Of a stretch of 48,902 bases of DNA, positions 1 to 48,902 are shown in pieces. The stretch's first letter is position 1. Each line of letters starts with the position of its first letter. The notes under the pieces are model-generated. The model did no database searches and was not told the DNA's origin. It was given only the letters and a program-made list of their open reading frames with translations. The stretch comes from Oscillospiraceae bacterium. GTDB taxonomy: Bacteria > Bacillota > Clostridia > Oscillospirales > Oscillospiraceae. The position numbers and the translations under genes are program-made. The stretch spans positions 1-48,902 of the forward strand of contig JAFSEW010000067.1 in the NCBI GenBank assembly GCA_017435525.1, written 5' to 3'.

Positions 1-1
1 C

Positions 2-1804
2 TGCACCGCAAAGGGCTACACTACTTACACCTGCTCCGCTTGTGGCGACAGCTATGTAGCTGATGAAACCGATATGGTTGACCACACTCCCGCAGAAGCA
101 GTGAAGGAAAACGAAAAGGCTTCCACCTGTACCGTAGCCGGCTCTTACGAGGAAGTTGTTTACTGCTCCGTATGTGACGCAGAACTGAGCCGTGAGAAGG
201 TAGAGTTGCCCCTGGCAGATCACGCTTGGACAGACGCAACCTGCGTAGCCCCCAAGACCTGCTCCGTCTGCGGTGAGACCGAAGGCGAGCCCACCGGCGA
301 GCATACCTGGACAGAGGAAAAGGTTGTTGTGACGGCTCCTACTTATGAGACTGCCGGTTACAAGACTTATACCTGTGATGTCGAGGGCTGCGGTGAGACC
401 GAGGTGGAGAACATCATGGCTGTGGAAGTTGATGGCGAACAGTACGAAATCCTGAAGGAGGCCTTGACAAAGGTTGCCGATGGTGGTACGATTACGCTGT
501 TGGCAGACTTCGACGCGGCTGAGACCATCACCATCTCCCAGACTGTCACCATCAACAAGAACGGCAAGACCGCAACCATCGCCGCCGGCGAGGGCTTCGA
601 AATTACTTCCGAGGCTAACGATGAGATCGTTGAGATTGCTGGGAAGACCGAACTCGTTTATGTTGCACAGATTGGCGATACTATGTATGCTACATTGGCT
701 GAAGCTATCGAGGTAGTAGACGCAGGCGGCACTATCAAACTTCTGGCTGATACTGACGAGGTAGTTGCTGTTGAAAAGGTTGTGATCATTGATAGAAACG
801 GCTTTGCCGCTTCAGGTCTGACTGCAACGGGTCTGTACATACTGGACAACAGCGACAGCAATTATCACAAGATCTATGCAGTGAAAATTGTTGGAACCAA
901 TGTGACGCTTGGTAATGACCTGCCCATTAACTTCTTTGTAAGTAAGGCTGATAGAGATAAGCTGGACGAGACTGGGCTTAGTGTATACATGAAGATCGTC
1001 CGCAACGACGAAAAAAATGGTGAAATTGAGCAGATTACCCAGATCGCTAACTGGGAGAAGTTTGGGAGCAAGAACTATAAAGTATCCTTCAAGGAAATTG
1101 GTTCTCCTCATATGGCGGATACTGTCTCTGTGTATGTGTATATCGACCACGCGGACAAGGACGATGAGTTGCTGAACATTGTTTACATTGATAGCATCTG
1201 CGGTTATCTGAGAAGAAACTTCGCAACCTTCGATGACTACATGAAGAGGCTTACCGTTGATCTTCTGAACTACGGAGCGGAGGCACAGAGATACTTTGAG
1301 TACAGAACAGACGACCTTGCCAATAGTGTTCTGACTGAAGAGGAGCAGAGACAGTGGGGTACCCAACAGAATTTAGACTGCACTGACAATCGTGTTATGG
1401 ATTCCCTTGTGCTGGGATCCAACATGACTCTGGGAAATGCACTGCTTTTGAACATTTTCTTCAAGGATGTAAGAGAAAGCCAGTATGAGACAATGAAGGC
1501 AGTTGTTACCTTCACCAACTACAAGGGTGAAGGTGTAGAGGTTGTGATCCCGGGCAGTAACTTCCAGAAACACAACAGTACAACCTGCAAGGTTGTAATT
1601 AATGCGGCAACGGCGCCGGACTGGAGGTCTTTGCTCACCTGCACCATCTACAAAGCAGATGGTAGTGTCCATTCAACCTGTACAGACAGCATTGAAAGCT
1701 ATATTAAGCGGAATCAAGAGACTGCCAATTTATGTGATCTTTTAAATGCAGTTGCAAAGTACGCTGAATCTGCTCGTGAGTATGTGCTGAACAAAAATAA
1801 TTAG
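2..1804 (+). CDS. Large secreted repeat protein, C-terminal 600 residues (5'-truncated by window edge)
   Basis: The reading frame is open from base 2, so the gene starts outside the window. From the N-terminal side it shows Cys-Xaa-Xaa-Cys repeats (CSACG, CSVCD, CSVCG) typical of long surface proteins of gut Clostridia. Then come two beta-helix-like repeats with a GGTI[TK]LLAD core (around residues 160-270). Finally there are two copies of a longer domain starting at about residues 299 and 473, each opening with a [TS]N[VM]TLGN motif and ending in an alpha-helical YAE/YGAEA stretch. No sortase motif or C-terminal membrane helix is present. It is probably secreted or held at the surface by an unseen N-terminal part. 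The precursor peptide at 1821 follows after only 16 bases and may share its transcript. Binding target is unknown. Confidence 0.8.
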   Translation, partial: CTAKGYTTYTCSACGDSYVADETDMVDHTPAEAVKENEKASTCTVAGSYEEVVYCSVCDAELSREKVELPLADHAWTDATCVAPKTCSVCGETEGEPTGEHTWTEEKVVVTAPTYETAGYKTYTCDVEGCGETEVENIMAVEVDGEQYEILKEALTKVADGGTITLLADFDAAETITISQTVTINKNGKTATIAAGEGFEITSEANDEIVEIAGKTELVYVAQIGDTMYATLAEAIEVVDAGGTIKLLADTDEVVAVEKVVIIDRNGFAASGLTATGLYILDNSDSNYHKIYAVKIVGTNVTLGNDLPINFFVSKADRDKLDETGLSVYMKIVRNDEKNGEIEQITQIANWEKFGSKNYKVSFKEIGSPHMADTVSVYVYIDHADKDDELLNIVYIDSICGYLRRNFATFDDYMKRLTVDLLNYGAEAQRYFEYRTDDLANSVLTEEEQRQWGTQQNLDCTDNRVMDSLVLGSNMTLGNALLLNIFFKDVRESQYETMKAVVTFTNYKGEGVEVVIPGSNFQKHNSTTCKVVINAATAPDWRSLLTCTIYKADGSVHSTCTDSIESYIKRNQETANLCDLLNAVAKYAESAREYVLNKNN

Positions 1805-1820
1805 AAAGGAGTAATCAGCA

Positions 1821-1925
1821 ATGAAGAAGTTTGAGACCCCTGAAATCAAGATCGATACTTTCTCTGTGGAAGATGTTATTACTGCATCTGAAGTAGTTTG
1901 CGATCTTGATACGCCTATCGGCTGA
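1821..1925 (+). CDS. Putative RiPP precursor peptide, 34 residues, ends in DLDTPIG
   Basis: This short gene starts with ATG eight to ten bases after an AAAGGAG ribosome site. The N-terminal part (MKKFETPEI followed by DTFSVEDVITASE) matches the leader-like pattern I know from small clostridial peptides found beside radical SAM maturases; this is memory of a pattern, not a search. The C-terminus is short: one Cys (residue 27), then DLDTPIG. The same end, with EVDTPIG, closes the next gene. In the shared D-T-P-I-G codons all four third positions after GAT differ, so the match is held at protein level. A strong hairpin follows, as expected where a precursor must be made in excess over its enzymes. 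Core residues and the modification are unknown. Confidence 0.75.
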   Translation: MKKFETPEIKIDTFSVEDVITASEVVCDLDTPIG

Positions 1926-1935
1926 TCTAAAAGTA

Positions 1936-1979
1936 TCCCCCCCGGAGGTTTACTCCGGGGGGGAATGTCCTGATTTTTT
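1936..1979 (+). terminator. Strong hairpin after precursor gene, probable terminator or attenuator
   Basis: A perfect 12-bp stem (1936-1947 with 1953-1964) closes a five-base loop. A run of six T lies ten bases further on (1974-1979). The offset T-run suggests partial rather than full termination, which would leave some read-through into the downstream genes. Confidence 0.65.
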
Positions 1980-2059
1980 GTGATTAGAGAAGTGTCTTTG
2001 CTAAGGATGTTGCTCTAAGCACAGAAATATCCATCTGAAGACAAAAGGTGATTAACAAA

Positions 2060-2434
2060 ATGAAGAAAAAATACATACTGGGAGTGTTGCTGATTCTGGT
2101 GATTCTGTTGGTGTTTGGGCTAATCTTCTGCTGGTATTGCGAGAGTTGCAGAGACACTAAAGAGAAACAGGAATCTCCTATGTTGGATACATCTGTCACC
2201 GAGAAACTTTCAGCAACGGAAGATTCCGAAGAGAACGATATCCCGGATGTGATCGAAACAATTTTTGCGGATACGGAATCTGAGGGAACTGAGAGTATTG
2301 AGACAAAACCTGAAGATACAGACGCTCCTGAAACAAAACCTCTCGCGACGGAGCCTCCTGCGACAGATTCCCTAGCTACCGATCCCCCTGAGGATGATGT
2401 CTTTATGGGTGAGGTTGATACACCCATAGGGTAA
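2060..2434 (+). CDS. Membrane-anchored low-complexity protein carrying the C-terminal EVDTPIG tag
   Basis: I chose ATG 2060 (124 residues) because AAAGG ends 11 bases upstream; a GTG at 2048 is in frame but overlaps that site. Residues 5-25 form one hydrophobic helix preceded by lysines, so the N-terminus is inside. The rest is outside: an acidic, Thr/Pro/Glu-rich, presumably unstructured stretch with ETKP, ATEPPATD and similar units. The last seven residues, EVDTPIG, repeat the end of the 34-residue peptide although the two proteins are otherwise unrelated. The likely reading is a tethered substrate of the same modification machinery, with the extracytoplasmic stalk displaying the modified tail. 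I do not recognise the family. Confidence 0.7.
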   Translation: MKKKYILGVLLILVILLVFGLIFCWYCESCRDTKEKQESPMLDTSVTEKLSATEDSEENDIPDVIETIFADTESEGTESIETKPEDTDAPETKPLATEPPATDSLATDPPEDDVFMGEVDTPIG

Positions 2435-2445
2435 ATACTAAGAAG

Positions 2446-2475
2446 AATCCCGGTTCTGAAAACAGAACCGGGATT
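2446..2475. other. Perfect 12-bp hairpin between tagged protein and radical SAM gene
   Basis: 2446-2457 pairs perfectly with 2464-2475 around a six-base loop. No T-run follows on either strand, so it is more likely an mRNA-stability or processing element than an efficient terminator. It separates the two substrate genes from the enzyme genes. Confidence 0.55.
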
Positions 2476-2617
2476 AAGAAACCAGCGACGAAAATAAAGC
2501 GACCGTGAAAATGAAATCAGCGATAACAATGAAATAAACAGAGATTTTCAACAAGATAATACACATAACTGGATTAGCTTGTAAATTAGTAAGACATAGG
2601 TCGCGGAGGTAGTGAAG

Positions 2618-3973
2618 ATGCAAGTAATATCCGGAGCAAATGAATCAATAGGAAAGATTCTTGCCAATTTTCAAAATTCCCAAGAGGTAGCACGCTTGAT
2701 ACACTTCTCTGTTGAACAATCTACAGAAAGTGGACACATTCTATACAATACATTGACCCGGGAAATGGTATTACTAATGGAAGAAGAATGGAAGAACCGC
2801 TTTGAGAATGACTACTTAAAAAAACACTGGTTTACTGTTCCGGGAGATTGTAAAGACAATGAGTATGTTGACCTTGTTACTTGGGTTCTCAAGTACCGAG
2901 AAAAAGAGCCGAAGGACATCACAGGCTACACCATTTTTACCACTACCGACTGCAATGCACGTTGCTTCTATTGCTTTGAATTGGGTCGTTCCCGTATTCC
3001 CATGACTGAGGAAACTGCCCATAAGGTGGCGAACTATATTGCGGGTCATTGTGGTGGAGAGAAAGTGAAACTCAATTGGTTTGGCGGGGAACCGCTCTTT
3101 AATAAGCCAGCCATTGATATTATCTGCAAAGACCTTGAGGAAAAAGGAATCGAGTACAAGTCCAGTATGATTTCCAACGGTTATCTCTTTGATATGGAGA
3201 CTGTAAAAACTGCTGTGGAGAAATGGAATCTGAAGCGGGTACAGATCACCCTGGACGGCACTGAGACTGTCTATAACAAGGTCAAGGCCTATATTTATAA
3301 GCAGGGCAGCCCGTATCAGAAAGTGATGGAGAATATAGGCCATCTGCTGGATGCGGGAGTGTCCGTAAGTATCCGGCTGAACATGGATATGCACAACGCG
3401 GAGAATCTGTTGGAACTGGTGGAAGACCTGGCAGAACGCTTCCGGGAAAAGAAGGGGCTGACAGTTTACGCGCATCACCTGTTTAAGGGAAACGAGCCCA
3501 TGGCAGACCTCCACTCTTACGAAGAATGGGAAAAGCGAGATGCGGCAATGATCCGGCTGGAAGAGAAGATTGCCTCCTGCGGTTTGGCATCCAGGGGCGG
3601 CATTTCCAAGAAGCCCAAGACAAATTTCTGTATGGCTGATAGCGGAAAGTCTGTAACAATTCTTCCTAACGGCGAAATTGGCCTGTGTGAACACTTCAGT
3701 GAGAGTGAATTTATCGGCCATATTGACCGGGAAGGCTTTGACCAGGCGGTGGTAGATAGCTGGAAGGAACGAGTTCCTGAGATTCCGGAGTGCGCAGAGT
3801 GCTTCTACTATCCCCAGTGCATGCAACTGAAGAAGTGTGCCAGCGGCAGTGTTTGCTTTGAACATCTGCGCCGGGAGCGCCGCCGCCAGGTGGAACGACA
3901 GATGCTGAACGAATACAACATGTGGAAGAACCGGGAGACAGCAGAACCGGCAGAGGAAGATGCCACCTGCTGA
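2618..3973 (+). CDS. Radical SAM/SPASM peptide-modifying enzyme
   Basis: The 451-residue product has the radical SAM cluster motif C112-NAR-C116-FY-C119 that binds the SAM-ligating 4Fe-4S cluster, and a WFGGEPL motif about 40 residues later. The C-terminal SPASM/twitch-like region has Cys 338 and 357 and a cluster at 392, 395, 401, 407 and 412, typical of enzymes with auxiliary clusters acting on ribosomal peptides. The first 100 residues could include a peptide-recognition domain. GGAGGT lies seven bases before ATG 2618; GTG 2612 is less favoured. Its neighbours (tagged substrates, PqqD protein, protease, exporter) support peptide maturation. The chemistry (thioether, C-C link, epimerisation) cannot be read from sequence. 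Confidence 0.9.
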   Translation: MQVISGANESIGKILANFQNSQEVARLIHFSVEQSTESGHILYNTLTREMVLLMEEEWKNRFENDYLKKHWFTVPGDCKDNEYVDLVTWVLKYREKEPKDITGYTIFTTTDCNARCFYCFELGRSRIPMTEETAHKVANYIAGHCGGEKVKLNWFGGEPLFNKPAIDIICKDLEEKGIEYKSSMISNGYLFDMETVKTAVEKWNLKRVQITLDGTETVYNKVKAYIYKQGSPYQKVMENIGHLLDAGVSVSIRLNMDMHNAENLLELVEDLAERFREKKGLTVYAHHLFKGNEPMADLHSYEEWEKRDAAMIRLEEKIASCGLASRGGISKKPKTNFCMADSGKSVTILPNGEIGLCEHFSESEFIGHIDREGFDQAVVDSWKERVPEIPECAECFYYPQCMQLKKCASGSVCFEHLRRERRRQVERQMLNEYNMWKNRETAEPAEEDATC

Positions 3974-3986
3974 AGGAAAGGAAGCC

Positions 3987-4736
3987 ATGACTGATTTTGT
4001 CATTACAATAGCAGGAAAAACCGCAAAGGCCAGCACACTTTATGAAAGTACCCGGGATTATTGCAGGGGGTATCTTTGCGCGGAGCTGCCGGAATTCTCT
4101 GTGCAGGTGCTGCCGGAAGATCTTATTCTCGAGAGAGAAAAAAGTGACCGGGAGGATATTGTGGAGGGACGGACCTCTCAGCGGCATTCGGATGCCTATC
4201 TGGAAACCATAGCCTTGCAGCGTAAGGTTGTGGAAGAATTTTTTGCCTATGACACGCTGCTGTTTCATGGAAGTGTTGTGGCTGTGGATGGGCAGGCGTA
4301 TCTGTTTACGGCGAAGAGCGGAACCGGTAAGTCTACCCACACCCGGCTTTGGCGGGAGATGCTGGGGGACCGGGCTGTGATGGTCAATGACGACAAGCCG
4401 TTTTTGGAGATCAAGCCGGAGGGCGTAACGGCCTGGGGCTCTCCCTGGATGGGAAAGCACAGGCTGGGCGCCAATATCGGCGTTCCGCTGAAGGCGATCT
4501 GCATCCTGGAGCGTGGAGAAGAGAACCGGATTTCCCCCATCAGTGCACAAGAGGCGCTGCCGATGCTGATGCAGCAGAGCCAGCGTCCCCAGAAAGCGCA
4601 GAATTATCCCAAATACTTGGAACTGATCGATAAACTGGCCGGGAAAGTGGCGTTCTACCGGATGGCCTGCAATATGGACCCCCAGGCAGCTGAGATGGCT
4701 TACCGGGCTATGTCCGGGGAACAGACAGTGAAATAA
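3987..4736 (+). CDS. HPr-kinase-like / PqqD-associated kinase
   Basis: This 249-residue protein has a P-loop SGTGKST (residues 111-117) and then VNDDKP and WGSPWMGK motifs, the layout of HPr kinase/PEP-carboxykinase-like proteins that occur in RiPP loci. In the lasso peptide paeninodin pathway a homologue phosphorylates the precursor; here the target is unknown. Thr in the DTPIG tail is one possibility, which is inference. True HprK is longer and regulates carbon metabolism, so this is not hprK. ATG 3987 follows GGAAAGGAA; ATG 3960 would overlap the upstream gene without a good ribosome site. It lies 13 bases after the radical SAM gene. Confidence 0.8.
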   Translation: MTDFVITIAGKTAKASTLYESTRDYCRGYLCAELPEFSVQVLPEDLILEREKSDREDIVEGRTSQRHSDAYLETIALQRKVVEEFFAYDTLLFHGSVVAVDGQAYLFTAKSGTGKSTHTRLWREMLGDRAVMVNDDKPFLEIKPEGVTAWGSPWMGKHRLGANIGVPLKAICILERGEENRISPISAQEALPMLMQQSQRPQKAQNYPKYLELIDKLAGKVAFYRMACNMDPQAAEMAYRAMSGEQTVK

Positions 4737-4765
4737 AAAACGAGCGATGTTTCGCTCGTTTTTTT
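4735..4765 (+). terminator. Rho-independent terminator after HPr-kinase-like gene
   Basis: The six-bp core CGAGCG/CGCTCG (4741-4746, 4753-4758) is extended by A/T pairs, with a six-base loop and a T-run to 4765. It ends the first transcription unit of the locus. Confidence 0.85.
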
Positions 4766-4787
4766 GCTTGTATTTTCTATCTTTTTC

Positions 4788-4816
4788 GTGACTTTTGCGC
4801 ATAATTGTGATACTAT
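4788..4816 (+). promoter_or_regulatory. Probable promoter for PqqD-protease-ABC unit
   Basis: GTGACT (4788-4793), a 17-base spacer and TACTAT (4811-4816), with TG one base before the -10 (extended -10). It lies between a terminator and the PqqD-like gene, so the second half of the locus can be expressed separately. Confidence 0.55.
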
Positions 4817-4855
4817 AAACAAGTTATAGAAAATTACTACCAAAGGAGCAGATAT

Positions 4856-5119
4856 ATGAAACTGAAAGACGGATTTATCCTGCGGGAAGTGGCAGGTCAG
4901 ACTGTGGTGCTGCCGGTGGGCGGCGATCTGGATCTGAATATGATGATCACCCTGAACGAAACCGGCGCTTTCCTGTGGAAGCAGCTGGAAAATGAAAACG
5001 ACGAAGCAGGCCTGGTGGCCGCGCTGCTGGCAGAATACGATGTGGACGAAGCAACTGCCAAGAACGCCGTAGAAGGCTTCGTAGCAAAGCTGAACGAAAA
5101 TGGATTCCTTGCAAACTAA
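4856..5119 (+). CDS. PqqD-like RiPP recognition element protein
   Basis: An 87-residue stand-alone PqqD-family protein (LNETGAFLWKQLE, then the DVDEATAKNAVEGFVAKL helix and ENGFL end). Such domains bind the leader of a precursor peptide and present it to the radical SAM enzyme. Length fits the family. AAAGGAG lies about eight bases before ATG. The last 20 bases overlap the protease gene, indicating coupled translation. With the maturase upstream this is the strongest sign that the locus handles a ribosomal peptide. Confidence 0.85.
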   Translation: MKLKDGFILREVAGQTVVLPVGGDLDLNMMITLNETGAFLWKQLENENDEAGLVAALLAEYDVDEATAKNAVEGFVAKLNENGFLAN

Positions 5120-5561
5120 AGAATTCCCTCTGGAACAACTGATGCCCTTAATAAAGGAGTGTCTTGCAGCAGGTCGTTCCGTACGATTTTCGCCGAAAGG
5201 TACCAGTATGCTGCCGATGATTCGCCAGGGAATCGACAAAGTGGTGCTCTCTCCGTTGCCGGATAAGCTGAAAAAGTTTGATTTACCGCTGTATCAGCGG
5301 AAAAATGGGCAGTATGTACTTCATCGTATTATAAAGATCGAAGATACCTACACCTGCATTGGTGATAATCAGTTTGAACTGGAGCATGGGCTGCAGCACG
5401 ATCAAATGATTGGAGTGGTATCTGCGTTTACCCGTGGAGATATGGAGCACAGTGTAAAAGAGCCTGGATACTGGCTATACTGCCGCCTGTGGCATTACAG
5501 CAGACCTGTGCGTAAATTTTGGCGTAGATGCGTTGGCTGGCTCCGGAGACATATAGCATGA
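5100..5561 (+). CDS. S24/S26-like peptidase, possible leader or tag protease
   Basis: 153 residues. A PKGTSMLPMI motif carries the presumed catalytic Ser of the signal-peptidase fold, and VLHRI supplies His where bacterial signal peptidase I has Lys, as in the ER/SipW-like branch. IGDNQ matches the usual third box. The N-terminus lacks a clear membrane anchor; the C-terminus is basic and aromatic (WLYCRLWHYSRP). It begins inside the PqqD gene and its stop overlaps the ABC transporter start (ATGA at 5558-5561). The likely job is trimming the modified peptide or tagged protein; this is inferred from location. Confidence 0.75.
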   Translation: MDSLQTKEFPLEQLMPLIKECLAAGRSVRFSPKGTSMLPMIRQGIDKVVLSPLPDKLKKFDLPLYQRKNGQYVLHRIIKIEDTYTCIGDNQFELEHGLQHDQMIGVVSAFTRGDMEHSVKEPGYWLYCRLWHYSRPVRKFWRRCVGWLRRHIA

Positions 5562-7222
5562 AAAAGATTACCTTGATTTGGATCTTGCGGCAGGTTCGCC
5601 GGAGGATTCCAGCGATTCTGGCCCTGACCCTGGCGCAGGTGGGACAGGCGCTGTTTTCTGTGTTTTTTGCCCTGAGCACCCGGGGCGTCATTGACAGCGC
5701 CATTGGGGGGCAGCCCAGGATGTTTTGGCTGGCCTGCCTGAAGCAGTGCGCCATTATCGGCGTGATTTTGCTGTGCCAGCTGCTTACCAGACATTTGCAT
5801 GAGCGCCTTTCCGCAGACCTGGAAAAGGACTGGAAGCGGCGGCTGCTCCACGGCCTTCTCCATGGAGATTACGCAGCCGTATCCCAATACCACAGCGCCG
5901 AACTGCTGAACCGGCTGAATAACGATGTGGCCAGAGTCAATACGGGCGTGCTGTCCATTTTCCCCAATGCAGCTGCCATGGTTACCAAGCTGATCGCCGC
6001 CGTGGTGGTGCTGGGGGTGCTGGATGGCCGGTTTACCCTGGTCATTGCCGCCATTGGCATTGTGGTGCTGCTTGCCACTGCTCTGATGCGCCGTCGGCTG
6101 AAAGATCTGAACAAGCAGGTCAGCACCCACGATGGCAGGGTCTCCGGATTTTTGCAGGAGGCTATGGAAAAGCTGCTGATGGTGCAGGCCATGGGCGTGT
6201 CCCGGGAGATGGAAAACCGGGCGGACATTTTGCTGGAGGACCGTTACCGCATCCAGCGGAAAAAGAAAAACATATCGCTGCTGGCCAATACCTGCATCAG
6301 TGTTATGTATTACGGTGCCGGTTTCCTGGCACTTTGCTGGTGCGCCTGGCAGCTGCTGAACGGACGGATGAGCTTCGGCTCTTTGACGGCGGTGACGCAG
6401 CTGGTGAGCCAGCTGCAGGCACCTTTTGTGAATCTGTCCGGCGTGATGCCCCAGTATATTTCCATGATCGCCTCCGGGGAGCGTTTGATGGAATTGGAGT
6501 CCATTCAGGGGCAGCCGGAGCCTATGGAAGCTGACCGGGATGCGGTGTACGCGTCCATGGAATGCCTGCGGGCGGAGCAGCTGAGCTTCTCCTATGACCG
6601 GGAGCGGGTTCTGGAAAATGCGGAATTCTCCCTGCCCAAGGGGGCTTTCGCAGTGATTACCGGCCCCTCCGGTATCGGAAAAAGCACACTGCTGAAGCTG
6701 GTGCTGGGTGTTTTCCGGCCGGAAAGCGGCGGACTTTACCTGCAGAATCGGGAAGAAAAGCTGCGGCTGGACCGCAGTACCCGGCAGTTGTTTGCCTATG
6801 TTCCCCAGGGAAACCTGCTGCTCAGCGGCACACTGCGGGAGAATTTGACCATTGTAAAACCCCAGGCCACGGAGGAAGAAATCCGGCAGGCGGTGTATGT
6901 CAGCTGCATGGAGGAATATCTGCCGCAGCTGCCCATGGGTCTGGATACGGTGCTGGGCGAAAGCGGCGCCGGTCTTTCGGAGGGGCAGGCACAGCGCTTG
7001 GCCATTGGCCGTGCGGTGCTGGGCGGCGCGCCCATTTTGCTGCTGGATGAGTGTACCTCTGCCCTGGATGCCCTGACGGAGCAGAAGGTTCTGCAGCGGC
7101 TCCGGGCCCTGCCGAACCGCACCTGTATTGCCGTGACCCACCGGGAGGCGGCGATCGCCCTGTGTGACTGGCGGCTGCAGGTAGGCGGCGGCAAGATCCA
7201 CGCCATTCCCAATGAAGAATAA
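5558..7222 (+). CDS. ABC transporter, fused permease-ATPase (peptide exporter type)
   Basis: A 554-residue half-transporter: an N-terminal domain with several membrane helices (about residues 10-310), then an ATPase with Walker A GPSGIGKST (369-377), signature LSEGQ (473-477), Walker B ILLLDE and H-loop VTHRE. Two copies would form the exporter. No C39 peptidase domain is present, so cleavage would rest with the preceding S26-like protein. ATG 5558 shares ATGA with the upstream stop; the earlier ATG 5528 is less likely. It is the last gene of the peptide locus. Confidence 0.85.
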   Translation: MKKITLIWILRQVRRRIPAILALTLAQVGQALFSVFFALSTRGVIDSAIGGQPRMFWLACLKQCAIIGVILLCQLLTRHLHERLSADLEKDWKRRLLHGLLHGDYAAVSQYHSAELLNRLNNDVARVNTGVLSIFPNAAAMVTKLIAAVVVLGVLDGRFTLVIAAIGIVVLLATALMRRRLKDLNKQVSTHDGRVSGFLQEAMEKLLMVQAMGVSREMENRADILLEDRYRIQRKKKNISLLANTCISVMYYGAGFLALCWCAWQLLNGRMSFGSLTAVTQLVSQLQAPFVNLSGVMPQYISMIASGERLMELESIQGQPEPMEADRDAVYASMECLRAEQLSFSYDRERVLENAEFSLPKGAFAVITGPSGIGKSTLLKLVLGVFRPESGGLYLQNREEKLRLDRSTRQLFAYVPQGNLLLSGTLRENLTIVKPQATEEEIRQAVYVSCMEEYLPQLPMGLDTVLGESGAGLSEGQAQRLAIGRAVLGGAPILLLDECTSALDALTEQKVLQRLRALPNRTCIAVTHREAAIALCDWRLQVGGGKIHAIPNEE

Positions 7223-7225
7223 AAC

Positions 7226-7260
7226 AAAGAGCCTTTGCCCCTTTGGGCAAAGGCTCTTTT
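7226..7260 (+). terminator. Rho-independent terminator after ABC exporter
   Basis: A perfect 15-bp stem (7226-7240 with 7245-7259) has a CTTT loop and ends in a T-run. It closes the peptide-modification locus. Confidence 0.9.
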
Positions 7261-7302
7261 GCTGCAACGCGCGGTCTGCTGCATGTTTTGGCGGCCTGGC
7301 AT

Positions 7303-7331
7303 TATGATGTATTACAGTGCAGAACATCATA
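7303..7331. repeat. Inverted repeat upstream of serine recombinase
   Basis: TATGATGT (7303-7310) and ACATCATA (7324-7331) form a perfect 8-bp inverted repeat with a 13-base gap, just before the ribosome site of the recombinase. It could be an operator or part of an attachment site. Confidence 0.45.
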
Positions 7332-7347
7332 GGCGGAGGCTGTGAAC

Positions 7348-9018
7348 ATGAAACAAAATGGGCAAATCGTTGCTGTTTACTCCCGGAAATCCCGGTTTAC
7401 CGGGAAAGGAGAAAGCATTGGCAATCAGGTGGAGATGTGCAGGGAATATATCCGCAGCCATTTCGGGGAACCGGCTGCCCACAGCTGCACGGTGTTTGAG
7501 GACGAAGGCTTTTCCGGGGGAAATTTGAAGCGTCCGGCCTTTCAGCGGATGCTGGAAGGGGTTCGCCGGGGGGAGTTCCGGGCGGTGGTGGTGTACCGGC
7601 TGGACAGAGTCAGCCGCAACATCAGTGATTTTGCGTCTCTTGTGGAAGAACTGGGCAGGCTGAATGTGGCGTTTATCTCCATCCGGGAGCAATTTGACAC
7701 CGGCAGTCCCATGGGACGGGCCATGATGTATATCATTTCCGTGTTTTCCCAGCTGGAACGGGAAACCATCGCGGAGCGCATCCGGGATAATATGCACGAA
7801 CTGGCAAAGACGGGCCGCTGGCTTGGGGGCAATACCCCCACGGGTTACACTTCGGAAAGCGTCAGCTATATGACGCTGGACGGAAAGACCCGGAAACTAT
7901 GCCGCCTGAAGCTGCTGCCGGAGGAGGCAGAAACGGTGAAAACCATTTTTGATCTGTATAGCCGGAAAAATTCTCTGACAGCTGTGGAGACGGAACTGCT
8001 GCAAAGACAACTGAAAACAAAGCGGGGGAAGGATTTCACCCGGTTCGGGATAAAGGGGATTCTGGAAAATCCGGTGTATATGGTGGCGGATACCGGGGCC
8101 CTGGAATATTTCCGCAGCCGGGGCGTGACGGTGTATGCGCCGCCGGATGCTTTTGACGGCAAGCGGGGGATTATGGCCTATAACCGGACAGACCAGGAAA
8201 AGGGCAGCGCTGCCGTGTGCCTTCCTATGGAGGAATGGATCGTGTCCGTAGGGCAGCATCCGGGGCTGATTGCTTCGGCGCAGTGGATTCAGGTGCAGGA
8301 AGCCCTGGCCAGAAACGGGTCCTCCGCTTACCGCAGTCCCCGTAAAAATGGCGCGCTGCTGACAGGACTGCTGTTTTGCGGCTGCGGAAGCCGCATGTAT
8401 CCGAAGCTGACCGGCTCGTCACAGAATTCCGGCATACCGAACCATACCTATGTCTGCAAGCGGAAGGAACGCACCCGGAAAGCGGATTGCAGCTGCCCCA
8501 ATGCTTCAGGCAGCGCTTTGGATGGAGCGGTTTGGGGAGAAATCCAAAAGCTGCGTCCCCATGCCCCCACCCTGGTAAAGCAGCTGGAGAAAAGCAGACA
8601 CCTGTGCAGCGAGGCTGCCCAGGGCTGGGAAAGCCAATGCCAAAGACTGGGAGAAGCGTTGGAGGGAAACGAGAAAAAGCTGGAAAGCCTGCTGGATGCC
8701 ATCAGCCTGCCCCAGACCCCGGAGACGAAGCAGCGGATTGCCCGGCGGATGGAAGAATTGGAGCAAGCCAACGGACAGCTGCACCGGCGTATCGCCGCGC
8801 TACGGAAAATGCTTGCCGCCTGCAGGCTTAGTCCGGAAGAATGGGAAACCTTGCGGGGCACCCTGACGGCATTTGACCGGTGCGCGGCAAAGATGCCGGT
8901 GGAGGAGAAACGGCAGACCTTGCGCTTAGCGGTGCAGAAAGTGATATGGGACGGCAGCAGCGCCACGCTGGTGCTGGCAGGCGCCCGGATGACCGGTAAA
9001 AATGCGGATAAAATGTAG
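7348..9018 (+). CDS. Large serine recombinase (site-specific integrase/resolvase)
   Basis: 556 residues. The N-terminal resolvase domain shows YSRKS (catalytic Ser 15 by position), YRLDRVSRN and the SQLERETIAERIRDN helix. It is followed by a recombinase domain (GNTPTGY onward), a zinc ribbon (FCGCGS...YVCKRK...CSCPN, near residues 350-390) and a C-terminal coiled coil. This is the full layout of large serine recombinases of phages, integrative elements and the sigK skin element. ATG 7348 follows GGCGGAGG; a GTG at 7342 is in frame. No cargo or second att site is evident nearby. The pilus operon follows under its own promoter. Confidence 0.85.
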   Translation: MKQNGQIVAVYSRKSRFTGKGESIGNQVEMCREYIRSHFGEPAAHSCTVFEDEGFSGGNLKRPAFQRMLEGVRRGEFRAVVVYRLDRVSRNISDFASLVEELGRLNVAFISIREQFDTGSPMGRAMMYIISVFSQLERETIAERIRDNMHELAKTGRWLGGNTPTGYTSESVSYMTLDGKTRKLCRLKLLPEEAETVKTIFDLYSRKNSLTAVETELLQRQLKTKRGKDFTRFGIKGILENPVYMVADTGALEYFRSRGVTVYAPPDAFDGKRGIMAYNRTDQEKGSAAVCLPMEEWIVSVGQHPGLIASAQWIQVQEALARNGSSAYRSPRKNGALLTGLLFCGCGSRMYPKLTGSSQNSGIPNHTYVCKRKERTRKADCSCPNASGSALDGAVWGEIQKLRPHAPTLVKQLEKSRHLCSEAAQGWESQCQRLGEALEGNEKKLESLLDAISLPQTPETKQRIARRMEELEQANGQLHRRIAALRKMLAACRLSPEEWETLRGTLTAFDRCAAKMPVEEKRQTLRLAVQKVIWDGSSATLVLAGARMTGKNADKM

Positions 9019-9060
9019 TGTCAGTATCCTTGGAAAGCATTCCCTGCAAGCAGAAAGGAC

Positions 9061-9089
9061 TTGCTATTATACGGGAAATGTGGTAGAAT
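9061..9089 (+). promoter_or_regulatory. Promoter of type IV pilus operon
   Basis: TTGCTA (9061-9066), 17-base spacer, TAGAAT (9084-9089) preceded by TGG (extended -10). A leader of about 140 bases separates it from pilB; it contains short GC-rich hairpins but I recognise no riboswitch family. Confidence 0.65.
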
Positions 9090-9234
9090 TATATATGGAT
9101 TGTTATATATTGGAGTACTGTCCCCAAGGGGCAGAACTCATGAGAAGAATTGCACACAGGCCTGCTGCAGGGCCTGCGCCCTTTCTCGCGGAGCGGTATG
9201 CTGCCTGCGGAAAAGGTGAAAGGAGAAAGAACCA

Positions 9235-10935
9235 TTGAGTGAGAAATTGCTGACATATCTGATGGAACGGGGTCTGCTGACACAGAAACAGGCAGACCAG
9301 CTGCGTGCCAAGCAGGAGGAAACCGGAAAAACCATCCGAGAGCTTTTAACCGAGAGCGGCAATGTGTCTGAAGAGCATGTTTTGGAAGCCCTGGTGGCAG
9401 TGTCCAGACTGCCTGCGGTTCATCTTTACGAACAGCAGATCCCTCTGGAAGTGCGGCAGCTGGTTCGGGCAGACCTGCTGCGCACCCATGTGGTGCTGCC
9501 CTTTGCCTTTGATCCGGAAGACCCCGGCACGCTGCTGGTGGCTCTGAACGATCCTATGAACATGCGCGGCCGTGACCTGGTGGCCATCGCCAGCAAGTGC
9601 CGGGTGCGCCCCTTCCTGGCAACTACCAGTGACATTCTGGTGACCATTGACCGTTACTATGGTTCCGATGAAGTCAAGGAAGCGGTGGACCTCTACACCC
9701 GCGACAATGAAATTACCACCTCCATCGAAGAGGAAATTATCCGCGAGGATATCAACTCTTCTCCTGTGGTTATGCTGGTCAACTCCATTGTGGAGCAGGC
9801 CGTGCGTCAGAGAGCATCCGATATTCATGTGGAGGCAGAGCAGGACAGAGTCCGGGTGCGCTGCCGCGTGGACGGTGTGCTCTACAGTACCGCAACTTAC
9901 AGCCAGCGGCTGCTGGCTGCCATCGTAGCCCGTATCAAGATCATCAGCGGCCTGGATATCTCGGAAAAGAGAAAACCCCAGGACGGCCGTTTCAGCTACA
10001 CCGTTGACCGTCGGGATTACGATATCCGTGTGTCCACGCTGCCTACCGTGTATGGCGAGAAGTGCGTGCTCCGACTGAATCAGAAGCAGGCCCTCTCCCG
10101 TAACAAGAGTACGCTGGGTCTGTTCCCGGAGGATATGGAAAAGTTTGACCGGATTCTGGGCCGCCCCAACGGTATCGTGCTGGTTACGGGCCCTACCGGT
10201 TCCGGTAAATCCACCACGCTGTATACAGCGCTCAGCGAGCTGAACAGCGACATGGTGAATATTATCACTGTTGAGGACCCTGTGGAAGCCAATATTGAAG
10301 GCATCAATCAGGTGCAGGTGAATGTGAAGGCAGAATTGACCTTCGCCAATGCCCTGCGTTCCATTCTGCGTCAGGACCCTGACATTATCATGATCGGTGA
10401 GATTCGTGACGGCGAGACTGCGTCCATCGCCGTCCAGGCTTCTATCACCGGCCACTTGGTGGTCAGCACCCTGCATACCAATGACACAGCTTCCTCCGTG
10501 ACCCGTCTGCTGGATATGGGTGTGGAGAGCTACCTGATTGCCGACTCTACGGCAGGTATTATTGCCCAGCGTCTGCTGCGCCGCCTTTGCCCCAACTGTA
10601 AGCGGCAGCGGCCTCTGCAGGAGCACGAAGCCGATTATCTGGGGCTGTCTGCCAAGGAGCGGGCACAGCAGATGATCTTTGAGCCCGTGGGCTGCCAACG
10701 GTGCAACGGCACCGGCTATTACGGCCGTATCGGTGTCTATGAGATTATGGAAATTACCCCCCAGCTGCGCAGCATGATTGCCCGCCGGGCCCACACGGAT
10801 ACCCTCCGGGAGGCAGCTATTGAAGAAGGCATGATGACCCTGAAGCAGAGTGCCCGCCGTCTGGTGCTGAACGGCACCACAGCCATCACGGAACTGCATG
10901 CCCTTTCCGTGGAAGATCAAGTACAGATAGAGTAA
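9235..10935 (+). CDS. pilB: Type IV pilus assembly ATPase PilB (GspE family)
   Basis: 566 residues. An N-terminal GspE/MshEN-type domain (1-150) precedes the core ATPase with Walker A GPTGSGKST (319-327), Walker B ILRQDPDIIMIGEIRDGET and a TGHLVVSTLHTND motif. A tetracysteine zinc site (CPNC...CQRC) near residues 455-500 is typical of PilB and absent from PilT. It powers pilus extension at the inner face of the membrane. The start is TTG 9235, placed about nine bases after AAAGGAG; no ATG fits the conserved N-terminus. First gene of the operon; pilT follows after 23 bases. Confidence 0.95.
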   Translation: MSEKLLTYLMERGLLTQKQADQLRAKQEETGKTIRELLTESGNVSEEHVLEALVAVSRLPAVHLYEQQIPLEVRQLVRADLLRTHVVLPFAFDPEDPGTLLVALNDPMNMRGRDLVAIASKCRVRPFLATTSDILVTIDRYYGSDEVKEAVDLYTRDNEITTSIEEEIIREDINSSPVVMLVNSIVEQAVRQRASDIHVEAEQDRVRVRCRVDGVLYSTATYSQRLLAAIVARIKIISGLDISEKRKPQDGRFSYTVDRRDYDIRVSTLPTVYGEKCVLRLNQKQALSRNKSTLGLFPEDMEKFDRILGRPNGIVLVTGPTGSGKSTTLYTALSELNSDMVNIITVEDPVEANIEGINQVQVNVKAELTFANALRSILRQDPDIIMIGEIRDGETASIAVQASITGHLVVSTLHTNDTASSVTRLLDMGVESYLIADSTAGIIAQRLLRRLCPNCKRQRPLQEHEADYLGLSAKERAQQMIFEPVGCQRCNGTGYYGRIGVYEIMEITPQLRSMIARRAHTDTLREAAIEEGMMTLKQSARRLVLNGTTAITELHALSVEDQVQIE

Positions 10936-10958
10936 GCTTTTCTCGTTAAGGAGTATGC

Positions 10959-12014
10959 ATGATTGATTTTAATGAACTTGTATATCGCGCTTCTGAAACA
11001 GGCGCTTCGGACTTTCACCTGACCGTGGGCATGCCGCCCATCTACCGTATTGACGGCGATCTGGTGGATGCTACCGACACACCGCTGGAGGAAGAGGATG
11101 TTGCCGGTGTTGTCCGTATCCTGGCCAATGATGCCCAGCAGGAAGAACTGAAACGGGAAGGCCAGTCGGACTTTGCGGTGACCTACGACGGCAAGATCCG
11201 CATGCGCTGCAATGCTTTCTACCAGCAGGGTCATACCGCGCTGGCGCTGCGTCTGCTGCCGCTGAAGATCCCCACCATGAAGAGCCTGGATCTGAGCCCC
11301 ATTTTTGCGGAGCAGGCAGAAAAGCCCAGAGGTCTGGTGCTGCTGACCGGCCCTACCGGTTCCGGTAAGAGCTCCACCCTGGCAGCTATGCTGGATCATA
11401 TTAACCATAAGAGCCGTCGGCATATTATTACCCTGGAAGACCCCATCGAGTTTTTGTATACGCCGGACAAATGCATTATCAACCAGCGTGAGGTTGGCGA
11501 TGACACAGGCAGCTTTGCGGCCGGTCTTCGGGCCGCCCTGCGTCAGGACCCGGATGTAATTCTGGTGGGCGAGATGCGTGACCTGGAAACCATCTCCACC
11601 GCCATCACCGCCGCAGAAACCGGCCACTTGGTGTTTGCAACCCTGCATACCAAGGGCGCGGCCAACACCATCGACCGTATTGTGGACGTATTTCCTTCGG
11701 AACAGCAGGAGCAGGTGCGTATCCAGCTGGCTGATGTTCTGGAATGCGTTGTGGCAAAGGCACTGCTGCCCAAAATTGGCGGCGGCCGTGTGGCGGCCTA
11801 TGAGATTCTGGTGGCCACCCCTGCGGTGCGCAGCCTGATCCGGCAGAACAAGAGCTTCCAGATCACCAGCGCCATGCAGACCGGCAAGCGTCAGGGTATG
11901 CAGCTGCTGGATGATGCCCTGGCAGACCTGGTCCGGAAAGGAATGGTGACCCTGGAGAATGCCATGGCGGTTGCCAATGATCCTGTAGCAATGCGCAGCC
12001 AGATAGGGAGGTAA
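10959..12014 (+). CDS. pilT: Type IV pilus retraction ATPase PilT
   Basis: 351 residues, usual length. ASDFHLTVGMPP at the N-terminus, Walker A GPTGSGKSS (131-139), IITLEDPIEF, ALRQDPDVILVGEMRD and TGHLVFATLHTKGA match PilT/PilU. Its presence next to pilB implies retractable pili, suited to twitching or DNA uptake rather than a fixed fibre. pilC starts five bases downstream. Confidence 0.95.
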   Translation: MIDFNELVYRASETGASDFHLTVGMPPIYRIDGDLVDATDTPLEEEDVAGVVRILANDAQQEELKREGQSDFAVTYDGKIRMRCNAFYQQGHTALALRLLPLKIPTMKSLDLSPIFAEQAEKPRGLVLLTGPTGSGKSSTLAAMLDHINHKSRRHIITLEDPIEFLYTPDKCIINQREVGDDTGSFAAGLRAALRQDPDVILVGEMRDLETISTAITAAETGHLVFATLHTKGAANTIDRIVDVFPSEQQEQVRIQLADVLECVVAKALLPKIGGGRVAAYEILVATPAVRSLIRQNKSFQITSAMQTGKRQGMQLLDDALADLVRKGMVTLENAMAVANDPVAMRSQIGR

Positions 12015-12019
12015 ATACG

Positions 12020-13237
12020 ATGCCCTCTTACTCTTACATAGCCATTAACCGTGCCGGTAAACGCACGAAGGACACTCTGGAAGCTTCCTCCCTGGATGCT
12101 GCAAAGAACTCCCTGCGTGCCACCGGCTACAGCATCCTGGAAATCAAGGAACTGGGTGTTCTGAGCCAGGATATTGACCTGCCCTTCCTGGGCAATCCCA
12201 CCGCCAAGGATATGGCGCTGTTCTGCCGCCAGTTCCAGTCCATTCTCCGGGCCGGCGTGCCGGTATCCTCGGTTTTGTCCATGCTGAATCAGCAGACGGA
12301 AAACAAAAAGCTGGCTGCAGCCATCCGGGATATGCAGGCCGATATTGAAAAGGGCGAGACGCTGGCCGGTTCTATGCGCAAGCATCCCAAGATTTTTACC
12401 AGTATGCTGTGCAACATGATCGCGGCAGGTGAAGAATCCGGTAATCTGGAGGATTCCTTCCGCCAGATGGAAGACTGGTTTGATAAAGCCAAGCGTACCA
12501 AAGCCGCAGTGGGCAAGGCAATGGTCTATCCCTGCGTGCTGATCGTTGTTATGATTATTGTGCTGATCGTCATGATGGTCAAGATCATCCCCAGCTTCCT
12601 GCAGACCTTTGATGAAATGAATATGGAACTGCCCAAAGTGACCCTGGCAGTTATGGCAGTCAGCGACTGGTTTGTTCAGTGGTGGTGGCTGGTGGTCATT
12701 GTGCTGGCTGTGGTGGCGGTTGGCGGCACCCTGTTCAGCCGTACCAACAAGGGTAAGCATGTGTTTGGCTGGCTTTCCCGGAAAATCCCCATTGTCAAAC
12801 TTCTGACTGTACGCTCCTCCTGTGCCACCTTCTGCCGGACACTGGCGCTGCTGCTGGGCTCCGGTCTGTCCCTGACGGACAGTATCGATCTGGTGGCCAT
12901 CAACATGAAAAATATCTACTTCAAAGAAGCGGTGCAGACCTGCCGCCTGATGATTTCCCAGGGTTGGCCTCTGAATGCCGCCCTCCGGGACAGCGGCGTT
13001 TTCCCGCCCATGGTCTTTAACCTGGTGGCCATCGGCGAAGAAACCGGTGACCTGCAGGCGATGCTTACCAAAACCGCCGATTACTATGACGATGAGGTGG
13101 AGGATGCCACCCAGCGGCTGCTGTCGCTGATGGAGCCCTGCATCATGCTGTTCCTGGCTGTGTTTGTTCTGATCATTGTTCTGTCTATCTTCCTGCCCAT
13201 GCTGAACATGACCAAGGCATACGACCAGTATCTGTAA
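12020..13237 (+). CDS. pilC: Type IV pilus inner-membrane platform protein PilC
   Basis: 405 residues with the two-copy GspF layout: CRQFQSILRAGVPV near residue 75 and CRTLALLLGSGLSL near 270, each followed by the GEESGNL or GEETGDL box. Three membrane helices lie at about 175-195, 215-235 and 375-400. It is the platform on which PilB and PilT act. GGAGG precedes ATG 12020. Confidence 0.95.
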   Translation: MPSYSYIAINRAGKRTKDTLEASSLDAAKNSLRATGYSILEIKELGVLSQDIDLPFLGNPTAKDMALFCRQFQSILRAGVPVSSVLSMLNQQTENKKLAAAIRDMQADIEKGETLAGSMRKHPKIFTSMLCNMIAAGEESGNLEDSFRQMEDWFDKAKRTKAAVGKAMVYPCVLIVVMIIVLIVMMVKIIPSFLQTFDEMNMELPKVTLAVMAVSDWFVQWWWLVVIVLAVVAVGGTLFSRTNKGKHVFGWLSRKIPIVKLLTVRSSCATFCRTLALLLGSGLSLTDSIDLVAINMKNIYFKEAVQTCRLMISQGWPLNAALRDSGVFPPMVFNLVAIGEETGDLQAMLTKTADYYDDEVEDATQRLLSLMEPCIMLFLAVFVLIIVLSIFLPMLNMTKAYDQYL

Positions 13238-13270
13238 TAGGCCTGAATCACTGCAAGAGGAATAAAGCTG

Positions 13271-14023
13271 ATGGATATTTTGATAATCGTTATGCTGTTT
13301 CTCCTGGGTGCATGCGTGGGCAGCTTCTGTAATGTGCTGATCTACCGCATTCCCAAAGGAGAAGAATTTGTTCGCACCCCCTCTCACTGCATGACCTGCG
13401 GCCATGGCCTGAAGTGGTATGAGCTGATCCCTGTATGCAGCTGGCTGATACAGGGGGGCAAGTGCCGGGCCTGCGGCGTGAAGCTCTCTGCCCAGTATCC
13501 TCTGGTGGAAGCCCTCAACGCCCTGATGTGGCTGCTCACTGGCATCGCCTTCCGGGGCGACTGGCTGACTGTGGCGCTGTACTGTGTGCTGTTTTCCATG
13601 CTGCTGGTGCTGTCCGTGATTGACTGGCGGGAGTTCATTATTCCCAACGGAATCAATCTGGTGATTTTTCTGCTGGGTGTGGTGCGGCTGCTGACCGACC
13701 TGGATAACTGGCTGACCTACCTGATCGGCATGGTATCTGTGAGCCTGGTGTTTCTGCTGCTGCATGTGCTGACCGGCGGCAACGGCCTGGGCATGGGCGA
13801 TGTGAAGCTGGTGGCGGCAGCGGGACTGCTGCTGGGCTGGCAGAAGATCCTGCTGGCGGTGCTGCTGGGCAGCGTTGCCGGTGCCTTGATCCACTCTGTT
13901 CGCATGACCCGGGGCGCAGCCCGGAGACTGGCCTTCGGCCCCTATCTGGCTGCAGGCATCTGGTTTGCCGCACTGGTGGGCGGACCGCTGATCCAGGCGT
14001 ATCTGGGCCTGTTTGGTTTATAA
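13271..14023 (+). CDS. pilD: Prepilin peptidase PilD/GspO
   Basis: 250 residues. The N-terminal GACVGSFCNVLIYRIP motif, a CMTCGHGL...CRACG zinc site, and the two aspartates of the aspartyl protease (IDWREFIIPN and NGLGMGDVKL) are all present. The rest is hydrophobic with seven to eight membrane helices. It removes leader peptides from the pilin-like proteins encoded downstream and probably methylates the new N-terminus. Confidence 0.95.
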   Translation: MDILIIVMLFLLGACVGSFCNVLIYRIPKGEEFVRTPSHCMTCGHGLKWYELIPVCSWLIQGGKCRACGVKLSAQYPLVEALNALMWLLTGIAFRGDWLTVALYCVLFSMLLVLSVIDWREFIIPNGINLVIFLLGVVRLLTDLDNWLTYLIGMVSVSLVFLLLHVLTGGNGLGMGDVKLVAAAGLLLGWQKILLAVLLGSVAGALIHSVRMTRGAARRLAFGPYLAAGIWFAALVGGPLIQAYLGLFGL

Positions 14024-14101
14024 GTAAACAAAGCCCCGGCACTGACCTGGGCTGGAAATATTCAACTGGGCTGCACAGTGCAACCCAGAGGAGGAAAAAA
14101 G

Positions 14102-17100
14102 ATGAGCAAAATAATTACTGGAAAAGTGCTGTCTGTTCAGCTGGGAAGGGAAGAAACCCGGCTGGTCCTGCTGAATGACGGGGCCCAGATTCTGCACGCT
14201 GCTTCCATGGCAACCCCTGCAGGTGCCGTGGAGGACGGTATGATCCGTAACCCGGATGCCATCCGCGAGATGCTGAAGGGAGTCCGGAAGGATCCTGCCT
14301 TCCAAAAGGTGCGTAAGGTCGTGTTTGCCCTTTGCACCTCTCAGGTAATCACAGAAGTGGTTACCATCCCCGATCTGCCCAAAGCAAAGCTGGGCAAGCT
14401 TCTGAAGGCCAATGCCGATATGTACTTCCCGGTGGACACCCAGGATCACCAGATGGTGTGGCAGGTCATCGAACCCAAGGTGACGGACGGCATCAAGGAA
14501 CTGTCTGTCCGGCTGTGGGCTGTGCCCAAGGCTATGCTGACCCACTACTATAAGGTGGCCAACGCCTGCGGTTTCTCCGTGGCAGCCATTGACTACTGCG
14601 GCCACAGCATGGCAACTCTTGCCGGTGCTACCTTTGCCACGCCCGGAAAGGCAGCCAAGGAACGCAAGAAGCTGAATCTCAACCAGGATATCTCCTTTGG
14701 CCGCAAGAAGGCTGAAGAGCCTGCCCTGGTGCAGCAGACTGTGCCTGCGGGCGAAAAAGCCACCCAGGTGTACCTGCATCTGGACCGTGACCTGATGGGC
14801 ATGACCTTTGTGCAGTACGGCCAGGTGGTGATGCAGCGTATTATCCCCTGCGGCAATAACCCCGCCAGCCAGTTCGGCGAACTGTCCATGATGCTGGAGT
14901 ACTTCCGCTCTACGGAAAGCGGCCGCGGCAGCACCCTGAGCGGTATTGTCACCGGACAGTACGCGCAGGACAGACAGATGGTGGGAGAGCTGGCAGACAT
15001 GCTGGACATTCCCGTTGCAGCCCAGGAAGTACCCTATGATCTGCAGTGGTGCCTGTGCGTTGCGGCAGCAGAAACCGATATGGAATTCGGCAATCCCATG
15101 CTGGATGCCCCGGATAAGACCCGTAAGCAGGTGCGCAGCAGCCTGTGGCAGTACGCGCTGGTAATGCTGGCGCTGCTGGCTCTGGGCGGTGTCATGCTGC
15201 ACCTGATGACTGCCCGTCTGGGCTGGCAGGCTGAAATTGCCCAGCTGCAGAGTGAGCAGCAGGCAGTGGCAATCCAGATGCAGCAGAGTGCCGGTTTTGC
15301 CGACAACTATCACGCTTACAAGGCGGATTACGATCACTACAGCAATGACTGGGACACCGTGTTTGCCAGCCTGCAGACCTACAACGATAATCTGGTGCTG
15401 GTTCTGGATGAACTGGAAACCATTCTGCCGGAGAACGCTTCTGTGGCAGGTATGCAGATCGGTGCCAGCGGCCTGAATGTCACCTTTGCCTGTGAGGACA
15501 AGGAAGAAGCCGCCTACCTGATTATGGCGCTGCGTGATATGCAGTACGCCGACCTGATGGCAGTTTCCGATATGGAAGGCGGCGGCAAGGGCCCCGCAAC
15601 CGAGTATGGCCCCGAAACCGGCGAAGAGGCACCTGAAGAAGGCGGCTCCGATCTGTCTGAGGAACAGCGCCTGGCACTGGAGACCGCGATCTCTGCCGAC
15701 CTGAATCCTTATGCCCTGGGCTACCACCTGGGCATGGGCCACAAGGTGAAGAACAACCATGTGGCGAAGCTGCAGGATAGCTACAGCATCACCCCCGCCA
15801 ATAAGCATATCAACCTGAAGCACCTGATGGAAGACGCTTCTGTGAAGCTGACCTACGCCCAGCGTGCCTATGCCTTCTACCTGCTGTGTACCACCAACCC
15901 CATGGCTATGGGCACCGCAGAAGAAATGATCGTCAACGATATGCAGAACGGCGGCACCCTGTACCGCTACATTCTGGACGGTGTGCGTAAAGCCGGCCAG
16001 AGCCCCCTGAATGTTACCAAGCATACCTCCGTGGAAGACCTGCAGGCTGACGTGGAGCTGCTGGTGGATACCATCATTACTTACAACAGCGAATACCCCG
16101 CACTGGATTACGCTGAGCAGATGCTGACGCAGAATCCTGTGGCAGAAGCCTGGTACCTGTATTACCTGGAGAGCCTGATTTACAGAGAAGCAGATCCCAA
16201 CCTGCCCTCTGATGCGCTGATCCAGCCTGAGGAGGAAATCTGGTGGGAGTACTATCAGCAGGTCAAGCTGACCCCTGATGACGAGACTCTGGTGCCCCCC
16301 ATCCTGACCCCCGTGCCTTATCTGAATATGGATAAGGTGATCGACGACCTGATGAACAAGCAGTTCGACTCCAGATATTCCGCACTGAATGAAGTGCTGA
16401 ATTCTCTGCTGTCTGCAAACACCCTGGCTCTGCTGGATGAATGCGGCGCAGTGGCACCGCTGCCCACGTTCCCCACGGAACCCAGCACCACCCCCACCGA
16501 GCCTCAGGAAACCCAGCCCAGCACCACTCCCAGCACCCCTGGCGGAAACTCCGAGTATGAAGCACTGGTGGCCATTTACCTGCCTGCTTACCTGCGTACC
16601 GGTAAGATCAATTTCCCCGGCGCATCCGCTTATGTGCCTACCATTGACAAGTACTTCAAGGAAGGTAAGACCGGTACCCAGTACGATGCAGCCATCGATT
16701 CCTATATTACCGCCGGTAATGTGGATGAGGTTCTGATGGAACTGATGGTGCAGTACAAGGGCGACCCCAATGCGCTGGAAAACAAGGCTGTCAAGCAGAT
16801 GTTTGACAACTTCTATAAGAATAGCGACACCGGCAATGCCGCGCTGAATGCGCATCTGGCCAAGCTGGAGAAGACCCTCCAGGGCGAGACCACTGAGGGC
16901 GTTACCGCATGGCTGAAGTCCTACATGACTACCGGCAAGACCGGTACAGAGGCAGGCGATCTGGTGATCCGGAAGTATCTGGAGACAGGTTCTACCGATG
17001 ATGAAGCCCAGACCAAGGCTCTGAATGACTATGTTGCCGGCGGCAATGTGGACAGAGAGACCAAGACCCTGCTGTACTACTATCTCTACAAGAAGAGCGC

Positions 17101-17428
17101 CATTAAGGATGCTTCCATCGTGAAGATGTTCGACAACTACTATGGCGGCAGTACCGGCAGCAGAGCACTGGATGACCGCATCCGTGACCTGGGTAAGGTC
17201 ATTGCTTCCGAAGCTATCAACAATGCCGGACAGAGCGGCGGTGGCAGCTCCGGCGGCGGTGGCGGCAGCTCCGGTGGCGGCGGCGGTGGCGGCAGCAGCA
17301 AGCCCAAGGATACCAGAGTATACTTCGCGGTTATTCTGAATTACAATGAGGAACTGCGCACCGCAGAACTGGACCGTAAGGGCCTGGACTACAAGGAGAA
17401 GATCGGTGAACTGGAGGTGGGTGAATAA
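14102..17428 (+). CDS. Giant PilM-PilN fusion with about 550-residue extracellular insertion
   Basis: 1108 residues. Residues 1-340 resemble the actin-like cytoplasmic protein PilM. A membrane helix (347-369) followed by a heptad region is the start of PilN. PilM plus PilN would give about 530 residues; here a further block outside the membrane adds helical repeats (about 510-780), a Thr/Pro linker (789-815), more helical repeats with LRTGK/MTTGKTGTEAG units, and a Gly/Ser tract (1044-1066). The last 40 residues (TRVYFAVILNYNEE) look like the returning beta-strand of PilN. ATG 14102 follows AGAGGAGG. The fusion ties the cytoplasmic ring to the periplasm-facing part in one chain; the insert may contact cell wall. 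Confidence 0.8.
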   Translation: MSKIITGKVLSVQLGREETRLVLLNDGAQILHAASMATPAGAVEDGMIRNPDAIREMLKGVRKDPAFQKVRKVVFALCTSQVITEVVTIPDLPKAKLGKLLKANADMYFPVDTQDHQMVWQVIEPKVTDGIKELSVRLWAVPKAMLTHYYKVANACGFSVAAIDYCGHSMATLAGATFATPGKAAKERKKLNLNQDISFGRKKAEEPALVQQTVPAGEKATQVYLHLDRDLMGMTFVQYGQVVMQRIIPCGNNPASQFGELSMMLEYFRSTESGRGSTLSGIVTGQYAQDRQMVGELADMLDIPVAAQEVPYDLQWCLCVAAAETDMEFGNPMLDAPDKTRKQVRSSLWQYALVMLALLALGGVMLHLMTARLGWQAEIAQLQSEQQAVAIQMQQSAGFADNYHAYKADYDHYSNDWDTVFASLQTYNDNLVLVLDELETILPENASVAGMQIGASGLNVTFACEDKEEAAYLIMALRDMQYADLMAVSDMEGGGKGPATEYGPETGEEAPEEGGSDLSEEQRLALETAISADLNPYALGYHLGMGHKVKNNHVAKLQDSYSITPANKHINLKHLMEDASVKLTYAQRAYAFYLLCTTNPMAMGTAEEMIVNDMQNGGTLYRYILDGVRKAGQSPLNVTKHTSVEDLQADVELLVDTIITYNSEYPALDYAEQMLTQNPVAEAWYLYYLESLIYREADPNLPSDALIQPEEEIWWEYYQQVKLTPDDETLVPPILTPVPYLNMDKVIDDLMNKQFDSRYSALNEVLNSLLSANTLALLDECGAVAPLPTFPTEPSTTPTEPQETQPSTTPSTPGGNSEYEALVAIYLPAYLRTGKINFPGASAYVPTIDKYFKEGKTGTQYDAAIDSYITAGNVDEVLMELMVQYKGDPNALENKAVKQMFDNFYKNSDTGNAALNAHLAKLEKTLQGETTEGVTAWLKSYMTTGKTGTEAGDLVIRKYLETGSTDDEAQTKALNDYVAGGNVDRETKTLLYYYLYKKSAIKDASIVKMFDNYYGGSTGSRALDDRIRDLGKVIASEAINNAGQSGGGSSGGGGGSSGGGGGGGSSKPKDTRVYFAVILNYNEELRTAELDRKGLDYKEKIGELEVGE

Positions 17429-18054
17429 TGAAGGCAATTGCAAGATTTTGGAAAGTTCTTCTGGCACTGCTTCTGGTAGGCGCTGCCGTGTTCATCTACT
17501 TCGAGCATTATACAAAAGAGAAAGCTGCCCATGAAATTCAGAAGCTCCAGATCCAGACTATGATCGCCGGAATGGAGAACAAAATCGCGGAAAATCTGAA
17601 GTACGCGGATATTCAGGACAAGCTGGAGCCCGCCAAGGAGGAACTGGCTGCAAGCCGACTGGCACTCTACCAGAAGTTCCCCAAGGAAATGCGTGAAGAA
17701 GACCAGATCGTGTATGTGCTGTATCTGGAGAGCCTGTTCAAAGAGGAAATTTTCTTCTCCTTCAGTGAGGCTGTGGAGCTGGTTCCTCTCAGCGACAGCG
17801 CTGTGCTGGAGGGCCTGCTGATTACCGTCAACTATGAAACCACCTACCAGGGTTTCCAGGAGATGGTGGATTACCTGGCCCAGGACTCCCGGATCGCTTC
17901 CATTTATGAAGCAACCATTGAGTACGACGAGAAGGAAGACCTGGCCAGCGGTGCCATTACCCTGCTGCTCTACCTGATGGATTCCGATCAGCTGGAGTAC
18001 ACGCCCCCCCAGGTCAATATCCCTGAAACCGGTAAGGATAACATTTTTGAATAA
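17428..18054 (+). CDS. pilO: PilO-like pilus alignment protein
   Basis: 208 residues: a single N-terminal helix (8-26), a coiled coil (about 35-80), then a ferredoxin-like alpha/beta domain (LEGLLITVNYETTYQGFQEMVDYL). This is the PilO layout and position, directly after PilN, with its ATG overlapping the upstream TAA by one base. It should pair with the PilN part of the fusion. Sequence conservation in PilO is low, so the call rests on architecture and order. Confidence 0.8.
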   Translation: MKAIARFWKVLLALLLVGAAVFIYFEHYTKEKAAHEIQKLQIQTMIAGMENKIAENLKYADIQDKLEPAKEELAASRLALYQKFPKEMREEDQIVYVLYLESLFKEEIFFSFSEAVELVPLSDSAVLEGLLITVNYETTYQGFQEMVDYLAQDSRIASIYEATIEYDEKEDLASGAITLLLYLMDSDQLEYTPPQVNIPETGKDNIFE

Positions 18055-18091
18055 GCAATACAGATATTCTCACAGAAAGGAGGAGACGACA

Positions 18092-18505
18092 GTGAAAGAA
18101 AAGAATAACGGCGGATTCTCTCTGGTGGAAGTGCTGCTGGCTATGATGATTCTGGCGGCTATCGTCATTCCGGTTTGCAGCGGTATTTTGCTGTCTGTCC
18201 GGATGGATACCAGAGCCAATGATGTGCTGCAGGCCCGGGTTGCCGTCTCCTCCGCGGTGGAAACCCTGATGGCACAGGGGATTACCCACGAAAGCAATGA
18301 ATATGATATGGTGGAGGAAACGGATCTGTTTCCGGATGTCAGCATTGAGACAAAAGCAGAACCGGAAGGCGCAGATCCCGCTTCCTACTATCTTGTAACT
18401 GTGAAGGATGCAAAGTCTCTGGTCACAGTTACAACCAAGATCCACGCTGCACCAGCCGCATCGGAGGAAAACAAGACGCCTGCGGATAATGGAGGTGCCC
18501 CATGA
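18092..18505 (+). CDS. Minor pilin / pseudopilin (prepilin-type)
   Basis: 137 residues. A class III prepilin signal, NGG-FSLVEVLLAMMILAAI, with Glu at mature position 5, is followed by a long hydrophobic helix and a small globular domain. GTG 18092 follows AAAGGAGG by eight bases; an earlier in-frame ATG at 18047 overlaps pilO and is less likely. PilV/GspI-like by position. It overlaps the next gene by four bases (ATGA). Confidence 0.85.
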   Translation: MKEKNNGGFSLVEVLLAMMILAAIVIPVCSGILLSVRMDTRANDVLQARVAVSSAVETLMAQGITHESNEYDMVEETDLFPDVSIETKAEPEGADPASYYLVTVKDAKSLVTVTTKIHAAPAASEENKTPADNGGAP

Positions 18506-19008
18506 AGAAACACAATGAGGGCTATACCCTGGTGCTTGTGATGGTTGTGCTGATTGTCCTTTGCCTTTTGGTCTCCTATGTGCTGACATTTTCCCTGAAC
18601 AACCTGAAAACCCAGCAGACCGCAGCCCTGCGTGTGCAGGATCAGTACGCTGCGGCGGGTGAGATTGAAGCTGCGGTGGTACAGCTGCAGGCGTTTATAG
18701 ATAAGTATCCCGAAGAGGTGATTCTGGAGGTAACCCAGGATTCCAATGCCGGAACCTGTACCCTGACAACACAGGAGGCGTCGCCCTACACGGTCACCTT
18801 CCTGGGCACTGCGGATCTGAAGAGCGGAAAACTGTTCCTGACCGTCCAGTCCGGCACGGCGCGGATCGACTGCACCCTGCAGCTTACCGCAGGCGCCTTC
18901 CATGAGGATCAAGAGCGTGAAGGTGTGGTAACCATTACAAAACTGGAAGGCGTGGAGTACCTTTCCTACGAAATGTCTACGGTAAAGGAGGGTGACGGCA
19001 ATGCATAA
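18502..19008 (+). CDS. PilX/GspK-like pilin-type protein lacking Glu5
   Basis: 168 residues. The N-terminus NEG-YTLVLVMVVLIVLCLL has the glycine cleavage site and hydrophobic helix of a prepilin. Mature position 5 is Leu rather than Glu, a feature known from tip pseudopilins (GspK/PilX) that cap the fibre. The rest is a beta-rich domain. Overlap with both neighbours shows tight coupling. Confidence 0.7.
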   Translation: MKKHNEGYTLVLVMVVLIVLCLLVSYVLTFSLNNLKTQQTAALRVQDQYAAAGEIEAAVVQLQAFIDKYPEEVILEVTQDSNAGTCTLTTQEASPYTVTFLGTADLKSGKLFLTVQSGTARIDCTLQLTAGAFHEDQEREGVVTITKLEGVEYLSYEMSTVKEGDGNA

Positions 19009-20251
19009 ATGGAGAGACAATGCCGGTGTTACCCTGGTGGAACTGCTGATTACTGTGGCAGTTGGCTCCTTGGTTACCATTGCTGCCGTTACGGTGCTGA
19101 TTTTCGGCCTGAAAGCCCATCATCTGGGGCTTGATACTACGGCCCGGCAAAATGAGATCCAGGTGGGTATCTCTGTGATACGGGAGATTTTGGCTGAGAA
19201 CACCATTACCGGAATCGGCGAAAATGGAGAAATCCAGATCGCCGACGGAACCGGAGAAGATGGGAAAGTCAAGCAAAAGAATCTGCTATACTATGATGAA
19301 GAGGCGGATGCTGTTTGCGGCACTACCGGCGGAAAGCTTCTGGAGAAGGTTACCGGCTATACGGCTGCCTGGAATGCGGAAGAGGATCCCAATCTGCTCA
19401 CCGTTACGCTGACGCTGGCAAACGGCAAAGAATATTCCATCCCGGTCTACTGCCGCATGGTAGATATCCTGCCGGAAGAAAGCACAGAGTCTACCACCGA
19501 GGCAACCACAGAGCCTGCTACAGAAGCAACTACAGAGGCTACCACTGCAGCAACCAGCGAACCTCCTACAGCAACCACAACGCCTCTGATTGGTGACCCG
19601 ACTGCAGAAACCACCAACCCTCTGATCGGTGATCCTACGGAAGAATCCTCAAACCCACTGATTGATAATGTTACAGGCTATTCTGCGCAGACAGGTACAA
19701 ATTCCTATGCACTGCGGCAGGAACCTTCCACAGATGAAATTTTGGCGGAAGTCCTGTCTGATCAGAAAGTGGAACCCAGTGTGCGGCTGTTTGTGGGTAA
19801 GCTGGCTTCCCAGCTTGGCAGTACCGGCCGGATTCTTACAGAGGACGGTCAGGGAGAATATTTCTCCCAGTGGTACATCGGCAGTTACGCCCAGAATCCC
19901 ACATGGAATGAAAGCACACCTTGGTGCGCCTGCTTTGTTTCCTGGGCGCTGGATGCCTGTGCCCCCTATCTGGAAGGGGAACCTCCCAGATTTGCCAATG
20001 TAGACACTTTCTGGGTAGAGTTGGTCACAGCAGATAACTGGAAGAAGAACCGCCCGGAAGCCGGTGACCTGATCTTCTTTGATTGGGTCGACGACAGTCA
20101 GTATAACCCCCAGCATGTGGGCGTGGTGCTGACGGAAAAAGACGGCTGGATCTATACCATTGAAGGCAACAGCAATGGCGTGGTGGCAATGCGCAAGTAC
20201 CCCGCCGATGATGCTGGCATCATGGGCTATGGCATTCTGAACTGGAAATGA
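19001..20251 (+). CDS. Pilin-CHAP fusion: minor pilin with C-terminal peptidoglycan amidase/peptidase domain
   Basis: 416 residues. Residues 1-30 are a canonical prepilin N-terminus (NAG-VTLVELLITVAVGSL, Glu at mature position 5). A pilin-like domain runs to about 155, then a Thr/Glu/Pro linker with three PLI[GD]-type units (160-225). The C-terminal CHAP (NlpC/P60-like) domain has catalytic Cys 309 in the WCACFV motif, His 372 in HVGVV and Glu 388 in EGNS, with RPEAGDLIFFDW before the His. CHAP enzymes cut peptidoglycan cross-bridges or the amide bond. ATG 19001 follows AAAGGAGGG. Attached to a pilus it would put a wall hydrolase at the fibre base or tip. Confidence 0.85.
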   Translation: MHKWRDNAGVTLVELLITVAVGSLVTIAAVTVLIFGLKAHHLGLDTTARQNEIQVGISVIREILAENTITGIGENGEIQIADGTGEDGKVKQKNLLYYDEEADAVCGTTGGKLLEKVTGYTAAWNAEEDPNLLTVTLTLANGKEYSIPVYCRMVDILPEESTESTTEATTEPATEATTEATTAATSEPPTATTTPLIGDPTAETTNPLIGDPTEESSNPLIDNVTGYSAQTGTNSYALRQEPSTDEILAEVLSDQKVEPSVRLFVGKLASQLGSTGRILTEDGQGEYFSQWYIGSYAQNPTWNESTPWCACFVSWALDACAPYLEGEPPRFANVDTFWVELVTADNWKKNRPEAGDLIFFDWVDDSQYNPQHVGVVLTEKDGWIYTIEGNSNGVVAMRKYPADDAGIMGYGILNWK

Positions 20252-20259
20252 ACCGAATA

Positions 20260-20295
20260 CGGGGAGCATCGCTTATAGGATGCTCCCCGTTTTTT
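20260..20295 (+). terminator. Rho-independent terminator of pilus operon
   Basis: An 11-bp stem (20260-20270 with 20279-20289), eight-base loop and six T (20290-20295). It lies inside the longest open frame of the sigma fragment, arguing that this frame is not translated from the pilin overlap. Confidence 0.85.
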
Positions 20296-20679
20296 ATGGA
20301 AAGACGCATTGGCGATAGGATAGCAAATGAGATCCTGATGTACTTTCGCAGCCAGCGAAAAAGCGCCCAGGATGTATCCCTGTCGGATTATATCGATACC
20401 GGCAGCGACGGTGCGGCGATATCGCTGATCGATGTAGTCAGCGATGACGAAGATCTAACGGAGCAGCTGGGTCAACGGGAAATGATCCGCAGGATGTGCG
20501 ATGCCATGGACGCGGTGCTGACGGACCAGGAGCGGCAGGTAATCCTGCTGCGTTACGGTCTTTCCGGCCGCAAGCCCCATCGCCAGCGGGAAGTGGCGCA
20601 AGTTACAGGCATCAGCCGCAGCTATGTGAGCCGCATTGAGAAGCGGGCGCTGGAAAAGCTGCGGGCGGCGCTGGAATAG
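20296..20679 (+). pseudogene. C-terminal half of a SigK-like sporulation sigma factor (regions 3-4 only)
   Basis: The frame encodes R-I-A-N-E-I-L-M-Y-F-R, SLIDVVSDDED and ISRSYVSRIEKRALEKL, closely matching the second half of sigma-K/sigma-E from the end of region 2.4 through the region 4 helix-turn-helix. Regions 2.1-2.3, needed for core binding and -10 recognition, are absent. ATG 20296 directly follows the terminator T-run with no ribosome site; ATG 20248 overlaps the upstream stop but would translate through the terminator hairpin. It is either a remnant, or the 3' half of a sigK gene split by an excisable element as in Bacillus (spoIIIC). The N-terminal half is not in this window. Confidence 0.7.
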
Positions 20680-20682
20680 GGG

Positions 20683-20711
20683 TTGCAATTCCTGGTGCGG
20701 GGGGCTATAAT
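20683..20711 (+). promoter_or_regulatory. Promoter of PHP phosphatase gene
   Basis: TTGCAA (20683-20688), 17-base spacer, consensus TATAAT (20706-20711). It starts four bases after the sigma-fragment stop. Confidence 0.75.
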
Positions 20712-20741
20712 GGGGAAAAATGACAAAAGGGGGAACGCCCT

Positions 20742-21536
20742 ATGCGTTACACCAATCTGCACACTCATACCAATTTTTCTGACGGCGCCCACTCCGTGGC
20801 GGAAAATGTAGCTTCCGCAGTGAATAAGAATATGCTGAGCCTGGGCTTTTCCGACCACAGCTATACCCCCTGTGACCCCTTGTACTGTATGAAGCCGGAG
20901 CAGTATGAACCCTATCTGCGAACGCTGGAAGCAGCAAAGAAGGATAGCCCCATTCCTATTTACGCGGGCCTGGAGCTGGATGCATATTCCCAAGACGATA
21001 CCAGTGTTTTTGACTATTTCCTGGCTTCTGTCCACTATATTATCAAGGACGGCGTTTGCCATCCCATTGACCACAGCCCTGCCCAGCAGCAGACCTGTAT
21101 GCGCGATGCCTTCGGCGGCAGCGTCCTGGATATGGCTAAGTGCTATTTTGACATTCTGGGCGAGCATGTAGCGAAGGTGAAGCCTCTGTTTGTGGGCCAC
21201 TTCGATGTGATTACCAAGTTCTCCCTGATGCCGGAAGAGGATGATGCCTATCGCACCATTGCCGCGGATACCCTGAAGGAAGTGCTGAAGATCTGCCCCT
21301 ATATCGAGATGAACAGCGGTGCCATCTCCCGGGGCTGGCGCAAGACCCCCTATCCCGGCAGCTATCTGCTGGAGGTCGTGAAGGAAAACGGCGGCCATAT
21401 GGTTCTGGGCAGCGACAGTCACAATCTGAATAACCTTACCTTCCACTTTGATGAATCCGTGGAACTGCTGCGGCAGGCGGGGATCGACCATATCGCGGTC
21501 TTTAACGGCAAGGGCTTTGACCATGTGACAATCTGA
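20742..21536 (+). CDS. PHP-domain histidinol-phosphatase family hydrolase
   Basis: 264 residues. Metal-binding motifs of the PHP fold are clear: LHTHTNFSDG at the start, GFSDH, GLELD, the SVHYI segment, GHFDV and GSDSHN near the end. The HisJ-type histidinol-phosphate phosphatase is the closest named enzyme, catalysing the penultimate step of histidine synthesis. No other his genes are nearby, so a different phosphoester substrate remains possible. It has its own promoter and terminator. Confidence 0.85.
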   Translation: MRYTNLHTHTNFSDGAHSVAENVASAVNKNMLSLGFSDHSYTPCDPLYCMKPEQYEPYLRTLEAAKKDSPIPIYAGLELDAYSQDDTSVFDYFLASVHYIIKDGVCHPIDHSPAQQQTCMRDAFGGSVLDMAKCYFDILGEHVAKVKPLFVGHFDVITKFSLMPEEDDAYRTIAADTLKEVLKICPYIEMNSGAISRGWRKTPYPGSYLLEVVKENGGHMVLGSDSHNLNNLTFHFDESVELLRQAGIDHIAVFNGKGFDHVTI

Positions 21537-21540
21537 AATA

Positions 21541-21573
21541 AAAAACAGAGCTGAAGTTTTCAGCTCTGTTTTT
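21541..21573. terminator. Bidirectional terminator between convergent genes
   Basis: Stem 21541-21554 with 21560-21573, loop AGTTT, A-run before and T-run after. It serves the PHP gene on the plus strand and the mgtC-azlCD operon on the minus strand, whose last stop lies in the stem. Confidence 0.85.
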
Positions 21574-21979
21574 GTAATTGCGCAAGTTTTTTTCGGATGG
21601 CAGCCGGGGCATCTTCCGGATTGGAAATACCTTCTGTAGCCAGCTCCATGGGGCAGCGGCCGTTGCCCTGGCGGTTCTGAATCTGGGGCACCCGGGTTTC
21701 CCACTGCACGCCAATTCCGTGGGCTTGCAGCACTTCCAGCGCAGCATCGCTGATCACGCCCGCCCAAAGGCAGCGGACTTTCAGCAGGCAGTAGAGCAGG
21801 GCGGTCGCCTTGCCTACCACTTTGTCGGCGGCACTGAATCCGTCCAGATCTTCTTCCAGCAGCTCCATCAGCGGGCGAACACCCCGATGGCAGCTGGTAA
21901 TGGTCTTGTCGCCCCGGCACAGCACGCAGGTATAGCCGCCGCTTTCCAGCAACTGCCGGGCTTTTTGCAAATCGTTCAT
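21560..21979 (-). CDS. DUF1893 family protein
   Basis: 139 residues. YTCVLCRGD, RGVRPLMELLEE, FSAADKVVGKATALLYCLL and WAGVISDAALEVL match the DUF1893 pattern of clostridial proteins. The fold is related to cytidine-deaminase-like proteins, but the function is unknown. It is the last gene of the minus-strand operon, nine bases after azlD. Confidence 0.75.
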   Translation of the reverse strand: MNDLQKARQLLESGGYTCVLCRGDKTITSCHRGVRPLMELLEEDLDGFSAADKVVGKATALLYCLLKVRCLWAGVISDAALEVLQAHGIGVQWETRVPQIQNRQGNGRCPMELATEGISNPEDAPAAIRKKLAQLQKQS

Positions 21980-21988
21980 AAGAAATCC

Positions 21989-22315
21989 TTAAAAGATAAA
22001 TTGTACCATGAGCATGTAGCTGACAGTGCCGGCAGCGATGCTCAGCAAAGTATTGCGCTTCCAGATGTGCAGCACAGCTACGATCAGGCAGCCGATGGCT
22101 TCCGGAATACCAAAGGGGGCAGTGAGGAAGGATACATCCTTCATGCAGTACACCACCAGCATACCCATAATGGCAAAGGGCAGCACCTTGCCCAGATACA
22201 GAATCAGCTCCGGCGTTTCTTTACCCCGGCCGAAAATCAGAAACGGTGCAAAGCGCAGGGCAGCGGTAACCACGGCAGCCACCAGTACATACCAGATAAC
22301 AGCAGGATTATTCAT
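21989..22315 (-). CDS. azlD: AzlD-type branched-chain amino acid export subunit
   Basis: 108 residues with four hydrophobic helices; the usual small partner of AzlC. ATG 22315 is preceded by AAAGGAGG and overlaps the end of azlC by eight bases; a longer frame to 22336 lacks a ribosome site. The AzlCD pair exports branched-chain amino acids or analogues. Confidence 0.85.
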   Translation of the reverse strand: MNNPAVIWYVLVAAVVTAALRFAPFLIFGRGKETPELILYLGKVLPFAIMGMLVVYCMKDVSFLTAPFGIPEAIGCLIVAVLHIWKRNTLLSIAAGTVSYMLMVQFIF

Positions 22316-23000
22316 GGGCTGCCTCCTTTCCCACATGCCGCCGCAGAATCAGAATCAGGGCAATGGCGGCCATAGCCGGGATCAGGAAAATTTCACTGCC
22401 GAAACCCAAAAGACTTAAAGCGGTGCACACAACACCCACCAGGGCAGGAAAATGATCCTTGCTGGACAGCCACTGCTCTACAAAGATGGTCACGAACAGG
22501 GCGGTCAGCACGAAGGAAACACCGGAAAAATCAATGGGCACTACGGTGCCCACCACAGCACCCAGAACGCAGCCGCACACCCAGTAGCAGTGGTTCAGCG
22601 CCGTTACCCAGAAGCAGTAGTCCTCCCGGGAGATTCCCTCCGGAATTTTCGCCTGGGTCACCAGGGAGTAGGTTTCATCGGTGAGGCCGAAAATCATGTA
22701 GAACCGCCGCTTTCCGGCGGTTTTGTAGGCATCCACCAGGGAAATGCCATAGAACAGATGCCGGGCATTGACCAGCAGCGTGGCAATGGCGGCGCTGACC
22801 AGGGAAGCACCGGAAGCCAGCAGACCCACCAGAAGATACTGGCCGGAACCGGCAAAAATCAGCAGAGCCATGGCAGCTGCCCAAAGAACGCTGTAACCGC
22901 TTTCTACCAGCAGAATACCGAAGCCGGCACCCAGGAATAGATACCCGGTGAGAACGGGAATGGTGTCGGGGAAAACCGCCCGTATGGCGGAGAGTTTCAT
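22308..23000 (-). CDS. azlC: AzlC-type branched-chain amino acid exporter
   Basis: 230 residues, mostly membrane helices, with the AzlC hallmarks LLIFAGSGQYLLVGLL and LLVNARHLFYGISL, then LTDETYSLVT. It starts 17 bases downstream of the mgtC-like gene and overlaps azlD, so all are likely one transcript. Confidence 0.9.
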   Translation of the reverse strand: MKLSAIRAVFPDTIPVLTGYLFLGAGFGILLVESGYSVLWAAAMALLIFAGSGQYLLVGLLASGASLVSAAIATLLVNARHLFYGISLVDAYKTAGKRRFYMIFGLTDETYSLVTQAKIPEGISREDYCFWVTALNHCYWVCGCVLGAVVGTVVPIDFSGVSFVLTALFVTIFVEQWLSSKDHFPALVGVVCTALSLLGFGSEIFLIPAMAAIALILILRRHVGKEAAHE

Positions 23001-23017
23001 GGAATCATCTCTTTCTG

Positions 23018-23719
23018 TTATTTCACAGCGGCATGCTCATCCGTAACCTGCACAGAGGTGATGACGGAGTTGGCAGCCACTTTCTGGAAAAAGGTTGTCC
23101 GGCGGGACTTGGTGTTGCCTCTGCCGAAGGTAGCTCGGAATGTGAGGCGGTAGCTGTCATTGACCAGATGCTGTGCGCCAATCTGGGAAAGCTCGCAACT
23201 GCACTCGGCAGACAGCTGATTCACGGTTTCCAGCGCTGAAACCACATCTGTGGTGTCCACTATGTAGTCCTGGAAGCTGTGACGGTTGCGCAGCATCAGC
23301 TTCTGGAGCGCTTCAAAAATGGTCAGGGTTACGAGAATGAAAATCATGCCTGCTATGGCTACCATATAGTAGCCCGCACCGGCGGCAATGCCCAGACAGG
23401 CAACACTCCACAAGCTGGCAGCAGTGGTCAAGCCTTTCACGCTGGGGCCTTCCCGCAAAATAGTGCCCGCGCCCAGGAAACCAACGCCGGTAATGACCTG
23501 CGCACTGAGACGGGCAGGGTCAGGCATGGCACCGTAAGCCTTGTATTCCGCGAAAATCAATTCGCCCGTGATCATCACGGCGCAGGAACCTAGTGCCACA
23601 AGAATATGGGTGCGCATACCGGCAGGCCGGTGGGTGTATTCCCGCTCGGTGCCGATGATTAGGCCAACAATCATGGCGCAAAGTAACCGCAGGAAAATCT
23701 CGCTGATTTGAAGCTCCAT
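23018..23719 (-). CDS. MgtC/SapB family membrane protein
   Basis: 233 residues. The N-terminal hydrophobic part carries GLIIGTEREYTHRPAGMRTHILVALGS and the GVGFLGAGTI motif, diagnostic of MgtC/SapB. A C-terminal ACT-like cytoplasmic domain (about 150-225) follows. In other bacteria MgtC inhibits ATP synthase or acts in low-magnesium adaptation; the role here is unknown. AGGAGG lies eight bases before ATG 23719. It is first in the operon. Confidence 0.9.
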   Translation of the reverse strand: MELQISEIFLRLLCAMIVGLIIGTEREYTHRPAGMRTHILVALGSCAVMITGELIFAEYKAYGAMPDPARLSAQVITGVGFLGAGTILREGPSVKGLTTAASLWSVACLGIAAGAGYYMVAIAGMIFILVTLTIFEALQKLMLRNRHSFQDYIVDTTDVVSALETVNQLSAECSCELSQIGAQHLVNDSYRLTFRATFGRGNTKSRRTTFFQKVAANSVITSVQVTDEHAAVK

Positions 23720-23748
23720 AGCATGTCCTCCTGGATGATTATCGATCT

Positions 23749-23777
23749 ATTATAGAAGTATAACGAATATTTGTCAA
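23749..23777 (-). promoter_or_regulatory. Consensus promoter of mgtC-azlC-azlD-DUF1893 operon
   Basis: On the minus strand TTGACA (23777-23772), 17-base spacer, TATAAT (23754-23749): perfect consensus. Confidence 0.85.
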
Positions 23778-23866
23778 CTTGGATAGCGGATTTTTATGGA
23801 AAACTGCCCACAAAAGGCGTATTTTCTATCCGACAGCTGCCGACAAAACCTTACAGGAAAAAGGGG

Positions 23867-23895
23867 TTGACAAGCAGGCCGATTCATGATACAAT
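23867..23895 (+). promoter_or_regulatory. Promoter of tRNA-fMet
   Basis: TTGACA (23867-23872), 17-base spacer, TACAAT (23890-23895) with TGA before it (extended -10). Very strong, as expected for a tRNA gene. Confidence 0.85.
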
Positions 23896-23925
23896 ACTCA
23901 AGCACTAAGGGAGTGCGCTAAATAT

Positions 23926-24001
<76 letters not shown>

Positions 24002-24036
24002 AAAACCGCCGTTTTCATCACGAAAACGGCGGTTTT
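24002..24036 (+). terminator. Terminator after tRNA-fMet
   Basis: A perfect 15-bp stem (24002-24016 with 24022-24036), five-base loop, T-rich end. Because it lies to the right of the att core it is supplied by the island, not by the original chromosome. Confidence 0.85.
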
Positions 24037-24062
24037 CCTAACTTTTGGAGGCGAAAACAATA

Positions 24063-24095
24063 TGGGTCAAATATGCTGACCCATACCGTGACCCA
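24063..24095. repeat. Three TGGGTCA/TGACCCA motifs at left island end (probable integrase arm sites)
   Basis: TGGGTCA at 24063-24069 and TGACCCA at 24077-24083 and 24089-24095, the last two 12 bases apart. The block ATGCTGACCCATAC...TGACCCATAC is repeated near attR (39391-39417). The rest of 24037-24334 has no convincing gene; a hairpin at about 24232-24264 could end the minus-strand regulator. Confidence 0.6.
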
Positions 24096-24334
24096 TACGC
24101 CGATAGCAGACAGTGGACAAGGTAGCATAAATCAGTACATATTGGCTTCCAGCACTGAAAAATCTGAGAATCTTTTGAAAGTCCGCTTGTAAAATTTTCT
24201 TCCCCTAAATTGTGCAAATCCAATAGCTTCGCCCTGGGAACTGTTATCCAACAGCTCCCAGGGCGTTATTTGTTTCTTGTGTTTTGTTAGTTGCCGCAGA
24301 GCGGTATAGTTTGGTACCGCTTGGTGGTAACAGC

Positions 24335-24661
24335 TTAGAGATTTTGCTCTGATAACCAGGTTAAGAAATTTTTTGCGAGACAAAGCTGTCCTGTACTCAT
24401 ACCACGCATCAGTTCAGCGATATCTCTCCACTCATCGCTTTCGTATCGGATACTTCCGGTTAAAAATTCATCGGGTGTTGTGTCCAATGCCAAAGCTAAT
24501 TTCATAATGACTTCTAGGGAGGGGATAGATGTGGCACGTTCAATGCAGGAAAGGTATTTGTCGTTGATGCCTGCTTGCTCACAAACTTGGACTTGCCGTA
24601 ATCCAAGTTCTTTTCTTCTGCGGGCAATGCGTTTGCCAATTTCAGAATAATCCAATTCCAT
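24335..24661 (-). CDS. XRE-family helix-turn-helix regulator
   Basis: 108 residues. An N-terminal Cro/CI-type helix-turn-helix (IGKRIARRRKELGLRQVQVCEQAGI...YLSCIERATSIPSLEVIMKLALAL) is followed by a short helical tail. AAGGAGG lies eight bases before ATG 24661. It is divergent from the acyl-activating gene, and the 10-bp inverted repeat around that promoter is its likely operator. Confidence 0.85.
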   Translation of the reverse strand: MELDYSEIGKRIARRRKELGLRQVQVCEQAGINDKYLSCIERATSIPSLEVIMKLALALDTTPDEFLTGSIRYESDEWRDIAELMRGMSTGQLCLAKNFLTWLSEQNL

Positions 24662-24727
24662 GATCTACCGCCTCCTTGTACTTATTTTACCGAATCTCAC
24701 AAGGAGTAAAACAATCCATAAGTGGAT

Positions 24728-24788
24728 ATTCAACTTGACATAAGAAAGATTCTAAATTATAATCGAATTATCTACTTACAAGTTGAAT
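24728..24788 (+). promoter_or_regulatory. Perfect consensus promoter with flanking inverted repeat
   Basis: TTGACA (24735-24740), 17-base spacer, TATAAT (24758-24763). ATTCAACTTG (24728-24737) overlaps the -35 and its exact complement CAAGTTGAAT lies at 24779-24788, in the 5' leader. Binding to both arms would block or loop the promoter. Confidence 0.75.
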
Positions 24789-24801
24789 TGGAGAGAAAAC
24801 G

Positions 24802-26526
24802 ATGGAAGAAAAGGAACTCACAGGCTATGCCTCGATTGACAAGCCTTGGCTGAAGTATTATCCTTCAAAAGCAATCAATGCACTTTTGCCTGAGTGCACG
24901 ATTTATGAATACATCTGGAACTGTAACAAAGACCATTTAGAGAAACCGGCACTGAAATACTTTGGTAGGTCCTGGACATATGGCGAGATGTTCTCGCATG
25001 TTGATAATGTTGCAAAGGCATTTTCAGCACTTGGTGTCGAGCAGGGGGAATTAGTATCTTTGTGTATGCTCACCATGCCGGAAACAGTCTACTCAATCTA
25101 TGGACTGAATAAGTTAGGCGCTGTTTATAATTTGATCGAGCCGCGTACGAATGCTGAAATGATTAAAGACAGAATCAATGCATCCAATTCTCGTGTGCTG
25201 GTCGTAGTAGATGTTTTCTTGTCTAAGATTCTTCAAATTGTTGATAAGACAAATCTTGAGCAGATCATTGTGGTTCCGCTGGCTGAGTCCATGCCGATTC
25301 ACACAAAAATTGGATTCAAATTGAAAAAGGGCAGAAAGATTCCGCATATTCCTGCGGAAAAGAGATACCAATACTGGGGGGCATTCCTGGCAGCTGGAAA
25401 GAATGCAGACCCTATTTTGGCTCCATATGTAAAAGACGCACCTACCGCAATTATTTATACAGGTGGAACCACTGGTATTTCTAAGGGAGCCTTACTTTCC
25501 AATGACAGCCTAACCGCAATGGCTTTGCAGAGCATGTATGATTCACCCAGATTATATGAAGGCGAGCGTTTCCTCGAGATCATGCCGCCCTTCATTGCTT
25601 ATGGCCTTGTATTTGGCTTCTTTATCCCTTTCTGTGCCAGTCTGGAAAATACACTGATTCCTGTATTTGAACCCAAGAAATTTGCGGAATTGGTATTGAA
25701 GCATAAGCCAAATCATGTTGTTGGCGTACCAGCCTTTTTCGAGAGTTTGGCAAATAGTACAGAGGTTGGTAATCAGAAGTTGGATTTTCTGATGTGTGCA
25801 ATTACCGGCGGTGACCGTCTGCTTGCAAGCACAGAAGATCACATTAATCAATTCTTTAAGGACCACGGATGCAAGTATACCATTCTTAAAGGCTATGGCA
25901 TGACCGAAATGGGATCTGCTGCCACATTTACAGTTAAAGACGAATGCAACATCCCAGGAAGCGTAGGTATCCCAACGCACTTGACGGAAGTCAAAGTGAT
26001 TGACCACGACACGGGAGAAGAACTCGGTTACAATGTCCAAGGTGAGCTTTGTATGACTGGTAAAACCATGATGTTGGGATATTACCGGAATGATTCTGAA
26101 ACCAATAAGGTTATGCGTAAGCACCCAGACGGAAAGGTCTGGATTCACACGGGCGATATTGGCTATATGACGGAAGATGGCGTAATATACATTGTTGACC
26201 GCATTAAGCGGATGGTGATCCGTCCTGATGGGCATAATGTTTGGCCTTCTCAGATTGAAGAAGTTGTAACACGTCACTCCGCTGTAAAGGATTGCGCAGT
26301 TGTCGGTATGCCTAATCCAGATAATAAAAACGGAAAAATCCCAACGGCATTTATCGTGGTAGAAGACGGCGTTGAAGCAACTGATAAACTCGTAGAAGAT
26401 ATTGACAACTTCAGCAAAATTTATTTACCGGAGCGCGATGTCGCCATGGCCTATAGATTTGTTGACAAGCTGCCCCTTACATTAGTAGGCAAAGTGGATT
26501 ATCGTACTCTTGAAAGTATGAAATAA
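24802..26526 (+). CDS. AMP-forming acyl/aryl acid ligase (ANL superfamily)
   Basis: 574 residues. Core motifs: YTGGTTGISKGA (P-loop-like A3), GYGMTEMGS (A5), GELCMTGKTMMLGYY, HTGDIGYMTEDG (A7), VDRIKRMVIRPDGHNVWPSQIEE (A8) and a C-terminal LPLTLVGKVDYRTLE with the catalytic Lys. It adenylates a carboxylic acid and probably forms the CoA thioester. The PlsC-like acyltransferase 13 bases downstream suggests a fatty-acyl substrate used for a membrane lipid. No carrier protein gene is present. Regulated by the adjacent XRE protein by inference. Confidence 0.85.
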   Translation: MEEKELTGYASIDKPWLKYYPSKAINALLPECTIYEYIWNCNKDHLEKPALKYFGRSWTYGEMFSHVDNVAKAFSALGVEQGELVSLCMLTMPETVYSIYGLNKLGAVYNLIEPRTNAEMIKDRINASNSRVLVVVDVFLSKILQIVDKTNLEQIIVVPLAESMPIHTKIGFKLKKGRKIPHIPAEKRYQYWGAFLAAGKNADPILAPYVKDAPTAIIYTGGTTGISKGALLSNDSLTAMALQSMYDSPRLYEGERFLEIMPPFIAYGLVFGFFIPFCASLENTLIPVFEPKKFAELVLKHKPNHVVGVPAFFESLANSTEVGNQKLDFLMCAITGGDRLLASTEDHINQFFKDHGCKYTILKGYGMTEMGSAATFTVKDECNIPGSVGIPTHLTEVKVIDHDTGEELGYNVQGELCMTGKTMMLGYYRNDSETNKVMRKHPDGKVWIHTGDIGYMTEDGVIYIVDRIKRMVIRPDGHNVWPSQIEEVVTRHSAVKDCAVVGMPNPDNKNGKIPTAFIVVEDGVEATDKLVEDIDNFSKIYLPERDVAMAYRFVDKLPLTLVGKVDYRTLESMK

Positions 26527-26539
26527 ATATTAGGGAAAA

Positions 26540-27490
26540 ATGTGGAAAAACATCTTATTAACGCGCGTGGAAAGTTCTACACCCGAAACTTTTGCAACTT
26601 CATTCGGCTTTAAGTTTCGGAGGTTTATTAAGCCTCCACTACGGCCCATATTGCATTTGGCATCGGGGCGGCGGATCTATGTGGAGTCATATCCCAAACT
26701 GGAAAAGGAGATACCATACATATTTGTATCCACCCATTCCTTTGTGGATGATATTATTACCAACTATGCCGTCGTGGACAGACTTGCCTATACCTTAATC
26801 GGTACACCGGATCAGGTGGAGCACAATCCGCTGCTGTATGCGGCTTGGCTGTGTGGTATGGTGTTTGTAAACAAGGTTGATCCACAGAATCGAAAGGATG
26901 CTGTGGAGAAAATGGTGCGTGTTCTGGAGAACAATACCAGTGTGATCATTTATGCCGAAGGCGCGTGGAACAACACCGAAAATCTTTTGGTACAGCCGTT
27001 GTTTGCAAGTCCCTGGATTCTGGCACAGCGCACCGGCTGTAAGGTTGTACCCATTGCCATGCACCAGGAGTACAAACAGAAGGATATCTGGTATCGTGCT
27101 GGTGAACCGATGGATTTGGTGGGCATGGAGAAAAAAGAAGCCTTGGACAAGCTCCGGGATGCTATGGCGACCCTTACTTGGGAACTGATGGCAGACCATG
27201 CCACCGTTCTAAAACGTGCGGAACTTGGATCAGAACCCAGATTGGAATATATTGACGAGCGTATGCGGGAATACCTCTGCACAAAATGGACACGGGATGA
27301 CTGGGCATTGGAAGTTACCATCTACCGGGATAAAACACTTCCACCTACGCCGGAAGAGGTTCGTGCCAGCTTCGATAATGTGAAAGTTACCCCGCAAAAT
27401 GCCGCCATCCTCGTGCCCATCCTTGCCCGCCGGGAAGAAGACAAAAAATACGATTTTGTTAAATACATGCAGCGAAACTGGAACAAATAA
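26540..27490 (+). CDS. PlsC-like acyltransferase (1-acylglycerol-3-phosphate type)
   Basis: 316 residues. The HX4D catalytic motif appears as HSFVDD (around residue 67), followed by the substrate motif YAEGAWN near 140 and VVPIAMH near 170, an order typical of the PlsC/LPLAT superfamily. The EGTR box of PlsC is altered (EGAW), so the acceptor may differ from lysophosphatidate. No clear membrane helix; probably peripheral at the inner face. It forms a two-gene unit with the ligase. Confidence 0.75.
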   Translation: MWKNILLTRVESSTPETFATSFGFKFRRFIKPPLRPILHLASGRRIYVESYPKLEKEIPYIFVSTHSFVDDIITNYAVVDRLAYTLIGTPDQVEHNPLLYAAWLCGMVFVNKVDPQNRKDAVEKMVRVLENNTSVIIYAEGAWNNTENLLVQPLFASPWILAQRTGCKVVPIAMHQEYKQKDIWYRAGEPMDLVGMEKKEALDKLRDAMATLTWELMADHATVLKRAELGSEPRLEYIDERMREYLCTKWTRDDWALEVTIYRDKTLPPTPEEVRASFDNVKVTPQNAAILVPILARREEDKKYDFVKYMQRNWNK

Positions 27491-27496
27491 TGCGGA

Positions 27497-27530
27497 AAGC
27501 CTGGAACGATGCGTTGGTCGTTCCAGGCTT
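27497..27530. terminator. Hairpin after acyltransferase gene
   Basis: A perfect 13-bp stem (27497-27509 with 27518-27530) and eight-base loop directly after the stop codon. No strong T-run follows, so termination may be partial. Confidence 0.6.
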
Positions 27531-27553
27531 CCAAATCGTCTACAAAGCTAATT

Positions 27554-27661
27554 TTATATTGCGAGAACTTGCCCCATGATTTCGGCGGCTTCTTTTTGCG
27601 CTGACGTAGCCATATGGGCGCAGGTGTCCAGAGTGAAGCCTGCGGAAAAATGGCCCAGCAT
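27554..27661 (-). pseudogene. C-terminal remnant of a Tn916-type tyrosine integrase
   Basis: 35 codons plus stop encode LGHFSAGFTLDTCAHMATSA and then QKEAAEIMGQVLAI, matching the end of the intact integrase at 32464-33606 in 27 of 34 positions. The catalytic Tyr is Cys here. Homology ends abruptly at 27661, so the rest was lost by recombination. It points to an older integration module at this spot. Confidence 0.85.
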
Positions 27662-27732
27662 ATTCAGTGGGGTTGCGTAAAACATTCTGATTCGTTCTAC
27701 AATTTGCAAAAAACTCCAAGGGAAGAAAGTTT

Positions 27733-27761
27733 TTGACATTCTCTTCGGATGCAGGTATTAT
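27733..27761 (+). promoter_or_regulatory. Promoter of CHAT operon
   Basis: TTGACA (27733-27738), 17-base spacer, TATTAT (27756-27761), 60 bases before the first gene of the operon. Confidence 0.75.
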
Positions 27762-27821
27762 TGATTTGCATGCATGAAGGAGATACTGCAGATAGTCAAC
27801 CAATCTCATGGAGGTGTAATT

Positions 27822-28175
27822 ATGAGTAAACAAAAGACAAAAATCATATGTATCATTAAAGGCTCAGAGGTCCGATACGTTGACAAAGAAACTAAAACTG
27901 TAATTCTGATCCAGCACCTCATAGACGGAAAGCTCAAGGGAGAAGTATCTGTTGCACACAGTAAGAATCCCATTGATGTACATTTGCCGGCTATCTGTCG
28001 AAAAAACAATGGCGGTGATTTGTTTACCGTGAGCTTTTTTCATCAAGATCCTTTCGTTGTGGACTTAAAGGATACCAGGTATTCCGCTGCAAAAGAGCCG
28101 ATTTTGGACGAATATGTTGTTAATCTCAGTAATGTCCAGGAATCCATCGAGCTGACCTTATGGGTGATGACATGA
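27822..28175 (+). CDS. Small protein of unknown family, first gene of CHAT operon
   Basis: 117 residues, mostly predicted beta-strands (KIICIIKGSEVRYV, ETKTVILIQHLI, LFTVSFFHQDPFVVDL, SIELTLWVMT), no signal peptide or membrane helix. GGAGGTG precedes ATG 27822. Its stop overlaps the CHAT start (ATGA), so the two are made together and probably interact. It might sense a trigger or inhibit the protease; no function can be assigned from sequence. Confidence 0.75.
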   Translation: MSKQKTKIICIIKGSEVRYVDKETKTVILIQHLIDGKLKGEVSVAHSKNPIDVHLPAICRKNNGGDLFTVSFFHQDPFVVDLKDTRYSAAKEPILDEYVVNLSNVQESIELTLWVMT

Positions 28176-31100
28176 AGGCGATGCGAGTGTTTTTTTCACA
28201 GTTTGAAACGCTGGTGGAAGATCTGCCTTCTAGTATCGATAAGCTCGTGCCCATGCTTCGCCAAGCCTTGGATGCATACTATGCTGCAATTCAGGATTAT
28301 GGGCTCGGCAGCGAGCCAGCGCAGTTTTGGCTGACCGTCTTACGGATGATCAGCGTAGAAACCGGGGAAACTGGCCCTGCAGAGGCGCTACTCCGGGAAT
28401 TGATCAGGGCCAATGCCGACATAGCCGCTGCTCAGGTGAGCTATCTGCACGATCTTGCTGATCTATTTATGGAGCTTTCTAACCGGGATATCAATAACAA
28501 TGATCTGTTTCAGCAATATCAGGACATTGCTCGGCAATACCGAGATGTTCTCAGTGCTTTTCCGGAGATGCGGTCAGCCGCTCTGAACCAGCTGGATGCA
28601 GAGGTGAAGCTCGAAGCATTGCTTTGCCGGTGTATTCTCAGCTACAAGGGAGAAGCAAATCCCGACACCATCTCCGCCATGAGTGAACATGGGCAGTGGT
28701 TGGAATCGACGGGCGCTTATGAAGATGCCAGAAAGTACTTCGCATGTGCCCACAGGGGTGCCCGTAAGCTGTACGGCTCCAATGATTCCAGAACCATTCT
28801 CTGGCAGACCCATCTCGGATTCTGTGCTTACACACTTGGGAATACGGAAGAAGCGCTTGCCAATCTGGAAGAGGCCTTCACCCTTGGTACCAAAACTACT
28901 CCAGGCCGTGCCGTTGTTGTGAATCAGCTGGCCCAAATCTATCGGGATCAGGGTTATGAGTTCCGGGCACTGAAACTATATCAGGATTGGTGCCGGGATA
29001 ATCCCCTGTCTGCTGCCTATACATCAGAGGAGGTCATGGCCCATCTGCGGTACGCTGAACTGTTGAGCTATATGGGGAAAAATCATTATGCGATCCGGAT
29101 CGCAGAGTCCTCAGCCCGGCGGATGAATTACCTTCTTGGGCGGGATGACCCGGACACCCTGTATGCCCGTTCTGTGGCAGCCGGTCTTTATGGCGATAGC
29201 GGTGACCATAAACGGGCAATCCGCAGAATGAAATCCATCTGTGAGAACGCACCTGCGGAATACCGGGAAACGGCCGATTATCTGCATACTTGGATCAAAC
29301 TGGGTTTCGAGTACGCCCTTAACGGTAATTTTTCCAAGGGGCTTCAAATTATCGATACATACAGTGAACACTTTGCACAGCATCCCAACACATCCGATGG
29401 GGACCATCTGCGGGTAATGAATATGAAGGCCACTGTACACGGCTTTCTGGAGGATCTAGATTCCGCACTTCGGATCATGCAGGAGATCTACACCCGGAGC
29501 ATCCAAATCCACGGTGAAAATCACATAAACACTTTGACTTACGAGAATAATCTGGCTGTGACCTGCAGCGACCTGGCTGTCACCACACAGGATCCTGATA
29601 AGGCATCACAATTGGTGCGGCAGGCGAGGCAGTATAGCTGGGATGTTTACAAGCGGTCCGCAAACGCAAGGGGATTCGCTGATCTGTTCACGATGCTGGC
29701 ACTCAGCAACAAGGCACGACTGGTGGAGCGGAGCGGAGATCTGGTCAATGCGCAGAAGATGTTGCAACGGGTATATGCTGTGCATGCAGCAGTGGATCCC
29801 GATTCTCCCGATACACTGGAAGCAATGTACAATCTCGGCAGATTTTATGCCGATAATTCCCAATTTGCCCAGGCAGTCACGCAGTTGTCGCAATGTGTAC
29901 AGAAAACGTCACGCCTTCTTGGTGAATATCATCCGGACACACTCCGTTATCTGAAGGAACTGGCCTTTGCCGGTTATTCTCTCGCTCTAACTAGTACACT
30001 GAACGCCTGCAGTGATTCTGAACGGGCCGCAGGAAAGGCGTTGTATCAGGATTCCTTGTCCCATTTTCTGGATTATCTGGATGCCATGCGCCACCGGGCT
30101 ACGGAAGCGTTTTATATTGAATCTATGGAAAACCGAGCCAATTACTTTCGTGATGTGAACGAGGTTCTGGGCGAGCTTTTGCGCTGGTGTGAAAATGCAG
30201 CAAGCCTGGAATTTGATTTTGATGTAGGAACCATTTTCGAGCATATGGCAGTGTTCAAGAATATTTCCTTTGATATCATGCTGCAAAAAAAGAACCGCCC
30301 GTCCGAACGGAAAAAGCTCAGCTTGTATCAGGAACTATTGGAGCGGGTCTCCCTCGGTGAGGAAAGCCTAGTTGAGGAACTCGATGAACTGCGGCGGGAT
30401 ATCTGGAGCGATAACATACTGCATCATTATTTCCATGGAGCAAAAAGGTCAACAATTCTACAGATCCAAAAGAAACTCGACAACGCAATTTTCCTGGATG
30501 TGTGGGAGATGTCTGATGCATACCATGTCTTTGCCATCGATAGCAATTGTATTCGCTATCAAACACTGTGTGATATGGATGAGGTACGACCAAACATGAT
30601 ACAGCCGCTGGTCGTACCAATACAGCAAATTGCTACAGGTTATGAGAGGGTTTACCTATGTCTGCATAATCATAGCATGTCTTACCCGGTAGCTGCCCTG
30701 CTCAGTCAGACCCTCTGCGTTCCTGTGGTCTGTCTGAATTCTATTACCTGTATACTTAATCAACCAACATCGAAATGTCCACAGCATGTCTTCTTCGCAG
30801 CACCGGAAGATCCGGCACTGTGCTGTGAGGTGCAGTTGATTGAACAGACCCATGGGAAGCTGTCATATGAACGGATTTCTTTCAGGCTGGATGACCTTCA
30901 GAAAACCTCCATAAGCGGAATATTGCATGTCAGTACCCACGGCTTTTATGAGCGGAACAACAGCAGGACTGGTGCCATGGACAGTTATCTGCATTCTACG
31001 GAGGGAAGGATCAGTGCCAACGAACTCATGACCGTCAATATGAACAATGTGGATCTCGTTTTTTTGTCGGCCTGCCAGAGCAATGTCGGTAAGCCTTTCG

Positions 31101-31441
31101 GCACCTTCGGTCCCTACAGTGTCAGCAGAGCCCTTCAGATCGCTGGGGCCCGCTATACGATTAGCACTCTGTGGAATGTACCGATGGTGTCGGCTATTGT
31201 GTTTGCCGATCATTTCTACACTCTGCTTGATCAGGGAGCGGATATCATTAGTGCTTTCCATGGTGCCATGACCTGTGTGCGCAAATATAGTGCTTCGCGG
31301 ACAAGGCATCTTATGGAGCGTCTGGCTGCTCTCGGGGCGCCGAAAGATCTCCTCCGCGAAATATACACCATGACTGTGGACAGTGAGTATCCGTTCCAGG
31401 ATCAAATCCATTGGGCGGGTTATGTTCTGTGCCAGGGTTAA
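28172..31441 (+). CDS. TPR-CHAT caspase-like protease
   Basis: 1089 residues. About 1-720 is alpha-helical with tetratricopeptide-like repeats (GDHKRAIRRM, GRFYADNSQFAQAVTQL, TLGNTEEALANLEEAF). The C-terminal part is a CHAT domain: His 923 in HVSTHGFYE and Cys 968 in FLSACQSNVGK form the caspase/separase-type dyad, followed by ARYTISTLWNV and a short closing helix. CHAT proteases with TPR arms act in bacterial immunity (for example Csx29 with type III-E CRISPR) by cutting partner proteins. No CRISPR genes are present. ATG 28172 is favoured by ATGA overlap and GGGTGA upstream. The membrane protein downstream is a candidate substrate. Confidence 0.85.
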   Translation: MKAMRVFFSQFETLVEDLPSSIDKLVPMLRQALDAYYAAIQDYGLGSEPAQFWLTVLRMISVETGETGPAEALLRELIRANADIAAAQVSYLHDLADLFMELSNRDINNNDLFQQYQDIARQYRDVLSAFPEMRSAALNQLDAEVKLEALLCRCILSYKGEANPDTISAMSEHGQWLESTGAYEDARKYFACAHRGARKLYGSNDSRTILWQTHLGFCAYTLGNTEEALANLEEAFTLGTKTTPGRAVVVNQLAQIYRDQGYEFRALKLYQDWCRDNPLSAAYTSEEVMAHLRYAELLSYMGKNHYAIRIAESSARRMNYLLGRDDPDTLYARSVAAGLYGDSGDHKRAIRRMKSICENAPAEYRETADYLHTWIKLGFEYALNGNFSKGLQIIDTYSEHFAQHPNTSDGDHLRVMNMKATVHGFLEDLDSALRIMQEIYTRSIQIHGENHINTLTYENNLAVTCSDLAVTTQDPDKASQLVRQARQYSWDVYKRSANARGFADLFTMLALSNKARLVERSGDLVNAQKMLQRVYAVHAAVDPDSPDTLEAMYNLGRFYADNSQFAQAVTQLSQCVQKTSRLLGEYHPDTLRYLKELAFAGYSLALTSTLNACSDSERAAGKALYQDSLSHFLDYLDAMRHRATEAFYIESMENRANYFRDVNEVLGELLRWCENAASLEFDFDVGTIFEHMAVFKNISFDIMLQKKNRPSERKKLSLYQELLERVSLGEESLVEELDELRRDIWSDNILHHYFHGAKRSTILQIQKKLDNAIFLDVWEMSDAYHVFAIDSNCIRYQTLCDMDEVRPNMIQPLVVPIQQIATGYERVYLCLHNHSMSYPVAALLSQTLCVPVVCLNSITCILNQPTSKCPQHVFFAAPEDPALCCEVQLIEQTHGKLSYERISFRLDDLQKTSISGILHVSTHGFYERNNSRTGAMDSYLHSTEGRISANELMTVNMNNVDLVFLSACQSNVGKPFGTFGPYSVSRALQIAGARYTISTLWNVPMVSAIVFADHFYTLLDQGADIISAFHGAMTCVRKYSASRTRHLMERLAALGAPKDLLREIYTMTVDSEYPFQDQIHWAGYVLCQG

Positions 31442-31462
31442 TTGATTTGGAGGTAAATTCTC

Positions 31463-32248
31463 ATGTTTAAATTTCTGAAACAGATACTCTACCCTTCCAT
31501 CAATCGGCTGTTATTTGCCATGCTACTGCTTCTGGTTCCGGCACTGCTGCTAATCGCCCATGATGTAGCATTGCTTGTGATGATTCCTTCCAGCTGGGTT
31601 GATTGCCACCGGCAGCTCTATTCCCTTCTGGTGAATGTGGCTATCAGTTATCTCGTCAGCTTGTTGTTCTATGTAATCCAGGTACATATTCCGCGGAGAG
31701 CAACTGAGAAGAAAGCATTTTCTGTTCTCAGAAATCAACTGAATCTGTTGGTTGAGAATGAGCGGTTTATTCAGCAGGCTTCCGAACTTGTCACAGAGGG
31801 TGCTGCAGAAAACAAGTCCATTGTCTACACGTACCCTAAATCTAAGAAAAAAAGAAACGAGTCCTATTCACAGCGGATTGAAAGTGCAAAACAGGAGAAT
31901 ATAGATCTGATTTTGGAACGGAATTACCATCTTTACAACGATATTCTCCACAGCATTTCGTTTTCCGCCCTGGATCATGCCCTAATCGACCTGATTGATA
32001 AGTTTTCTATCGAGGAACGATACAGTAGCATGCATATCAGAAAGCTCATTACTGAAAACAGCAAGCTAAATCAGTCTTATAATCTCGATATCCATGTTGC
32101 GGATGACCAAAAGGCTATCCATAAAGCTATTCGCACATTGTCTGATGTATACCGACTGGCCAATGGAAGTTTTTGTGATAGCTGCTCTGGAAATAACCGC
32201 AGAAAAAACAGACACGCTCGCTCCATTGAAAAGTTCACTAAACAATAA
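31463..32248 (+). CDS. Two-helix membrane protein, third gene of CHAT operon
   Basis: 261 residues. Two hydrophobic helices (about 15-42 and 52-72) are followed by a cytoplasmic, mainly helical domain with a Lys-rich stretch (KSKKKRNES, near 125-133) and a Cys/Arg-rich tail. The family is unknown to me. GGAGGT lies before ATG, 21 bases after the CHAT stop. The layout of membrane anchor plus soluble region fits an effector that a protease could release or activate; this is inference. Confidence 0.75.
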   Translation: MFKFLKQILYPSINRLLFAMLLLLVPALLLIAHDVALLVMIPSSWVDCHRQLYSLLVNVAISYLVSLLFYVIQVHIPRRATEKKAFSVLRNQLNLLVENERFIQQASELVTEGAAENKSIVYTYPKSKKKRNESYSQRIESAKQENIDLILERNYHLYNDILHSISFSALDHALIDLIDKFSIEERYSSMHIRKLITENSKLNQSYNLDIHVADDQKAIHKAIRTLSDVYRLANGSFCDSCSGNNRRKNRHARSIEKFTKQ

Positions 32249-32404
32249 CTGTAGGCTTTTTATGGACTTTCTGTCATACCATTCCTTCACTCAGGATAGC
32301 AATATTTGCTAAGAGCCGCTGTTGCGTATCACGATCTATTAGGAATTCGTTTTCATTACAAAAGCTATACTGTTTCGAAGCATTAGTATATCATGAATCT
32401 GACT

Positions 32405-32442
32405 GATAACCCGTGAACAACTATAATTGTTCACGGGTTATC
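32405..32442. terminator. 16-bp perfect hairpin between convergent CHAT operon and integrase
   Basis: 32405-32420 pairs with 32427-32442 around a six-base loop. Position between convergent genes suggests a shared terminator although T-runs are weak. Confidence 0.65.
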
Positions 32443-32463
32443 CATCTTGCGATAATACTGTTT

Positions 32464-33606
32464 TTATATACTCAGCACATTTCCCATAGTCTGGGCAGCT
32501 TCCTTCTGCGCCGAGGTGGTGACATGGGCATAGGTGTCCAGGGTAAATCCGGCGGAGAAGTGACCGAGCATACCGGAGACAGTCTTGATGTCCACGCCGT
32601 TCTGGAGAGCGATGGTTGCGAAGGTGTGGCGGAGGTCATGGAATCTGACCTTCGGGATGCCTGCCCTTTCGAGGACACGCTTCAGCATGTTGTTCACACT
32701 GTCCGGGGAGATGGGACCGCCGTTGGGGGACGGGAACACATACTGGTCATTAGTTTTCCGTTTCTGCTCACGCAGAACTTCGATTGCCTGGGGCGAGATG
32801 CTGACCGTCCGGTAGGAGTTCTTGGTTTTCAGCGGCGCTTCTACGATTTCGCCATTCACTCTTGCCACCTGACGGCGCACCTTGATGATGCCGTTCTTCC
32901 AGTCAATGTCACTCCACTTCAGCCCCAGCAGTTCACCCCGACGCAGACCGGTTGCCAGCTCGATGTAGTACATCTCGTAGACACCACTGCGCTTTGCTTC
33001 TTCCAGAAACGCGCTGAGCTGTTCGGCAGGAACCGTCTGCATTTCCTTGTGTTCCACCTTGGGCAGCTCACAGGCATTAGTGGGGTTGGTCATGATGATC
33101 TTCTGCGCCACCGCCAGATCCATAGCAGAGGAGATGACCTGATTGATATTCCGCACCGTCTTGGCCGACAATCCCTGCGGCTGCTCCTTGGACTCGATCC
33201 GTTCCACTCTGCCTTTGGTTAACAGCTTCCGATAAAATTTCTGCAAGTCCATGGTAGTCAGTTTCTCCAGAGGGATGTTGCCGATGCTCGGCTTGATGTG
33301 GTTGTCGATATAGCCTTTGTAGGTCTGGTGACTGGATGGCCTAACTTTGATCTTTGCTACATTTTCAAACCAGGTATCCATCCAAGTGCCGACCGTGTAT
33401 TGCCCGGCTTTGGTGAAGTCAATCTGTCCAGCTTCGACCAAGGCTCTTGCCAGTTTTTCCTTGACCTCTGCCTGGGTTTTGCCGAGGACATTCTTGAAAA
33501 TCTGCTTGCCGGTGACTGGGTCGTGTCCGGCGGTGTACCGACCTTCCCATCGACCATCCTTTCGTTTGCGAATATTGCCTTCGCCGTTAGCTCGTTTCTT
33601 TGCCAT
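32464..33606 (-). CDS. int: Tn916-type tyrosine recombinase/integrase
   Basis: 380 residues. N-terminal AP2-like arm-binding domain (GEGNIRKRKDGRWEGRYT), SAM-like core-binding domain, and catalytic domain with ATGLRRGE (Arg I), HDLRHTFAT (His-X-X-Arg), LGH and the nucleophile in LDTYAHV. ATG 33606 follows AGGAGG; the longer frame to 33687 lacks support. With the excisionase and HTH genes upstream it forms an integration module. Its 3' end is more than 8 kb from attL, unusual for an integrase acting on its own island. Confidence 0.9.
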   Translation of the reverse strand: MAKKRANGEGNIRKRKDGRWEGRYTAGHDPVTGKQIFKNVLGKTQAEVKEKLARALVEAGQIDFTKAGQYTVGTWMDTWFENVAKIKVRPSSHQTYKGYIDNHIKPSIGNIPLEKLTTMDLQKFYRKLLTKGRVERIESKEQPQGLSAKTVRNINQVISSAMDLAVAQKIIMTNPTNACELPKVEHKEMQTVPAEQLSAFLEEAKRSGVYEMYYIELATGLRRGELLGLKWSDIDWKNGIIKVRRQVARVNGEIVEAPLKTKNSYRTVSISPQAIEVLREQKRKTNDQYVFPSPNGGPISPDSVNNMLKRVLERAGIPKVRFHDLRHTFATIALQNGVDIKTVSGMLGHFSAGFTLDTYAHVTTSAQKEAAQTMGNVLSI

Positions 33607-34151
33607 AATTAGCACCTCCTTTGTAGTGACACACAGTATCACAGAATTTTTGAAATAGCTATTCACCAAACCTACCAAATGCTGCAAATTTGGCGATATT
33701 TGAAATCGACCCCCGCAATACCTGTTGCGGCACTAAGGAATCCGCATTTTCAGACGCCTTTGCCTGTTTTGAGGGTGAAAATCGACCCCTCCTGGCAATA
33801 TCAACAATGCTTTCAAAAAGTGCTTGCGGCTCTAAGAGAAAACCGCCCGGCATTGCCGGACGGTGTAACCCGGGCGGGGGAATTGACCCCCGCCCTTATT
33901 CCTGCACCTCGTTCGCAAGAACGAGGTTTTCCCTTTTGTGCATTATACTGATGTAATTTACCTCCGAAGTGGGTCTGGGCAACTGCCCGGAAACTTTGCG
34001 GAAGGCGACTAGCCGAACGCGATGCTTGCCCCAGACCGCAGTCTGGGAAATTCTTCCTCACGGAGGCTTTCTCCGTTGGTGTAGGGTATATTTACCAGCT
34101 TTTATAGAAAAGCCCACACAGGGGCAACACCGCCTTCACAGGGGGTGAAAG
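33607..34151. other. 545-base non-coding structured region (possible origin, oriT or RNA)
   Basis: No gene is visible. There are two copies of AAATCGACCCC (near 33707 and 33780). Then a chain of strong hairpins: 33842-33866 (ACCG...CGGT type), 33872-33895 (perfect 9-bp GC stem) and 33907-33926 (8-bp stem, GCAA tetraloop, then TTTTCCCTTTT, a terminator on the plus strand). Next is a larger fold in which CCTCCG (33962-33967) can pair with CGGAGG (34061-34066), enclosing a TCTGGGCAA/TTGCCCCAGA helix. Confidence 0.5.
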
Positions 34152-34508
34152 CTATGTGATGGAAAGAGGCAGGCCATCTGTTTCAACTGCATCGTGGTTT
34201 TGATAGACCTCCGGGTTCTCCAACGACCAGAGCGTGTACACATTGTTCCGGTGCTTTCCGCTGCCGGTGTACTTCCGAACGGAAATCAGTTTCCGCTTCT
34301 CCAGCTTTGCAATGCGATCTTCAAGAGTGCTGACAGAAATACCCAAGTCCATGCTCATAGTTTTGTAGCTGGGCCAGCATTCACTCTCCCCATTCATCCG
34401 GCGAACCAGGTACGACAGGATCATAAATTCAAACGGATCGAGGTTCAGGCTGAACACATCATTGGGCATCATGTAAAAGTTTTTCGTCGGCTTCTTCCAC
34501 TTTTTCAC
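34152..34508 (-). CDS. Winged-helix/HTH protein of integrative element (replication-initiator-like)
   Basis: 118 residues. FEFMILSYLVRRMNGESECWPSYKTMSMDLGISVSTLEDRIAKLEKRKLI is a helix-turn-helix of the type at the start of plasmid/ICE replication initiators. GTG 34508 overlaps the excisionase stop (GTGA). The full initiator C-terminus is missing, so it is a regulator or a minimal initiator. Confidence 0.7.
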   Translation of the reverse strand: MKKWKKPTKNFYMMPNDVFSLNLDPFEFMILSYLVRRMNGESECWPSYKTMSMDLGISVSTLEDRIAKLEKRKLISVRKYTGSGKHRNNVYTLWSLENPEVYQNHDAVETDGLPLSIT

Positions 34509-34714
34509 TCGTCCACCTCCGAATTTCTATCGATCCACGCAATAAATTTGTCCCTGGGAACCACGATCCGATTACCGATTTTGATGTGCGGAAATCCCGC
34601 GGAGCGAACCAATTCGTATGCCCCGGCTCTGGAGATCCCCAGCACCTCACCCACCTCCGGTACGGAAAGCATCAGCGGTAAGTCCTCATAGTTTTTGTAC
34701 TTGCTTGTTCTCAA
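34505..34714 (-). CDS. xis: Excisionase-type DNA-binding protein
   Basis: 69 residues of the MerR/excisionase fold: MLSVPEVGEVLGISRAGAYELVRSAGFPHIKIGNRIVVPRDKFIAWI. It matches the small Xis/helix-turn-helix proteins that sit beside Tn916-type integrases. The start is TTG 34714, seven bases after AGGAGG. Confidence 0.8.
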   Translation of the reverse strand: MRTSKYKNYEDLPLMLSVPEVGEVLGISRAGAYELVRSAGFPHIKIGNRIVVPRDKFIAWIDRNSEVDE

Positions 34715-34751
34715 ATAGTAACCTCCTGTTGAAATAATTTATGGGTTTCAC

Positions 34752-34781
34752 TATATAGGACACTCGCAGAAGATTTGTAAA
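34752..34781 (-). promoter_or_regulatory. Probable promoter of xis-HTH-int unit
   Basis: Minus strand TTTACA (34781-34776), 18-base spacer, TATATA (34757-34752), about 40 bases before the xis start. Confidence 0.55.
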
Positions 34782-34795
34782 CCAGTTTTTTGAAG

Positions 34796-34844
34796 AAAAA
34801 ATAAATAAAACTGCGGAGCCTTATTTCTCAATAAGACTCCGCAG
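34796..34844 (-). terminator. Terminator of sigma-like gene
   Basis: CTGCGGAG (34811-34818) pairs with CTCCGCAG (34837-34844), extended inside by CTTATT/AATAAG; on the minus strand a T-rich run follows (34810-34796). The stem includes the gene's last codons. Confidence 0.75.
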
Positions 34845-35213
34845 ACGGTCATGTAATTTCCGTAACCGTTTTGAGATCGCCATTTTGGTTACGCCGTACT
34901 TCTTGCCGATTTTCTCCATGGAAAGTTCATGATAGTAATAAAGGCAGAGCAGTTTGCGATCATCATCAGATAAAGTCACCCAGGCGTTTCGCAAAGCCTG
35001 CTTTCGAATATTACGAAAGGCGCGTTCGAATGTAGGATCAGAAGGTTCGTCTGTGAACAGATCCGGCACCGACGCAATGTCGAAACCTACATAGTCCACA
35101 TGGCGCTTCTCTTGCTTCAGCAGAGCTGCATTGCGCAGCCGATCCTGCTCCAAGAATTCCGCGACTTCATCGGTTACGGTAATTTGTTGACCAAAGTAAT
35201 TGATGCTTTTCAC
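34821..35213 (-). CDS. Sigma-70-like regulator of conjugative-element type
   Basis: 130 residues. VTLSDDDRKLLCLYYYHELSMEKIGKKYGVTKMAISKRLRKLHDRLRSLI is a sigma region 4 helix-turn-helix; the N-terminal part (INYFGQQITVTDEVAEFLEQD) is like the small sigma-like proteins of Tn916/Tn1549 elements. GTG 35213 follows GGAAAGGAAGG; the longer frame to 35270 is not supported. It probably controls the integration module. Confidence 0.75.
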   Translation of the reverse strand: MKSINYFGQQITVTDEVAEFLEQDRLRNAALLKQEKRHVDYVGFDIASVPDLFTDEPSDPTFERAFRNIRKQALRNAWVTLSDDDRKLLCLYYYHELSMEKIGKKYGVTKMAISKRLRKLHDRLRSLIEK

Positions 35214-35390
35214 TATGCCTTCCTTTCCGGTGCGGAAAGGGCACAGGTATGGGCCGAAATAGCAGAGCATCTTACTGCGTTACTTTCTGCGTCTTGGAGC
35301 GGACCAGAAAGGCGGAGGCCGCATCTCTGCGCACCTCGTCGACACCATAAGTTTTTCAGTAGGGGTTGTGACCCATCTGATGATGGAATG

Positions 35391-35419
35391 ATTATAACAG
35401 GTTTCCAAAATTTAATCAA
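35391..35419 (-). promoter_or_regulatory. Promoter of sigma-like gene
   Basis: Minus strand TTGATT (35419-35414), 17-base spacer, TATAAT (35396-35391). The rest of 35214-35555 has no gene. Confidence 0.75.
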
Positions 35420-35555
35420 GAACAAATGTGCGAATTATGTCGAAGGGTTTTGTTTACAAGTGATTTCTTTCGCATCCTGGCTTGAGAAAAAAGAACTTGC
35501 AATTCATGGATTTCTAAGCTAACATACCACAAATTTTGAAGGAGGTATGCTATTT

Positions 35556-35855
35556 ATGAATTCTTATTTCGAGAAATTGAAAGCCTATATCCAATCGAAG
35601 CCACCCAATTATGGGGATGGTGAGTCTGTGTTGACCATGCTCTATGAATGCCACAATGAAAGCAATCCATATGACAACGAGCAGATAAAGGAGGACTTCG
35701 ACGAGCTCTACCGCCTAATGAACGGCATGGAGCTGCGGGAGATGGATCGGATCATCTATCCAGTATGCAAGCTCTGCCGGGATCATGAACGGTCTGGATT
35801 CATCGAGGGAATCAAGATTGGTGTTCTGTTACAGGCAGAACTGACAGCGGAATAA
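35556..35855 (+). CDS. Small DUF6809-like protein
   Basis: 99 residues, acidic and helical: DELYRLMNGMELREMDRIIYPVCKLCRDHERSGFIEGIKIGVLLQAEL. This resembles short proteins on Clostridia mobile elements grouped as DUF6809; the family name is from memory and uncertain. ATG 35556 lies ten bases after GGAGG; ATG 35547 is too close to it. A 14-bp hairpin follows. Confidence 0.65.
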   Translation: MNSYFEKLKAYIQSKPPNYGDGESVLTMLYECHNESNPYDNEQIKEDFDELYRLMNGMELREMDRIIYPVCKLCRDHERSGFIEGIKIGVLLQAELTAE

Positions 35856-35857
35856 TA

Positions 35858-35893
35858 CAGCAGCACCGGTCTGATCATGGACCGGTGCTGCTG
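35858..35893 (+). terminator. 14-bp hairpin terminator
   Basis: 35858-35871 pairs perfectly with 35880-35893 around an eight-base loop, just after the stop codon; T-rich sequence follows at a distance. Confidence 0.65.
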
Positions 35894-35989
35894 GCTTCTG
35901 GAAGGATTTAATTGTTTTATGAGTATTGTTAGGTGGTGCCGGGCGGTAAGGTGAGCTATCGTTCTGCGGCATGGAAAAGACAGACATTC

Positions 35990-36017
35990 TTGAATATTTG
36001 TCACTTTTTGATATAAT
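35990..36017 (+). promoter_or_regulatory. Promoter of HEPN-kinase pair
   Basis: TTGAAT (35990-35995), 16-base spacer, TATAAT (36012-36017). Confidence 0.65.
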
Positions 36018-36050
36018 TGACACATAAAGAATATGGAGGTGAATCTCGCC

Positions 36051-37064
36051 ATGGGGAAGGAACTGACAGCCCAACAAAAGGCTGCAAGGGAACTAATAAG
36101 GTGTGACTTGCGATATCTTTTTACAATTCTACAAAATCGAGGTAGCATTAAATCAAACTATATTGTTTCAATGATGCCGTATCAAAGTTTGATAATAGAT
36201 GGAGCCGAAGCCTGGGTTGCTGCAATGAACAATGCTAAGCCTGGTTCAATAGATGCACCAAGATTTACTCAGAAAGAAAAGCTCTTTTACGATGCAGCAC
36301 GGCAAAGTATCAAGCTCTGGGAGATGCCCTATGAAGAGGTTTATACACTGCTTGAGATGCGCTATGCTGAAAGTGATGACTATTTTTCTTCCTTATGCAA
36401 GCCAATTGCAAAACACCTCCAGCTGTATGATATCTTTGGTGCTGATTTGACCGAGGATGGTCACTTCTGTGGAAATACGATTCTTGGAGCGGTTTATCTC
36501 CCTGGATATAATCACGGTGACAGTGAATATGGTCCTAACTTGCGGGATATGGCGGTCATTGGCGGGAAATATATTCCTACTTTTGATGCGATGGACGCAT
36601 ATGAAGTAAACCCCAATTTGCGTTTTTATTATCGTGATTATGGAGGATTCGAAAAATCTCCCGTTGGAAACGAGTTTTCTTATCACTTTGTGTTGCTCTC
36701 AATTCTGTGTCAAGTGAACTTCATTTTATATGCAGTGGATCAGTATATTGTGCCGGAGATTCCCACTAAGTTGCGGTTTGCTTACATTCTTTACTACTAT
36801 CTCTGTGATATGCTTCCGAAGATCAATGCGAAGCATGGTACATCTTTTTCATTAAATCGGAGCTTCTATTCACAGGAATTTCGTAATGCGATGGCACACT
36901 ACAAAGTTGGTGTATACCTAAAACCAAATGATATAGTACCAGATGATCCGATGTTTGGAATGACACAGAAAGCATTTGGGCTTAACTTCTACGAAGCAAA
37001 GAATGGTATTTATCATGAATTGAAATTATTGTCCAGACAATTAGAAACTCATTTAAAACTCTGA
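36051..37064 (+). CDS. HEPN-like protein (putative RNase), partner of protein kinase
   Basis: 337 residues, mostly helical, no membrane segment. Near the C-terminus SQEF-R278-NAMA-H283-YKVG is an R-X4-H motif with Asn after Arg, the active-site signature of HEPN ribonucleases and toxins. An acidic-aromatic helix precedes it, as in HEPN folds. The N-terminal 200 residues match nothing I recognise. GGAGG lies 11 bases before ATG 36051. The kinase starts 47 bases downstream in the same direction. A function as a kinase-controlled toxin is inferred from pairing and location. Confidence 0.65.
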   Translation: MGKELTAQQKAARELIRCDLRYLFTILQNRGSIKSNYIVSMMPYQSLIIDGAEAWVAAMNNAKPGSIDAPRFTQKEKLFYDAARQSIKLWEMPYEEVYTLLEMRYAESDDYFSSLCKPIAKHLQLYDIFGADLTEDGHFCGNTILGAVYLPGYNHGDSEYGPNLRDMAVIGGKYIPTFDAMDAYEVNPNLRFYYRDYGGFEKSPVGNEFSYHFVLLSILCQVNFILYAVDQYIVPEIPTKLRFAYILYYYLCDMLPKINAKHGTSFSLNRSFYSQEFRNAMAHYKVGVYLKPNDIVPDDPMFGMTQKAFGLNFYEAKNGIYHELKLLSRQLETHLKL

Positions 37065-37111
37065 TGATAGCGAACGGAACTAGTTTTTCTCACAATAAAT
37101 AGAAAAATGAA

Positions 37112-39370
37112 ATGAGTGTGATGCAAATGGCTTCAGGAAAAAAGAAAACATTTGGATGGGAAGAGAACTATATTGAATCAGGTGAGTTAGGCGAGGGAGG
37201 TAATGGAAGCGTTTTCTGTGTTTACGAAAAAAGTACAGGGCAAGAGTATGCACTTAAAATGCTTAATAATAAAAAAACCGAGAAGAAGGCTCGTTTTGTC
37301 AATGAAATAAAAATTGTCAAGCAATATGCAGAAAAAATAGATGGGATTCTGCCAATCTATGAGTATTCAGAAGACGAATTCTGGTATATGATGCCCGTTG
37401 CAGAGCCGGTGTTGAAGCATATTGCTGAAAACCGGTTATCGATTGACAAGGTTGTATGTGCTGTGATTCAATTGGCAAACACATTAGCACAACTGCACGA
37501 CCAAGATATTTCTCATAGGGATATTAAGCCTTCCAACATTTACTACTATAACGGTAAATACTGCCTCGCAGATTTTGGATTAGCTGAATTTCTTGAGAGT
37601 GGTGACGAATTTACTCGTTCAGATCAAGGATTAGGTGCTATTTTTACTATCGCACCTGAAATGAAGCGTGATCCAAAACATGCAGACGGAAAAAAGGCCG
37701 ATGTGTTCTCCTTAGCAAAAACTACATGGATGCTGCTGAGTGGGGATGAGCGGGGGTTTGATGGCGTATATCAGTTTCTTGATAAAAACCATAGCTTGCG
37801 TTTTTTGCCGCAATACCGCGAGGTTCACTTAGTTGAGCTAGAGGAGTTATTGACTGCATCGACGCAAAACGATCCTTTACTTCGTCCGACAATGCTTGAA
37901 TATAGACAAGGGCTAGAAGCATGGTTAGAGATATTCAGAGATGAAGAAAGATCTCAAGAAAGCGACTGGTCATTCTTGAAAAAATATCTTTTAGGGGACA
38001 ATGCTCCCGAAAGTGCATGTTGGAGTAATTTGGATCGAATAGTAAATGCACTTAATCTAATTGCTTCTGTACCCGCCTATAACCATATGCTTCTCCCGGA
38101 TGGAGGCGGAACAGATTTAGTTTCAGCAGAAATGGCACCAGAGGAAGGCTGTGTTTACATATATGATAATTTAGGGTCAACAATGATTGTCAAACCACGG
38201 CGACTGTATTTCACTTCCTTTGAGAATGATATTTCATGGAATTATTTCTTTTTAGAGTTAAGCGAAATAGAACCGATATTTGGGGAGAGCGAGCTACTAT
38301 CGGAATACCTCGTGGAAGATGTTCCAGGCCATTATGTATCAGCACAATATGCTCAGTATGGTGTATATGATTATGATACTGGCGAGTTGCTTCCAGAGGG
38401 ATATAAGGTTGTTGTTCGCTATTACAGAGGAAATATACTTGTTGTGTTCAAATGGGGACCATATAATGGCATTCCATCAACATATGATGGGCGTCACAGT
38501 ATGGTAGACTATCAAGCATTTTCTGAGTATATAGAAACATTAGCGAATGCTTATAATAAACTTGTGGAAAGAGGTTGTGACCCTGAATTAATTCAGAATT
38601 TACCAAAATTTGGTCAGAATCCATTTGAGCATAAGCATAAGAACGAGATTGCTGAAGTTTTGCCAATACCAAGTAAGAGAACTAAGGAATATATCGAAGA
38701 GAATTACGCTAATTGGGATTTTTCAAGATTTTTGAATTTTACCACCCAACAGGGAAGTGCAGTATTCTACATTGAATTCGTTTTCGAAAAGAAAGACGTG
38801 TTTGATCTTATCTTGAGTAAGAAATATGTGTTATGCACAGACGGACGGATAAAGTCTATTGAGCAAAAGGATCTTTTCCAGCGTGCATATTTGATTTCAA
38901 GTAGAGATGAAATCTATGGACTGCTGAATGTTTGTAATGAATATATGCGAGAACAATGTGGAGCGGATACAGATGCTTTGCTGATTTGTGGAGCGCATTT
39001 CTCGGTAGGAATGCGAAAAAATGGAACGCCCAAACATCTTTTCACTCGGGAAGAAATTGGCGAAGCGATGCGACGAGCAGATGATCGAGTGACCAATGTG
39101 CTAGTGATTGACGAAGACGGTTACGCACACGTCATTTCGGATATTAATTGTGCGTATTCGTATCCAGTACGACATGAACACTGGGATGCAGGCAACTGCT
39201 ATGTGGGTAAGTATTCTGACTTGAATATACTTGATGATATGTATGTACAGTCACTTGAGGGGTGGTATGATTACCTAACGTATGGACGAAGAGTTCGTAA
39301 AGACTACATTGAGGGAACCTTGACATGCGAAGAATTAATTGAAAAAATACTTGAAGCAATGGCTACATAA
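37112..39370 (+). CDS. Eukaryotic-like Ser/Thr protein kinase with large unknown C-terminal domain
   Basis: 752 residues. Residues 20-285 are a full kinase: glycine loop GELGEGGNGSV (24-34), Lys 49 in YALKML, H135-R-D137-IKPSN catalytic loop, D154-F-G156, and an APE-like APEM. The remaining 465 residues are soluble, alpha/beta, and unlike the PASTA or membrane regions of housekeeping kinases such as PrkC. The ribosome site is weak; ATG 37121 and 37127 are alternatives. It ends 20 bases before the arm-site repeats of the right island end, so it is terminal cargo. Confidence 0.85.
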   Translation: MSVMQMASGKKKTFGWEENYIESGELGEGGNGSVFCVYEKSTGQEYALKMLNNKKTEKKARFVNEIKIVKQYAEKIDGILPIYEYSEDEFWYMMPVAEPVLKHIAENRLSIDKVVCAVIQLANTLAQLHDQDISHRDIKPSNIYYYNGKYCLADFGLAEFLESGDEFTRSDQGLGAIFTIAPEMKRDPKHADGKKADVFSLAKTTWMLLSGDERGFDGVYQFLDKNHSLRFLPQYREVHLVELEELLTASTQNDPLLRPTMLEYRQGLEAWLEIFRDEERSQESDWSFLKKYLLGDNAPESACWSNLDRIVNALNLIASVPAYNHMLLPDGGGTDLVSAEMAPEEGCVYIYDNLGSTMIVKPRRLYFTSFENDISWNYFFLELSEIEPIFGESELLSEYLVEDVPGHYVSAQYAQYGVYDYDTGELLPEGYKVVVRYYRGNILVVFKWGPYNGIPSTYDGRHSMVDYQAFSEYIETLANAYNKLVERGCDPELIQNLPKFGQNPFEHKHKNEIAEVLPIPSKRTKEYIEENYANWDFSRFLNFTTQQGSAVFYIEFVFEKKDVFDLILSKKYVLCTDGRIKSIEQKDLFQRAYLISSRDEIYGLLNVCNEYMREQCGADTDALLICGAHFSVGMRKNGTPKHLFTREEIGEAMRRADDRVTNVLVIDEDGYAHVISDINCAYSYPVRHEHWDAGNCYVGKYSDLNILDDMYVQSLEGWYDYLTYGRRVRKDYIEGTLTCEELIEKILEAMAT

Positions 39371-39394
39371 TGAATTAGTGTAGGATGAAAATGC

Positions 39395-39413
39395 TGACCC
39401 ATACGCTGACCCA
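39395..39413. repeat. Two TGACCCA motifs at right island end
   Basis: 39395-39401 and 39407-39413, 12 bases apart, inside a block that mirrors 24072-24099 and is followed in both places by GTGGACAAG. Same orientation as at the left end. Confidence 0.6.
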
Positions 39414-39538
39414 TACCACGAAATCAGCGAGTGGACAAGCCTGGGTGTATTGGACTTATGACCTCCGGGTTAGTTCGAAAACGGCGGTAAAAACCGCAAA
39501 AAGTCGTTGTGCTGCAACGGAAAGTTGGGCCGGGAGCA

Positions 39539-39584
39539 GCTCATAACCCGGAGGTCGTAGGTTCGAGTCCTGCCTCCGCAACCA
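39539..39584 (+). repeat. attR core / tRNA-fMet 3' fragment
   Basis: Perfect copy of 23956-24001 without the 5' half of the tRNA, so not a functional tRNA. It is also the left junction of the prophage-like element to the right. Confidence 0.9.
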
Positions 39585-39585
39585 T

Positions 39586-39613
39586 AAAAACCACGGCTTT
39601 TGCCGTGGTTTTT
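39586..39613 (+). terminator. Terminator right of tRNA fragment
   Basis: 12-bp stem 39586-39597 with 39602-39613, TTTT loop, T-rich end. It is equivalent in place to the terminator at 24002-24036 but different in sequence. Confidence 0.8.
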
Positions 39614-39665
39614 CTTTGTTTTCATAACTTTTAGGGCTGCTTTGAAAGCGGTCCTTTTCTCATTT

Positions 39666-39712
39666 TGGGTCAATTTTGGGTCATTGGGCCAGAAAACCTA
39701 TATTTTGGGTCA
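39666..39712. repeat. Three TTTTGGGTCA motifs beside prophage integrase
   Basis: TGGGTCA at 39666-39672, 39677-39683 and 39706-39712, each after TTTT. They are between the tRNA fragment and the integrase stop, where arm-type sites are expected, and share the heptamer with the island ends. Confidence 0.6.
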
Positions 39713-39739
39713 CCGTCCGGGATCGCCTGGGCGGTTTTG

Positions 39740-41125
39740 TTATGCCTTTTTCCGAAGTAGCACATCCGCAATACACTCCGTTGCCCTGGCTTTGTTCTCT
39801 TCAATGATGTGGCTGTAGAAGTTTTCTGTGGTGTTCACGCTGGCGTGGCCAAGCTGCTTCGATACGGTGACAATATCTGTACCATTTGCCAGAAGCACGG
39901 AAGCCACCGTGTGCCGGAACGCATGGGGGTTGATGTGCGGCAGATTGTGGCGGCGGGAAAAGTCATGGAGCCAACCGGTAACGCTATCCGGATTCATGTT
40001 GCTACCATCGTCTGTCGTGAATACAAACCCAGTATGCTGCCACCGGTCACCGTTGGCGAACTGTAGCCGCAGCTGTTCCCGCTTGTGCTGGCGTAACAGG
40101 GCCATCGTTTCAGCGGGGAGATTCAAGTAGCGAACATCGGCGGTTTTGGTGTTGCCCAGGTATGTGCCTTTGCTTTTGGAGGAAACCAGGGCTTTGTCGA
40201 TCTTGACCCGGTTATTCTCAAAATCCACCTTTTCCCATTGCAGGCCCATGATCTCACCACGGCGGCAGCCGGTGACGATCATAAGATGGGTGATAAGCTG
40301 CCATTTTAGCGGCTCTGTGTCCAGGGCTTTCAGAATGGCGGCAATGTCTTCCGGCTGGAAGTAGTTAGGATCGTGCTTTGCTGCTTTTGGCGGTGTGGCC
40401 TTGGCTGCTGCATTGTAGGGTACAAGCATTTCCTTTTCTGCCTGGGTCAAAATGGTGGAGATAAGCCGGTGATGCTCTATCACGGTCTTATCAGACAGGG
40501 GCGCGGTGTTTCTCTGTACCTTGAAAACATCCGCCACACGCTTGCCCATGGCCTTTGCAATGGCTTCCGCCTTATCCTCCCGGATAGGTTCACCCTTTAC
40601 AGCTGCGCCCATGGTGGCGGCAGCGATCCCGGCGGCTTCCGCAATGGAGGCCCGGGATTTTTTGTTATCCTTCAGCCATTTGGCAAGGTCGATCTTTGCT
40701 ATAGCAGACCCGCCACCGGCACGGAGGCCCGGCTCTGCCAGGTTCTTATAAAAGGCGTTCAAGTGCTGCGGCCTGAGGTCTGACAGTTTGATGTGGCCGA
40801 TAGCTGCGTTGATTCGATCCAGGAGATCGCGGTATCTGTCCAGGGTGGTAGGGCGCACGCCGGTGCGCTCTTTCAGATCCAAAACATAGGCCGCGTATTC
40901 TGCAAAGGTCTGCTTGTTGTCCAGGGAGTAGCCCTGTTCAATGCTGCGCTCAAAGTCCATGGCTGCCCGCTGTACGGCCTTTTCTATCTGGCGGGGTGTC
41001 ATACCCGGCGCGGGCTTCCACAGCGTTCTGTGGCGGATGCGCTTGCCGGAGGTATCGAAGCCGCCGGAGACACTAATCCGATAGGTGACGCCGGTCTTGC
41101 CGGTGATCTTTTCAATCGTTGCCAT
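39740..41125 (-). CDS. int: Phage tyrosine integrase with embedded helix-turn-helix
   Basis: 461 residues. Catalytic motifs: VTGCRRGEIMGLQW, HAFRHTVASVLL, LGHASVNTT and ENFYSHI. Between the start and end of the core-binding domain (about residues 150-195) there is an extra segment reading like a Cro/CI helix-turn-helix (SRASIAEAAGIAAATMGAAV...DKAEAIAKAMG). ATG 41125 follows GGAGAGAG and lies within the last codons of the repressor gene, a 14-base overlap. It is adjacent to the tRNA-fMet fragment, its probable att site. Confidence 0.9.
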   Translation of the reverse strand: MATIEKITGKTGVTYRISVSGGFDTSGKRIRHRTLWKPAPGMTPRQIEKAVQRAAMDFERSIEQGYSLDNKQTFAEYAAYVLDLKERTGVRPTTLDRYRDLLDRINAAIGHIKLSDLRPQHLNAFYKNLAEPGLRAGGGSAIAKIDLAKWLKDNKKSRASIAEAAGIAAATMGAAVKGEPIREDKAEAIAKAMGKRVADVFKVQRNTAPLSDKTVIEHHRLISTILTQAEKEMLVPYNAAAKATPPKAAKHDPNYFQPEDIAAILKALDTEPLKWQLITHLMIVTGCRRGEIMGLQWEKVDFENNRVKIDKALVSSKSKGTYLGNTKTADVRYLNLPAETMALLRQHKREQLRLQFANGDRWQHTGFVFTTDDGSNMNPDSVTGWLHDFSRRHNLPHINPHAFRHTVASVLLANGTDIVTVSKQLGHASVNTTENFYSHIIEENKARATECIADVLLRKKA

Positions 41126-41756
41126 AGTCGACTCTCTCCAATAAATGACGTTCAATCTCTCTGCCGATTCTACTTGCCTTAAGTCTGATAATCTCGAGGC
41201 ATAGCTCTGGCCCGAGTTGCGACATTGCTTCAAAATCGTTTTGCATATCAAGAGAAGAGTAATCCGCGATTATACTGGTACCTGGCTGTGAGGCCTCTAT
41301 CATTTCATTTACAAAGCGAGTATGCAAATGGGGAGCGATAATGAAAGAATCCTCAATGCTAATGCTATCAAAGTCCTTTTTCATATATACCTCCCGGAGC
41401 CGGACATATTTATTTAGAAGTTTCAGATTTTCTTCTGACAGTCCGGTGAATATGGCGGCGGCCTGCATATTGGGATCGGCGCTTTTGGTGTCCGTTATGC
41501 CTAATAAGTAATCAGAAGAAACACCGTAGAAATCGGCAAGGCATCGAAGATATTCTGCACGCATTCCCTGGTTTGCGTAGGCTTTTGTGTGGTATTCCTC
41601 CGTAACTTCATAATTCATCAAACTGTCGGAGGAAATCCGAATGTCATATTTTTCCCTGAGCGCTTTACTGAGCTTTTCGTGTGACAATCCTTTAGATACC
41701 CGAAGATCTTTCAAACGGGCCGCCATGGTGAGCGATTGCTGTTTGTTTACTGCCAT
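41112..41756 (-). CDS. CI-like phage repressor (XRE family)
   Basis: 214 residues. An N-terminal helix-turn-helix (ARLKDLRVSKGLSHEKLSKAL...YLRCLADFYGVSSDYLLG) and a C-terminal helical domain without the Ser/Lys self-cleavage motif of LexA-type repressors. It is divergent from the Cro-like gene and upstream of the integrase on the same strand, the classical lysogeny unit. Confidence 0.8.
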   Translation of the reverse strand: MAVNKQQSLTMAARLKDLRVSKGLSHEKLSKALREKYDIRISSDSLMNYEVTEEYHTKAYANQGMRAEYLRCLADFYGVSSDYLLGITDTKSADPNMQAAAIFTGLSEENLKLLNKYVRLREVYMKKDFDSISIEDSFIIAPHLHTRFVNEMIEASQPGTSIIADYSSLDMQNDFEAMSQLGPELCLEIIRLKASRIGREIERHLLERVDYGND

Positions 41757-41828
41757 AATGATACCGATTATTTTCGTGTATTTACGTATTATGGACGAAA
41801 ATAATTTACTCCTTTCGCCTTGAATCAG

Positions 41829-41892
41829 GTTGTTACAACTGGTAGAATAAAATCATCATCACAACCAGTATATACGATAATATTCGGGTTGT
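41829..41892. promoter_or_regulatory. Divergent operator region of phage switch
   Basis: GTTGTTACAAC (41829-41839) is near-palindromic, and the halves ACAACC (41861-41866) and GGTTGT (41887-41892) form an inverted repeat. They lie between repressor and Cro-like genes, where CI/Cro operators are expected. Confidence 0.5.
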
Positions 41893-41910
41893 CAAGAAGG
41901 AGCTGAAAAA

Positions 41911-42093
41911 ATGAGAGTAAATCAGAACATTCGAGATGCAGCGAAGCACAACGGAGTGAAACTGTGGCAGATTGCTTCCCATCTGGGTATCAGCGAGCCG
42001 ACGATCACCCGCTGGCTGCGGACACCGCTGCCCCCTGAGAAGGAAAAGAAGATCATGGATGCCATAGAGGAAATCGCAAAGGAGGTGTCCTAA
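41911..42093 (+). CDS. Cro-like small HTH protein
   Basis: 60 residues: VKLWQIASHLGISEPTITRWLR is a helix-turn-helix. AAGGAG lies before ATG 41911. Its stop shares a base with the next start (TAATG). Confidence 0.75.
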   Translation: MRVNQNIRDAAKHNGVKLWQIASHLGISEPTITRWLRTPLPPEKEKKIMDAIEEIAKEVS

Positions 42094-42332
42094 TGCCCGA
42101 TGTTGTGACCGTCCGCGAGGCGGTGCAGCGGGCAAAGGCGGACGGCTTTCCTATTTCGGAGTACACCTTGCGCCAATGGATCAGGGCCGGGGTGATCCCT
42201 GTGAGAAAGGCCGGGCCGAAGTACCTGCTGTACTATCCTAACCTGGTACGGTACCTTCGGTGCGAGGACGGCGCGGACAATAAGCCCGCCACGGTGGCGG
42301 CGGTTCATGGGATCCGCCGGATCAATCTGTGA
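42093..42332 (+). CDS. Excisionase/MerR-like DNA-binding protein
   Basis: 79 residues. VREAVQRAKADGFPISEYTLRQWIRAGVIPVRKAGPKYLLYYPNLVRYL has the winged-helix pattern of excisionase or helix-turn-helix domain proteins in phage early operons. Coupled to the Cro-like gene by a one-base overlap. Confidence 0.65.
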   Translation: MPDVVTVREAVQRAKADGFPISEYTLRQWIRAGVIPVRKAGPKYLLYYPNLVRYLRCEDGADNKPATVAAVHGIRRINL

Positions 42333-42342
42333 GGTGGCGGCT

Positions 42343-42780
42343 ATGAAGGTATATAAATCCCTGAGATACGGGAAAGAAAACGCGATCCCCTCCAAGGTGT
42401 TAGCCCAGGCGCTGGGCTTTCAGACTGTCCGGGAGCTGCAAAAGCAGATCGAGCGGGAGCGTGCAGCGGGTGCGGTGATCCTGTCTGATTCCCATGGTGG
42501 CGGGTATTACTTATCCGACGACCCGGAGGAGCTGCGCCGCTTTACACGGACTTTAGAGGCCAGGGCAAGGAATACGCTAAAGGCTGCGGAATCCGCCCAG
42601 CGGGCGCTGGACGCTGCCACGGGCCAGGAAAGAATGGCGGGCTGGTTCGACGATGAAGACAGCCACCACATAGAAAAAGCCGCCCCCGGAGCTGGTACCT
42701 CCGAAAGCGGCAATGCCAATAATGACGGTGATATTGTATCACAGAAACGGAGCGCACGCAATGAGGAAAATCAGAATTAA
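42343..42780 (+). CDS. Phage winged-HTH protein
   Basis: 145 residues. NAIPSKVLAQALGFQTVRELQKQIERERAAGAVILSDSHGGGYYLSDDPEELRRF reads as a winged helix; the C-terminal third is low complexity. GAGGTGG precedes ATG 42343. The end overlaps the start of the ATPase gene by 20 bases. Exact role unknown. Confidence 0.65.
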   Translation: MKVYKSLRYGKENAIPSKVLAQALGFQTVRELQKQIERERAAGAVILSDSHGGGYYLSDDPEELRRFTRTLEARARNTLKAAESAQRALDAATGQERMAGWFDDEDSHHIEKAAPGAGTSESGNANNDGDIVSQKRSARNEENQN

Positions 42781-44701
42781 GCACCTGAAGCTGGAGAATT
42801 TCAAGTGCCACTGATACCTGGAGCTGGATCTGGAGGGGCGCAACGCTTCCATTTACGGCGATAATGCCACTGGTAAGACCAGCGTATACGACGCTCTGAC
42901 CTGGCTGCTGTTCGGAAAGGACAGCGCAGGCAACGGCGAAAAGAATATTGACGTCAAGCCCCTGGACAGCACCGGCGCCGTGGCGGATAGTGACGCCATC
43001 ACTTCTGTCGAAGCGGCCCTCCAGGTGGCGGGCGAGGTGATCACCCTGAAGCGTACATATCGGGAGGTCTGGAGCACGAAGCGCGGCAGCACCAAAGAGA
43101 CCTACGACGGCAATACCAGCGAGTATTTTGTGGATGGCGTCCCCTGTAAAAAGTACGCCTTTGACGATAAGATCAAGGCCCTGGTACCGGAGGACGTGTT
43201 CCGGCTGTTGACCTCTGTGGGATATTTCCCGGATGTGCTGCCCTGGCAGAAGCGCCGGGCCGTACTGTTCGATATGACCGGTACCCTGACCGATCGGGAG
43301 ATCATGGCGAAGGATCCTACCTTTGCGCCGCTGCTGGAGGGAATGGGAAAACTGACCCTGGAGGACTACAAGAAGAAACTGACGTCGGAGAAAAAGGGTT
43401 TTACCGGCGTCAAGAATGAGACCCCCGCTCGGCTGAATGAGTGCCAGAAAACCGTCCGCGATCTGACCGGGCTGGACTTTGCGGCGGCGAAGGCCGAAGC
43501 CGCCACCCTGGAGGAGCAGCGCGGCCAGCTTTCCGCACAGCTGATCGCCCTGGAACATAACGGCGCAGTCGATGCGAAGCGGCTGGAGATCCGGGAGGCC
43601 CAGCTGGAACTGGACAAGCTGACCGCAGAAAACAACGCCTTCCGGGCGCAGCAGACAGCCGGTGCAGTAAATGTGGGTGATCTGCGGCGTCAGTTAGAGG
43701 GAGAAAAGAGCCGCCTATCCGCCACCCAGACGCTGCTGGAGGGTGCCCGGCGCAGCATTGCCGGTCACGATCGCAGTATTGAAGAATCCCGCAGTCACTG
43801 GATCACCGTCAACGGCGAAGCCTTCACCGGTGGCACCTGCCCCACCTGCGGCCAGACTTTGCCCTTTGAGCAGCTGAAAGCCGCCACTGAAACCTTTGAA
43901 GCCCAGAAGAGGCAGCGGCTGAAGGAAATCGAAGACAACGCCGCTATGCAGAAAGAGTCTAGGGCCGCCGCAGAGTCCAGGATCCAGAGCCTGCAAGCTG
44001 AGATCACCGACCGGGAAAACCGGATCAAAGAGCTGGAGAGCCAGATCCAGGCGGCAAACGCTGCCAGGGTAACGCCGGTGGACATGGAAGGCTATGCAGA
44101 CCAGGCCGCCACGATCCGGGCACGGATCCAGCGGCTGGAAGGCGACCTTCAGGCCATGAACAAAGACGCCGCCCAGGTCAAGGCGGGCCTGCGCTCTGAA
44201 TTGGAAACCATCGAGGCCCAGATTAAGCACGCCCAGGAGGTTATCGCAAAGGAAGGCGTTTTGCAGTATGCCCGGCAGCGGATCGAGGAGATCCAGACCG
44301 ACGCCAACAACGCAGCCGCTGCCCTGGAGGCTATCGAGCAGATGCTGTATCTGATCGAGGAGTACGCCCGCCACAAGGCCCGCTTCGTGGAGGAAGGCGT
44401 CAACAGTCTGTTCCGCGTTGCCCGGTTCCGGCTGTTTCGTGAGCAGGCAAACGGCGGCCTGGAGGAGCGCTGCGACGTTGTTTGTGGCGGCGTCCCTTAT
44501 CTGGGTCTGAACAATGGCGCAAAGATCAACGTGGGTATTGATATTATCAATACGCTTTCCCGCCACTTCGGCGTGGCTGTTCCGCTGTTTGTGGACAATG
44601 CGGAAAGTGTGACCCGTTTGGAGTATGCCGACACGCAGGTGATCCGGCTGGTGGTGTCAGAATCTGACACCGGAAAGTTGAGGTGTGAATATGAAAATTA
44701 A
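42761..44701 (+). pseudogene. SbcC/Rad50-like phage ATPase with in-frame TGA at codon 18
   Basis: Reading from ATG 42761 (GGAG eight bases upstream) gives LKLENFKCH, a TGA at 42812-42814, then YLELDLEGRNASIYGDNATGKTS with the Walker A motif and an open frame to 44701 (646 residues in all). A zinc-hook-like CPTCG (near 43838), long coiled coils and a C-terminal GLNNGAKINVG ABC signature-like region fit SbcC/Rad50-type phage ATPases. One C-to-T change (CGA to TGA) would explain the stop. Restart at 42980 would lose Walker A. Other genes here use TGA as stop, so recoding is unlikely. Confidence 0.8.
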
Positions 44702-45311
44702 AGACCGGGCCAAGCCCAAGACCCCGCCCGTAGAGCCTGGCGTCTATATTGCGATCTGCATCGGCGTGGTAGATCTGGGTGAACAGTATTCGGAGAAATT
44801 CAAGAATTACGCCAACAAGGTCAAATTTATCTGGGAATTGGCGGGCGAGACGATCGAGGTTGACGGTGAGCAGAAGCCCCGGCAGCTGTCGAAAGAGTTC
44901 ACCTTCTCCATTTCCAAAAAGGGGAGCCTGCGGGCCTTCCTGGGATCCTGGAATGGCAAAGAGTACGGCGACGAGGAGTTCGGAGAGGTAGATCTGTTTG
45001 ACCAGATCGGCAAGGCTTGCCAGCTTCAGGTGGTGCTCAATGAGACCGGCGAATACGCCAACGTGGCAAACTTGATGCCTTTGCCCCGCGGGGTGGCGGC
45101 TCCCGCCACCAATACGAAGCCGATCCGCTGGGACATGGAGAGTTGGGACGACGCAGCATTCGGCGAGCTGCCCGAATGGATCCAGGAGCAGATCAAGAAG
45201 TCCACGCAGTACCAGAAGGAACACGCCCCGGCGGACAGTATCCAGGTCACAGCACCTTCAGCAGCTGCCCCGGTCCAGGGTAACGCCGGAACAGGAGGTG
45301 CCCCGTTTTGA
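44691..45311 (+). CDS. Phage replication-associated protein, ssDNA-binding/DUF669-like
   Basis: 206 residues. VEPGVYIAICIGVVDLGEQ, KFIWELAG and the beta-rich first 130 residues suggest an OB-type single-strand-binding protein like those encoded beside phage ATPases; the C-terminus is acidic/low complexity ending in GGAPF, as SSB tails do. ATG 44691 follows GAGGTG; it overlaps the ATPase end by 11 bases. The family name is tentative. Confidence 0.55.
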   Translation: MKIKDRAKPKTPPVEPGVYIAICIGVVDLGEQYSEKFKNYANKVKFIWELAGETIEVDGEQKPRQLSKEFTFSISKKGSLRAFLGSWNGKEYGDEEFGEVDLFDQIGKACQLQVVLNETGEYANVANLMPLPRGVAAPATNTKPIRWDMESWDDAAFGELPEWIQEQIKKSTQYQKEHAPADSIQVTAPSAAAPVQGNAGTGGAPF

Positions 45312-46006
45312 GATTTATGTCTTTGGCAAGTTCCTCCCATGGCAATGCCTACATAATCAGCGACAAGGAAACCCGCATTCTTTTGGAGTGCGGGCTATCC
45401 CGTAAAAAGCTCCAGACGTTGGCAGGCTTTATGCTTTCCGCCTTTTCGGCCTGCCTGGTGAGCCACGAACATAAAGACCATAGCGGGTGCGTGGCGGATC
45501 TGATCGCCGCCGGTATCCCCGTCTATATGAGCCAGGGAACAGCGGACGCGCTGGAGCTGGAGACCGTAGCGGCGATCCGGCACGGGGAGCAGTTCACGGT
45601 GGGCAGCATCGACATTGTGCCGTTTACGACCTTCCACGACGCAGCGGAGCCGCTGGGCTTTCTGTTCAAGAGCCGGGCCGACGGGGACGTGCTGGCCTTT
45701 GCAACGGACACGGTAAACCTGGCCTATCGGTTCCCGGGCGTCAATATTCTGGCGATCGAGGCAAACTATGACCAGGACATTCTGGCCCGATCGGAGCGGA
45801 TCCCGGAGAAGACCCGCCACCGGATCACAAACAGCCACATGGAGATCGGCACCCTGTGCCGGTATCTGCGCGGCCTGGATCTGACAGAGTGCCGGGAGGT
45901 CTATCTGTTGCACCTGTCCGACGCCATGAGCCACGAGGGGCGCTTTATCAATCAGGTGCGCCGGTGCATGCCCGCAGGCGTCCAGGTGGCGGCCTGTCCG
46001 AAGTAA
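45308..46006 (+). CDS. Phage MBL-fold metallo-hydrolase
   Basis: 232 residues. The metal site SHEHKDHSG (HXHXDH), later ATDTVN and SHMEIG, and the MRFMSLASSSHGNAY opening match MBL-fold proteins common in phage replication modules. The start is TTG 45308, overlapping the upstream TGA and ten bases after AGGAGG. Substrate unknown; a nuclease or phosphodiesterase is likely. Confidence 0.8.
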   Translation: MRFMSLASSSHGNAYIISDKETRILLECGLSRKKLQTLAGFMLSAFSACLVSHEHKDHSGCVADLIAAGIPVYMSQGTADALELETVAAIRHGEQFTVGSIDIVPFTTFHDAAEPLGFLFKSRADGDVLAFATDTVNLAYRFPGVNILAIEANYDQDILARSERIPEKTRHRITNSHMEIGTLCRYLRGLDLTECREVYLLHLSDAMSHEGRFINQVRRCMPAGVQVAACPK

Positions 46007-46019
46007 AGGAGGTGGCGGC

Positions 46020-46790
46020 GTGGCAGATCGCCGGATGTTTCACAAAAACGTCGTAGAAAGCGACGCCTTCCTGGATATGCCCACATCGGCGCAGGCCCTT
46101 TATTTCCATATCGGTATGTACGCAGACGACGATGGCTTTGTAAATGGCCCCCGGCGGATCGCACGGCTGATCGGCGCAAGTAACGAGGACTTGCAGCTAC
46201 TGATTGATAACCGGTTTCTGCTGGCTTTTCCGAACGGCGTGGTCGTTATCAAGCATTGGAGAATGGCGAACAGCCTGAAGAATGACCGGGCGAAGATGCC
46301 GCAATACCCCGAACTGGCTGCTGGGATCTACATCAAGGAAAACCGTTCCTATACGGATCACCCAGCCGAAGGTGCTGTTTCTCTGCTGGAGCATAAACAG
46401 CGGTACATGGAATCCAGACGGAATCCGAATGGAATCCCAAGTGAAGGGAAGGGAACGGAAGGGAATAGAACCGAAGGGAACAGAGCCGAAGCTGAAGCCG
46501 GTGGATTCCAAGCCGGGGGAGACTATTCCACAGAGTTGTCCACACCGGAAGATGTTGCGGCGGCAGCGGCAGACAGAAAGCTAAAAATATTCCGGGGAGA
46601 GCTTGGCAAGGGCGTGGTATTCTTATCAGATGCCCAGATAGCCGATCTTTTGGAAAAGCTGGATCTGGATCTGTTCGACCACTACGTGGATAAGCTGGCA
46701 AATTTCATAATCAAGAATGACGCCAAGGTAAAAAATCACTATGAGACCATCCAGAAGTGGTGGCGGGAAGATAGTGAAATAGGAGGTTGA
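46020..46790 (+). CDS. Phage replisome organiser / DnaD-like replication protein
   Basis: 256 residues. The N-terminal domain (RRMFHKNVVESDAFLDMPTSAQALYFHIGMYADDDGF) is the winged helix of replisome organisers that bind the phage origin. A low-complexity linker with GTEGNRTEGN repeats follows, then a DnaD-like C-terminal helical domain (FLSDAQIADLLEKLDLDLFDHYVDKL...YETIQKWWRED). GTG 46020 is seven bases after AAAGGAGG. Confidence 0.85.
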   Translation: MADRRMFHKNVVESDAFLDMPTSAQALYFHIGMYADDDGFVNGPRRIARLIGASNEDLQLLIDNRFLLAFPNGVVVIKHWRMANSLKNDRAKMPQYPELAAGIYIKENRSYTDHPAEGAVSLLEHKQRYMESRRNPNGIPSEGKGTEGNRTEGNRAEAEAGGFQAGGDYSTELSTPEDVAAAAADRKLKIFRGELGKGVVFLSDAQIADLLEKLDLDLFDHYVDKLANFIIKNDAKVKNHYETIQKWWREDSEIGG

Positions 46791-46796
46791 CAAGGA

Positions 46797-47201
46797 ATGG
46801 TAGACGCAAGAATCCGCGCCTGGCTGGAGAAGCTGGAGGAGCGGGCAAAACAGAGCAGCAAGGAACACAGCAGCCCGGAGGTGGTCACCGGCTACTATGC
46901 GGCGGACAAGGTCATGGGTATCTGGAAGATCAGCAACGGGCGCACCTGGTGGGACGATCCTGTGCTGGTTCGGGAGTTCCACGAATACGCCGACGGCACC
47001 GTACACGCCGGTTACTACGTTGAGGGCGTCCAGACCTTCAGCCGCCAAGAGGTCGAGGATTCCGGCCTTCGGCCGATCAGACCGGCGGACCTGGGCGATC
47101 TGCTGCCCGTGTCCAGAGTGGTCTATACGGATCACAGACGGCGGGACAACAGGGGCCGTGCCGTGCGTGCCACCTATGACCTGCGGGAGGTGGCGGGGTG
47201 A
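46797..47201 (+). CDS. Phage protein of unknown function
   Basis: 134 residues, soluble: a short N-terminal helix, then a beta-rich part (GIWKISNGRTWWDDPVLVREFHEYADGTVHAGYYVEG) and a basic tail. AGGAGG precedes ATG. Its position between the replisome organiser and the ArpU-like gene fits an early-region accessory protein. No family recognised. Confidence 0.65.
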   Translation: MVDARIRAWLEKLEERAKQSSKEHSSPEVVTGYYAADKVMGIWKISNGRTWWDDPVLVREFHEYADGTVHAGYYVEGVQTFSRQEVEDSGLRPIRPADLGDLLPVSRVVYTDHRRRDNRGRAVRATYDLREVAG

Positions 47202-47639
47202 TTGGACAGAGAAGGCGAGGGCGTCATGCTCCCAGGGGCTGCGAATGATCGGCGCGTCCAGGGCCTGCCCCTGACCGTGAAGCTGCTGGAGAAGTACCGG
47301 CTGCTGCAAGAGTGCGCCCACCACCCGGCGCCGGACAGTCCGCGATTGTGTGACTGTGATCCGTGCGCGATCCTGGAGAACCTACGGTGCAGCAGATGCA
47401 GCACGGCGGACGTGATCGAGAAGATCGACCTAGCCCTGAAGGCCGCCCAGGTGGCGGCGGACGCTGGAGGCTATGGCTACAAGGTCGAGGCTTTCACCAG
47501 ACACTACATCCAGGGAGAAACCTATGAGGATATAGCCGACGCCATGAACTGCGGGAGGAACAGCCCGGCCAGGTGGTGCAAGGAAATCATGGAGGAAATG
47601 GCGATCAGATTGTTCGGCGTCAACGGGATCGCCTGGTAG
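47202..47639 (+). CDS. ArpU/RinA-like phage late transcription regulator
   Basis: 145 residues from TTG 47202, or 137 from ATG 47226; both have plausible ribosome sites. The C-terminal half (AFTRHYIQGETYEDIADAMNCGRNSPARWCKEIMEEMAIRLFG) is a sigma-region-4-like helix-turn-helix as in ArpU-type activators of late genes. The N-terminal half has a Cys-rich patch (CDCDPCAIL...CSRC), possibly a metal site. Confidence 0.65.
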   Translation: MDREGEGVMLPGAANDRRVQGLPLTVKLLEKYRLLQECAHHPAPDSPRLCDCDPCAILENLRCSRCSTADVIEKIDLALKAAQVAADAGGYGYKVEAFTRHYIQGETYEDIADAMNCGRNSPARWCKEIMEEMAIRLFGVNGIAW

Positions 47640-47961
47640 TGCTGCGGGATCTGCCGTGAAACACAGGGGAAAATACAGCGCCTTCGGCCGATCAGATCAC
47701 GACCGGCGGAACAACTAAACAATGGAGCCAGGCACCGGACAACAGGGCAACCCCGCCCGCCGACGCCTGGCTTTCTTCGCTTCTGATGCTGGAACATATA
47801 GCCACGGACGACCCGCTGGGAGGCTGTCCGGGGGCTTGTGGCGGGGATTGCCAGGGGCTGACCGTGCGACCGGCAGCGGCCCAGGGTGCGGGGGTGTCGA
47901 GAAAGTTTTGCTTTCCTCTGGATTAGTCGCGGCCCTCTTTTCCGTGGAGAAAAAATCCCCA
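47640..47961. other. No supported gene
   Basis: GC-rich stretch. A frame from about 47660 to 47926 encodes a plausible Cys-rich segment (LLMLEHIATDDPLGG, GACGGDCQG) but has no credible start codon or ribosome site. It may be a decayed phage gene. Confidence 0.4.
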
Positions 47962-48001
47962 CAAGAAAAATTCGGGGGCTGCCCGCTGTGGGCAGCTCCC
48001 G
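47962..48001 (-). terminator. Terminator of RHH gene
   Basis: Stem 47973-47984 with 47990-48001 (one G-T pair), followed on the minus strand by AATTTTTCTT. It ends the minus-strand repressor transcript. Confidence 0.75.
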
Positions 48002-48009
48002 ATCGTCGG

Positions 48010-48204
48010 TTATTCGCTTGTGGCGGGGGTGTTATCCCGCTCCATGGTCTCCAGGATCGCGCGGTTGATAAAGGCGTTCAGGCTTTCCCCGCGGCTCTCG
48101 GCGTGTGCCTTCGCCACGTCTTTCTGGCCTTTGGGCATTGTAAGATTCACCCGATCCAGCTTTTCAGCGATCCACTTGTTCCTGTATTCAGAATTGCCTG
48201 CCAT
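48010..48204 (-). CDS. Arc/MetJ-type ribbon-helix-helix repressor
   Basis: 64 residues: RVNLTMPKGQKDVAKAHAESRGESLNAFINRAILETME is a strand plus two helices of the RHH fold. ATG 48204 follows AAGGGAGG; the longer frame to 48288 is unsupported. The promoter region of this gene contains four palindromes that are its probable operators. Confidence 0.8.
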   Translation of the reverse strand: MAGNSEYRNKWIAEKLDRVNLTMPKGQKDVAKAHAESRGESLNAFINRAILETMERDNTPATSE

Positions 48205-48276
48205 TTGCACTGCCTCCCTTTTGTTCAGATTGTGGGGGTGGCCGAAAAACCGCGTCACCTTTTCCACCGTAGCATC

Positions 48277-48383
48277 ATTATAGCACATAAATCAATATTG
48301 CGCAATACATAAGATGCACGAAATATTACGCAATATATTGTGCAATATCCTATATTGATATATTGCGCAATATATGGTAATAT
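48277..48383. promoter_or_regulatory. Divergent promoters with four ATATTGCGCAATAT-type operators
   Basis: Palindromes at 48295-48308, 48323-48336, 48335-48348 (overlapping) and 48360-48373. Minus-strand promoter: TTGCGC (48305-48300), 17 bases, TATAAT (48282-48277), with its -35 inside operator 1. Plus-strand promoter: TTGATA (48355-48360), 17 bases, TAATAT (48378-48383), with operator 4 in the spacer. A repressor bound here would close both. Confidence 0.8.
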
Positions 48384-48492
48384 ATAGATACAAAGAGAGG
48401 GGACAACAGAGGGAGCCGCCCGGTAAGTCACCCCCGTAACAATGACTACAACAGAGGCAGCAATCAAATCTTTACTATCGGAGGTAAACACA

Positions 48493-48767
48493 ATGAGCAT
48501 GATCGAAATGGAATCCAAGGTTAACGAACTGCGGGAACTGAAGCGCCTGGCCGACGAGCTGGCCGGTGAGATCTCCGCCCTGGAGGACGAGCTGAAGGCC
48601 CACATGACCGCCACCGGCGCCGATGAACTCCACGGCCCCAGCTTCAAGATCACCTGGAAGCCCGTCACCAGTAGCCGCCTGGACAGCAAGGCCCTGAAGC
48701 TGCGGCCCCCACAATCTGGGAGCAGTTCACCAAGACCACCACTTCCCGCCGCTTCGTTGTGGCATAA
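48493..48767 (+). pseudogene. Frameshifted small phage protein
   Basis: ATG 48493 (GGAGG eight bases upstream) opens a helical protein (VNELRELKRLADELAGEISALEDELKAHM) followed by SFKITWKPVTSSRLDSKALK. After codon AAG at 48697-48699 the frame is wrong; shifting by one base gives AAPTIWEQFTKTTTSRRFVVA and a TAA at 48765-48767, the expected end of this phage family. Loss of one G (AAGGCTGCG to AAGCTGCG) explains it. Mutation or sequencing error. Confidence 0.75.
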
Positions 48768-48828
48768 GAAAAGCCCCTTGCATCAGCCCGCCAAGACTGA
48801 GATGCAAAGAGCCTAACACAACCCACAA

Positions 48829-48861
48829 GGGGAAGCCCCTATATTATAGGGCAACTTCCCC
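48829..48861 (+). terminator. Hairpin before last gene
   Basis: GGGGAAG (48829-48835) pairs with CTTCCCC (48855-48861), with an inner CCC/GGG pairing. Probably a transcript-end or processing hairpin. Confidence 0.5.
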
Positions 48862-48892
48862 TAACCTGTCAAGAATTTAAGGAGGAAATAAA

Positions 48893-48902
48893 ATGATTGA
48901 AA
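48893..48902 (+). CDS. Start of next phage gene (cut by window edge)
   Basis: AAGGAGG (48879-48885) and ATG 48893 give M-I-E before the sequence ends. Nothing more can be said. Confidence 0.55.

Follow-up and report, generated by a model that had tools for sequence, protein, structure and literature searches.

Recognition of substrates through a C-terminal motif has already been described for MNIO enzymes. In the ChrH/DybH MNIO subfamily and in DAG-RiPPs, the maturase recognises CPxCxMG at the C-terminus of unrelated substrates, which range from secreted peptides to lipoproteins and proteins larger than 30 kDa, and the motif is sufficient when placed on GFP (PMC12636315, a 2025 preprint). Bufferins, which are MNIO-modified Cys proteins, have a signal peptide instead of a leader; their precursors carry Sec or lipoprotein signal peptides and some are predicted to be membrane-anchored (PMC12452194).

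The window considered here is the whole 48,902-nucleotide stretch of contig JAFSEW010000067.1 from an Oscillospiraceae bacterium (GCA_017435525.1). Near its start, a leader-type peptide and a membrane-anchored protein, both ending in DTPIG, lie beside a radical SAM/SPASM gene (Table 1). Two otherwise unrelated proteins of the window carry one short C-terminal tail, which a maturase may recognise on both, as in ChrH/DybH. However, ChrH/DybH systems rely on an MNIO and a Cys-based motif, whereas the window has a radical SAM enzyme and the tail DTPIG, not CPxCxMG; moreover, the available part of the preprint describes neither a locus that pairs a leader peptide with an anchored protein nor tails that vary jointly from locus to locus (PMC12636315). 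Bufferins differ in their MNIO, in the signal peptide that replaces the leader and in that no tail-sharing partner is described in the accessible text (PMC12452194). No MNIO match was found in the lists for nine window proteins (positions 74-9018). The sequence-only reading of this DNA knew of no described pathway of this kind, a view that was too strong, since MNIO enzymes recognise a C-terminal motif on varied substrates (PMC12636315). The C-terminal-tail logic being known from these enzymes, a radical SAM enzyme with a paired peptide and anchored protein would be a variant of it. Among the papers listed by our literature searches, none dealt with a radical SAM enzyme that has a tail-sharing anchored protein.

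Two other families can be compared. Paeninodin-type lasso peptide clusters contain an HPrK-like kinase and a PqqD-like protein, and the nucleotidyltransferase PF14907 is also known from lasso clusters. The window resembles them by its HPrK-like, PqqD and ABC genes, and PF14907 occurs in three related loci, but neither an asparagine-synthetase-like cyclase nor a transglutaminase-type protease was found among the nine proteins scanned (74-9018). C-terminal serine phosphorylation is described in lasso peptides (PMC10368454). HPrK-type phosphorylation of the tail was considered and rejected as a general feature, because the ends ELPIIPG and ELPEIEI contain no Ser or Thr. In ranthipeptide/sactipeptide-type systems such as PapB, a radical SAM/SPASM enzyme adjoins a leader-bearing peptide, as in the window, where the peptide has one Cys near an Asp (PMC9413430). 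Products of these systems are marked by a thioether from Cys to an acceptor in the core. The window differs by an additional, anchored protein that shares the tail and by its enzyme, which reaches no NCBIfam maturase cut-off among the best 25 of 52 matches (the top one, TIGR04463, scores 132 against a cut-off of 525 bits).

Two window proteins with one C-terminal tail

Table 1. Features of the window, with the evidence for each.
Feature	Position	Strand	Evidence or remark
Surface protein, cut by contig start	74..1804	+	C-terminal region alignable with upstream protein of nine other loci
Precursor peptide MKKFETPEIKIDTFSVEDVITASEVVCDLDTPIG, leader-type, 34 aa, one Cys, tail CDLDTPIG	1821..1925	+	ORF read, comparison with other loci
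DTPIG codons and stop of the peptide	1908..1925	+	Pattern search, codon reading
Hairpin between peptide and anchored protein genes	1936..1964	.	-29.5 kcal/mol, z -3.8
Anchored protein, 124 aa: hydrophobic segment at the N-terminus, then low-complexity linker and tail GEVDTPIG	2060..2434	+	
DTPIG codons and stop of the anchored protein	2417..2434	+	Pattern search, codon reading
Perfect inverted repeat 3' of anchored gene	2446..2475	.	-22.5 kcal/mol, z -7.5
Radical SAM/SPASM enzyme	2612..3973	+	Profile matches, alignment of homologues
HPrK/ScmC-like protein, Walker A SGTGKST by eye	3987..4736	+	Best match ScmC, 39.6 bits, below cut-off 125
Terminator-like hairpin	4735..4764	+	-15.2 kcal/mol
PqqD domain protein	4856..5119	+	Pfam PF05402, 71.6 bits, cut-off 23.4
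S26-like protein	5100..5561	+	Weak profile match, 19.6 bits, cut-off 51.85; no Pfam match
ABC exporter-type protein, permease and ATPase	5558..7222	+	ORF open from ATG 5528

The two open reading frames and the neighbouring radical SAM/SPASM, HPrK-like, PqqD, S26-like and ABC genes all lie where the sequence-only reading had placed them. For the anchored protein, which ends in FMGEVDTPIG, the ATG at 2060 gives 124 residues and an alternative GTG at 2048 gives 128. The common tail is encoded by GAT ACG CCT ATC GGC in one gene and GAT ACA CCC ATA GGG in the other, the Asp codon alone being identical; the codon differences claimed for T, P, I and G are thus real, and the identity of the tails is held at the protein level, not at the DNA level. 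Across the assembly (2,060,931 bases, 77.19% complete), a degenerate pattern for the tail, GAYACNCCNATHGGNTRR, matches twice, each time in this locus, and its reversed control not at all.

The radical SAM enzyme shows the CxxxCxxC motif (C114, C118, C121), invariant in 24 aligned homologues together with C340, C359, C394, C397, C403, C409 and C415 of the C-terminal half. Its Pfam Radical_SAM match lies above the cut-off and its SPASM match below (15.9 against 21.5 bits); by sequence, 5wgg is a solved relative. With cluster cysteines, an adjoining precursor whose leader resembles those at the other loci, and a PqqD peptide chaperone, the window has the broad marks of a radical SAM/SPASM RiPP locus. 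In the S26-like protein, the segments GTSMLP, LHR and GDN, seen by eye, may form a Ser/His/Asp triad. Sequence searches against solved structures gave no match for this protein or for the HPrK-like one. Promoter-like sites do not exceed those in shuffled sequences (6 against a mean of 4.7).

Related loci

Twenty-eight bacterial radical SAM loci were read, window included. An anchored protein is found in 14 of the 28, a count made partly by eye since the mechanical scan missed three (G107, G1299 and G1330), recovered by reading the gene lists. Eleven of these 14 loci also have a peptide. The other three have the anchored protein only: G148, whose contig begins at the radical SAM gene; G1083, where the anchored gene lies 2.5 kb off on the opposite strand; and G1299, where it fills the slot between the surface protein and the radical SAM gene and no peptide was recognised. 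Seven loci have a peptide only (G022, G425, G1085, G390, G1169, G1205, G1341) and seven have neither (G027, G526, G514, G678, G1176, G1210, G1309); several of these are truncated by a contig end or resemble orphan radical SAM genes. The anchor varies between transmembrane, lipoprotein-like and SLH types, and the motif tail described below is kept. In 10 loci, counting the window, an alignable surface protein is encoded upstream; in its C-terminal region, the window's protein shares 16-24% identity and 10 invariant columns with the nine others.

At two loci with matched tails, G1150 and G1330, no PqqD, HPrK, S26 or ABC exporter gene was found in the stretch read, and the radical SAM enzyme is the only maturation enzyme seen there; the G1330 contig has 284 bases before the peptide.

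In the enzyme tree, the four rows with matched tails are not sisters, the window and G313 lying within one six-row clade. Anchored proteins are present throughout a 10-row clade (100/99). Besides G313, the three enzymes closest to that of the window (G022, 61%; G1341, 53%; G1309, 51%) come from loci without an anchored protein, G022 lying near a contig end and G1341 having been read across 18 kb.

A scan of genome contigs with a single protein gave two weak relatives (L022, L023), kept outside the 28 loci. Other scans gave distant matches, one in plasmids and two in phages, and a first scan of viruses was empty. Across 21 viral loci there are 170 genes of at least 150 aa; 11 of them have at least 7 Cys in their last 50 residues, and 10 of these 11 stand directly before the radical SAM gene. 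The radical SAM gene thus adjoins a gene with a Cys-rich C-terminus in 10 of the 21 loci; the association is absent in 9. Among the papers listed for phage radical SAM enzymes and structural proteins, none appeared relevant.

Tail matching within loci

Peptide and anchored protein have a near-identical tail in four of the 11 loci with both proteins (the window, G313, G1150 and G1330). The two genes are adjacent in all four, and the tails differ from one locus to another: DTPIG in the window, IELPII in G313, then ELPIxPG and WETPDL. When peptides and anchored proteins of the 11 loci were re-paired, the within-locus likeness gave p 0.0003 (0.00002-0.0006 over six settings). The value was 0.003 without the window and G1223, 0.001-0.004 without G1223 and any one matched locus, and 0.25 without the four matched loci; an earlier re-pairing with 9 loci, one anchored sequence being truncated, had given 0.003. 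Of the 22 degenerate positions matched over the four loci, 15 have different codons (4/5 in the window, 6/6 in G1150). In the sister pair G078/G1223, the anchored tail is kept and the peptide tail drifts.

The check proposed beforehand was whether a second, anchored protein with the same tail recurs in homologous loci. Anchored proteins with the motif tail do recur, in 14 of the 28 loci, and match the local peptide in 4 of 11, whereas DTPIG itself does not: no DTPxG-like end was found in the first 11 homologous loci fetched. The outcome named beforehand as contrary, tails not conserved between the two proteins, is seen in part, as four of the 11 loci (G370, G107, G579, G657) show no clear common tail; in the first three, the local peptide comes no higher than 8th or 9th among the 11.

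A motif [DE][LTI][PST], set after the tails had been seen, occurs in the last 12 residues of 14/14 anchored proteins; for comparison, 206 of 1556 linker windows contain it. Among peptides, it is present in 7/11 loci with an anchored protein and in 0/7 loci without (Fisher p 0.013, or 0.034 with sister loci collapsed; 0.10 if G425 and G1085 are taken to have anchored proteins, namely their 175-aa membrane proteins that end in DITL). Cys is absent from the anchored tails, in which no single residue stands out as modifiable; the second peptide of G1150 has no Cys.

Two further ideas were rejected. An internal leader in the anchored linkers is not a general feature: with a leader profile built from 17 of 20 peptides, 2 of 14 fall below p 0.05 (G1150, p 0.002; G1083, p 0.026). 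The tail as a general sorting signal was rejected as well, the ELPIxPG-stop pattern matching one of 300 family genomes, antisense inside another predicted gene; this rejection holds for the ELPIxPG tail, and so narrow a pattern would leave most of the observed tails undetected.

What the shared tail may mean

The explanation that we prefer, at a probability of about 0.43, is a radical SAM/SPASM system with two products, in which the enzyme would recognise the C-terminal tails of both the leader peptide and the anchored surface protein. The peptide would be modified, cleaved and exported, and the flexible linker of the anchored protein would display the same tail at the surface. The core recognised or altered by the enzyme would be an acidic residue followed by Leu/Thr/Ile and then Pro/Ser/Thr. 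If the enzyme acts on the tail, then enzyme, peptide and anchored tail may be expected to change together. Lacking a leader, the anchored protein would be recognised by its tail ahead of Sec export, assuming that modification precedes export. The work of the PqqD, S26-like and ABC proteins would be mostly on the free peptide. In favour of this explanation count the matched tails of four loci whose enzymes are not sisters, the re-pairing values, the motif in all anchored tails, the gene order of G1299, the radical SAM enzyme seen as sole maturation enzyme in G1150 and G1330, the 10-row clade, the viral gene pairs and the MNIO precedent. Against it count the loci with no clear common tail, the value of 0.25 once the matched loci are removed, the close enzymes whose loci lack an anchored protein, the drifting peptide tail of G078/G1223, anchored tails with neither Cys nor one obvious residue to modify, linkers with no leader-like motif beyond chance, the late definition of the motif and the nine viral loci that do not show the association. 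The earlier proposal that one machinery acts on both proteins gains from tail sharing in three other loci, beyond what re-pairing gives, and is weakened by the PqqD, HPrK, S26 and ABC genes, which are not constant; if one machinery does act on both, the radical SAM enzyme is therefore the more likely agent.

It is less probable, and on balance rather unlikely, that the peptide alone is modified and that the anchored protein presents a duplicate of the peptide's tail on the producer, where it would act as decoy, protect the producer itself or bind the receptor used by the peptide. An anchor, a long flexible linker and a short end tail have the anatomy of a display, the anchored proteins have no leader and their tails no Cys, the motif tail is kept while the anchor type varies, and the within-locus matching would be accounted for. 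However, G1299 has an anchored protein and a radical SAM gene with no recognised peptide to copy, and the anchored tail is unlike the local peptide in the four loci without a clear match. Both tails could instead be ligands for a third surface partner, for instance the large surface protein upstream, with no enzyme target involved. The recurrence of that protein would fit, and in eight loci searched the tail strings occur in no other likely gene, a similar DLPII being present in one further G1083 protein. Yet proximity to the surface protein tells nothing about binding, the counterparts upstream in other loci are just 16-24% identical to the window's, and a cleaved peptide with the identical tail would be a competitor at that site. 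We hold such docking improbable.

The adjacency of the two genes in the matched loci, and the identity of 4/6 IELPII codons in G313, are what local copying of one 3' end into the other gene, in either direction and with no present function, would leave. The codon differences over the four loci argue against it, and the ends would have to have been copied several times independently and then conserved as protein; its chance is slender. Chance similarity picked out of many open reading frames deserves a thought, the tails being short and the window having been selected for its match; it is very unlikely given the p value of 0.003 that persists without the window and G1223 and a pattern with no other match in the assembly.

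Implications

If the radical SAM enzyme acts on both tails, C-terminal-motif recognition would extend from MNIO to radical SAM enzymes. A wider view, which we hold doubtful, is that this radical SAM/SPASM lineage is a C-terminal-tail modification system, not only a leader-guided one, that marks free peptides, membrane-, lipid- or SLH-anchored proteins and large phage structural proteins, with its own tail code at each locus. Should the enzyme indeed do so, surface proteins could be given a non-standard chemical group at their free end by a natural route, and protein engineers would gain a short tag. If the anchored protein is instead a mimic of the peptide, it would add a new type of device for modified peptides, serving self-recognition or immunity.

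The locus and its distribution

In the window, the peptide (34 aa) and the anchored protein (124 aa counted from its ATG) both end in DTPIG, preceded by an acidic and an aliphatic residue, and the codons of T, P, I and G differ between the two genes. Examination of the reading frames and codons bears out the sequence-only reading on this point. A degenerate DNA pattern for DTPIG followed by a stop had two matches in the 2.06-Mb assembly (77% complete), both in this locus; the reversed pattern, used as a control, had none in the same assembly. Small ORFs and gene starts are the output of a simple custom gene finder.

Coordinates of the features (window, and stretches around homologues of its radical SAM enzyme)
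Stretch	Feature	Positions
Window	Peptide	1821-1925
Window	Very stable hairpin	1936-1964
Window	Anchored protein	from ATG 2060
Window	Very stable hairpin	2446-2475
Window	Radical SAM/SPASM enzyme	2612-3973
Window	ABC exporter-type gene	5558-7222
Window	Large serine recombinase	7342-9018
L045 (locus G1150)	Two leader peptides	5796-5924, 7378-7506
L016	175-aa membrane protein ending DITL	7686-8213
L036	Similar 175-aa membrane protein ending DITL	6135-6662

The neighbours comprise a radical SAM enzyme (rSAM) with conserved SPASM-region cysteines, PqqD and an ABC exporter-type protein, as well as HPrK/ScmC-like and S26-like proteins that both score below the family cut-offs. Upstream, a surface protein is truncated by the contig start; its C-terminal part can be aligned with those of the upstream proteins of nine other loci (16-24% identity, 10 invariant columns). 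The anchored-protein gene lies between the two hairpins, which set it apart from the peptide and rSAM genes and may allow differential expression, or processing of a single transcript. Elsewhere, the system occurs together with nucleotidyltransferase-like genes (PF14907) in three stretches (L020, L015, L044), and an ATP-grasp gene (PF14397) is found in L021.

Homologues of the rSAM are rare. They occur in 3/60 relatives, 8/394 in the order and 8/400 in the family (own genome counted in all three), 4/398 in the family of locus G313, 5/32, 5/64, 2/6 and 1/18 in four genera, and 6/161 and 1/22 in two further families. These sets overlap, with E-value limits of 1e-30 to 1e-60, and other rSAMs of the set were the queries for the 2/6, 1/18, 6/161 and 1/22 sets. 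A serine recombinase directly 3' of the ABC gene suggests that the cluster may be mobile, which fits with this rarity. Among 28 distinct loci, including the window, an anchored protein is present in 14, a leader peptide in 18, both in 11 and neither in 7.

Anchored proteins

All 14 anchored proteins have an N-terminal hydrophobic segment. A scan that required the rest of the protein to be of low complexity picked up eleven, including that of G1223; reading of the loci added those of G107, G1299 and G1330. On visual inspection, a transmembrane segment is present in four (window, G313, G1150, G1299) and a lipoprotein-like signal in eight; SLH domains are found in two (G1330, 89.7 bits; G107, 24.5 bits; cut-off 20.8). 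Their ends are GEVDTPIG, VIELPIITV, EIELPEIPLF, ENELPDDDLN, ENELSIDWFN, THELPIDLFD, THELPIDIF, EFELPLIPG, EFELPPDYLN, GIELPEIEI, ENETSIIWFG, TTELPIIPG, GIELPVIPLR and QWETPDL. The motif [DE][LTI][PST], defined only after the ends had been seen, lies within the last 12 residues in 14/14, vs 206/1556 linker windows.

Matching of tails within loci

Exact strings common to peptide and anchored protein are DTPIG (window), IELPII (G313, where a second peptide ends in NELPVIKD) and WETPDL (G1330). In G1150, the second peptide has ELPI plus PG in common with the anchored tail and the first has no match. These two leader peptides differ: one has Cys in its core but not the tail of the anchored protein, the other is Cys-free and carries the anchored tail, which suggests two peptide types per system. 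Tails are alike in motif class only in G078, G1223 and G1140, and no clear common tail was seen in G370, G107, G579 and G657.

When 11 peptide sets were ranked against each anchored tail, the locus's own peptide came 1st in all four matched loci, 2nd in G078, 4th in G1140, 5th in G1223 and G657, 8th in G579 and 9th in G370 and G107. Re-pairing of the 11 loci reached the observed score with a frequency of 0.0003 (0.003 in an earlier test of nine loci), and of 0.00002-0.0006 with five tail lengths and with the mean in place of the best peptide. Without G1223 and any one matched locus, the frequency was 0.001-0.004 (0.003 if that locus was the window). Without all four it was 0.25; the claim of within-locus matching therefore rests on four loci. 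These are not sisters in the rSAM tree, where the window and G313 lie inside one six-row clade, and 15/22 degenerate matched positions use different codons.

The motif is present in peptides of 7/11 loci with an anchored protein and 0/7 without (Fisher 0.013; 0.034 with sister loci collapsed; 0.10 with G425 and G1085, which have 175-aa membrane proteins ending DITL, moved). These similar proteins, near rSAM loci in L016 and L036, may belong to the anchored-tail class.

A probable role for the rSAM at the tail

Of the maturation genes, only the rSAM recurs in all four matched loci in the stretches read. No PqqD, HPrK, S26 or ABC exporter gene was seen in those of G1150 and G1330; the G1330 contig ends near the peptide, and an importer-like ABC operon was seen there by eye. 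G1299 has the surface protein first, then the anchored protein and then the rSAM, with no peptide recognised. An anchored protein accompanies every row of a ten-row rSAM clade, and none accompanies the rSAMs nearest that of the window, G313 aside (G022, 61%; G1341, 53%; G1309, 51%). Since anchored linkers contain no leader-like motif beyond chance, recognition would have to go via the tail. Recognition of the tail by the rSAM is the most likely reading of these sequences (probability about 0.4). That the anchored protein is instead a tethered mimic ranks second and seems rather unlikely; docking of the tail to a third partner, ranked third, is less probable still.

The sequence-only reading knew of no described pathway in which one machinery acts on both substrates. 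The idea is less unprecedented in the light of an MNIO subfamily that, in the parts of a preprint consulted, recognises a C-terminal CPxCxMG carried by secreted peptides, by lipoproteins and by a protein of 34 kDa, the motif being sufficient on GFP (PMC12636315). As this modification is quick enough to compete with lipoprotein export (PMC12636315), the export objection is answered in principle. Enzyme and chemistry nevertheless differ, and paired substrates with locus-specific tails do not appear in the parts of that preprint covered. In the portions consulted of two further papers, bufferins use Sec signal peptides (PMC12452194) and PapB joins Cys to Asp or Glu (PMC9413430). The window peptide has one Cys near Asp, but there is no Cys in the anchored tails or in the second peptide of G1150.

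Viral relatives of the rSAM

A profile (A1) found 36 viral loci, of which 21 were examined. Of 170 predicted genes encoding 150 aa or more, 11 have at least seven Cys in the last 50 residues, and 10 of these 11 directly precede the rSAM (L067-L069, L071, L073-L076, L081, L082; 7-9 Cys). The ten cases are not all independent, since some are near relatives of one another (L073 and L074; L081 and L082). L079 and L080 have the same arrangement in upstream reading frames outside the gene count; the other nine of the 21 loci have no Cys-rich-ended gene before the rSAM. A PHROGs scan covered the upstream proteins of five loci. Those of L069, whose gene comes after a distal tail protein, and L070 have matches to tail and minor head families; that of L067 has an unknown family as best match, with weak matches to structural families; for L068 the only match is to an unknown family, and for L085 most matches are to unknown families. 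This gene context suggests that other enzymes of the rSAM lineage act on the C-termini of large proteins, and the viral relatives may be enzymes that decorate phage structural proteins.
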